Positions 1-35,712 of a DNA stretch of 35,712 nucleotides are shown here, piece by piece. The position numbers and the translations under genes were made by a program. Every line of letters starts with the position of its first letter. The stretch's first letter is position 1. The stretch comes from a virus. Where the stretch lies: positions 1 to 35,712 of the IMG/VR virus record IMGVR_UViG_3300030385_000682. One strand, given 5' to 3'. The notes beneath the pieces are model-generated. The model saw nothing but the letters and a program-made list of their open reading frames with translations. It ran no database searches and was not told the origin of the DNA.

Positions 1-36
1 TACAACAAACATCGTTATTAAAATTACTTTATACAT
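1..36 (-). CDS. Small membrane protein, 5' part only (complete copy at 35503-35580)
   Basis: The start codon is at 36-34 and the frame runs off the left contig end. The complete copy lies at the other end of the contig. The mismatch between the two terminal copies falls in this gene and changes a codon from CTT (Leu) to TTT (Phe) in the hydrophobic segment. Confidence 0.6.
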   Translation of the reverse strand, partial: MYKVILITMFVV

Positions 37-53
37 CTTACTCTTGTTTTAGT

Positions 54-134
54 TTAGTTGCCTTCTCTACCACAGTCAGGGCAGATTTCATCTCCGTATA
101 GCACATATTCGTGGCAATTTTTACAGTCCTCCAT
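54..134 (-). CDS. 26-aa zinc-ribbon microprotein
   Basis: This is a 26-residue frame with two CxxC knuckles (Cys4/Cys7 and Cys18/Cys21), the spacing expected of a minimal zinc ribbon. It starts at ATG 134, five bases after the TAG of the upstream gene (140-430), and is followed by the ATG of the next small membrane gene at 36, so it sits tightly in the leftward operon. The same frame recurs at 35598-35678 in the terminal repeat. The compact packing and the Cys pattern support a real gene. Its role is unknown; a nucleic-acid or protein-binding adaptor is a guess. Confidence 0.6.
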   Translation of the reverse strand: MEDCKNCHEYVLYGDEICPDCGREGN

Positions 135-139
135 AGTTT

Positions 140-430
140 CTAGGTGTTTTGGTTATACTCGTTAATAAACTCTACTACTGCGTTATACACTAACTCAATA
201 TTTGTAGTCTGTAAAGCATACTTTAAGTCGGTCAAATCCCAATCAGTATTTTGCTCATCTCTTGATTTTATAATCTCGTTTGCTACGGGCATCAACCAAT
301 CCCAAGATATATCGTATTTCAAATCATCTACATTAGCATACGATTCAAGTGCGAAAGGTTCTACCATAAAATGTGTGTGATTACCTTGAGGTACACCCAT
401 AAATTCTGCTATAATTTCGTTCTCTTTCAT
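140..430 (-). CDS. Conserved phage-type protein of unknown function (96 aa)
   Basis: The protein is acidic, soluble and probably alpha/beta, starting at ATG 430. The stretch ISWDWLMPVANEI near residue 42 recalls short hypothetical proteins common in Bacteroidetes genomes and their phages, but I can assign no domain. A 15-codon frame (447-494) ends just upstream, and the zinc-ribbon microgene follows after 5 bases. It is the first long gene after the tRNA-Met region, so it is probably carried on the same leftward transcript from the box at 916-923. Confidence 0.7.
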   Translation of the reverse strand: MKENEIIAEFMGVPQGNHTHFMVEPFALESYANVDDLKYDISWDWLMPVANEIIKSRDEQNTDWDLTDLKYALQTTNIELVYNAVVEFINEYNQNT

Positions 431-696
431 CTTACTCTTGTTTTAGTTCTGAGCCAATTAGCTTTTCTATTCGGCTCATATTTACCTTCGTAATCTTAAC
501 GAGGGTAGATAAAGCTTATATTTACCTTCGTTGTAGCTCAAATTGTCTTGATTATGAGCTTGATTAGTTGGTTGAAGCTCTAGGAGGTAAGTTCCCACCA
601 CCCCCTAAAGTCCAGTCTTCAACACCGATTGCCTACAATCCCAATCGTAGGACTTGGTACTACTTGCTTCCACTCACGCAGGAAGCTCTCGTATAG

Positions 697-769
697 TTGA
701 CCCCATAGGGATTGAACCTATGACCTTTTCCTTATGAGGGAATTGCTCTACCAACTGAGCTAGGGGTCA
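697..769 (-). tRNA. tRNA-Met (CAT anticodon)
   Basis: A complete 73-nt cloverleaf folds on the minus strand. The acceptor TGACCCC/GGGGTCA pairs at all 7 positions, the D stem is GCTC/GAGC with a TTGGTA loop, the anticodon loop CTCATAA carries CAT at 736-734, and the T arm is ATAGG-TTCAATC-CCTAT. Position 27-43 is an A-A mismatch. The 3' CCA is not encoded. A 6-bp hairpin (774-791) lies directly before the 5' end and may guide processing. CAT could be elongator Met, or Ile2 if the C34 is modified; the sequence alone does not decide. Confidence 0.93.
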
Positions 770-773
770 AGTT

Positions 774-791
774 TCTTCGTCTTTCCGAAGA
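774..791 (-). other. Hairpin abutting the tRNA-Met 5' end
   Basis: TCTTCG and CGAAGA form a perfect 6-bp stem around a 6-nt loop, four bases upstream of the mature tRNA 5' end in the leftward transcript. It is a candidate RNA-processing landmark. Confidence 0.4.
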
Positions 792-880
792 GTCATTCTT
801 TGACTGGATTAAGCCGTTTATGAACTACGCATCCACGCAGTAGAGAGGTGACTATAAAACCTTTGGCATCCAACCCTTCG

Positions 881-900
881 CACTAGAAGAAATCCTAGTG
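881..900 (-). other. Perfect inverted repeat CACTAG/CTAGTG
   Basis: A 6-bp stem with an 8-base loop lies just downstream of the promoter-like box at 916-923, so it would form near the 5' end of the transcript carrying tRNA-Met. No U-run follows on the minus strand, so it is not a classic terminator. Confidence 0.4.
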
Positions 901-915
901 TTATCATCCCCTCTT

Positions 916-923
916 CAAATATA
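916..923 (-). promoter_or_regulatory. Bacteroidetes-type -7 box (TATATTTG), leftward
   Basis: CAAATATA on the plus strand reads TATATTTG on the minus strand, matching the Bacteroidetes -7 consensus TAnnTTTG. No TTG is seen at the expected -33 spacing. Its position just upstream of the tRNA-Met region suggests it drives the tRNA and the genes after it. Confidence 0.45.
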
Positions 924-927
924 AATT

Positions 928-1170
928 TTACCCGACTCCATCTTCAGAATCATCAGATTCTTTAGGAATCAAGCTATCTGGTAGGTATGCGCTTAAAGAA
1001 TACATATATAATTTGTGGGCATATTCAATTAGAGAGTCCTCAGAATAATCACCCTTAATAGACTTAACCGCCAAGCCTAAACAACTAAGTCTAACCTCTG
1101 CGTCTAATTTCATTAATTTAATACGCTCGTCTTTTTGTCTTTGCATCTCTGCTTTCGATTGCTTACTCAT
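928..1170 (-). CDS. Hypothetical protein (80 aa)
   Basis: It starts at ATG 1170. The N-terminal half is strongly charged and helical (Lys/Arg/Glu/Gln rich), followed by a Tyr/Ser/Leu-rich middle and an acidic tail. No family is recognised. It lies downstream of the SSB-like gene in the leftward operon, separated by 113 bases that contain a hairpin, and upstream of the tRNA region. Confidence 0.65.
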   Translation of the reverse strand: MSKQSKAEMQRQKDERIKLMKLDAEVRLSCLGLAVKSIKGDYSEDSLIEYAHKLYMYSLSAYLPDSLIPKESDDSEDGVG

Positions 1171-1220
1171 ATCACTTTTCTTGTTTATTAATTGTTAACC
1201 TAAACACATATATAGGTGAA

Positions 1221-1246
1221 GAAAGGGATTAACTAAAACCCCTCTC
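1221..1246 (-). other. Intergenic hairpin (GAGAGGG / CCCTTTC)
   Basis: On the minus strand GAGAGGG pairs with CCCTTTC (7 bp with one G-U) around a 12-nt loop in the gap between the SSB-like gene and the 80-aa gene. No U-run follows, so an mRNA stability or attenuation role is more likely than strong termination. Confidence 0.35.
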
Positions 1247-1283
1247 ATTCATTTAAACCTATGTTGTAAAATTAAACCCTTAT

Positions 1284-1616
1284 TTAGAACGGTAAATCTT
1301 CACCCCCACTACTTGCAGGTTCTGTTTCAGTTTTCGTAGAACTTCCCGTACCAATCTTCCAGGCATTTACATTGTGGAAATACTTACCTCCGTGCTCTCG
1401 TGACGTGATATCGAAGAATACTTCAACATCTTGACCCACCTTTAAGTACTCTACTACTGAGGTTTTATCCCCGAACGTGGTGAAGCAAACATCTTTAGGG
1501 TATTCTCCATCCGTGGTAATAACGAAGTCTCTCTTCTCCCACTCGTTGCCCGTTTTACTCGTACCTGTAACCTTGTCGAAAATCTTTTTGACTTTCCCTT
1601 TCGCTCTCAAATCCAT
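1284..1616 (-). CDS. SSB-like OB-fold protein (DUF3127-like)
   Basis: The 110-aa protein fits a single OB-fold: a GKVKKIFD strand at 7-14, EWEKRDFVITT around 25-35, a CFTTFGDK core at 44-51, a VFFDITSREHGGKY strand and NAWKI near the end. A flexible Ser/Thr/Glu-rich linker leads to the terminal acidic tip DLPF, as in bacterial SSBs (DDIPF), where it recruits partner proteins. Family knowledge: DUF3127 proteins are SSB analogues frequent in Bacteroidetes and their phages. It starts at ATG 1616. It probably coats ssDNA for the annealing protein and nucleases encoded upstream in the same operon. Confidence 0.82.
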   Translation of the reverse strand: MDLRAKGKVKKIFDKVTGTSKTGNEWEKRDFVITTDGEYPKDVCFTTFGDKTSVVEYLKVGQDVEVFFDITSREHGGKYFHNVNAWKIGTGSSTKTETEPASSGGEDLPF

Positions 1617-1635
1617 AAGATTCTTTTTTTCGTTG

Positions 1636-1878
1636 TTAATTTAATTCTTGTTTCCCTAGTTTTTCTTGGTCTCGCAATATTATAGCCGTTCGCATAGCTC
1701 TCTCAATGATTATATCTTCTCTAATAATCTCCGACATCATAACTACCAATTCATCTTCGTTAGCATTAACGAACATACTTATCTCGCAATCGCCCTCGCT
1801 TGTGTAGTTATTAATCAGAATGAAAGATGAGTCACACTTGGCACATAAATCATTTATATTTTTTTCTAAACTGTCCAT
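1636..1878 (-). CDS. Hypothetical acidic protein (80 aa)
   Basis: I place the start at ATG 1878. A longer in-frame reading would need a TTG at 1884 that lies inside the promoter box. The protein is acidic, with a LCAKC CxxC-like pair near the N-terminus and helical stretches at 43-60. No family is recognised. A full promoter lies directly upstream, with TATATTTG at 1889-1882 and TTG at 1912-1910 (20-bp spacer), so the transcript would begin at or within a few bases of the ATG. This gene and the SSB-like gene after it probably form a separately promoted unit. Confidence 0.65.
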   Translation of the reverse strand: MDSLEKNINDLCAKCDSSFILINNYTSEGDCEISMFVNANEDELVVMMSEIIREDIIIERAMRTAIILRDQEKLGKQELN

Positions 1879-1881
1879 GCA

Positions 1882-1912
1882 CAAATATAGTTAATAATTG
1901 CGCGGTTGTCAA
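1882..1912 (-). promoter_or_regulatory. Complete Bacteroidetes-type promoter (TTG-N20-TATATTTG)
   Basis: On the minus strand TTG (1912-1910) is separated by 20 bp from TATATTTG (1889-1882), matching the -33/-7 pattern known for Bacteroidetes. The start codon at 1878 begins three bases after the -7 box, so the mRNA should be leaderless or nearly so. Confidence 0.65.
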
Positions 1913-1915
1913 GAG

Positions 1916-2428
1916 TTAGTCTTGATTTTCTTCACAAGAGTTGTAAACCGAATCCCCTTGAGCTGACACTAAATCCTTAGTGTAAATCCATACACGTTCT
2001 AAGTCTTTATTCATAATCTTCCCACTTTTACGCATATCAATTATATCCTTAATGGCTTTAATAATCCTCTTCTTAGGAGTCCCTTGAGTGTAAACATCGC
2101 TAAACCCATCATTTATGTAAGTAACATCTTCCCCTATAAAAGTTTCAATTAACACTTGGAAATATTTAGACACCGAGTTGTACTTGTGTAAGTATTCACC
2201 CAAGAATCCTTGACAATCCATCATCTCGTTTCTCCTACACATAATCTTCACACCCCAATTACGTTCAGGCATACGAGAGAAAAAGTCTAAGTAAGCTTCT
2301 GGTTCTACGTAATCTCTAAAGTATTTATGTTGCAAGTGCATATCCCTTAAAGGTCTACGTACAGGCTTAATGTAAATTACTAATTCTGTTGAATTATCGA
2401 ATCCGTTTTCAATAATATCCTTATTCAT
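1916..2428 (-). CDS. Hypothetical protein (170 aa)
   Basis: I favour ATG 2428, which overlaps the stop of the upstream gene as ATGAATAA, a usual translational-coupling arrangement; ATG 2449 is an alternative. The protein is mixed alpha/beta and basic in the middle, with a strand ELVIYIKPVRRPLRD near the N-terminus and a KKRIIKAIKDIIDMRKSG helix toward the C-terminus. No recognised family. It sits between the exonuclease and SSB-like genes, so a replication or recombination role is plausible from context only. Confidence 0.6.
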   Translation of the reverse strand: MNKDIIENGFDNSTELVIYIKPVRRPLRDMHLQHKYFRDYVEPEAYLDFFSRMPERNWGVKIMCRRNEMMDCQGFLGEYLHKYNSVSKYFQVLIETFIGEDVTYINDGFSDVYTQGTPKKRIIKAIKDIIDMRKSGKIMNKDLERVWIYTKDLVSAQGDSVYNSCEENQD

Positions 2429-2630
2429 TGCTGGCATAATTGCTCCCATCTTTTTCGTCTTTATCTTCTTGTTCAAATTCCTTTAACATATCTGCGTACA
2501 TCTCAAGTAATACTGATAACTTATTAGAGTCCTCACTACTCATGAGTATTTTATTTTCCAACTTCCACCAACCGTCACACTCTTTCGTGAGCGTATATAG
2601 CATCCAGTGAAGCTCTTCTGGTCTAAGCAT
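2421..2630 (-). CDS. Hypothetical acidic helical protein (69 aa)
   Basis: Starts at ATG 2630, five bases after the exonuclease stop. It is predicted to be all-helical with an acidic Lys/Asp/Glu-rich C-terminus, and has two tryptophans in CDGWWKLE around residue 18. Its stop overlaps the next start (2428). No family is recognised; the tight coupling on both sides supports a real gene. Confidence 0.6.
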   Translation of the reverse strand: MLRPEELHWMLYTLTKECDGWWKLENKILMSSEDSNKLSVLLEMYADMLKEFEQEDKDEKDGSNYASNE

Positions 2631-2635
2631 ATCGT

Positions 2636-3364
2636 TTAAAATATATAGTTAGGTGTAGGTATTTTAAAATCATAAACCTTTCCCTGCTCAAGACTGCTTA
2701 ATATACCTACTAAATCTTGCGTCTCCTGCATTAAAAGCATTGCCTGCTCCTCGTCTTCAAACGCGTCTTTGTAAGCGCTTAGAACGGCTGTGTAATAATC
2801 AAGCCCTTCAGTAAAGCAAAGTTCGTCTATAATTCTTTCCGCTTTAACTTTACCAACTTTTGGTATTCCAACAATATTATCTGTGGAATCCCCCATAAGA
2901 ACTTGAATCCAATGATTGTACTCTGCTAAATCTTCGCTAACATCGTAAAGCTCTCGCTTTCCCCAGTTATAGTGAAGACCCGTAATACAGTCTAAATCTT
3001 TATCTATTGTGCATATACAAGTATCATCACTAATTTCCATCTGACATATACCTAAAGCATCATCAGCTTCCATTCCATTAACAACAATACAATCCCACTT
3101 GTCAATAAAGTATTCCCTAGCTTCGTAAAAGAATTGAGGCTTCTCAAGTTTCTTTCTGTTGCCTTTATATTCTCTAGTAAAAGCTACATCTTTACGGAAG
3201 TTACCTCTACCCGTTAAGAATCCTATATACTTCTCTGCCCCAGTAGCGTGAAATACCCCGTTGAAAAGGTCGTCTATTGTTTCGTACATTTCATCCACTC
3301 TACCGCCCTCATGTTTCCACGAGGCGCGATATAGTAGAATATCTGCATCTATAAGCGCAATCAC
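2636..3364 (-). CDS. 5'-3' exonuclease, FEN/PIN superfamily
   Basis: The 242-aa protein has the ordered motifs of phage FEN-type nucleases: DAD at 6-8, YKGNR at 66-70 (helical arch lysine/arginine), EADDA at 99-103, DKDLD at 121-125 and GDSTDNIVGIPKVG at 158-171 (metal-binding acids and helix-hairpin-helix). These residues bind two metals that cleave 5' flaps or resect DNA. The start is GTG 3364, overlapping the TAG of the upstream annealing protein by one base (TAGTG), so the two are probably translationally coupled. Together they look like a resection-plus-annealing recombination pair, and the nuclease could also remove RNA primers. Confidence 0.88.
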   Translation of the reverse strand: MIALIDADILLYRASWKHEGGRVDEMYETIDDLFNGVFHATGAEKYIGFLTGRGNFRKDVAFTREYKGNRKKLEKPQFFYEAREYFIDKWDCIVVNGMEADDALGICQMEISDDTCICTIDKDLDCITGLHYNWGKRELYDVSEDLAEYNHWIQVLMGDSTDNIVGIPKVGKVKAERIIDELCFTEGLDYYTAVLSAYKDAFEDEEQAMLLMQETQDLVGILSSLEQGKVYDFKIPTPNYIF

Positions 3365-3951
3365 TACGCAAGGGCTTTATTAAGAGCTTCAGACTGCTCA
3401 GTCGTAAGAGCGTAGTCTTTCATCTTAGATTTAACAACATCACCCTTTCCAGATTCAATAGCTTTAAGCATAGCTTTGTACTTAACATCCGTTAAAGAAT
3501 CTTTCTTTGTGTGTGACTCGGTTTGCGCTGCGACGTACTTATTATCATCCCACATTCCTAAGAATATATCAGCGTTAAACCCTAACTTAGACAATCCCTT
3601 AGTTAAGGCATCAGTAGATACCTTTTTAAAGCACTCGTCATCAAGCCTTCCTTTACTGTTGTGCGTTGCGATAGAAGAGTTTATATCGTATTGATATGTA
3701 TTACCGTCTTCAACATACCAAAGTACCGCTTGATAGCACAACAATCCCCCTATGTCAACTGAATAAAATTGCTCGTTGGATATTCCCCAACCTCTACCTA
3801 TCTGACCGAACGCTCGTGTAAGCTCTCGCACTTGATAATGCGCGTTAATACTTGTAAACTTTCTTCCGAAGCCTACTTCTTTTGTGAACGCGGGGTCTGT
3901 ACCCATTACTTTGTTCCACAGATCCATGTTACTGTTTTCAATCTTACTCAT
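3364..3951 (-). CDS. Single-strand annealing protein (Rad52/Erf-like)
   Basis: The 195-aa protein follows the phage Rad52-like layout: FTSINAHYQVRELTRAFG at 32-49, a GWG turn at 54-56, strands around 63-90, the STDALTKGLSKLGFNADIF helix-loop at 112-130 and the GMWDDNKYV signature at 132-140. A basic Lys-rich C-terminal region follows. Such proteins anneal complementary ssDNA during recombination-dependent replication and concatemer formation. It starts at ATG 3951 and is immediately followed by the exonuclease (GTG at the stop codon). The SSB-like gene lies further down the same operon. Confidence 0.82.
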   Translation of the reverse strand: MSKIENSNMDLWNKVMGTDPAFTKEVGFGRKFTSINAHYQVRELTRAFGQIGRGWGISNEQFYSVDIGGLLCYQAVLWYVEDGNTYQYDINSSIATHNSKGRLDDECFKKVSTDALTKGLSKLGFNADIFLGMWDDNKYVAAQTESHTKKDSLTDVKYKAMLKAIESGKGDVVKSKMKDYALTTEQSEALNKALA

Positions 3952-3956
3952 AATTT

Positions 3957-4151
3957 CTACTTGTTTTGGTTAATTCTTTTAATCACTTTAAGTTTACCGC
4001 TTAAATACATTCTCCAGTACCTACGAGACAACGTGGATTCGTCTATATTTACCCCGTAGTAAATTGCTAAGAACTTACGCACAACATTGAGGCAGTAGCC
4101 TCTTATGTGTGCCTCTTTAATTGCGTTAGATATTAAACACTTCTCAAACAT
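3957..4151 (-). CDS. Hypothetical basic protein (64 aa)
   Basis: Starts at ATG 4151, five bases before the annealing-protein ATG. It is small, basic and helical; the segment IDESTLSRRYWRMYLSGKLK (36-55) could form a helix-turn-helix that contacts DNA, but I cannot assign a family. Location upstream of recombination genes would suit a regulator or DNA-binding accessory factor. Confidence 0.6.
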   Translation of the reverse strand: MFEKCLISNAIKEAHIRGYCLNVVRKFLAIYYGVNIDESTLSRRYWRMYLSGKLKVIKRINQNK

Positions 4152-4154
4152 ATA

Positions 4155-4403
4155 TCATACGTTTTTAGTTATTATTACGAAACCTTCGTTAAGTATCAAT
4201 TCAACCTTCTTTTTTAAAAACCACCAACCATGACCGTTTTCAACTTTACCTCCAAGCTCATGATAGCTCACGTGATAGTCGTCAAGCCTAACTCCAAAAT
4301 CAATTCCACACTCGATTATCGTTCCTCTAACTTTTACATCTCTGTGTACGCACATCACAAAAACCCTATCACCAATAATTATTTCCTGTTTTAATTTTAA
4401 CAT
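4155..4403 (-). CDS. Hypothetical SH3-like small protein (82 aa)
   Basis: Starts at ATG 4403. The strand-rich pattern (GDRVFVMC, VRGTIIECG, FGVRLDDY, GHGWWFLKKKVEL) suggests a small beta-barrel. Its ending resembles that of the 79-aa protein at 7202-7441, which also ends in a Trp-rich strand. A leader of about 107 bases with a promoter-like box and two hairpins precedes it, so it may head a regulated unit (annealing protein, exonuclease, SSB). Function unknown. Confidence 0.62.
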   Translation of the reverse strand: MLKLKQEIIIGDRVFVMCVHRDVKVRGTIIECGIDFGVRLDDYHVSYHELGGKVENGHGWWFLKKKVELILNEGFVIITKNV

Positions 4404-4445
4404 AACTCTACAATATGTTTAAGATATAATACTTTGTTATATAGT

Positions 4446-4490
4446 GCTTAGATTTAAGCATAGGGTATACTTATTTCTGAGCATACCCCC
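4446..4490 (-). promoter_or_regulatory. Two hairpins in the leader of the 4403 gene
   Basis: On the minus strand GGGTATGCT pairs with AGTATACCC (9 bp with one G-U, 4463-4490 region), followed by TGCTTA/TAAGCA (4446-4461). They lie between the end of the peptidase gene and the next start, downstream of the box at 4511-4518. They could be a terminator of the upstream transcript, or an attenuator or stability element in the 5' leader. There is no strong U-run, which argues for the latter. Confidence 0.45.
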
Positions 4491-4510
4491 TAAACCTTTA
4501 CAACTATAAA

Positions 4511-4518
4511 CAAATATA
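4511..4518 (-). promoter_or_regulatory. Leftward -7 box (TATATTTG)
   Basis: TATATTTG on the minus strand lies in the 123-bp gap after the metallopeptidase gene. No good -33 TTG is seen. It would give the gene at 4155-4403 a structured leader of about 105 nt. Confidence 0.4.
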
Positions 4519-4526
4519 CTAAATAC

Positions 4527-5612
4527 CTAGTTAGTAACCTCTTTGAAATGACCGCAATCCGTACAGTGTAAGTAAACCATATCACTCTGACCGTACTTTG
4601 AGTACGTTCCACCACAAGAACACGCGAGCTTGCAAGATGGTTCGCTTAAACCTACACTACTTACCCCTGCATCATCTTGCCAATAGAACGGGTCTCCGTT
4701 ACAGAAATCACACGACATTGTACCTTTCTTTACCGCGAAGCACACATCGCATAATGACGAGTTTTCACTCGTAATAACCTTAGTTGATGGTTTTGAACTG
4801 CTCCCGTAGTGAGTATATGAACCGTAACCACCCCAACTATTAAAAGTATCAACTGCTTCATGAGTGTATTTCTGCTCTCCTAGCGTTTCTATTAATTCCC
4901 TTACCATAACCATGCAATTATACGCATCGTCTATTACAACCGTTTCTTTATCCGTGTGAGGTGAGTAATAACCACAACTCATATTAGCACAACATACACC
5001 TACCGCTTGAGCCACCTCATGTACATCAGTAAGCCCCCCAGTAGTAATTTTATAACCTCTATTAGTGATTGTCTCTTTTATCTTACTCTCAAATACATTC
5101 CCGAACATAATTACCCCAGAACTTTCAGATACAAAATCACTATTACCTTGCCTATCGCATTGTAACGCGTAACCTACATCCGTAAAGAAACTTAAATCTA
5201 AGCTGGAACTACCAACGCATCCTATCTCCTCTTGCGCGAAGAAAACAACTTTGATGTTATCGAAGCGTTTAAGCATCTCAAGAGCCACCCAAACACCTAC
5301 CTTGTCATCACCACCAGTACCTACTTGCTCCATTTTATCCCCTCTCATAGCAAACAATGTCCCATCTTGCTCGTGAATCTTAAAGTCTGGATATATATCG
5401 TGTACTGTATCCGTATGCGATACAACGCAAGGGAAAGCATCAGCATCACCTTTAACGAAGTACATATTATCACTCTCATCTACATACCCCTCAGCTCCGT
5501 ACTCAATACACTTATCCCAAATGTAGTTTAGTGTCTGTTCATACTCGTAAGAGGTTGCTTGCGTACCTAAGACATCTATAAGTCTTTTTACGCTGTCTAT
5601 ATCTTTTTTCAT
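4527..5612 (-). CDS. M20-type zinc metallopeptidase with zinc-ribbon C-terminus
   Basis: Residues 1-245 match the catalytic fold of M20 (peptidase T/ArgE-like) co-catalytic metallopeptidases. Visible are SHTDTV (His66, Asp68), GTGGDDKVG (bridging Asp102), FAQEEIG (Glu128 catalytic, Glu129 metal), CDR (Asp153) and SPHTDKE (His219), so the usual ligand set is complete. The dimerisation lid seems reduced. Residues 260-361 form a Ser/Gly-rich linker and a cysteine-rich tail with pairs C288/C291, C301/C304, C331/C333 and C350/C353, likely zinc ribbons. It starts at ATG 5612 and is cytoplasmic (no signal peptide). A substrate cannot be inferred; host peptides or a modified amino-acid derivative are possible. 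Confidence 0.8.
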   Translation of the reverse strand: MKKDIDSVKRLIDVLGTQATSYEYEQTLNYIWDKCIEYGAEGYVDESDNMYFVKGDADAFPCVVSHTDTVHDIYPDFKIHEQDGTLFAMRGDKMEQVGTGGDDKVGVWVALEMLKRFDNIKVVFFAQEEIGCVGSSSLDLSFFTDVGYALQCDRQGNSDFVSESSGVIMFGNVFESKIKETITNRGYKITTGGLTDVHEVAQAVGVCCANMSCGYYSPHTDKETVVIDDAYNCMVMVRELIETLGEQKYTHEAVDTFNSWGGYGSYTHYGSSSKPSTKVITSENSSLCDVCFAVKKGTMSCDFCNGDPFYWQDDAGVSSVGLSEPSCKLACSCGGTYSKYGQSDMVYLHCTDCGHFKEVTN

Positions 5613-5642
5613 AACTATGAATGTTTTTAGTTTTAGGTAATT

Positions 5643-7190
5643 TTACCCGTTAATTTCTTTTGTCAACTTAGAAATCTTGTTGTTAATAGTTACACCACGC
5701 TTACCAGTAGCGCTCATAATACTCATAAGCATCTTATTACTTTCGTGTGCAATAATTACCCCTCCGTTGAAGTTTATAGTAAATGTTTCGCTTTTCAACC
5801 TGCTAACACCTGCGTAATCAACTATACTCATGTCCTTGTGAATAACTACGCTACCCTCGTCCGTCATAACAACTTTGACATCGAGCTTAAACAGGCGCGA
5901 CTTCAAGTACTCGCTGTAATATGTTTTAGATTCAAGGCAAAGCTTAGTTTTATCCTCACTCTCGTAAACTTCAACCATTTTATCTTTCCTACTATACCAT
6001 ACCCTTGTAGAAGCGCACATAACGGCTTCGTTTATGTGTAAATACCCGTTATCAGTACTTACAACATCTTTATCGTGGTAATACTTATCAACATCAGTAA
6101 TGAGTTCAGAGTGTTCGTGTATATATGAAATCCAAACACTTGGTAAATTATCATCATTCGTAATAAACCATTCCCCCAAAACCCAACACCTAATTCTTTG
6201 AAGCGATTCATCCGAGTAATCACCACCAATCTCATCGTAACACTTATACCTATCAATATCCGTAGGTATAGCGCTCGTGTTGTTAACTAAAAAACAAGCC
6301 CCTTCATTATTTTCAAAAGAATACCTAAAAGTATCTAAGTACGGGTAAGAATCAAAGTTATGCCCGCTATCCATGAAGTACATTAATTCCCCTTTAATGT
6401 TTTTTCCGTCTGGAGTTGTAATCTCAGACATATACGAGTGACCTTGCCTAGTCTTGTAGTGCCACCCACGCTCACACGCGTAAGCTTTAAACATTTCTTC
6501 ATCGGAAGAATCAATAGTGTATATCCTATCCATGAATGTTACAGGCTTTCCGTCAAGGAGAACGCCTTTCCACACTAACGCGCGACCAGATATCCCCTCA
6601 CCTCTATCAAGAATAAGCACTTCTAAATCGTTTTCCGTGTAAATATCAAAGAAATCTTGACAATCACTACTCCTCATACACGACTCGTACAAAGAACCAC
6701 AACCACCACCATCATCAGCATCACCACCCCAATCATCACTCCACTCGTAATTCTCCCCTAAATAAGCATATCTAATATCGGACGACATCGTCAGTATCGC
6801 GCTCGTGTCCATGGACATGGTTTTAAGCCTGTTTGTGAAGACTTCTATGTGTTGGTTAGTTATTCCGTACTCCGAGTAACTATCCTCCTTTATAATGCGT
6901 GATATCAACTTACTCACACGAGTACGTATACGCCTTGTATGGTCTGTAAGAGCCTCGTCTTCGCTCCATCCGTGCCTTTCTATTAGTGATTTAGTAGCAA
7001 ACGCTACTCTTCCTTTGACATCCACGCTCATAGATATATAGTTAGCTCTCTCACTCTCGTCGAATAAGTGCTCTTCGCTAATATTACCCTCGCTGTAAGA
7101 AAGTAATAACTTTTGTACGTTGTTGTCTGATAGCGCTTTCATGCGCTCTAACACTGTGAGGATAGTTTCCCCGAAAATAACTTTTGCCAT
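5643..7190 (-). CDS. Large conserved phage protein of unknown function (515 aa)
   Basis: A soluble 515-residue protein from ATG 7190. Its N-terminal 130 residues are helical. After an Asp/Gly-rich linker (150-164) comes a core with ESCMRSSDCQDFFDIYT (169-185), ISGRALVW (200-207), FMDRIYTIDSSD (219-230) and GWHYKTRQG (242-250). I have the impression of similar cores in unannotated proteins of other phages, which cannot be confirmed here. The C-terminal half carries repeated short strand motifs (DNGYLHINEAV, TKLCLESKTYYSEYL). It lies 30 bases upstream of the metallopeptidase in the same operon, suggesting joint expression. No catalytic motif is assigned. Confidence 0.75.
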   Translation of the reverse strand: MAKVIFGETILTVLERMKALSDNNVQKLLLSYSEGNISEEHLFDESERANYISMSVDVKGRVAFATKSLIERHGWSEDEALTDHTRRIRTRVSKLISRIIKEDSYSEYGITNQHIEVFTNRLKTMSMDTSAILTMSSDIRYAYLGENYEWSDDWGGDADDGGGCGSLYESCMRSSDCQDFFDIYTENDLEVLILDRGEGISGRALVWKGVLLDGKPVTFMDRIYTIDSSDEEMFKAYACERGWHYKTRQGHSYMSEITTPDGKNIKGELMYFMDSGHNFDSYPYLDTFRYSFENNEGACFLVNNTSAIPTDIDRYKCYDEIGGDYSDESLQRIRCWVLGEWFITNDDNLPSVWISYIHEHSELITDVDKYYHDKDVVSTDNGYLHINEAVMCASTRVWYSRKDKMVEVYESEDKTKLCLESKTYYSEYLKSRLFKLDVKVVMTDEGSVVIHKDMSIVDYAGVSRLKSETFTINFNGGVIIAHESNKMLMSIMSATGKRGVTINNKISKLTKEING

Positions 7191-7201
7191 AATTCCGTTA
7201 A

Positions 7202-7441
7202 TTAATTTTTGTTAATAACTACTTTGCTGATTACCTTTGCTGGTTTCACCCACTTACACGACCACCACCACTGATTTTCTTTACACCTATGGAGGGAGTT
7301 ACCCAACTGTGGCTCATTTCGTGTTATGGTTATAATTCTACCGCACCAATCCATCATGTCGCAATTCCAATTATCTTTATATAATCGCTCTAATTCATCG
7401 CGAGATAATACTTCGTACTGATTACCTATTATAATGCTCAT
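7202..7441 (-). CDS. Hypothetical Trp-rich small protein (79 aa)
   Basis: Starts at ATG 7441, two bases after the stop of the gene upstream. It has a CGRIITITR strand around 33-41 and a NQWWWSCKWVKP strand at about 57-68, typical of small beta-rich phage proteins. The layout resembles that of the protein at 4155-4403, so distant paralogy is possible. Role unknown. Confidence 0.62.
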   Translation of the reverse strand: MSIIIGNQYEVLSRDELERLYKDNWNCDMMDWCGRIITITRNEPQLGNSLHRCKENQWWWSCKWVKPAKVISKVVINKN

Positions 7442-7443
7442 AA

Positions 7444-7671
7444 TTAAAGTATATTAAGTTCGCACCATTCCTTCGCGCTCTCTTGCGCTTTACATACATC
7501 TTCCCCGATTGAATTATCGGTAAAACAGTCTACGTTTACCCACCTTTCCAATCCTTCAACGCGATTATTAAACCATACATTAAAGGTTGCGCTCTCGTTC
7601 CACGAGATTTTGTAGTAATTACACTCGCTCGTGTACACTACATTTCCGAACATTGTTTCTTCTTTTATCAT
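7444..7671 (-). CDS. Hypothetical protein (75 aa)
   Basis: Starts at ATG 7671, overlapping the stop of the 103-aa gene by four bases. It is beta-rich in the first half (NVVYTSE, YYKISW, TFNVWFNN), with a Trp/Val strand and a helical C-terminus. No family is recognised. Tight coupling with both neighbours supports expression as part of the leftward operon. Confidence 0.62.
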   Translation of the reverse strand: MIKEETMFGNVVYTSECNYYKISWNESATFNVWFNNRVEGLERWVNVDCFTDNSIGEDVCKAQESAKEWCELNIL

Positions 7672-7979
7672 AACTTGTTTCTTTTCACACTAATAAACGA
7701 TTTGTTAACACCTATGTACTTCATGAATGAGTTGAAAGACATTGCGCCTTTAATTGCATCATTTGATGGCGATGAGTTTTTATACATCGAAAGACTTAAA
7801 TCGTGAGGAATCCCGCCTTTTTCACAAAATGATAAAATTGTATGCTCGTCGCTAAGGTATAGAGGTTTATTATCTCCAGAACCCCACCTTATGCCATGCT
7901 TAAAGATTATATTCTGTGCTGTAACGCTCTCGTACGATGATGTTACGAGAACCTTAATATTTTTAGTTATCTTACTCAT
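7668..7979 (-). CDS. Hypothetical protein (103 aa)
   Basis: Starts at ATG 7979 and ends overlapping the next start by four bases. The sequence is mixed, with KIKVLVTSSYES near the N-terminus, a central IRWGSGDNKPLYLSD segment and a basic C-terminal end (SVKRNK). The arrangement strand, then 'GIRWxSG', then 'LYL' resembles short phage proteins that I cannot name. No motif for catalysis is visible. Confidence 0.6.
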   Translation of the reverse strand: MSKITKNIKVLVTSSYESVTAQNIIFKHGIRWGSGDNKPLYLSDEHTILSFCEKGGIPHDLSLSMYKNSSPSNDAIKGAMSFNSFMKYIGVNKSFISVKRNKL

Positions 7980-7981
7980 GG

Positions 7982-8155
7982 CTACCCCTCCGTTATTTTA
8001 GTTAATCCGTTGATTGTTGTGTGCTTCACAATTACCCCCGTAGAAAGTTGTTTATATTCTACATTCGTATTTCTTCTTCGCTCGCTCAAGTCTATGCGCC
8101 ATACATACGCCATAGATACTACATACGCGAACATTGTTATAAATAATAAAAACAT
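7982..8155 (-). CDS. Small single-pass membrane protein (57 aa)
   Basis: I start it at ATG 8155, because any longer reading runs into tRNA-Glu (8177-8247). The N-terminus is a hydrophobic segment (MFLLFITMFAYVVSMAYVW), followed by a basic patch (SERRRNTN) and a soluble tail with two short strands. The likely topology is N-out/C-in under the positive-inside rule. The gene lies just downstream of the tRNA and two bases before the next start. Role unknown; an inner-membrane early protein (exclusion or host takeover) is only a guess. Confidence 0.6.
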   Translation of the reverse strand: MFLLFITMFAYVVSMAYVWRIDLSERRRNTNVEYKQLSTGVIVKHTTINGLTKITEG

Positions 8156-8176
8156 AATTCTTACCGTTTTGGTTAG

Positions 8177-8247
8177 TAGTGCGTGAAGGAATCGAACCTC
8201 CGTTTCACAGTTGAAAACTGTCCGTCCTACCATTAGACGAACGCACC
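8177..8247 (-). tRNA. tRNA-Glu (TTC anticodon)
   Basis: A 71-nt cloverleaf on the minus strand: acceptor GGTGCGT/ACGCACT (with a G-U at 1-72), D stem GTCT/GGAC, anticodon stem around the loop TTTTCAA carrying TTC, T arm GGAGG-TTCGATT-CCTTC. The 27-43 pair is mismatched and CCA is not encoded. The GTCTAATGGTAGGAC D arm is typical of tRNA-Glu. It stands at the head of the leftward gene block, next to the control region. Confidence 0.92.
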
Positions 8248-8547
8248 AGAAAAAGACAAAAAAATACCCCCTGAAAAATCGGCTTTATATTGTTGGTTTG
8301 CCAAAAAAAAGTTTCGTGCACATATATGCACATACGATTAGAAACGTGTATAACGCCTAATTAAACGCACGCGGGCTTGCGAAAAGACATATACGCCCCC
8401 CCTCCTGCGAAAAGACATATACGTATGTGCGCCCGCGAAAATAAGAAACGTACGCGCTCCTGCGAAAAGATATATACGTGCGTTATAAACACGCGTTATA
8501 AGAAGCAAGCCAGCCATTTCTGACCGACTCGCTAATTTTGCAGCTAT
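8248..8547. other. Non-coding control segment with iteron-like array
   Basis: No credible gene lies here. The stretch is locally rich in CG dinucleotides in an otherwise AT-rich genome. It contains four repeat units (8378-8478, separate entry), a TGCACATA direct repeat near 8317-8335, the 14-mer TAGAAACGTGTATA at 8339-8352 (also at 9636-9649), and runs of A8 (near 8303) and C7. It looks like a protein-binding or replication control site. Confidence 0.5.
8378..8478. repeat. Tandem iteron-like repeats, 27-28 bp period
   Basis: Near-identical 18-mers TGCGAAAAGACATATACG stand at 8378-8395 and 8406-8423, and a copy with one change (T for C) at 8461-8478. A degenerate unit (CGCGAAAATAAGAAACG) sits at about 8433-8450. 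The starts are 28, 27 and 28 bases apart. Regularly spaced oriented repeats of this size are typical of iterons bound by a replication initiator, or of cooperative operators. Confidence 0.6.
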
Positions 8548-9042
8548 TTACGCCTTTTGCGCCTGCTCCTCGAAGTACTTGTTTCGGTTCGCTAAACAGC
8601 TCTCAAGACGCGATTTTTGAACGACTTTGATTCTGCATATTTGCGCCTTACCACTCTTCGCTTCCAGTGCGTTGAATCCGTCTCTAATTTCGGTGTCGAA
8701 TGGCACAATCATCGTAATCTCAAGACCGAAGCTCTTGCAGTCTTTAGGGGCTAAGCCTGCATCCTTACCGGCGCTCGTGAATGTACGTTGAATCCTTTTG
8801 GCAGCGGCTAAAAGCAGCCCTTCGCCTTCGCTGATGGCAAGCGATCTAGGCTCTTCGATAGCTTGCTTGTAATACACAGCCTCATAGCTCGCTACTTTCT
8901 TAAGCAAATCTTCGACCATGGGATTTGTAGCGCCCAGGCTAGCCTTTAGCCCGCCGATAGACTTCGACAAAGCGTCGATTTGTTTCTTCAATTCTGGCGC
9001 TGACATTTGCGCAATTGCTTGGGATAATTCTGATTTGTTCAT
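8548..9042 (-). CDS. Hypothetical helical protein (164 aa), atypical composition
   Basis: Starts at ATG 9042 in the context TCGTTATGA, shared with the small gene upstream. The N-terminal 55 residues are a helical Ala/Ser/Leu/Lys-rich segment that may form a coiled coil. A region at 70-90 (SEGEGLLLAAAKRIQRTF) is followed by a strand GLEITMIVPFDTEI, and by a basic C-terminal half. Its codons (many GCG, GCC, AAG, CTC) look richer in G+C than its neighbours', suggesting recent acquisition or a different expression need. No homologous family is recognised. It stands alone between the repeat array and the main control region, a typical place for an early host-takeover or anti-defence protein, which is speculation. 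Confidence 0.65.
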   Translation of the reverse strand: MNKSELSQAIAQMSAPELKKQIDALSKSIGGLKASLGATNPMVEDLLKKVASYEAVYYKQAIEEPRSLAISEGEGLLLAAAKRIQRTFTSAGKDAGLAPKDCKSFGLEITMIVPFDTEIRDGFNALEAKSGKAQICRIKVVQKSRLESCLANRNKYFEEQAQKA

Positions 9043-9113
9043 AACGAAATATTTAGTAAGTTAGATATGTATGTAATTACGGCGCTTACATACGTGGCGC
9101 TTATACGTGTATG

Positions 9114-9212
9114 CTAGTGAATGTACGCAACAAGCAAGAACATTGTAAGCATAAAAGCAAAAGCGCTTAAGCAGGCGATTGCACTTTCTTTGATTTGTTC
9201 TTTCTTAGTCAT
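9114..9212 (-). CDS. 32-aa membrane microprotein
   Basis: Starts at ATG 9212 with a charged N-terminus (MTKKEQIKES) followed by a hydrophobic helix (CLSAFAFMLTMFLLVAYI). The start context TCGTTATGA is the same as for the 164-aa gene downstream, which supports this strand. The opposite strand has a 36-codon frame at 9121-9231 that is also hydrophobic, so the call is not certain. It would be the first gene of the leftward block. Confidence 0.45.
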   Translation of the reverse strand: MTKKEQIKESAIACLSAFAFMLTMFLLVAYIH

Positions 9213-9457
9213 AACGAGTATTATTGGTTAGTCGCCGTTGATACATTCGTTGTACCGATTCGACAGGACAAACATACCTAAATCATTTTGGCGTTGGATT
9301 GACTTAATTCGCTGATACTCAGTTGATTACGGTAGTATGCAAGCATAACATCGACCTCATTTGGCGTGTATAAACTACTGATAGCCAGCCAGTTACAAGC
9401 TTTTAAGGCTTAAACTTTTCATTCCTTATTTAGAATTAATCTAAACTATAATCGTCT

Positions 9458-9617
9458 GATAGTCAGCAAGATAGGTGTTATGCACTGCATACTATCTATT
9501 AGGCACTGCATACTATATAGCTTAACTCGTTGAGGCTCAAGTAGTTACATCATATATTGGATAGTCGGCACGCATACTATCGTGATTTGGTTGATAGGGC
9601 TGAAAGCCTTGCTATCA
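9458..9617. repeat. GCACTGCATACTAT repeats and GATAG/CTATC inverted motifs
   Basis: The 14-mer GCACTGCATACTAT lies at 9482-9495 and 9503-9516, exactly 21 bp apart (two helical turns), with a one-base-shorter third copy at 9568-9580. GATAGT/ACTATC inverted pairs occur at 9458-9463 with 9491-9496, and at 9560-9565 with 9576-9581. TGATAG/CTATCA flank a GGCT/AGCC stem at 9592-9617. The same-face spacing suggests binding of a dimeric protein. Confidence 0.5.
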
Positions 9618-9801
9618 TTGGGCTAAAGGTACATATAGAAACGTGTATATCTTCGAGAATGAACGAACTTCGATAAGGGTTATATTGGATAGCTTAAATT
9701 GATTAAAGGCTCTAAAAAGCGCTTAAAAAGCTAAACAGTTTTATTTTGAAAATAGTGGTTGAAATATTTGTTTTTAAGTATAATTTTACACGTCTGTTTG
9801 C

Positions 9802-9904
9802 TTTAGACCTTCAAAAATATAAATTTAGACTAATCTAAACACTTTTGCATTGAATATTTAGATGAGCCTAAAAAAAATTGGGCAAATATTTAGACAAGCC
9901 TAAA
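9802..9904. promoter_or_regulatory. Operator-like palindromes TTTAG-N6-CTAAA
   Basis: Three perfect palindromes stand at 9824-9839, 9857-9872 and 9889-9904, at 33- and 32-bp intervals (about three helical turns). A degenerate site lies at 9802-9817, and a variant with N7 at 9429-9445. A leftward -7-like box (TATTTTTG, 9819-9812) overlaps the degenerate site and lies next to the first palindrome, so a bound regulator could block or activate leftward transcription. Confidence 0.6.
9812..9819 (-). promoter_or_regulatory. Candidate early leftward -7 box (TATTTTTG)
   Basis: CAAAAATA on the plus strand reads TATTTTTG on the minus strand, fitting TAnnTTTG. It sits inside the operator-like cluster. 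No consensus -33 element is seen. If used, the first leftward gene would have a leader of about 600 nt. Confidence 0.35.
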
Positions 9905-10231
9905 AATATATTGACTATTATATTACAATGTAGATATGTAGATAACTATATATGTTTTCAGTTGATGAGTACATATACTTAACTATATATATAGCTTTGA
10001 TCATGTGTGCATATTCCCTAAACATTCATATATAGATATGTAGATATGTAAGACCGTCGATATGTTTAAAATAGGGGGGGAAGCAACCAACGAATACGTG
10101 AACTCTCATTGAAGTGTTGAGGTCTAATAATATAACCTTATCTTTATTGAAAATATATACCCCTCAAAAAAAATATATAATATACACAGTAACGTATAAG
10201 TAGTGTTGAGGTGTACTAACATAAAAATAGA

Positions 10232-10245
10232 GGTATAAGTATACC
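10232..10245. other. 14-bp palindrome GGTATAAGTATACC
   Basis: Perfect arms GGTATA/TATACC around AG, upstream of the late operon. A similar inverted GGGTAT/ATACCC arrangement occurs in the leader at 4463-4490. It may be an operator half-site pair or a short RNA hairpin. Confidence 0.35.
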
Positions 10246-10299
10246 CCCTTTACTTTTTTAAATCAACTCACCCTCGTTTACAGACTGTGTATCGAAGTT

Positions 10300-10316
10300 A
10301 AAGAGAACTTCTCTTT
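10300..10316. other. 17-bp palindrome upstream of the late operon
   Basis: AAAGAGAA-C-TTCTCTTT is symmetrical, with CGAA and TTCG further out. It lies about 105 bp before the terminase start and is followed by TTTTCG. It could be a regulator site, or a weak terminator isolating the late genes from upstream transcription. Confidence 0.4.
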
Positions 10317-10408
10317 TCGTCCTCGCGATGCTGCGGGTCTTAGACAACTCTTTGGCGAAGGTACAGAAAATAAATGATACTTAGTATAGATAATTCATAT
10401 TTTTTTAT

Positions 10409-10416
10409 TATATTTG
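10409..10416 (+). promoter_or_regulatory. Rightward -7 box (TATATTTG) of the late operon
   Basis: TATATTTG matches TAnnTTTG and ends five bases before the ATG at 10422, implying a leaderless or nearly leaderless late transcript. No TTG is present at -33, which may mean an activator is required. Confidence 0.5.
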
Positions 10417-10421
10417 CGACT

Positions 10422-10826
10422 ATGAGCGAGAAAGGAAAAGGGAAACCAGTTACTAAATACGTTTCCGAGAAAGGGAAACCTTCTAGGTATAAACCTGGAA
10501 CGTCTGGTAATCCATCAGGTAGGACAAAAGGGTCAGTAGGAAAGATAACTAAGATAGGCAGAGATACTATTGCTCTTGCACTTCAAGGTAATGTTGATGA
10601 AATATCTTCAGCGCTTCAAGAGTTAAGGGCTAGTAGTGCTAAAGACTTTATTGATTGTATAGTTAAGTTACTCCCCTACGTTACACCTAAATTATTAGCT
10701 GCTCAAGTAACTGAAGAGAGACACCACAAGATTGAGATTAATTTAAGCCCCGACACTTCAGCTATGGATATAAAATCCATGTTAGGTGAAGATAGTGTTG
10801 AGGATATAGAGTTTGATGATTTATAA
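10422..10826 (+). CDS. Putative terminase small subunit (DUF5681-like)
   Basis: I start at ATG 10422 rather than an in-frame ATG 48 bases upstream, because the promoter box lies between them. The 134-aa protein has the signature YKPGTSGNPSGRTKGS (near residue 22), typical of DUF5681 proteins encoded next to large terminases. Helices at 45-90 follow, then an acidic C-terminus. It is the first gene of the late block, with terL two genes downstream. It would recognise phage DNA for packaging; DNA binding is inferred from family and position. Confidence 0.72.
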   Translation: MSEKGKGKPVTKYVSEKGKPSRYKPGTSGNPSGRTKGSVGKITKIGRDTIALALQGNVDEISSALQELRASSAKDFIDCIVKLLPYVTPKLLAAQVTEERHHKIEINLSPDTSAMDIKSMLGEDSVEDIEFDDL

Positions 10827-10837
10827 AAAAGAAAGAT

Positions 10838-11092
10838 ATGGATAAGATTAACACAAAAAGTAAAGATTACAAGGATGTGCTAGGGGGTTTGCCTGATTTA
10901 ACTAATAGAGATAAAGATACTCAAGACGTTCTAGCTGATGTTGTAGATAAGGTTAACAGCGTTATTGATTTAGGGAACTTAGTTGAAGGGTTTACTTTCG
11001 ATTACATTTCCTCATCTGGTAGAACATCTGCAAAGTTGAAGATAACGCACACGTCTTCAGGGAAATACTTTCAGATAAACGCCGCGAATTAG
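10838..11092 (+). CDS. Hypothetical protein (84 aa)
   Basis: Starts at ATG 10838, 11 bases after the terminase small-subunit gene. A Lys/Asp-rich N-terminus precedes a helix (DVLADVVDKVNSVIDLGNLV) and two or three strands (FTFDYISSSG, SAKLKITHTSSGKYFQINA). No family is recognised. Its position between the terminase genes suggests a packaging accessory, without direct evidence. Confidence 0.65.
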   Translation: MDKINTKSKDYKDVLGGLPDLTNRDKDTQDVLADVVDKVNSVIDLGNLVEGFTFDYISSSGRTSAKLKITHTSSGKYFQINAAN

Positions 11093-11148
11093 AGTCGTAG
11101 TTTAGATAAAAACACTTCAACCAATAAACACCTTAGAGAAACGAATCA

Positions 11149-12606
11149 ATGGGTAGGAAATCAAAAGATGAACTAGCACAAGACGCATTATCGGGAGACG
11201 TCAAGCAAGCACTAAAGAAAAAGCTTTGTGAGTTATCGTACTTTGAATTTTTTAAAGAAGCCTTTAAGGTGGTTGAGCCAGCCGTTGAACTGGATATTAA
11301 CTGGCATCACCGCTATATATGTAAGATATTACAGGACGAAGCTGAGAGAATCATACGAGGGGAAGACAAGCAGCGAGATATTATTATCAATATCCCGTTC
11401 CGCGCTTCTAAGTCTCTTATGTGCACCATTCTTTTTCCAGTGTGGTGTTGGATTCGTGACCCCAAGCTTCGATTTATTACTGCTTCTTATAGTGCATCTC
11501 TGTCTATTGAGCACAGCGCTAAGTCAAGAGACGTAATAACATCTAATTGGTTTCAAGAGAACTGGGGAGAGGACTTCCAGATTAAGCCAGACCAAAATAC
11601 AAAACAGAATTACGTTAACAACGAGACAGGTAGTAGGAGAGCTACATCTGTTGGAGGTACTGTTACAGGTGCTGGAGCTTCGATAATAATTGTCGATGAC
11701 CCTATATCTCCAAAGCAAGCTGCCTCTCAAACAGAAAGGAGTCATGCGAACGAGTGGTATACGAGTACGCTGTACTCAAGGCTAGATAACCCTAGAACTG
11801 GCGTGAGGATTATAATCATGCAGAGGTTACACGAAGACGACCTTAGCGGTTATCTTCTTAGGGAGAATCCTGACAACTATAAACATATTTGTATTCCCGC
11901 TGAAAAGGAAGGCAACTTATCACCTAAAGGCTTAGAGAAGTTTTACAAAGAAGACTTATTTTGGGATTCAAGATTTTCAAGAAAGATTCTTCAAGACTAT
12001 AAATACCAACTTGGTAGTTATGAATATGCTGGTCAACTTCAGCAACAGCCTGCTCCTGCGGATGGGGGAATCATTAAGCCTGAATGGTTTAACTACGAGA
12101 AGACTTTTGACGAGGATTTAGTATGGCATTTCGTTATTGACCCTGCGTACACATCAAAGCAAAGTAATGACCCTTCAGCGATGTTAGTGTTTGCAATTAA
12201 AGAAAATAATTACTATATTCGCAAGGTTGAAGAGAGATATTTAGAGTTCCCAGAGCTAGTGAAATATATAGTTGACTTTTGCCAAAAAAATGGTTATACT
12301 AATCGCTCAAGGATTTATGTCGAACCAAAGGCTAGTGGTAAGTCCGTAGTACAGACTCTACGTAGGTCTACGAGATTAAACATACTAGAAGCTAAGTCTC
12401 CAACAAAAGACAAAGTAGCTAGAGTTAGGGATGTTGTAGGTATGATAGAATCTGGAAGGGTAACTTTAATAGAAGGGAAATGGACAGATAATTTCGTTTC
12501 ACAATGTTCTCAGTTCCCTAATGCGAGACACGATGATATGGTTGATTGTTTGCAGATGGCGTTAGATAGAAGTAATAAAGGTTCAAGGATAACAGCGTTT
12601 AGATAA
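11149..12606 (+). CDS. terL: Terminase large subunit
   Basis: The 485-aa protein starts at ATG 11149. It shows a Walker A-like IPFRASKS at 83-89 (a degenerate P-loop, as in many TerL), Walker B IIIVDDP at 179-185, and the RNase H-fold nuclease with VIDPAYTS (Asp331), an acidic strand region near 395 and the terminal RHDDMVD box near 463-469. It is the packaging motor that translocates DNA into proheads and cuts concatemers. Unusually, no portal follows; tail genes do, and the portal lies about 13 kb downstream. Confidence 0.93.
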   Translation: MGRKSKDELAQDALSGDVKQALKKKLCELSYFEFFKEAFKVVEPAVELDINWHHRYICKILQDEAERIIRGEDKQRDIIINIPFRASKSLMCTILFPVWCWIRDPKLRFITASYSASLSIEHSAKSRDVITSNWFQENWGEDFQIKPDQNTKQNYVNNETGSRRATSVGGTVTGAGASIIIVDDPISPKQAASQTERSHANEWYTSTLYSRLDNPRTGVRIIIMQRLHEDDLSGYLLRENPDNYKHICIPAEKEGNLSPKGLEKFYKEDLFWDSRFSRKILQDYKYQLGSYEYAGQLQQQPAPADGGIIKPEWFNYEKTFDEDLVWHFVIDPAYTSKQSNDPSAMLVFAIKENNYYIRKVEERYLEFPELVKYIVDFCQKNGYTNRSRIYVEPKASGKSVVQTLRRSTRLNILEAKSPTKDKVARVRDVVGMIESGRVTLIEGKWTDNFVSQCSQFPNARHDDMVDCLQMALDRSNKGSRITAFR

Positions 12607-12633
12607 ACAACAGAAACAAAAAAGGAATAGTAG

Positions 12634-13457
12634 ATGAGAGATTTTCACGGACACGACATACCCGAATGTTGGGAAGATGTATCAATAGATATGTACTCGA
12701 AGTACGGTGTGGCAGTTGAAAAGTTTAACAGTGAATTAGATAAAGCTGAAGAAGGCGAAGATTCGCTAACGGTTACAATAAGGGAGGTTGAGCTTCAAGC
12801 TTCAATATTTAAAACCATGAGTGGTATAAATAACGAGGACTTAGGTAGTGTCGATATAGGATTCATTTCTTCTTACGTTGAAGAGTTAAGTTTCCTTTCA
12901 GAGATACGCCAAACAACAGAGTTAAAGAGCTTTGTGTTTGAGGGTGAGTTATATGAGATACCTGAAAAGGTGAACATGAATACTCAATTTGGTCAGTACT
13001 TAGAAGCTATGCAGGTGGAGATGGTATTTAGAGAGGCAGGTGAAGGTTCTCTTGATTACTTACCAATACAGCTAGCGCATATTTGTATGAACGGTGAAGA
13101 TTATCACCCTAAGAAAAGGGACATATTAGCAGAGAAGTTTAAAGAACTTCCAATTACAGTAGGCTTGGACTTCGCTTTTTTTTTGAGCAGTCAGTCGCTG
13201 ACTTACAGCAAAGCTCTTCAGTTGTACACAGAAGGGATAGCCCGAAAGAGCGAAGGGTATATGAAAAGTATTTTAAGACGTTTGGTTGGATTAAAACGCT
13301 TTATGAACTTGCGGAAGCTAATGTCTTTACGTTCGGTGGGCACAGCGCTGTTGACAGTGTTAAGCGTACACCTACGGGAGAAGTGTTCATGTATTTATCG
13401 TTACTTCGTGCGAGAGGTAACTACGAAGTAGAGGCTAGCGAATTAAGAAAAGAATAA
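12634..13457 (+). CDS. Tail assembly-type protein made by probable -1 frameshift
   Basis: Frame 0 runs from ATG 12634 to 13431 (265 aa), but its last 80 or so residues look like out-of-frame sequence rich in Leu/Arg. The -1 frame from the T9 run onward reads FFFEQSVADL and then FGWIKTLYELAEANVF, GEVFMYLSLLRARGNYE and ends at 13457. It is protein-like, and I have the impression of similar endings in related phage proteins. A -1 shift at 13176-13182 gives a product of about 274 aa. The N-terminal part is acidic and helical (PEKVNMNTQFGQYLEAMQVE). Tail chaperones are the classic phage users of -1 frameshifts, though they usually sit just before the tape measure; here three tail genes intervene. 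A homopolymer sequencing error (9 versus 10 T) is the alternative. Confidence 0.7.
13176..13203 (+). promoter_or_regulatory. Candidate -1 ribosomal frameshift site
   Basis: The run of nine T's at 13176-13184 contains the heptamer T_TTT_TTT (13176-13182) in the right phase for tandem tRNA-Phe slippage. Six bases later AGTCAG/CTGACT (13189-13203) forms a 6-bp hairpin with a 3-nt loop, within the usual spacing for a stimulatory structure. Polymerase slippage on the T run could act in addition. Confidence 0.65.
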
Positions 13458-13464
13458 AACCATC

Positions 13465-13887
13465 ATGGCAGTAGTAACATTAGCAACTATAAAAACAAAA
13501 CTCAGCGACGCTGTAACAAGCACTGCTGGGTTAGAATCTTTAGAGTTTACTCACATATCAGAATTAACAACTAAGCACAATGTTAGTTATCCTTGCTTAG
13601 TGTTTGATATTCCAGATACAACAGAGTTAAACTTCAATAGAGATGTAGAGAAGTACGCGATAGAGGTTTACGTGCTAGACTTAAATTCTAGTCACGCATC
13701 TTTCGATGCTCACTACGACTCAACAAAAACTTTAATGAGGACTTGGTATAAAGCTTTATTAGACCAAAACAACTTAGATATAATTATTGAGCGTGAAGAT
13801 ATTGATATTGAGAGAGTTCAGAATATAACTCCAGACATCGTTAGCGGCGTTATGGTTAAGTTAGGGTTAACAGTATCATTCTACTAA
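13465..13887 (+). CDS. Putative tail terminator/minor tail protein (140 aa)
   Basis: Starts at ATG 13465, eight bases after the -1 frame stop of the preceding gene. The protein is alpha/beta with an N-terminal helix (LATIKTKLSDAVTS), a central strand VEKYAIEVYVLDLN, and a C-terminal beta segment typical of phage tail-completion folds. Size and position (between terminase and tail genes) would suit a tail terminator, but no signature motif is seen, so the call rests on context. Confidence 0.6.
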   Translation: MAVVTLATIKTKLSDAVTSTAGLESLEFTHISELTTKHNVSYPCLVFDIPDTTELNFNRDVEKYAIEVYVLDLNSSHASFDAHYDSTKTLMRTWYKALLDQNNLDIIIEREDIDIERVQNITPDIVSGVMVKLGLTVSFY

Positions 13888-13890
13888 GGT

Positions 13891-14397
13891 ATGGCTGAAA
13901 GTGGTTCTATAAATAGAAGAATGGCAGGTATCGCAGGTTATATAACTCGTGTACTACGTCAAGAGCTTGAGGTTCGTGGTCACAATGTGACTAGGGATTT
14001 AAGTAACTCTATACATACAAGGTGGAATCACGGAACTAAAAGCTTTGACATAACTATGCAAAAGCACGGGCAGTCATTAAACAGTAGAGATATATATAAG
14101 GTTTTTCCTCCCGTTGATAAAATACTTCAATGGATTAAAGATAAAGGGATAACCCCTTACTCTGACATAAAAGGTAAATCTAAAGCTGACAAACAAGAAA
14201 GATTAGCTTTCGCTATACAGAAGAGTATGGGTAAGAATGGGTACGGGTTAGAGGATAAAAATAAAAACCCTATTGGGTGGATACAGATGGCTATTGATAA
14301 TGCCTCAGGTACTATTGTATCAATCTTGCAAGATGAATTAAGAACTGACTTAGGTATCACGGTAGATAGAAATCTATCAAGATTCTATAAAAAATAA
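13891..14397 (+). CDS. Putative neck or tail-completion protein (168 aa)
   Basis: Starts at ATG 13891, three bases after the previous stop. It is basic with an N-terminal helix (RRMAGIAGYITRVLRQELEVRG), a 'SIHTRWNHGTKSF' strand segment, and a helical block ILQWIKDKGITPYS and ERLAFAIQKSMGKNGYG. The general pattern of helix plus sheet, with a conserved Gly-Tyr, is reminiscent of HK97 gp10-like head-tail proteins, but the match is weak. I call it a virion morphogenesis protein by neighbourhood. Confidence 0.55.
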   Translation: MAESGSINRRMAGIAGYITRVLRQELEVRGHNVTRDLSNSIHTRWNHGTKSFDITMQKHGQSLNSRDIYKVFPPVDKILQWIKDKGITPYSDIKGKSKADKQERLAFAIQKSMGKNGYGLEDKNKNPIGWIQMAIDNASGTIVSILQDELRTDLGITVDRNLSRFYKK

Positions 14398-14406
14398 AAA
14401 AGAACA

Positions 14407-15690
14407 ATGGCTGAATTACACATAACATTTAGCAACCCACCAACTGACGGCATTATACATACTGCTGATAGACCAATAATAGTGGAAGCCTCTTACGCAG
14501 GGGGCGGAACTACGCCTGTGTTAATAAACTTACAACCACAACTTTATGACAACGCATCGGCTACGTGGTTAAATACGGGGCAGCCTTTAGTTCAAGCTAG
14601 AGATAAAGACTTAAACGGTAGTGGGTTTGAGGTATTCACATTTGATGTTTCTGGATTTTGCAGGTCTTATTGCTTAAAGTATTTTGACCAAAACGCATCA
14701 TCAGACAGAAAGCCAGTATTTAAGTCTGATAAATACATAGTTGAATTTAGGTTTGTCGCCACTAAGTGGGTTTCAAATGACGGCGTACTAGAGCACCACG
14801 ACCCTTCTGGGTCTAGTGTCACTAGCCTTGAGTATAAGGTTATAGACGCTACTATTGATGACTTCATTACTATTGATGATAATAACGAGAACTTATCAGG
14901 GGATAACGTTAAGTTTATGGTTCAATCAGATACAACTGGGTGGAGTAGACCCTCTAATTGTCCTGGTAACTTAGAGAGACGGTTTGACCAAAACCAAAAG
15001 GTTTGGACGGGAATACTTCTAGGCAACCACGACCCTGGGTCGCTATCTCACAGGTTTAGCATACCTTATACTGCTGGTGTTGGTAGTTTAAGTGTTGTTG
15101 AAGCTATAAGTTCAGTTGCTGTCAATTCTTTTTACGCAACTTCTTTATCGAAGGACGCTATAAATGAGGGTTCGATACTATCTGGTAGCGCTCTCTTCGG
15201 CAACTCAATACCAGATGATTTAGCTTTCACTACATCATTCAACATATCTCCAGAGCTTATTGGAGACCAGAGGTGGAGGATGCTTAAAGGTATGAGGCAT
15301 AGAACTACCACGCCTATATATTGGATTAACGACTACAACTTTATAGACTTCTATAATTTTGAAGGGTTTAGATTTGAAGAAGAGAATAGTGAGAAGAACC
15401 ATTTCTTTAGAAAGAAAACAAACTTCACTAACTCTATGGAAAGCAACTTCGGTACAGCTAAAGGGACTACCGTAGTTGGTGGGACTGTTGGTTCTAAGGG
15501 TGTAAGTAAAGAAGGCGCTGAGTGGTTATCAGAAATTGGTAGAAGTACCGAGGTTTACATATACGACTTAGAGACATTTAACTACATACCTATATTGATA
15601 GACGAACTAAACGTAGTCACGTTAAACGATAGCGGATTATTATCAGTAGAGGTTTCATACATAAAGAGTACTAAAAGTAGAGTAGGATAA
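14407..15690 (+). CDS. Putative tail or baseplate structural protein (427 aa)
   Basis: Starts at ATG 14407. The beta-rich protein begins with a Ser/Pro-rich strand (LHITFSNPPTDGIIHTADRP) and ends with YIYDLETFNYIPILIDELN and a final strand LLSVEVSYIK, which look like beta-sandwich domains found in phage tail parts. It is followed directly by the 1358-aa tail protein and precedes the tape measure, so a role in the distal tail is likely. The exact protein is not recognised. Confidence 0.6.
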   Translation: MAELHITFSNPPTDGIIHTADRPIIVEASYAGGGTTPVLINLQPQLYDNASATWLNTGQPLVQARDKDLNGSGFEVFTFDVSGFCRSYCLKYFDQNASSDRKPVFKSDKYIVEFRFVATKWVSNDGVLEHHDPSGSSVTSLEYKVIDATIDDFITIDDNNENLSGDNVKFMVQSDTTGWSRPSNCPGNLERRFDQNQKVWTGILLGNHDPGSLSHRFSIPYTAGVGSLSVVEAISSVAVNSFYATSLSKDAINEGSILSGSALFGNSIPDDLAFTTSFNISPELIGDQRWRMLKGMRHRTTTPIYWINDYNFIDFYNFEGFRFEEENSEKNHFFRKKTNFTNSMESNFGTAKGTTVVGGTVGSKGVSKEGAEWLSEIGRSTEVYIYDLETFNYIPILIDELNVVTLNDSGLLSVEVSYIKSTKSRVG

Positions 15691-15693
15691 AAG

Positions 15694-18600
15694 ATGGCTA
15701 ATAACTTAAAATTACGTATACAAAACGGTACTAAGGTGTTATCTGGAGATTTCATACCCGTAGGTTCTAACGAAGACTTTAATGACTGGACTGACGGAAC
15801 TCCTGTTGGATGGACTCCAATTAATATAGATAATTCTGACGCAGTATCTCAATTAGATAATATTGATTTCGATACTGACGTTGATGGTGATGGGGATGAT
15901 ATAATTCCTTTATTCGGAGGTCAAATTAACCTACCCGAAGCGTGGACTACAAAGCTTAACGGATTAGTTAACAACGGATTAGACTCAAGCGGAAACCCGA
16001 TAGAAAGCACTACCGCTTTCCTTCCCGCTTTAAAGTTTGATGTAGCTGATTCTGTCGGCACTATAACTAGAGAGAAAGCAGACTACTTTACTTATGCTAA
16101 CAACGACTCAGATGGTCAATACACGTTTGGTAGCTGGTTTGTGAAAAATTATATACCTAATAGAAATGACCTTAAAACGGGTGTTCAGCACAGGGTTTCG
16201 CACACTATGGTACAGCTTTGCGCAAAAAACCAAGACATTAAAGCCTTTCAGCAGTGGGGTCAATTTACTGATTATGACACAAGTAGAAATACTCAGTTTA
16301 TAGCTAAGAGTGTATTCCAGAAGGATTCGATAGGTGGGTTCGCTTTGATATCTATAAATTTAAATCAAGCACTAGTCTCTACCAACTGGAGAGATGGTGA
16401 CGTTCTGGTTATAACTACAAATACTATTGACGAAGACGCTGAATACGATAAAACATATAAGCGAGAAGCATTGGTTGAGGTTAACTTAACGGAAAGAAAG
16501 ATAGATTCACAAGATGTACTTATACATAAGAAGTTATACGTTAATTCAAACGACTTAACTATAACTATAAGGAGTCTTGACGGACAACTAACCAACTCTA
16601 GGATTGAAATTAAAGATATAGTGTTCCATTCTGGAGAAGACTCTTACGTTGACGTTGAAACTCTTGGTGGTGTAACTATTTATCACGACAACACTAGAAC
16701 TGCTCACGCCCCCCCAGAGATAAGTCAACACCTCAAGGAATACTCAATAGGTAAAACTATAAACCTCGCTGTGGATGTTGTTCTTTCAACTATGAATACA
16801 GTATACGATAATGTGATAGTAGATTTTGGAGGTGTTAATTCATATCTGATAACTGCGACAGGTGCTCACACCTTTTCAATGATTGCTGACGGTCAGTTTG
16901 TTAGAGTTAGGTTAAGTGGTAAGGATGGTGCTAATGGGACGATAGCTCATTTTAGTGAGATATCAGTATCGGTCAGTTCAACTACAACTAACTCAATAAC
17001 ACAAGTTGGAGACCCTACTGTAAGTCCGTTCACGTCAGAGGTTCGTATACACAACTCTGCTGAAAACTCAAAGAGGGTTGATTATGGTATAGCAACGTCT
17101 TTAGATTTTAAAGTTGGAGAGACTTATAAGATTGACTTAGATGTAAATTCAATATCGGCTAACACTGAGATTAAAGTTCTAATAAATAGGGTAGAGCAAT
17201 CTACAATAACATCTTCAGGAGTATCAACTATAAATTATACACCGACAGAGAAAGTATCCTCACTTCAACTTAGAGTAGCGTCAACCAATAATGGCTCTAC
17301 TGATGTGAGTCTAAACTCAATGAAGACATTCCTGAATAAACTGAAGATTTCTAACGTTTACAGTGAGCTCGATTTTTACGAAGACACTGTGATAAATTCA
17401 ACATTCGCAGTTAAAGATGCAGAGTATTTATCTACAAATAATGGCGATTACAGTAAGACAATCAATATTCCTGCAAGTGTAAATAATTTAAAAGCTTTTA
17501 GCGGTCTTCATGAAATAACACAGAAAGATAATTTAGGAATACGCAATGGTGTACCTTTTATTCTAACTGAAGATGGTCAAAACATATTAACAGGTAAAGC
17601 CTTTTTAGTTGGGGTTAAATACGCAATGGATAGCGCTGAGTATTTAGAGATTGAACTTAAGGGTGGTAATAATGATTGGTCTGAAGTTATAAAAAATAAG
17701 GAGTTAAGCGATTTATCTATGGGAGTTGAGTCTATTTCCACTGACTCTATAATAGTATCAAATTCATTGGGGTCACTATCTAACGTGTGCTATCCTTTGC
17801 TTGACTTAGGTGAGTGGGGTATTAATGATGGCGCTTATACTTTAACCCCCGAACATATAAGACCCGCTTATAAGATTAGTAAGGTTTTTGATTCTATTTT
17901 TAACGAATCTGGATACTCAATTAAGTCTAACTTCTTTGAGGATAATAATGACTTTGATAACGACTTCTCGCCTGAGTTTCACAATAACTGGAAAAAGTTT
18001 ATAGGGGTAAATGGAAATCCTAAGAGGAGTCAGAAGTCTATAACTGAGAGTGTTTTAATGGTTTCAACGACGACAGACGCTCAATCACTAAATAACTACA
18101 ACGGAGTTCTTCCTAAACTTATAGATTCAATGGATTACTCTGGTCAGTTTGGGAATATGTATTGGGGGGATATAGACTTAGAGCTAGACAACCCACTACT
18201 TAGCGCAACAGGTCATTACTTAGCCTTAATAGAGCACGCTGTTGTTAATTTTGAAACAACACATATTGATGGATTAAATCAGGTAAGCTCAAGCTCAACT
18301 CCTTTTGGTTTTTTAGAGAACGACTATTCTGGAGATTTCTCTTATCCTAATAACGGGACTATGTTTAATGTTGAGCTTTCTGGGGTCTACGATATAGATT
18401 TAACGATGAAGCTAGATATAATTAGGGGTGCGCAAGGTAATTTTTTTACAGGATATGTTTATGCTTTCTTGGTTAAGCAAGGAACTAGTTTGAATGAGTT
18501 TTTCAGTATATTCAGACAGTCCTCTTATAAAACAGTACACGCAGGGGAAGGTAACGGGTTAAAGGAATTTGCTATATCTCAAAACCAATATCTAACTGCT

Positions 18601-19770
18601 GGAGCTAACTACCAATTATATGTTTTTCAACAGGATATTAACGAGGGTAGTGTTTACGGGTTTAACCATAGCTTCATATTAAAGTCTTGTGACTTATCAA
18701 TGAAGTTGTCTGAAAACATAATGCCTGACAATGTAATGTATGAATCTTGGAATGACATGATTCCTGAGTATAAGGTAGCAGATATATTGCCATTTAAAAC
18801 TCAGCTAGAATTTATATCCGAAGTTAGCAAGATATTTAACCTTACATGGCAGACAAACCCAATAACTAAAGTTATAGAGGTAGAACCTTATAATGATTTT
18901 TACGACTGGAGTGGGGATAAGTTTGATTATTTAGACTGGAATGATAAGGGGTATATTGATAGTTTTAAATCTGACTCTATACTAAAAGGAGCTTTAAGCT
19001 ATACTTTTAATAGCGACTCATCAGACGGCTCTCTATCGTATTACTCTCTAAGTGATGATATACAATTTGGAGACAAGAAGGTTATTACTGGGGTTTACAG
19101 TAAAGACGACCATAAGCATGAACTGAGAATATATTCATCAGCTAAGATGGGCGAGGATAGGTTTATATCTAATATAAACAACCCTAATAGTGATTCAGGT
19201 TCTGCAATAAGGTTAATGAAAATTCATAGTGGCTCTGAGTTCAAAACATACTACTCTTCAAACGGAGACAAGCCAGCGGTGGTAAAATCATTCGGGCATA
19301 AGTTAGCTATATTTGACTCTGTAAGGGAAACCCCTCAAGGTACAGATATAAGATATTCATTAAAAAAAGTTTGGAGTAGTTCTTCTAATGAGTGGGTTAT
19401 GGAAAATAGGGTTGAGGGGGCTTACGCTTACGCTTATACTTATACAGACGTAGACTCCACTAAGCCTGTATTAACCTTCTCTGAACAGACCGTTACGGAT
19501 GCGGACAACGCACCAGCTACGGTAGGAGGGTTATATAACACGTATCACCAGAAAAGGGTTGAAATGCTAAAATTCTCAGACAGGATAGCAATAGCATTAG
19601 TTAACCTAAGCTACAACGATATACACGAGCTAAACTTTAGAAGGTTAGTTAAATTAGACGGTGCTTTGTATATGATAAACAAGATTAAAGATTATACTCC
19701 TAACTCAGATGAGCCGACAGAGGTTGAGTTGATATTAGTAACGCCTCGCGGTAACAAAGAAAAAATATAA
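15694..19770 (+). CDS. Large tail tip/host-interaction protein (1358 aa)
   Basis: Starts at ATG 15694, three bases after the previous stop. It has an N-terminal region with Asp-rich loops (DFDTDVDGDGDD near 60), multiple Asn/Thr/Ser-rich beta segments resembling receptor or carbohydrate-binding sandwiches, and a middle/C-terminal part with SGLHEITQKDNLGI, LEFISEVSKIFNLTWQTN and IEVEPYNDFYDWSG that looks like a baseplate hub fold. It is the largest gene of the phage. Its position before the tape measure and adjoining another tail protein suggests a tail-tip or baseplate component, perhaps carrying the receptor-binding activity. The assignment is by context. Confidence 0.65.
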   Translation: MANNLKLRIQNGTKVLSGDFIPVGSNEDFNDWTDGTPVGWTPINIDNSDAVSQLDNIDFDTDVDGDGDDIIPLFGGQINLPEAWTTKLNGLVNNGLDSSGNPIESTTAFLPALKFDVADSVGTITREKADYFTYANNDSDGQYTFGSWFVKNYIPNRNDLKTGVQHRVSHTMVQLCAKNQDIKAFQQWGQFTDYDTSRNTQFIAKSVFQKDSIGGFALISINLNQALVSTNWRDGDVLVITTNTIDEDAEYDKTYKREALVEVNLTERKIDSQDVLIHKKLYVNSNDLTITIRSLDGQLTNSRIEIKDIVFHSGEDSYVDVETLGGVTIYHDNTRTAHAPPEISQHLKEYSIGKTINLAVDVVLSTMNTVYDNVIVDFGGVNSYLITATGAHTFSMIADGQFVRVRLSGKDGANGTIAHFSEISVSVSSTTTNSITQVGDPTVSPFTSEVRIHNSAENSKRVDYGIATSLDFKVGETYKIDLDVNSISANTEIKVLINRVEQSTITSSGVSTINYTPTEKVSSLQLRVASTNNGSTDVSLNSMKTFLNKLKISNVYSELDFYEDTVINSTFAVKDAEYLSTNNGDYSKTINIPASVNNLKAFSGLHEITQKDNLGIRNGVPFILTEDGQNILTGKAFLVGVKYAMDSAEYLEIELKGGNNDWSEVIKNKELSDLSMGVESISTDSIIVSNSLGSLSNVCYPLLDLGEWGINDGAYTLTPEHIRPAYKISKVFDSIFNESGYSIKSNFFEDNNDFDNDFSPEFHNNWKKFIGVNGNPKRSQKSITESVLMVSTTTDAQSLNNYNGVLPKLIDSMDYSGQFGNMYWGDIDLELDNPLLSATGHYLALIEHAVVNFETTHIDGLNQVSSSSTPFGFLENDYSGDFSYPNNGTMFNVELSGVYDIDLTMKLDIIRGAQGNFFTGYVYAFLVKQGTSLNEFFSIFRQSSYKTVHAGEGNGLKEFAISQNQYLTAGANYQLYVFQQDINEGSVYGFNHSFILKSCDLSMKLSENIMPDNVMYESWNDMIPEYKVADILPFKTQLEFISEVSKIFNLTWQTNPITKVIEVEPYNDFYDWSGDKFDYLDWNDKGYIDSFKSDSILKGALSYTFNSDSSDGSLSYYSLSDDIQFGDKKVITGVYSKDDHKHELRIYSSAKMGEDRFISNINNPNSDSGSAIRLMKIHSGSEFKTYYSSNGDKPAVVKSFGHKLAIFDSVRETPQGTDIRYSLKKVWSSSSNEWVMENRVEGAYAYAYTYTDVDSTKPVLTFSEQTVTDADNAPATVGGLYNTYHQKRVEMLKFSDRIAIALVNLSYNDIHELNFRRLVKLDGALYMINKIKDYTPNSDEPTEVELILVTPRGNKEKI

Positions 19771-19773
19771 GCT

Positions 19774-22515
19774 ATGAGTAGCAAGAAGAGATTATTAGAT
19801 TTAGGTATAGACGTAACTGGCTTTGATAAGCTAGTTAAGTTAACTAAAGCCCTTGAAGATGAGAAAAGGGTTTTAGCAGGGTTAAATAAAATTAAACTTG
19901 AGGGCGCTAAGTTAGATAAGAGGCAGGCTAATACTCAAGCAGAGGCTACCGTAAAAGTCAAGATGCACACAGCGAGTATAGGTAAGCTTCAAAACAAGAT
20001 GCTTGGGTTAAATACTGTTCAAGGTAAATCTAACAAGGGTTTAATGGGTATGATTTCTACGTTTGGTAGAATCACTGGGGCTATATTCCTTGCTCAAAGA
20101 GCTTTCTCTTTAATCTTCGGAGCTGTAATGGCTACCGTAGATGCTTATGCAGAGTTCGAGAAGACGTTGACTAACGTTATGTCCCTTATGACTCAATCTC
20201 AAGTAGATTTATTCAAGGATGATATGTGGGACACTGGAATAAGTTTAGTGAATAAGTACGGCTTCGCAGTTAAGGACGTTAATAAAGCTATGTTTGATGC
20301 TGTATCAGCAGGTGTTAGCGCGTCAAACTCTATGGGGTTTATGAAGACAGCTTCCATGTTAGCCGTTGCTGGTGTGACTCAATTAAAGGATGCTACTCTA
20401 GGATTGGTAACTATATTGAATTCTTACAAAATGGAGACCAGTGAAGCTCAAAGAGTTGCTGAAGTCCTATTTACCACACAGAAGTTCGGTGTAACAACTG
20501 TTGAACAGTTATCTAAATCTATTGGTATAGTAGCACCATTAGCAGCTTTAACGGGAATATCGATAGAAGAACTGGGGGCATCTATGGCTACAATGACTAA
20601 AGGTGGTCTTAATACCGCTATATCGGTTACGGCTTTAAGGTCTGCTTTAGCTACGATGATGAAACCCGCTAAAGAGTCGAAGGATTTATTCGTTAAATGG
20701 GGAGTACCTATGGGTACTGCTCAAATGAAAGCTGTTGGATTTACTGATACAATGAAAAAGCTACACGTAGTTCTAAGGGATAGTCCTTCTGATTTTGAGA
20801 AGATGTTTGGAAACATTCGTGGACTAACGGCTGTCGTGTCTATTGGTGGTGATAGGTTTGAGGATTATAAAAACATACTTAAAGAAATTACCGAAGATAC
20901 TGGCGATAATTCATCTTTAATTAAGGGTCAAGGAGAACAGATGGAGACAACTCAAATGTCTTTAGACAGGCTTTCAGGTTCTTGGGAGACATTTAAGATA
21001 GCTATGGGTGAGGATACTAGTGGTATGATAAAGGATGTATCAGATGAGTTATCAGTATTACTAAACATAGCAGCAAGCGATGAGGGCGGTATCTGGGAGG
21101 CTATTGCGGCTTTCGTAGGTACAGCTTACAACCCAATAATGGTAGCTCAGGTAAACGCTCAAAATATAGTTATTCAGGAGAATAAAAAACTAATAAAGAA
21201 CGCCGCGGAAGCGCTTAGAGGTTGGCGTGAGGAACTGTCACTTAGCGGTGATATAACTAAAGAGCAGGAGGGACTATATAGGAGGTTTATAGAAGATTAT
21301 GAACGGTACTACGAAGGGTTGGATGCTATTGATAAGGTTTTTTGGAGAGATAGATATGATGAAGCTAAAGCCTCTATAAATAAAATAGATACACTAAAAA
21401 ATGAAGCTGATGCGGCTAAAACTAGAAGGCAAACAAAGGCAGGTAAAGAAGCTCAAGCGTTTGACGCGATAGAATTATTCCTGAGAGAGAAACTAGAAAA
21501 GGAACTAGTTGATTTAACTATGGATTCTAGTAAGTCGTCCGAAGAAATTAACCTAGAAAGTAGAAATCTTAAAATAAAGAATTACAAAACACTTATATCT
21601 TTCGCTAAATCTTTTGGCATAGAATCAATAGAGTGGGAGAAGCTTCTAGCCCAAGAGACGTTAAAGATAAAGGAAGACGAAAGAAAAGCTAGGAAAGGAC
21701 TCGTTAAACAATCCGCGGAAGATGAATCTAAGTGGAATAAACTGAAAGCAGAAGCTATAAAAACCGAGGCTCAAGCTGAGATTGATGCAGAGAAAGCGAA
21801 GTGGGGTTTAAAGGCTGACGCAGTAAGAAGGGGTGTTGATGCTATAAGCGGGTTGATGGAATTAAAGGCTTCTAATGAAGCTAGGCAGAGAGACGCTGAG
21901 TTGGCTAGTCTTGACGAGAGATTCAATAACGGTATTATAACTGAGGAGAGGTACAACGAAGAGAAAGAGCGTATAAACAAAGAAGCTTTCTCGAAAGATA
22001 AAAAAAGAAGGCAAGCTGAAGTACTACTAAATACAATACAATCAGCGGCAGATGTTTTGATTGCTCAATATGAGAGGACTGCTGTAAATCCAGTTTTAGC
22101 ATTAGCCATGACCCCAGTAGTTATAACTCAACTAGCTTTAATAGCAGCTACTTCAGCAGCGAACGTAGCTATGATTGGAGCACAACAATACGCTTTAGGT
22201 GGTATGGTTCACGGTAACACTCACGCAGCAGGCGGTGAAAGCTTTGCTGTTGGTGGTCGTGTAGTTGAAATGGAAGGTGGTGAAGCTGTCTTAAATAAAA
22301 GAAGTACTCGTATGTTTAGAAACACTCTAAGCGCGATGAACGTAGCGGGTGGTGGTAAGTCATTCTCTTCCCCTAATATGTCAGGAGCTGGGCTTATAGA
22401 CTACGACAGACTAGCTAAAGCTATCGGTCAGAATACTCACGTAGCTATTCCAGTAGATACTTTGAATAAAGTTCAGAAAAGAGTATCTTTGATTGAAAGT
22501 TCTTCAAGGTTTTAA
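19774..22515 (+). CDS. Tape measure protein, TP901 family
   Basis: The 913-aa protein starts at ATG 19774. It has a charged N-terminal coiled coil (Lys/Glu-rich, 15-80), a hydrophobic segment around 93-125, then the TP901-like core: FEKTLTNVMSLM, AVSAGVSASNSMGFMKTA, ALTGISIEELGASMATM, LDRLSGSWETFKIAMGED. A long helical, Lys/Glu-rich section (460-720) and a hydrophobic C-terminal segment (MTPVVITQLALIAATSAANV) follow, and a Gly-rich end GGMVHGNTHAAGGE. It sets tail length and acts in DNA ejection. By length the tail would be of the order of 130 nm, an estimate from family proportions. Confidence 0.9.
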   Translation: MSSKKRLLDLGIDVTGFDKLVKLTKALEDEKRVLAGLNKIKLEGAKLDKRQANTQAEATVKVKMHTASIGKLQNKMLGLNTVQGKSNKGLMGMISTFGRITGAIFLAQRAFSLIFGAVMATVDAYAEFEKTLTNVMSLMTQSQVDLFKDDMWDTGISLVNKYGFAVKDVNKAMFDAVSAGVSASNSMGFMKTASMLAVAGVTQLKDATLGLVTILNSYKMETSEAQRVAEVLFTTQKFGVTTVEQLSKSIGIVAPLAALTGISIEELGASMATMTKGGLNTAISVTALRSALATMMKPAKESKDLFVKWGVPMGTAQMKAVGFTDTMKKLHVVLRDSPSDFEKMFGNIRGLTAVVSIGGDRFEDYKNILKEITEDTGDNSSLIKGQGEQMETTQMSLDRLSGSWETFKIAMGEDTSGMIKDVSDELSVLLNIAASDEGGIWEAIAAFVGTAYNPIMVAQVNAQNIVIQENKKLIKNAAEALRGWREELSLSGDITKEQEGLYRRFIEDYERYYEGLDAIDKVFWRDRYDEAKASINKIDTLKNEADAAKTRRQTKAGKEAQAFDAIELFLREKLEKELVDLTMDSSKSSEEINLESRNLKIKNYKTLISFAKSFGIESIEWEKLLAQETLKIKEDERKARKGLVKQSAEDESKWNKLKAEAIKTEAQAEIDAEKAKWGLKADAVRRGVDAISGLMELKASNEARQRDAELASLDERFNNGIITEERYNEEKERINKEAFSKDKKRRQAEVLLNTIQSAADVLIAQYERTAVNPVLALAMTPVVITQLALIAATSAANVAMIGAQQYALGGMVHGNTHAAGGESFAVGGRVVEMEGGEAVLNKRSTRMFRNTLSAMNVAGGGKSFSSPNMSGAGLIDYDRLAKAIGQNTHVAIPVDTLNKVQKRVSLIESSSRF

Positions 22516-22537
22516 TAAAACAAGAAACACAACGGAA

Positions 22538-22801
22538 ATGGTTTACAACGATTTAGAGGTAGAGCTTAAAGATAAACTAGGAGGGAATTACCCCGTACAT
22601 GAAGTCATTAATGAATTACGTGAGATGGGTATACTTAACTTGAGCGTAGTAAGAAACTTTCTTATACGTAAAGACTTTGATAAAGCTATGGTTAGTGGTG
22701 ATTACGATTATATGAAGGTTTTATTTATAGACCTCTCTATAAAGTATGATTTATCTACTAGGCAAGTTCAAAGGATTATCTATAATGAATATAAGAAATA
22801 G
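22538..22801 (+). CDS. Small helix-turn-helix-like protein between tail and head genes
   Basis: I start at ATG 22538; a longer in-frame reading would use TTG 22493 inside the tape measure gene. The 87-aa protein is basic and all-helical, and residues 64-83 (FIDLSIKYDLSTRQVQRIIY) have the spacing of a helix-turn-helix, with RQVQR as the recognition helix. A Mor-like or sigma-like DNA-binding role is possible. It sits immediately upstream of a promoter-like box for the protease/capsid genes, so local control of the head operon is an attractive but unproven role. Confidence 0.55.
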   Translation: MVYNDLEVELKDKLGGNYPVHEVINELREMGILNLSVVRNFLIRKDFDKAMVSGDYDYMKVLFIDLSIKYDLSTRQVQRIIYNEYKK

Positions 22802-22835
22802 ACCAGAAATGTCGCTGATAGTGACGATTATAAAG

Positions 22836-22843
22836 TAATTTTG
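22836..22843 (+). promoter_or_regulatory. -7 box (TAATTTTG) before the head genes
   Basis: TAATTTTG fits TAnnTTTG and ends seven bases before the ATG of the prohead protease (22851), in the 49-bp gap after the tail module. No TTG at -33 is evident. It would allow independent expression of protease and capsid. Confidence 0.45.
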
Positions 22844-22850
22844 TAAGACT

Positions 22851-23882
22851 ATGAAGAAATGGTATTCGTTTAAAGCATTAGCAGATAACTCAGTAGAGTT
22901 ATATATCTTTGAGGAGATTGGTTTGTATGGAGTGTCTGCTCAAGATTTTGTTTCAGAATTATCTGAACATAAAGGTAAAGATATTACTGTTCATATTAAT
23001 AGTCCTGGTGGGGACGTGTTTGACGGTCAAGCTATCTATACTGCTTTAAAAAATCACACAGGAAAAGTAACAACTAAGATTGAAGGTTTGGCAGCTTCTA
23101 TGGCTACAATCATTTCCCTTGCAGGAGATTCGGTTGAAATGTCTGAGAACTCTTTGTTTATGATTCACACGCCCTTAACAAATGCGTTTGGAAATAAAGA
23201 GGAGCTGCGTAAGCAAATAAGTATCCTTAATAAACTAGAGGACACTATGGTTAGCATTTACAGTTCTAAAAGCACTCTTGAAGAGATTGATATTAGGGCT
23301 TACATGACTGACGAGACTTGGTTTAGTGCTGCTGAAGCAAAGGAAGCTGGATTCATTGATGTAATCACTGATGAGATTAAGGTGGCAGCTAGTTATGATA
23401 TTACAGCGTTCAAAGGTATGACTGCTACTGATATACAAAAAACATTCAAAGGAGGTTTAACAAACGAAAACAACAAAGACATGACTGACGAAAACAAGAA
23501 TTGGTTTGTAGCGCAACTAGATAAATTATCAAGTAAGATTGATAAGTTTATAGGTAATAGTGAGGTTGAGGATGTACCTACCCCAGTGGTAGACCAAGCA
23601 CCAGAAGCGCCAGAAGTACCTACGGATTCTGATAATTTAAGAGCGCAGATTGCAATCTTAGAAACAGCTAACGAGGGATTAACAAACCAACTAAGCGAAA
23701 CTAAAGAACAAAGTACAGAAGATACAAGTGTTCTTGAAGGTAGGCTTACAGGTATGGAGGCAGAGATTTCAAGATTGAAAGCTGTTCCAACTGGAGGTCT
23801 AGGTTCTGACCCATCATTGAATACACAGCCAAACGCTGATAAAGATGGATGGGATATATTCGCTGACAATTTAAGAAAGTAA
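22851..23882 (+). CDS. Prohead protease (ClpP-like) fused to a scaffold-like region
   Basis: The 343-aa protein starts at ATG 22851. Residues 1-195 match an S14/ClpP-like prohead protease: HINSPGGDVFDG (48-59), GLAASMA with nucleophile Ser83, and MIHTP with His106. After about residue 200 comes a Lys/Asp/Asn-rich linker, then a Glu/Gln/Leu coiled coil (LRAQIAILETANEGLTNQLS, 264-283) and a Gly-Ser tail, which looks like a built-in scaffolding domain. Protease-scaffold fusions are known in tailed phages. The product is expected to assemble and mature the capsid shell encoded next. Confidence 0.85.
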   Translation: MKKWYSFKALADNSVELYIFEEIGLYGVSAQDFVSELSEHKGKDITVHINSPGGDVFDGQAIYTALKNHTGKVTTKIEGLAASMATIISLAGDSVEMSENSLFMIHTPLTNAFGNKEELRKQISILNKLEDTMVSIYSSKSTLEEIDIRAYMTDETWFSAAEAKEAGFIDVITDEIKVAASYDITAFKGMTATDIQKTFKGGLTNENNKDMTDENKNWFVAQLDKLSSKIDKFIGNSEVEDVPTPVVDQAPEAPEVPTDSDNLRAQIAILETANEGLTNQLSETKEQSTEDTSVLEGRLTGMEAEISRLKAVPTGGLGSDPSLNTQPNADKDGWDIFADNLRK

Positions 23883-23911
23883 AAAATTAATAACTAAATA
23901 ATAAAAAGATT

Positions 23912-24940
23912 ATGGCAAACGCTATATCAACGAGTCTATCAGGATTCGTACAAGAAGATGTTGAAAAGTACTTCTTATCACCTTTATTCTTAGGTGAGGA
24001 GTACTTAAATAATTTCGACTTATTAAGCAACGTGAAAGGTTCTATTGCATTAGACCATTTTGCTTCTGCTGAAAAAATTACAGTAGCACATAGTGGAGCT
24101 GCATTTGCAGGTACTGCTGGAGCTGCGTATACTCAAGTTAGCTTAGTTACTGGTCAAGTAGAGGCTGAGTTTGAGCAACGCTTCAATACCTTTGAGGGTA
24201 CTGTAAAGTCTAAGGCTCTTAAAATGGGTACTGCTAAAGATGATATTGATGGAACGGTTCTAAAGACTATCATTTCTGAAATGATGTTACAAGGTGTTAA
24301 ACGCGACTTTAACCGTCAAATATGGTTTGGTGATACAGGTATGACGGGTACGGGTGCTGCTAACTATACGCCTTACAACGGAATCTTTGTAGCTTTACAA
24401 GGCTTAGATGCTGCTCAAGAATTAGTTATCGGTATTACTGCTGATACTCCTTCAACTGGATGTACTTTAGCTGCAACGGGTGTTTACACTGGTGCTGAAT
24501 TGATTTCAATCTTTGAAGCTGTATATGATGCTGCTCCTGCTGAGTTGAAAGAACTCCCTAAAGTGATGTTCATCTCTGGTGTTATTGCTGACGCGTACAT
24601 GAAGTACTTACGTTCGCAAGGTGTGTCGGAATCGTTCGTTATATTACAAGACGGTACTCCTAAATTAACTTGGAACGGTATTGAATTAGTTGTTCGTAGA
24701 GATTGGGATTCAATTATTGGAAGTGACTACGCTCTTATTGATGACGCTAGTGCTGCTGATTCTATTGGTCGTGTTGTAATGGTTGCTAAACAAGCTATCG
24801 CTGTCGGAACTGACTTTGATTCTGCAACCTTCGATACTTGGTTCTCTCAAGATAATAAAGCTTACCGCTTTAGACTTGGATACCTTGCTGGTGCTGCATT
24901 GAAAGATAAGAAGTTAGCAGTAGTTGCTTATCACAAATAG
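23912..24940 (+). CDS. Major capsid protein (HK97-like fold expected)
   Basis: The 342-aa protein starts at ATG 23912, 29 bases after the protease. It is Ala/Gly-rich with SLSGFVQEDVEKYFLSPLFL at the N-terminus, EFEQRFNTFEGTVKSKA in the middle and GRVVMVAKQAIAVGTDFDS toward the end, a composition and length usual for capsid proteins. No cleavage site can be named. The position directly after the protease, and the strong hairpin that follows (24953-24985), are typical for a highly expressed capsid gene. Family recognition is by pattern, not alignment. Confidence 0.8.
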   Translation: MANAISTSLSGFVQEDVEKYFLSPLFLGEEYLNNFDLLSNVKGSIALDHFASAEKITVAHSGAAFAGTAGAAYTQVSLVTGQVEAEFEQRFNTFEGTVKSKALKMGTAKDDIDGTVLKTIISEMMLQGVKRDFNRQIWFGDTGMTGTGAANYTPYNGIFVALQGLDAAQELVIGITADTPSTGCTLAATGVYTGAELISIFEAVYDAAPAELKELPKVMFISGVIADAYMKYLRSQGVSESFVILQDGTPKLTWNGIELVVRRDWDSIIGSDYALIDDASAADSIGRVVMVAKQAIAVGTDFDSATFDTWFSQDNKAYRFRLGYLAGAALKDKKLAVVAYHK

Positions 24941-24952
24941 AAGATATATGTA

Positions 24953-24985
24953 TTAGAGAGGGGGGCTTAACGCTTCCCCTTCTAA
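24953..24985 (+). terminator. Hairpin terminator/attenuator after the capsid gene
   Basis: TTAGA-(G)-AGGGG pairs with CCCCTTCTAA (10 bp with one bulged G), with possible further G-U pairs inside. The tail after the stem is only moderately T-rich, so partial termination is likely. That would set high capsid and lower downstream expression. Confidence 0.55.
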
Positions 24986-25037
24986 CACTTATTCTTTACC
25001 AAACAAAACAAATTATAACTTTTAAATACTTTACAAA

Positions 25038-25538
25038 ATGGCTTTAACAGCGATATCAGTAAGCTCCGCTGACTTTATACAAAAAGGAGGCGTTGAAAAG
25101 GTTACCATGCACAACGCAGGTGAAATTTCATCAGCACTAGCATTAGCTGACCATAAAATGTCTTTTGGTGGTGATGCAGCGGCTAAAGACTTAGTATTCG
25201 ACCCAGAGACAGCTAAATTGACTGTCTCGTCAACTAGAGAGAGAGGATTTTCAGTAATCACGGCAACAGTAGAGGGTTACGTTTCAGGATTAACCAACGC
25301 TAAAATTGCGGCTTTACAAGCCAACAAAGACCTTCCTTTAGTTTGTTTAGTTCACTTAAATAGTGATGAAAACTTTATTATTGGGTGGGATGACATCTAT
25401 GGTGAGGCTGCGGATTCATTAATGCCTGCTTATATTGACAGCATTGAGATTGATTCTGGGGCTAAGAGAGGTGACACTAATGGCGCTACGATTAAAATTG
25501 TAGCTATCATGGGTGAAATGCCTAGAGAGGTAGGATAA
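25038..25538 (+). CDS. Putative major tail tube or head decoration protein (166 aa)
   Basis: Starts at ATG 25038, after the terminator-like hairpin. It is beta-rich: EKVTMHNAGE, LTVSSTRERGFSVITATVEGY, VCLVHLNSDENFIIGWDD, DSGAKRGDTNGATIKIVAIMGE. The final 'SGA..GDTNG..' strand is often seen in small phage tail-tube proteins, which would be strange between capsid and portal genes; a decoration or head protein is the alternative. It is followed by a strong hairpin, again suggesting high expression. Confidence 0.55.
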   Translation: MALTAISVSSADFIQKGGVEKVTMHNAGEISSALALADHKMSFGGDAAAKDLVFDPETAKLTVSSTRERGFSVITATVEGYVSGLTNAKIAALQANKDLPLVCLVHLNSDENFIIGWDDIYGEAADSLMPAYIDSIEIDSGAKRGDTNGATIKIVAIMGEMPREVG

Positions 25539-25566
25539 TATCTATCAAACTATATAATATATTTTA

Positions 25567-25596
25567 GTGAGGGGATATACGTATCCCTTTACTTTT
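25567..25596 (+). terminator. Strong hairpin terminator/attenuator
   Basis: GTGAGGGGATA (25567-25577) pairs with TATCCCTTTAC (25582-25592), 11 pairs with two G-U, loop TACG, followed by TTTTATATATATTTTAC. This looks like an intrinsic terminator. It overlaps the beginning of a longer in-frame reading of the next gene, which supports the shorter start at 25636. Confidence 0.7.
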
Positions 25597-25635
25597 ATAT
25601 ATATTTTACTTATATTTACTAAAACTTTTTTTGAT

Positions 25636-25818
25636 ATGGCTACATACGGAATTGTTGATGGAAGTGAGGATACGGTTATTTTTGGTTTAAAACTAAATAA
25701 AGCCCTAAAGGAACTCAGTCAACAAGAACTTAAAATGCTTTACGATATGGGTCACGAACTCGTATGCGTAGAGAAAGAGACTAAGAAGAAGAAACAAGAA
25801 TCTACTAAAGAAGACTAA
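25636..25818 (+). CDS. Hypothetical protein (60 aa)
   Basis: I start at ATG 25636 (longer readings cross the terminator stem). It has VDGSEDTVIFGLKLNKALKE followed by a helix (LSQQELKMLYDMGHELV) and a Lys/Glu-rich tail. The pattern 'LSQ.ELK.LYD.GH' is one I associate with short proteins preceding portal genes in Bacteroidetes phages, but I cannot name it. It ends two bases before the portal start. Confidence 0.62.
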   Translation: MATYGIVDGSEDTVIFGLKLNKALKELSQQELKMLYDMGHELVCVEKETKKKKQESTKED

Positions 25819-25820
25819 TA

Positions 25821-27128
25821 GTGGGTAAGAAAGCTAGAGGCAAATCAAAAACTCAAAGGACTATCGAAAGACCTACTGGTGTTAGAGGCTCTGAGGAGGT
25901 TATACGTAAAAAAGCGAAAGGCTTATTTAAGTTTGATATTGTAAGCTTATCTAATCCAGTTGTTTATTTAGAAAAGGATGAATCAAGCGTTAATACTGAG
26001 TATTACCCGTTTGGTGACGATAACTTATTCCCGCAATATTTAACGGAATTAAAAAGGAAATCTAGTACTCACAGAGCTATTCTAGCACAGAAAGCTACAT
26101 ACTCTGCTGGTAGTAAGATAACCTCAGATAGTGACATCCTTAATGAACTCATAAGAAGGGTTAATCCTAACCAATCACTAAAAAGCCTTAACAGGCTTCT
26201 TGATGACGACTACTATACTTTTGGTAATGCTTATATGGAGGCTGTTCCTTACGAGGGCGGCTATAACTTCTATCACTTAGATTCTTCTATGTGTAGGGTT
26301 AGTAAAGACCTTCAGCAAGTTTTATTTCACCCTAACTGGGAGAAGGTTGGTAGTAATTTAAAAGGCATCAAGAGAGTGCCTAGATACCCTAATAAAGCTA
26401 ATGACGGCAGAACCGTTATTCACTTTAAAGATTACGAGGCTGGATTCCAGCGTTACGGTATTCCAGATTATATAGCGGCAGCTTCTAACGGAGCTATTGA
26501 GGTTGATTACCTTATACAGAGATATAATCGCTCAAAGTTTGAGAACGGCTTTATGCCTTCTGCTATTATTGAGATAGACGGCTCTATGAGTGACAAGGAA
26601 GCTGAGGACTTGATTGACTTAGCTCAGAGTAAGCTTACTGGTGATGGTAACAACGGCAAGATACTATTCTTACTAAAAGAAGGTGGTGGTCAAGGGGCTA
26701 ACGTAACTATACTTGAAGATAACAAGGATGGTAGCTTCATGGAGTACCAAGAGCTTACACGTAACAACCTTGTTACAGCCCATAGATGGCAACCTGCGTT
26801 ATCAGGTATAGTGTCTAGTGGGAAAATGAATAATACTGGTAGTGAAATTAGGATAGCGTATGATTTAGTTATGCGAACCGTAGTGCAAGATACTACCGAC
26901 CAAGTATTTAACGTTATTAAAGATGTTATTGGCGAGTTACTAGAAATAGATTCATCATCAATGGCTATTCAATTTGAGTCTCCTATATCTTACGCTTCTG
27001 ATATTGATATTACACAAATAGCAGATGTTAACGAGCTTAGAAAGCTTATAGGGTTAGAGGAAAGACAAGACCTTGAAGGTATATTTATTAACGCATTAAA
27101 AGAAAGTAATGGCAGCGATAGATTATAG
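25821..27128 (+). CDS. Portal protein
   Basis: The 435-aa protein starts at GTG 25821, two bases after the previous stop. It shows PBSX/SPP1-like portal features: YYPFGDDNLFPQYLTELKRKS (a tyrosine/phenylalanine clip), YTFGNAYMEAVPYEG, TVIHFKDYEAGFQRYGIPDY, a helical LIQRYNRSKFENGF stem, ALSGIVSSGKMNNTGSEIR and a C-terminal helical tail. It forms the DNA gate at one capsid vertex. It lies 13 kb downstream of terL, the reverse of common phage order. The portal call rests on family pattern and neighbouring connector genes. Confidence 0.82.
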   Translation: MGKKARGKSKTQRTIERPTGVRGSEEVIRKKAKGLFKFDIVSLSNPVVYLEKDESSVNTEYYPFGDDNLFPQYLTELKRKSSTHRAILAQKATYSAGSKITSDSDILNELIRRVNPNQSLKSLNRLLDDDYYTFGNAYMEAVPYEGGYNFYHLDSSMCRVSKDLQQVLFHPNWEKVGSNLKGIKRVPRYPNKANDGRTVIHFKDYEAGFQRYGIPDYIAAASNGAIEVDYLIQRYNRSKFENGFMPSAIIEIDGSMSDKEAEDLIDLAQSKLTGDGNNGKILFLLKEGGGQGANVTILEDNKDGSFMEYQELTRNNLVTAHRWQPALSGIVSSGKMNNTGSEIRIAYDLVMRTVVQDTTDQVFNVIKDVIGELLEIDSSSMAIQFESPISYASDIDITQIADVNELRKLIGLEERQDLEGIFINALKESNGSDRL

Positions 27129-27639
27129 ACAGTACGCTAACCTAGTTACCGCGTCTGAGGTTGTAACTAAAGTTATGACTAATTCTAACTTTGACGTTAG
27201 CTTAATAGACTCTGACACGATTCTTATCGCTGAAATAGCCCATCTTAAAGAGCATTTAGGTGATGAGTTCTGGGGTAAGTTAAGACTTAGAAATGACGGG
27301 GAGACTCTATCTACTGACGAGACTACGTTGTTAAATAATTACATAAAACCTTGCTTGTCTTACTTCGTTAAGTACGAAGTGTTGAACGACTCGCAATACA
27401 ATACTACATCATCTGGGGTAGTCCTTAATGACGGCGAGTTTACGTTAAACGCTAATGAGTCTGAGTTTGAAACCTTAAAGAACGATTCTTTACGTAAGGG
27501 GGAGTTGCTTAGAGGTTCGATGATTGAATGGCTAGACCATAATGATAATCTCGGCGTTTTTATTGATTACGAATCTGGTAATAATAAACACGAAAGCGGT
27601 GACAAAGCTAGATTAATTGGAGGAATAATAACTTACTAA
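27109..27639 (+). CDS. Head-tail connector-like protein (176 aa)
   Basis: Starts at ATG 27109, overlapping the last 20 bases of the portal gene, which suggests coupled translation. It is mostly helical in the first 110 residues (DYRQYANLVTASEVVTK, IAEIAHLKEHLGDEFWGKLR) followed by acidic loops. The size, portal-adjacent position and helix-rich N-terminus fit a head completion or adaptor protein. It is not closely recognised; DUF6712-type connectors are a possibility. Confidence 0.65.
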   Translation: MAAIDYRQYANLVTASEVVTKVMTNSNFDVSLIDSDTILIAEIAHLKEHLGDEFWGKLRLRNDGETLSTDETTLLNNYIKPCLSYFVKYEVLNDSQYNTTSSGVVLNDGEFTLNANESEFETLKNDSLRKGELLRGSMIEWLDHNDNLGVFIDYESGNNKHESGDKARLIGGIITY

Positions 27640-27654
27640 AATACACCCCGTAAA

Positions 27655-27843
27655 TTGGATAATAATATAAAGATAGTAAAAGACACGTTTGAGACGGCAT
27701 TTGTTAACGGAGGTCTATTAGCTATATCAATAAGCGATGTAGAGGGATGGTTAAGGTTAGCATCAATAATTCTAGCGATAGGGTATACTGCTGATAAATG
27801 GTATTTGGATTATAAAAAAAGGAAAGGAAACTCAAAGAAATAA
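27655..27843 (+). CDS. Small membrane protein with TTG start (62 aa), holin-like
   Basis: An in-frame TAA at 27637-27639 leaves no ATG upstream, so the start must be TTG 27655. The mainly soluble N-terminus is followed by one membrane helix (WLRLASIILAIGYTADKWYL) and a basic tail (KKRKGNSKK), the usual layout of a class II/III-like holin or holin accessory. It ends just before the next ATG. Several similar genes (29027, 29184) also have helices, so which is the actual holin is open. Confidence 0.6.
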   Translation: MDNNIKIVKDTFETAFVNGGLLAISISDVEGWLRLASIILAIGYTADKWYLDYKKRKGNSKK

Positions 27844-27846
27844 GAT

Positions 27847-28596
27847 ATGCCTACACAAGATTACACTACTGTTGCAGCTTCATATTTACAGAAGGTAACA
27901 GACCAAGCTAGAAGCAACCCCCCCGCTGCTATTGATAGTAGTGAAGAGGTTGATAGGGATAATTTACTCTTCTTTATTGAGGATAATTTTAAAACTAATA
28001 ATCCACAAGGGTTTACTGCTGAAAACTTTAGAGCGTTCGCGCACCTAATGGTTAAGTCTTTCGCTAATATGAAGGATGACGTGATTAATAGCGTGATTAA
28101 TGCTGTATCTGGTAGGTTATCTACTGGGGCTGCGAATAGGTGGTATTATCAAGATTCTGCTTATGGGTGGAGTGACGAGACTTGGACTACATATACGACA
28201 AGCACTATAAACTCTACTACTGCCCCTTCTGTTGGTGGATTGTACGGAGTTACAGGTGGGTTCTTAAACCCTTTTGACGTATACAACTTCTCTGTTAGGG
28301 GTGTGTTTCAGAACGATAGTTCTACGGGTGACATAGACGTTATCTTCTATTATTCTAATATTGATGACCCTTCTTCAACGTCGCTACAAAACATGACGTT
28401 TATAGGTGAGGCTACTATTGACTGCGCTGTCGAAGATACTGGATATGAGTTTCACTTACAGACAGAAGTTCCAGTACCTGGCGGTAAACACGTGTTTATG
28501 TTTATAAAAAATACAGGATGGGGTTCTGGTACTGAGTACATTAAGTATAACGTGTCCTTTTACGGAAAAACAAGAAGCGCTAGATGGACGGTATAA
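27847..28596 (+). CDS. Putative structural protein (249 aa)
   Basis: Starts at ATG 27847, three bases after the previous stop. Residues 1-85 are helical and acidic (ENFRAFAHLMVKSFANMKDD), while 90-249 are beta-rich with aromatic strands (DVYNFSVRGVFQ, DIDVIFYYS, KHVFMFIKNTGW, YNVSFYGKT), suggesting a C-terminal sandwich. Such layouts occur in short tail fibres and decoration proteins. Location between connector and lysis genes is neutral. Called virion-associated by context. Confidence 0.55.
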   Translation: MPTQDYTTVAASYLQKVTDQARSNPPAAIDSSEEVDRDNLLFFIEDNFKTNNPQGFTAENFRAFAHLMVKSFANMKDDVINSVINAVSGRLSTGAANRWYYQDSAYGWSDETWTTYTTSTINSTTAPSVGGLYGVTGGFLNPFDVYNFSVRGVFQNDSSTGDIDVIFYYSNIDDPSSTSLQNMTFIGEATIDCAVEDTGYEFHLQTEVPVPGGKHVFMFIKNTGWGSGTEYIKYNVSFYGKTRSARWTV

Positions 28597-29009
28597 AAGA
28601 GCACACAACAAAGGTGTTTTTAAATAGAGTCGTTGATAACGGATACGAAACTCTAGGGTATTTAAGCGCGTATGAAGGCGTTAAAAAGATTTATGAGTGT
28701 AAGACACTAGAGCTTCCTTATAAAGCTAACATACGAGGTGTAAGCGCTATTCCAGTAGGGAGTTACAGAGTTGTTAAGCGGAACTCGTCTAAGTACGGCG
28801 ACCACTTCCACGTAACGGGTGTTCAGAACAGGTCTTTAATACTTATTCACGTAGCAAACTTTAAGAATGAATTAAGAGGGTGTATCGCGGTTGGCGAAAC
28901 TTTCTTTGATATAGATAGGGATAAAGAGTTAGACGTAACAAGTAGTAGGAAGACTATGAAAGAATTACTATCTTTACTCCCTAGTAAATTTGTATTACAC
29001 GTAACTTAA
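28584..29009 (+). CDS. DUF5675-like protein, possible lysis enzyme (141 aa)
   Basis: Starts at ATG 28584, overlapping the previous gene by 13 bases. The sequence has the repeated features of DUF5675: CKTLELPYKANIRG, AIPVGSYRVVKR, a His-rich HFHVTGVQ, ILIHVANFKNELRGCIAVG (His and Cys near residues 90-104). Family knowledge: DUF5675 members occur in lysis regions of many phages, and a peptidoglycan-cleaving role has been suggested but not established. The two small membrane genes that follow support lysis. Confidence 0.65.
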   Translation: MDGIKEHTTKVFLNRVVDNGYETLGYLSAYEGVKKIYECKTLELPYKANIRGVSAIPVGSYRVVKRNSSKYGDHFHVTGVQNRSLILIHVANFKNELRGCIAVGETFFDIDRDKELDVTSSRKTMKELLSLLPSKFVLHVT

Positions 29010-29026
29010 ACAAAAACAAAACTATT

Positions 29027-29191
29027 ATGGAATTTTTACTTGGAAACGGAGCTGAAATACTTCTTGCTCTTATGGTGTTCTTAAAGGTAATTGTAAACAT
29101 TACCCCAACTGAGAAGGATAATAAGATGTTCGCTTACATTGATGATTTAGTAAATTACTTTTGTAAGGACAGAAAATCGGGCGATGCGTAA
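29027..29191 (+). CDS. Small single-helix membrane protein (54 aa), holin-like
   Basis: Starts at ATG 29027; too short for the usual length cut-off but well placed. An N-terminal hydrophobic segment (AEILLALMVFLKVIVNI) precedes an acidic stretch with TPTEKDNKMF and a DDLVNYF helix. The stop (29189-29191) overlaps the following ATG (29184), indicating coupling. It looks like a small phage membrane protein, and its position after the DUF5675-like gene suggests a role in lysis. Confidence 0.6.
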   Translation: MEFLLGNGAEILLALMVFLKVIVNITPTEKDNKMFAYIDDLVNYFCKDRKSGDA

Positions 29192-29423
29192 GAGTCCGTT
29201 CGATATAGTTGGCGCAATTAAATCTCTTGGCAAAATCTCTGAGGTGTTTAAGGAAGGTCAAAAACAAAAGAAGTGGTCAGCGAAGCGCTCCGTATCAGGA
29301 GTGCTCGTTACCGCTGCCATTCATAACATGACCATGAACGGGATTACGGAGTTAAACGTAGCCCTTTCGTTCATAGCCGTATTACCATTATGCTTTACTG
29401 CATTTCAAAGGGAACAACGATAG
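29184..29423 (+). CDS. Small membrane protein (79 aa), lysis accessory candidate
   Basis: Starts at ATG 29184 inside the stop region of the previous gene. A basic N-terminal half (QKQKKWSAKRSVSG) is followed by a hydrophobic segment VLVTAAIHNMTM and a second (LNVALSFIAVLPLCFTAF). Two helices and the position suggest a holin or spanin-type accessory; no lipobox is visible. Its 3' end overlaps the end of the opposite-strand phosphoesterase gene by 29 bases. Confidence 0.6.
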   Translation: MRKSPFDIVGAIKSLGKISEVFKEGQKQKKWSAKRSVSGVLVTAAIHNMTMNGITELNVALSFIAVLPLCFTAFQREQR

Positions 29424-30147
29424 GCATCTTGCCGTCGTTTAGTACTACCCCACAAGAGAGTTTATAGGTCTTAGCGAAGTATTTAGCGTACGCCATAGCG
29501 TAACTGTGTCTATCTACACCGCAACCTACTTGCATACCCCAGTGACTACCGTTGTAGATTACTGAGGCTTCTGTGTGTATGTGTCCTTGCACACAATTCA
29601 TTCCAAACTGAACAGCTTTATTTGCTGCTGCGCTTCTTCCTGAAGTTCCAGTACCGTGAACGTATAGCACTCCATCGCACTTGTAGTGCTCAACGAAATC
29701 CCAACCTTCAACCTCTAAAACTTCATCGTAATCTCTTACCCATCGCTTAGATAATCCACAATCGAAAGCTTTACGCCTAACGATAGCATCGTGATTACCT
29801 ATACATACTTTAGCTTTAGGGAAGTGGGTATACCACTCTTGAATTTTATCTATTGCTCTGTCTAGTTCCTCACCTGCGCCAAACCCGTCTGGGTCTGCCC
29901 TGTGAAAAGAAGAGTAATGTGAATCTATAACATCACCAATAAACACCACTTCGTTACAGTCATATTGATTGTAAACGCTTATACAGTGCTCTAGGTATCC
30001 GTCTAAGCAAAAAGGCTCATGTATATCACCTACTACTAGAACGTTCCTTACACCCTTTCCTTTTGTCTTTGTTGGTGACATTCCTCTAGCTTGCTGAACT
30101 AGACTCCACTCAAACTCAGACAATCTTGGTCTGTATTGCTTATCCAT
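29395..30147 (-). CDS. Calcineurin-like metallophosphoesterase (250 aa)
   Basis: Starts at ATG 30147. The metal-binding motifs of the calcineurin-like superfamily are all in order: GDIHE (40-44), GDVID (71-75), GNHD (117-120), HGTG near 164 and GHIHTE near 188. The enzyme would cleave phosphoesters, for example DNA ends, cyclic or capped nucleotides; the substrate is unknown. Several phages carry such genes for end-processing or defence evasion. The gene lies after the terminator at 30197-30228, so it may have its own promoter, and its end overlaps the late operon's last gene. Confidence 0.82.
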   Translation of the reverse strand: MDKQYRPRLSEFEWSLVQQARGMSPTKTKGKGVRNVLVVGDIHEPFCLDGYLEHCISVYNQYDCNEVVFIGDVIDSHYSSFHRADPDGFGAGEELDRAIDKIQEWYTHFPKAKVCIGNHDAIVRRKAFDCGLSKRWVRDYDEVLEVEGWDFVEHYKCDGVLYVHGTGTSGRSAAANKAVQFGMNCVQGHIHTEASVIYNGSHWGMQVGCGVDRHSYAMAYAKYFAKTYKLSCGVVLNDGKMPIVVPFEMQ

Positions 30148-30288
30148 TGTGTATTTCCTTTTAAATGTTGTTAATAAATATTACGCTAATATACATAAAA
30201 AAAGTAGCCCTCGCAAGAGCTACCTTTTAAATCAAAAAACACAACGAAAAACGAAATGAAAACAGGAAACGCTGTGAATATATAAAAA
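30148..30288 (-). other. Intergenic gap, no gene
   Basis: The 141-bp gap holds the terminator (30197-30228) and A/T-rich sequence. No -7 box was found for the downstream phosphoesterase. Confidence 0.6.
30197..30228 (-). terminator. Intrinsic terminator, apparently bidirectional
   Basis: An A7 run (30197-30203), the stem GTAG-(CC)-CTC / GAG-CTAC with loop GCAA and the run TTTT (30225-30228) give a hairpin with a T7 tail in the leftward direction. It would end the long leftward transcript from the 35.7 kb side. Confidence 0.65.
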
Positions 30289-30726
30289 TTATTCATCAAA
30301 CCACGACTGAGGTATACGTTTCGCACACCATTTTATGTCGTTTTTTTCACACCACATAGCATAAGTAGTCTTACTGCCCTTTCTAATCTTGTTGTTTGGT
30401 GTTTGAAAGCAAAACCTAATATCCCTTTCGGGATTTTGGTCTTTTATAAGTAAATGCTTCTGCCTATCCTCTTTCATTAAACGCCCCTTAATTTCAACAA
30501 CAACACCGTTAGGTAGTATGCAGTCAGGTAGGTACGTGTGACTTGTCTCTGGCTTTATATAGCTAATGGTTTCGTCTTCGTACCTTAACTTATTGCCATT
30601 ACCGCGAGCGTGCTCTATTACGTCAGCTTCAAATCCACTACGAAAACCTTTACTCAATGCTCGTTGACGAACTAACCCATACCTTCGTACAGGTTTCCTT
30701 GTCGGCTTTTTCTTTTTCTTTTTCAT
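30289..30726 (-). CDS. Holliday-junction resolvase, T7 endonuclease I-like
   Basis: The 145-aa protein starts at ATG 30726, overlapping the preceding gene by 77 bases. After a very basic N-terminus it has GFEADVIEHA (31-40), YEDETISYIKP, TYLPDC (Asp68) and VVVEIKGRL (Glu78, Lys80), i.e. a PD-x9-ExK nuclease core, then KEDRQKHLLIKDQNPERDIR and TYAMWCEKNDIKWC. This order and length match T7 gp3-type endonuclease I, which resolves branched replication intermediates before packaging. The long overlap with the upstream gene is noteworthy. Confidence 0.85.
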   Translation of the reverse strand: MKKKKKKPTRKPVRRYGLVRQRALSKGFRSGFEADVIEHARGNGNKLRYEDETISYIKPETSHTYLPDCILPNGVVVEIKGRLMKEDRQKHLLIKDQNPERDIRFCFQTPNNKIRKGSKTTYAMWCEKNDIKWCAKRIPQSWFDE

Positions 30727-30895
30727 TTATTATCTTTTCAATATACACGCAAGCGTCCATTAATTCTTCCTGAGTGTGTTTAAGCCACTCTAAGAGACTT
30801 AAATCATCTCGCTCCATAGTGACACCGTATTTGGCTTTACCCACATCAGCCCTCTTTAAAAGCTTACTGCAAACATTATCCTCTATCTTGCTCAT
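30650..30895 (-). CDS. MazG-like (EExxD) helical protein (81 aa)
   Basis: I start at ATG 30895, four bases after the stop of the gene upstream. The segment AKYGVTMERDDLSLLEWLKH followed by TQEELMDACVYIEKIINE resembles the helices of phage MazG-like nucleotide pyrophosphohydrolases, with EELMDA providing the EExxD metal-binding pattern. If it is active, it could act on NTPs or alarmone-like substrates. It is short for a full MazG domain and may rely on oligomerisation. Its last part overlaps the resolvase gene. Confidence 0.6.
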   Translation of the reverse strand: MSKIEDNVCSKLLKRADVGKAKYGVTMERDDLSLLEWLKHTQEELMDACVYIEKIINEKEKEKADKETCTKVWVSSSTSIE

Positions 30896-30899
30896 ATCT

Positions 30900-31058
30900 T
30901 TAGCTTCCGCACGCCTCGCAGTCTTCTTGGTTATCAACGCTACAAGTAGGCTGTTCTTTATCCTCTAAGTCGTTTACCCAGTTGTCCCAAGTATTCCTTG
31001 CAATCTCTTTAGATGCTTCTTCTAAATCTTTCTCGCTCAGTAAAATGTTTCTATTCAT
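30900..31058 (-). CDS. Small acidic protein with Cys motifs (52 aa)
   Basis: Starts at ATG 31058 and overlaps the upstream stop as ATGAATAG; it ends four bases before the MazG-like gene. The sequence is acidic with a Trp-rich centre (NTWDNWVNDLED) and ends in CSVDNQEDCEACGS, so three Cys could bind metal. Size is below usual cut-offs, but the close coupling with both neighbours supports it. Function unknown. Confidence 0.6.
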   Translation of the reverse strand: MNRNILLSEKDLEEASKEIARNTWDNWVNDLEDKEQPTCSVDNQEDCEACGS

Positions 31059-31269
31059 CGTCTTGTTGTTTTATAATGTTAAAAAAATCTGGGTCTAACT
31101 CCTTAATAAACTGCTCAATCTTAGCCCATTCGATTGAAACGTTCTCGTCACCTATATCATTCATACTACCAGTACCCGCGTTAGATACGTTCTTAGCGTT
31201 CTCAGTAAGTAATGCGTCAATAGATTCCTTAGTCTTTTTGCACGTGTAGTACTTGCCTTTTTTCTGCAT
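31051..31269 (-). CDS. Hypothetical acidic protein (72 aa)
   Basis: Starts at ATG 31269 within the previous gene (41-base overlap). A short Lys-rich N-terminus (MQKKGKYYTCKKTK) is followed by a helical acidic region with Asp/Glu-rich C-terminal end (FNIIKQQDDE). No family is recognised. It could be a binding partner for one of the nucleic-acid enzymes around it. Confidence 0.58.
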   Translation of the reverse strand: MQKKGKYYTCKKTKESIDALLTENAKNVSNAGTGSMNDIGDENVSIEWAKIEQFIKELDPDFFNIIKQQDDE

Positions 31270-31393
31270 AGTATTCTTGCTCTTTAGTTTCTAAATCCTT
31301 TCTCCACGCGTTATACTCAGCGTTCTCGTTATCGCTCCATTGCGCTCTCTGCATCTCGCCTTCAGCGATTAGCATTTCCTTTAATCTTCCCAT
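31229..31393 (-). CDS. Hypothetical charged helical protein (54 aa)
   Basis: I start at ATG 31393; a longer reading from TTG 31426 would begin inside the promoter-like box at 31424-31431. The protein is all charged helix with Trp (AQWSDNENAEYNAWRKDLE) and ends HVQKD. The preceding box gives a leader of about 30 nt. No family is recognised. Confidence 0.58.
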   Translation of the reverse strand: MGRLKEMLIAEGEMQRAQWSDNENAEYNAWRKDLETKEQEYYAEKRQVLHVQKD

Positions 31394-31423
31394 ATCAATC
31401 TTGTTTTCTTTAGTTGTGTTATA

Positions 31424-31431
31424 CAAATATA
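31424..31431 (-). promoter_or_regulatory. Leftward -7 box (TATATTTG)
   Basis: TATATTTG on the minus strand lies between the PD-(D/E)XK nuclease gene and the 54-aa gene, about 30 bases before its ATG at 31393. No -33 TTG is apparent. It may start the transcript that ends at the terminator near 30.2 kb. Confidence 0.4.
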
Positions 31432-31441
31432 GTAAAAATAG

Positions 31442-31903
31442 TCATTGTTTCTTATACTTCTTTACTTTAAACTTGTGCTTGTATTTAGCCATAGGTATCA
31501 AGGCTATCTCTGACGTACCGTTATCACCACCTTTAACCATTTCAACATCTTTTCCCATACCGTTCCTGATAATAGTCTTTATCTCTTCAGGCTCTATAAA
31601 TAAAAAGTAGTAATACTTATCATCTAGTTGCGTATACACATATACAAACCAATCAGCCTCCGTTACACTTATACCGCTAGCCTTACCCCTTGAGCGAATC
31701 TCAATAGCCATATTTCCAGTTGACGGATACCTATCTGCTTTTAATTCAAACTTAGTTTCTTTACCGTTCTTGTGCGCTAGTATATCGTACTCTTTCTTTC
31801 CGTTGCTTCCCTCAACTTTATCAAATCCGTTGAGAACTAGCATAAGTGAAAACATATTCTCCCACTTCTCTCCAAACGATAAATCTTTCTTAAAATCCCC
31901 CAT
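31442..31903 (-). CDS. PD-(D/E)XK-type nuclease (153 aa)
   Basis: Starts at ATG 31903. The motif set reads KKEYDILAHKNG (Asp40) followed by TKFELKADR (Glu53, Lys55), a D-x12-E-x-K core of the PD-(D/E)XK nuclease superfamily. The middle has a beta-alpha pattern (GISVTEADWFVYVYTQ), as in small phage resolvase- or Holliday-type nucleases. It lies two bases after the helicase gene, suggesting a role in replication or end processing. The precise substrate is unknown. Confidence 0.75.
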   Translation of the reverse strand: MGDFKKDLSFGEKWENMFSLMLVLNGFDKVEGSNGKKEYDILAHKNGKETKFELKADRYPSTGNMAIEIRSRGKASGISVTEADWFVYVYTQLDDKYYYFLFIEPEEIKTIIRNGMGKDVEMVKGGDNGTSEIALIPMAKYKHKFKVKKYKKQ

Positions 31904-31905
31904 AT

Positions 31906-32856
31906 CTAAAAGTCAAATTCAAATTCATCCACATCACTAAACTTATCACCCAGCTTTTCAAGCGGGTCTACGAACCTCATATCGCTACCCCTACCCTCAA
32001 TAGAGGTGAACCTACAAAGGTCTGGTTTGTATTTGAGTATTACAGGTCTGTCGTCTTGAGTTGGAACACCTACAAGTTTTTGGAATTTAATCTTCCTTAC
32101 GTGTATTTCCGTGTTATCCCAATCAACATCACCAGTATGTCTATGTATTACTAAAAAGTTATCACTTCTATTAGCGTACATACCACCGTATTCAACGTCG
32201 TACATACTAGGAGCTACCGTTCTTCCTGTTTCCGCGTCTTTCTTTCTAGCTGCTGCCGTACCTGCGTGCGTAGTAAGTATAAACTTAACGTTATGCTTTT
32301 GCTTAAACCTTCTAACGTCTGAAAGCATAGAGTAATAGTACTCGTACTTGCTCATACCTTTCTCTGTACGTAAATCATTAACTGGGTCTACTAAGCAACC
32401 ATCATAATCACCTTCAGTTAGAAGTTCCTCAAAAGAGGTGAGAACTTGTCCCATAGTGGGAGCTTCAGCGAATGTAACTATAACAAAATGCTCTAATACC
32501 CAGCTAATAGCCTTCTTGAAAATTGAAGAACTCATACGTTCTGGCTTATCTTTATCTGCTGTTCTGCCTACGTACATCTCAGCAAGCTCAGTAATCATAT
32601 CTCCAACTGGCTCATTCTCAGGGCAGTAGCACAGCCACTTCCAATTATACCGCATTGAGGCGTTCATCATTAGGTAGAACATCATTGTAGTCTTCCCTAT
32701 GTTTGCTATACCCATTATAACGTCAAGCTCTCCTTTACGGTACTTGTAATGCGGGTCTAGCGCGGGTATACCCGTCGATAATCCCTTAGTGTACCCTTCT
32801 TTATAAATCTTATCTGTGTATCTTTCAATATCTTCTAGTTTAGCTATTTTGTACAT
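31906..32856 (-). CDS. Replicative DNA helicase core (DnaB-type)
   Basis: The 316-aa protein starts at ATG 32856. The Walker A is GIANIGKT (49-56), the Walker B is CLVDP (154-158), and sensor-like FILTTHAGT (192-200) and RSDNFLVIHRHTG follow. CPENEP (78-83) carries the candidate catalytic Glu. The N-terminal DnaB/primase-interacting domain is absent, so the protein resembles the RecA-like half of the DnaB/T7 gp4 group and may need the adjacent DnaD-like protein for loading. No primase is encoded, so priming probably uses the host's. Confidence 0.85.
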   Translation of the reverse strand: MYKIAKLEDIERYTDKIYKEGYTKGLSTGIPALDPHYKYRKGELDVIMGIANIGKTTMMFYLMMNASMRYNWKWLCYCPENEPVGDMITELAEMYVGRTADKDKPERMSSSIFKKAISWVLEHFVIVTFAEAPTMGQVLTSFEELLTEGDYDGCLVDPVNDLRTEKGMSKYEYYYSMLSDVRRFKQKHNVKFILTTHAGTAAARKKDAETGRTVAPSMYDVEYGGMYANRSDNFLVIHRHTGDVDWDNTEIHVRKIKFQKLVGVPTQDDRPVILKYKPDLCRFTSIEGRGSDMRFVDPLEKLGDKFSDVDEFEFDF

Positions 32857-32870
32857 ATACGTTTCTTTAT

Positions 32871-33524
32871 TTAATCGTAGAATGAAGTCTGAGATTGAAC
32901 CACATCATCATCACTCTTTGTTATTAGTTTTGCGGATTTCTCACACATATAATTACCGAAGTTTGTAGGGCTGAATAATGTATTAGGTCTAAGGAATTTA
33001 TTCATTGTTGAGTCTCGCAGCCACTGTTCAACCTTGACATCTACAACGTGCTTAAAGTCCTTTAACCCATAATCCTCGCTAATCCTACCTATTATAAACC
33101 CTTTATTAGCTCCTACGCATTTAAAGTTTTTATCCGCTTTAGAGTTTAAGTAATCAATAACCTCTTTAGCTAATAAATCATTAGGAGTTTCGGTTTCAAC
33201 TTTCTTAACTGGTTTAGCGTCAGACTCATACAAAGGTTTATCAAACTTACTCACGAGTTCAAGGTATCTCCTATCCACATTTCCCTTATCTGTGTAAGTT
33301 AATTTAACGTTCACTAATCCTTTCTTAGATAGCTCCGTTATGACCGCGCTAACCCTGCTCTTACTTATACCGAAGAACCTCGCAAAGTAAGCGTTAGAAG
33401 CCATACAACCCATCTCGTTATCGAGAGAGTCTATTTCAGCTAAAAATACTTTACCTTGCACGGATATATCTTCTCGTAACCATATATCTCTAGGAATCCA
33501 TATACCTTTAAAGTTTCTTTCCAT
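32871..33524 (-). CDS. DnaD/replication-initiation-like protein with Phg_2220_C-type end
   Basis: Starts at ATG 33524. The N-terminal 75 residues form a winged-helix (MASNAYFARFFGISKSRVSAV is its recognition region, 41-61), binding DNA. After a linker, residues 113-195 have VIDYLNSKADKNFKCVG, a helical DYGLKDFKHVVDVKVEQWL, and FLRPNTLFSPTNFGNYM, the pattern of the phage C-terminal domain known as Phg_2220_C found in DnaD-like initiators. The next gene is the DnaB-type helicase, so it is the probable loader or origin-binding partner. Confidence 0.8.
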   Translation of the reverse strand: MERNFKGIWIPRDIWLREDISVQGKVFLAEIDSLDNEMGCMASNAYFARFFGISKSRVSAVITELSKKGLVNVKLTYTDKGNVDRRYLELVSKFDKPLYESDAKPVKKVETETPNDLLAKEVIDYLNSKADKNFKCVGANKGFIIGRISEDYGLKDFKHVVDVKVEQWLRDSTMNKFLRPNTLFSPTNFGNYMCEKSAKLITKSDDDVVQSQTSFYD

Positions 33525-33547
33525 GTTGTTTTATTTTAATTTTCGTA

Positions 33548-34174
33548 CTATCTAAAACTTTGCACTATCTCTTTACATAACTCATCAGGTATCTTAGAGC
33601 GTTCGTAATTACCTTTTAATCCTTGCGTTCCCGTTTTACTTCCTCTCGGAGCTTCTTCGTGGTGGCATTTAATATTACCGTTAAAGCATAAAGCTCTTGG
33701 CTTCCATCCGTTAGGGTTAAATATATCACAAATATTATTAGACCATATGTCAGTAGCTTTCATTCTAGTATCTCCGTAACTACAATAAGTAACAGTAGTT
33801 CTATCAATACCGCTAACCTTCTTACGCATCATACCTCTGGGATTCTCCATAAAAAACATAGCATCTGGAAACCATTTAAAAATTGACAGCGTTTTGTTTA
33901 GTATCTCTAAACCTTTAACAGCTTCTTTTGTTTTGGGTTGCCTGTTCTCTTTCCAATGATGCCCAAATGATGCGATTGAGAACGTAGTACAAGGAGGAGA
34001 TGCCCAGATAAAATCTGGTTTAAAAGGAATCATCCCCTTTTCTAAATCAAGAATATCAATTACTAAATCTATTTTTTCAAAATCATTAATATCAATACTG
34101 AATACTTCATATCCTTGTCGTTCAGCTTCCTTACCTATACTTCTTGAGCCTGCAAATAATTCTAGTAATTTCAT
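33548..34174 (-). CDS. Compact cytosine-C5 DNA methyltransferase
   Basis: The 208-aa protein starts at ATG 34174. It has motif I LLELFAGSRSIG (3-14), the SAM-binding DIN following, motif IV ASPPCTTFSI (Cys62 catalytic), motif VI MENPRG (ENP 110-112), and TVTYCSYG as the motif VIII position. It is short (usual M.HpaII-type enzymes exceed 300 aa) and lacks an obvious target recognition domain. Phage C5 methylases of this size modify phage DNA to evade restriction. No restriction enzyme lies nearby, which suggests protection of phage DNA. Confidence 0.82.
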   Translation of the reverse strand: MKLLELFAGSRSIGKEAERQGYEVFSIDINDFEKIDLVIDILDLEKGMIPFKPDFIWASPPCTTFSIASFGHHWKENRQPKTKEAVKGLEILNKTLSIFKWFPDAMFFMENPRGMMRKKVSGIDRTTVTYCSYGDTRMKATDIWSNNICDIFNPNGWKPRALCFNGNIKCHHEEAPRGSKTGTQGLKGNYERSKIPDELCKEIVQSFR

Positions 34175-34207
34175 TTAGTTTCATTATTAGATAATGTAAA
34201 ACTTTCT

Positions 34208-34408
34208 CTAATCCTCGTCTTTATATCTAAGTTTATAACCATTGCAGCGATTCCACGCGCCTTGACAAACCTTAGTCACTGCTGCTGGATTTCTCTTTAA
34301 AAATTTAGCGCACTGTCTTACAGATGTAAATAACTGTTGTTTACCTTTTTTATTTGTCGCTACTACTGCTCTCGCACGACCTCTATTGTTCTGTTCCTTG
34401 CAACTCAT
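34208..34408 (-). CDS. NUMOD1-like small DNA-binding protein (66 aa)
   Basis: I start at ATG 34408; TTG 34435 would lengthen the reading inside the DnaA-like gene. The segment FTSVRQCAKFLKRNPAAVTK (27-46) followed by VCQGAWNRCNGYKLRY fits the helix-turn-helix of NUMOD1-type modules known from homing endonucleases. Here it stands alone with a basic N-terminus. It may be a truncated homing module or a stand-alone regulator. Confidence 0.6.
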   Translation of the reverse strand: MSCKEQNNRGRARAVVATNKKGKQQLFTSVRQCAKFLKRNPAAVTKVCQGAWNRCNGYKLRYKDED

Positions 34409-34820
34409 TTTTTGTTCTTGATTTTTCTGCAACAATAACTGATAGTAACCCTGCTATCTTAACATTCTCAGTCGTTGTCGCTGTTAATATTCTTCTTACC
34501 GTACTCTCAAGTCTTGAGGCTTTGATTATAACAAAACCATCTACTGAATCCCTAAGTCTGCTGAAGTTCTCATCAAAACAGCAAACCTTGTTTATCACAT
34601 TTATTGAGTTTATTACGCTAGCGTGATTACACTCCGTCATCCTAGCTATTTCACTCCACCCTAAAAAGTATTTATTACGCAACGTGTATCTTAAAAAATG
34701 CCTAGCAGTTACAAACTCCCTATACCTGCTTTTACTAAGGAAATCCTCCCTTGATATGTTGGTTAATTCCTCAATGAATAAACACGCGTCTTCCATAAAC
34801 GTTATTGGTCTTCTATACAT
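34383..34820 (-). CDS. DnaA domain IV-like DNA-binding protein (145 aa)
   Basis: Starts at ATG 34820. Residues 22-78 show the DnaA domain IV pattern: SREDFLSKSRYREFVTARHF, then YTLRNKYFLGWSEIARM and CNHASVINSINVINK (helix-turn-helix plus the conserved signature region). No AAA+ domain is present. The C-terminal half is helical. Such stand-alone domain IV proteins occur in phages and may bind DnaA-box-like sites near the phage origin, competing with or redirecting host DnaA. It sits upstream of the methylase and initiator genes. Confidence 0.78.
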   Translation of the reverse strand: MYRRPITFMEDACLFIEELTNISREDFLSKSRYREFVTARHFLRYTLRNKYFLGWSEIARMTECNHASVINSINVINKVCCFDENFSRLRDSVDGFVIIKASRLESTVRRILTATTTENVKIAGLLSVIVAEKSRTKNELQGTEQ

Positions 34821-34827
34821 GATTGTT

Positions 34828-35148
34828 TTACTTTTTTTTAGTTACTAATTCAATATACTTCATTTGCCACTCCACACTCTCTTGCTTATTTGTCATAGCC
34901 ATTTCCTTGTACTTTGACATAGAGAAATAACACTCCGTAAACTTAATCAAGCATAGTCTTATACTCTTTAATCTCTCTTCTTTCTGTTTAAAGAACTTAG
35001 ATTCTTTATCTCCAGAATAACCCTCCATTAATCCCTCCATATCAACAGTCTCGCTAAGTAGCTTCGTGTAAGCGTTCATACAAGACCACTCCTCGTTAGT
35101 TGTGGCGCAGTCTCTAAGCAACTGCATTGCCTCCTCCGCTACTTGCAT
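34828..35148 (-). CDS. Hypothetical helical protein (106 aa)
   Basis: Starts at ATG 35148, overlapping the stop of the small gene upstream (ATGCAAGTAG). It is all-helical and charged, with a likely coiled coil (KESKFFKQKEERLKSIRLCL) and a Lys-rich end. No family is recognised. Gap to the DnaA-like gene is seven bases, so it may act with it. Confidence 0.62.
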   Translation of the reverse strand: MQVAEEAMQLLRDCATTNEEWSCMNAYTKLLSETVDMEGLMEGYSGDKESKFFKQKEERLKSIRLCLIKFTECYFSMSKYKEMAMTNKQESVEWQMKYIELVTKKK

Positions 35149-35258
35149 AAAACAATAAGCGATATTATTACAGATAAAGCTATATAATTAAGTGGGTAGT
35201 CACGTATAGATTCTTCTAATACATCGTACAACGGTTTTAATCCCTTCTTTTTTTTCAT
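35139..35258 (-). CDS. 39-aa membrane microprotein
   Basis: Starts at ATG 35258, overlapping the upstream stop as ATGA, and ends overlapping the next ATG at 35148. A Lys-rich start (MKKKKG) is followed by a helix and a C-terminal hydrophobic segment (YIALSVIISLIVLCK), giving a single-pass membrane protein. The chain of overlapping starts and stops supports it. Unknown role. Confidence 0.55.
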   Translation of the reverse strand: MKKKKGLKPLYDVLEESIRDYPLNYIALSVIISLIVLCK

Positions 35259-35341
35259 GATTCCTCTTCTTCAACGTATGGTAGCCATAATATTAATAAC
35301 GCTACTATACCGATTAGTAATGTTTCAACTTCAGATGACAT
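35255..35341 (-). CDS. 28-aa membrane microprotein
   Basis: Starts at ATG 35341 and ends in TGA overlapping the next ATG. The sequence MSSEVETLLIG followed by IVALLILWLPYV is a short transmembrane helix with an acidic tail (EEEES). It overlaps the upstream zinc-binding microgene by 11 bases. Part of a run of coupled microgenes; role unknown. Confidence 0.5.
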   Translation of the reverse strand: MSSEVETLLIGIVALLILWLPYVEEEES

Positions 35342-35459
35342 AATCTTCATCTTTAATTATCTCACAATGTTCTTTACAATCCGAACAAATGTCAGTATTC
35401 TCATACACTCCTGCGCCGCAGCAATTAGATTCTCCTTCGTAACTTGATAAATGCTTCAT
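35331..35459 (-). CDS. 42-aa zinc-binding microprotein
   Basis: Starts at ATG 35459. The sequence contains NCCGAGVYENTDICSDCKEHC, with cysteines in CC, CxxC and CxxxC arrangements, strongly suggesting a zinc knuckle; the pattern 'CCGA...ICxxCKEH' is one I associate with short proteins of Bacteroidetes phages. It overlaps the next microgene. The role is unknown. Confidence 0.62.
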   Translation of the reverse strand: MKHLSSYEGESNCCGAGVYENTDICSDCKEHCEIIKDEDYVI

Positions 35460-35502
35460 ATCTCTTGTTAAGTTATTAGTTTACTTATTCCGATATGTTA
35501 TA

Positions 35503-35580
35503 TTACATATCACCTCTCCACTCTTTGTAGGTAAAAAATACACCTACAACAAGCATCGTTATTAAAATTACTTTATACAT
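35503..35580 (-). CDS. 25-aa membrane microprotein
   Basis: Starts at ATG 35580, 17 bases after the zinc-ribbon microgene in the terminal repeat (35598-35678), and spans the repeat boundary at 35545. One hydrophobic segment (VILITMLVVGVFFTY) ends in a charged tail (KEWRGDM). Its sequence in the left terminal copy carries Phe in place of Leu. Size alone is weak evidence; the tight order supports it. Confidence 0.5.
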   Translation of the reverse strand: MYKVILITMLVVGVFFTYKEWRGDM

Positions 35581-35712
35581 CTTACTCTTGTTTTAGTTTA
35601 GTTGCCTTCTCTACCACAGTCAGGGCAGATTTCATCTCCGTATAGCACATATTCGTGGCAATTTTTACAGTCCTCCATAGTTTCTAGGTGTTTTGGTTAT
35701 ACTCGTTAATAA
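35545..35712. repeat. Terminal direct repeat, right copy
   Basis: This copy matches 1-168 except at 35553 (G versus A at 9). It contains a second copy of the zinc-ribbon microgene (35598-35678) and the last 29 bases of the 96-aa gene (from 35684), confirming gene continuity across the junction. Confidence 0.9.

Follow-up and report, generated by a model that had tools for sequence, protein, structure and literature searches.

A conserved -1 reading-frame switch at a T9 run in a probable tail assembly chaperone gene of tailed phages, with a long and probably dual-coded C-terminus

Background

Lambda-type ribosomal frameshifting in tail assembly chaperones is a textbook example of conserved recoding. 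In lambda, the upstream frame (frame 0) stops early after the shift site, and chaperone genes of the G/GT type usually lie directly between the genes for the major tail protein and the tape measure protein, a position which is not functionally required. These proteins bind both the tape measure and the tail tube protein and do not form part of the virion. Signals for -1 ribosomal frameshifting often, though not obligatorily, include a stem-loop or pseudoknot downstream of the heptamer. Such -1 ribosomal shifting of the lambda type is the known rule for long-tailed phages (PMC5009743). With regard to the slippery sequences themselves, U_UUU_UUC is on the list of motifs that frameshift in E. coli, and U_UUU_UUU is among those which exceed 0.1% in this host without any stimulators (PMC4066793). 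Programmed transcriptional slippage on runs of nine As or Ts has been described for Thermus dnaX, IS elements, and Shigella mxiE and spa13 (PMC1088944, PMC5009743), and it is at a length of nine that many of the bacterial genomes, a large proportion of them, begin to show selection against slippage (PMC1088944). In the open-access literature, no description of transcriptional slippage for a tail chaperone was found.

Here, a gene in a 35.7-kb virus record was analysed (the whole stretch is referred to as the window), together with its relatives in other viral contigs and cultured phages. The comparative sequence evidence indicates that the switch into the -1 frame is real and conserved, that the protein is probably a tail assembly chaperone and, unexpectedly, that its long C-terminus is dual-coded. 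The -1 tail, the run length, the openness of frame 0 and the gene order are conserved.

Results and discussion

The gene and its two reading frames

Read directly, the gene runs from an ATG at 12634 to a TAA at 13429-13431 and encodes 265 amino acids in frame 0 (Table 1). At the T9 run (13176-13184), the codons are GCT TTT TTT TTG, and the in-phase heptamer T_TTT_TTT at 13176-13182 fits the X_XXY_YYZ pattern of -1 ribosomal frameshift signals. From the run, the -1 frame is open until a TAA at 13455-13457, 8 bases ahead of the next ATG at 13465, and includes FGWIKTLYELAE and GEVFMYLSLLRARG; a fusion of the N domain with the -1 tail has 274 amino acids. A preliminary description of this DNA had reported the same start, T run, heptamer and -1 end, all of which were recovered here. 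A T9 run alone is not rare in the window (one observed, 2.6 expected), and its significance therefore rests on its conservation. The other A/T runs of eight bases in the window are A8 at 8303, 9870 and 10166 and T8 at 34832 and 35248.

Table 1. Positions of the chaperone gene, its parts and its neighbours in the window, and of the corresponding genes in two cultured phages
Feature	Position	Strand	Basis or remark
Large terminase, directly upstream	11149..12606	+	PHROG 38, E 1e-105
N domain, 183 aa, common to both products; probable gpG-like tail assembly chaperone	12634..13182	+	Identity in relatives, AlphaFold (AF2) model, 2ob9 match
T9 slip run with in-phase T_TTT_TTT	13176..13184	+	Exactly T9 in 172/184 related contigs, three phases
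-1 frame tail (M1), about 92 aa, helical, T-like domain, giving the 274-aa fusion	13179..13457	+	Identity in relatives, AF2 model
Frame-0 tail, 82 aa, basic, pI 10.4, giving the 265-aa product	13183..13431	+	Openness by synonymous shuffling
6-bp hairpin, 3-base loop, not conserved	13189..13203	+	Folding tests, RNAalifold
Next gene, tail terminator-like position	13465..13887	+	Position only; homologue at same place in relatives
Tail completion-like gene	13891..14397	+	Position only; homologue at same place in relatives
1358-aa protein directly before the tape measure gene	15694-19770		
Tape measure protein, 6.6 kb downstream of the slip run	19774..22515	+	PHROG 1533, E 6e-43; Pfam PhageMin_Tail
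Chaperone gene of P12024L	L183 15001-15695		Annotated as two hypothetical proteins
Chaperone gene of P12024S	L282 601-1295		Annotated as two hypothetical proteins

Conservation of the -1 frame in relatives

As a direct query, the window protein retrieved no relatives among viral contigs or phage records, and it had no match above the curated cut-off in Pfam, PHROGs or NCBIfam. Relatives were instead reached via a terminase search for contigs with the same neighbourhood, nine of which carry the gene, and later scans added two contigs. Since L087 is nearly identical to L007 and L005 near-identical to L006, the count is given as about ten close relatives. In every one of these, the N domain lies in frame 0 (33-42% identical to the window) and the C domain, M1, in the -1 frame (40-48% identical), and the slip junction is C TTTTTTTTT G in all of them. 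A shift other than -1 was rejected, as the +1 frame after the run meets a stop within 0-9 codons in the window clade. A search of genome contigs with M1 patterns yielded no prophage relatives.

Three more scans of viral contigs, anchored on M1, on N (and in this case independent of both the slip site and M1) and on the contig L015, brought the total to 184 distinct contigs. L015 displays the same arrangement with a T9 run, and its terminase is 47% identical. Alignment of the window clade with the wider set by hhalign gave moderate profile scores (E 1.8e-4 for N and 7.5e-5 for M1), and the two are bridged by L015 (E 7e-11 for M1 and 8e-5 for N) as well as by an agreeing gene order, which together lend moderate support to their homology. 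Throughout the wider family, the N domain is again found in frame 0 and the C domain in the -1 frame, and in the members L057, L059, L065, L076 and L080 the gene follows directly downstream of the terminase. The family matches phrog_32199, a PHROG without assigned function, and includes the cultured Nonlabens phages P12024L and P12024S (genus Inhavirus), both with T9; these are about 26% identical to the family query L059 and have a frame-0 tail of 25 codons. The records of these phages split the gene at the frame change into two hypothetical proteins (P12024L_40/41 and P12024S_38/39). Even for cultured phages, annotation thus shows one or two hypothetical proteins here and misses the chaperone fusion. 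In Flavobacterium phage 6H, a protein of the length of gp10 is related in fold to the N domain. The unannotated stretch that follows gp10 (L184 9900-10927 for the two together) holds an M1-like tail in another frame and no T9, which may reflect either two shifts or a sequencing indel.

Since all close relatives and the wider family keep the C domain in the -1 frame, with the T run ahead of it intact, the programmed -1 event in a tail gene that the preliminary description had proposed is strongly supported. Its author had named two outcomes that would speak against the proposal, homologues ending in frame 0 and ten Ts in independent reads. Neither was seen: the C domain is in the -1 frame without exception among the relatives, and exactly nine Ts are present in 172 of the 184 related contigs.

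Identity of the protein and gene order

The AF2 model of the N domain has a pLDDT of 85. When it was compared by VIA-align with the top chains from Foldseek, the HK97 tail assembly chaperone (2ob9) came first of 253 chains (Z 5.7, 74 residues, 3.0 A), a modest match with a Z below 8, which is under the safe level for helical proteins, and spanning residues 1-90 of 183. The Foldseek search of the PDB with the N domain gave nothing significant, and a PDB sequence search with the N profile gave nothing relevant. Among viral models, the N domain matched many uncharacterised homologues, including proteins of P12024S and 6H, and one model named tail assembly chaperone (E 7e-3). M1 was modelled as a helical domain (pLDDT 76) and had no solved structural match. 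Taken together, the fold match, the arrangement in two frames and the location of the gene as the first of a tail cluster whose last gene is that of the tape measure make a G/GT-type tail assembly chaperone the best reading, and we consider this identification likely.

The gene is not placed between the major tail protein and the tape measure genes; it follows the large terminase, with four genes between it and the tape measure gene. The preliminary description had called the placement unusual, which holds in relation to the usual spot of such genes, but in this phage group it is the norm. From the terminase, the chaperone is followed by two short and two longer genes and then the tape measure, an order conserved, with small insertions, as far as P12024L, and the odd placement is thus a trait of the group. 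The homologue of the 1358-aa protein has 1791-1854 amino acids in L012 and L003. The order in the window between 11149 and 28000 is itself unusual, in that the terminase, the tail cluster and the tape measure come ahead of the genes for a protease (22851), what looks like the major capsid protein (23912) and the portal (25821).

Run length, phase and codon use

Among the 184 contigs, the run consists of nine Ts in 172, ten in 11 and eight in one. It occurs in three phases relative to frame 0, namely TTG TTT TTT TTT GTG (phase 0), GTT TTT TTT TCG (phase 1) and GCT TTT TTT TTG (phase 2). The ribosomal heptamer requires nine Ts in phase 0, eight in phase 1 and seven in phase 2, but all three phases have a length of nine. 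When sequences were clustered at 50% identity, T9 was found in 26 of 29 lineages compared to 14.9 expected (permutation p at or below 5e-5), under a null in which the codon after the run is independent of phase and about half of the lineages have nine Ts. A tree of 95 sequences implied at least five phase changes as against two length changes. The residues flanking the run are diverse (V, L, A, S, G or Y before it; S, L, V, I, A, Y or Q after it), which argues that the run length itself is held, even if run length and amino-acid constraint are partly entangled because two overlapping frames constrain the bases around the run. A homopolymer of about 8-10 As or Ts of conserved length, as expected for transcriptional slippage, is thus found independently of phase. 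Both Phe codons at the slip site are TTT in all 184 contigs, compared to 26% TTC among Phe codons elsewhere in these genes. The in-phase heptamer U_UUU_UUU is likewise present in all 184, a result that discriminates little, since every T9 run contains one.

Slippage by RNA polymerase or by the ribosome

In the window, bases 13189-13194 can pair with 13198-13203 after a spacer of 6 bases. The fold was close to that of shuffled sequences (z -0.87 for 13176-13250 and z -0.3 for the 60 bases after the run), and RNAalifold predicted 0 pairs of a conserved stem-loop downstream of the run in 10 relatives. The hairpin was therefore rejected as a stimulator, being unconserved among relatives and folding no better than shuffled sequence. 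No common AGGAGG-like motif, as might act as a Shine-Dalgarno-like stimulator, was seen by eye in the upstream stretches of 25 lineages. The heptamer and hairpin on which a ribosomal frameshift had initially been proposed are both present, but they do not establish the ribosomal mechanism: relatives lack a conserved hairpin, and they hold the run length independently of phase, which suits transcriptional slippage at least equally well.

The lack of a conserved 3' structure and the phase-independent length favour transcriptional over ribosomal slippage, and we lean, cautiously, towards a G/GT-type chaperone with two products whose -1 move at T9 would come about mostly by slippage of RNA polymerase. 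Normal decoding would give the 265-aa protein, composed of the N domain and the basic frame-0 tail. Slippage of RNA polymerase at T9 would produce messages that have gained one U or lost two, and these would place ribosomes in the -1 frame and yield the 274-aa fusion with a different, helical C domain. By analogy with lambda, the two proteins would presumably act in a fixed ratio: the part that they share would bind the tape measure protein, and the -1 domain would bring in the tail tube protein. Should polymerase slippage prove true for the whole phage group, it would mean that the ratio of the two proteins is conserved and not the means of its production.

A plausible, somewhat less likely alternative is that the same chaperone makes its two products as lambda and most tail chaperones described so far do, with ribosomes slipping into the -1 frame on U_UUU_UUU. 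This would agree with the rule in long-tailed phages (PMC5009743), with the activity of the motif in E. coli in the absence of stimulators (PMC4066793) and with the heptamer lying in phase in every contig; nine Ts could then balance efficient ribosomal slippage against the mutational instability of longer runs, and the occurrence of T10 and T8 runs also speaks against the transcriptional reading. However, runs in phases 1 and 2 carry one or two Ts beyond what the heptamer needs, and their length stays constant across phases. Moreover, TTC, which would be tolerated in U_UUU_UUC, never occurs at the slip codons, and there is no conserved stem-loop.

The frame-0 tail and dual coding

Behind the run, frame 0 is open for 82 codons in the window and for 71-94 codons in 10 of the 10 clade members tested. 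When the -1 frame was re-sampled synonymously, the median open stretch in frame 0 was 4-30 codons, corresponding to a p of 0.003 or less for each of the ten clade members, which are not independent of one another; for seven L015-like members, the corresponding p values were 0.003-0.012. Among 378 control stretches, each 92 codons in length and drawn from long ORFs on the same contigs, one was open for at least 70 codons (0.53 expected), and none had a p at or below 0.015. Long frame-0 tails had at first seemed limited to the window clade and L015, a view that was dropped after wider sampling, in which long openness recurred in several lineages and was absent in others. The frame-0 tail had at first been judged unlike a folded protein, which is fair as a visual impression, but as regards openness the idea that it is junk was rejected, the frame being kept open far beyond chance. 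Since frame 0 is selected to stay open, its tail is probably a real alternative C-terminus. Judging from the sequences, about 80 codons would thus be read in two frames and specify two similar-sized proteins with alternative C-termini.

It is also quite possible that the frame-0 tail has no protein function and that its openness only keeps ribosomes translating up to the next gene, by way of coupling or the avoidance of polarity. The frame-0 stop usually lies near the -1 stop and the next start (13431, 13457 and 13465 in the window), and in amino acids the frame-0 tails of the window and of its relatives were only slightly more identical than in simulation (z 0.8-2.4), both of which would suit such a role. 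In many distant members, in contrast, frame 0 stops at 17-54 codons and does not reach that far, and between closer members the identity exceeded simulation by z 3-5, to which shared ancestry contributes. Synonymous conservation in M1 was only mildly raised compared to N. An altogether trivial origin, by sequencing or assembly error (a true T10 and one continuous frame) or gene decay, is very improbable and in practice ruled out by the relatives: homopolymers are error-prone and T10 occurs in 11 of the 184 contigs, but in the T10 contigs too the C domain lies in the -1 frame, two cultured phages and independent assemblies of many samples agree on nine Ts, and both frames stay open under selection.

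Taken further, it is conceivable, if somewhat doubtful, that in a large group of (probably flavobacterial) tailed phages the chaperone ratio is set by T9 polymerase slippage, with true dual coding of 55-90 codons and two functional C-termini in several clades. If so, two frames would be maintained across one and the same stretch of 55-90 codons, and few overlapping genes would be as well supported.

Comparison with known systems

A -1 switch in a tail chaperone is of a known kind, and what differs here is the T9 run of conserved length and the long open frame 0. As in lambda gpG/gpGT, the gene belongs to the tail cluster, the N domain is shared, a T-like C domain occurs only in the fusion and the -1 shift lies near the end of the upstream frame. 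Unlike in lambda, the shift site is T9 rather than a mixed heptamer, the gene adjoins the terminase instead of the tape measure and slippage may be transcriptional; frame 0, which in lambda stops soon, continues for about 80 codons, so that the products are similar in size. HK97 gp13 (PDB 2ob9) is the top structural match of the N domain, although the two have no detectable sequence similarity and the match covers about 90 of 183 residues. In Thermus dnaX, IS elements and Shigella mxiE and spa13, as in the window, about nine As or Ts within a coding region open another frame. The Nonlabens phages P12024L and P12024S share with the window the large terminase, the N domain, T9, the -1 tail and the same following genes, and differ from it in their shorter frame-0 tail.
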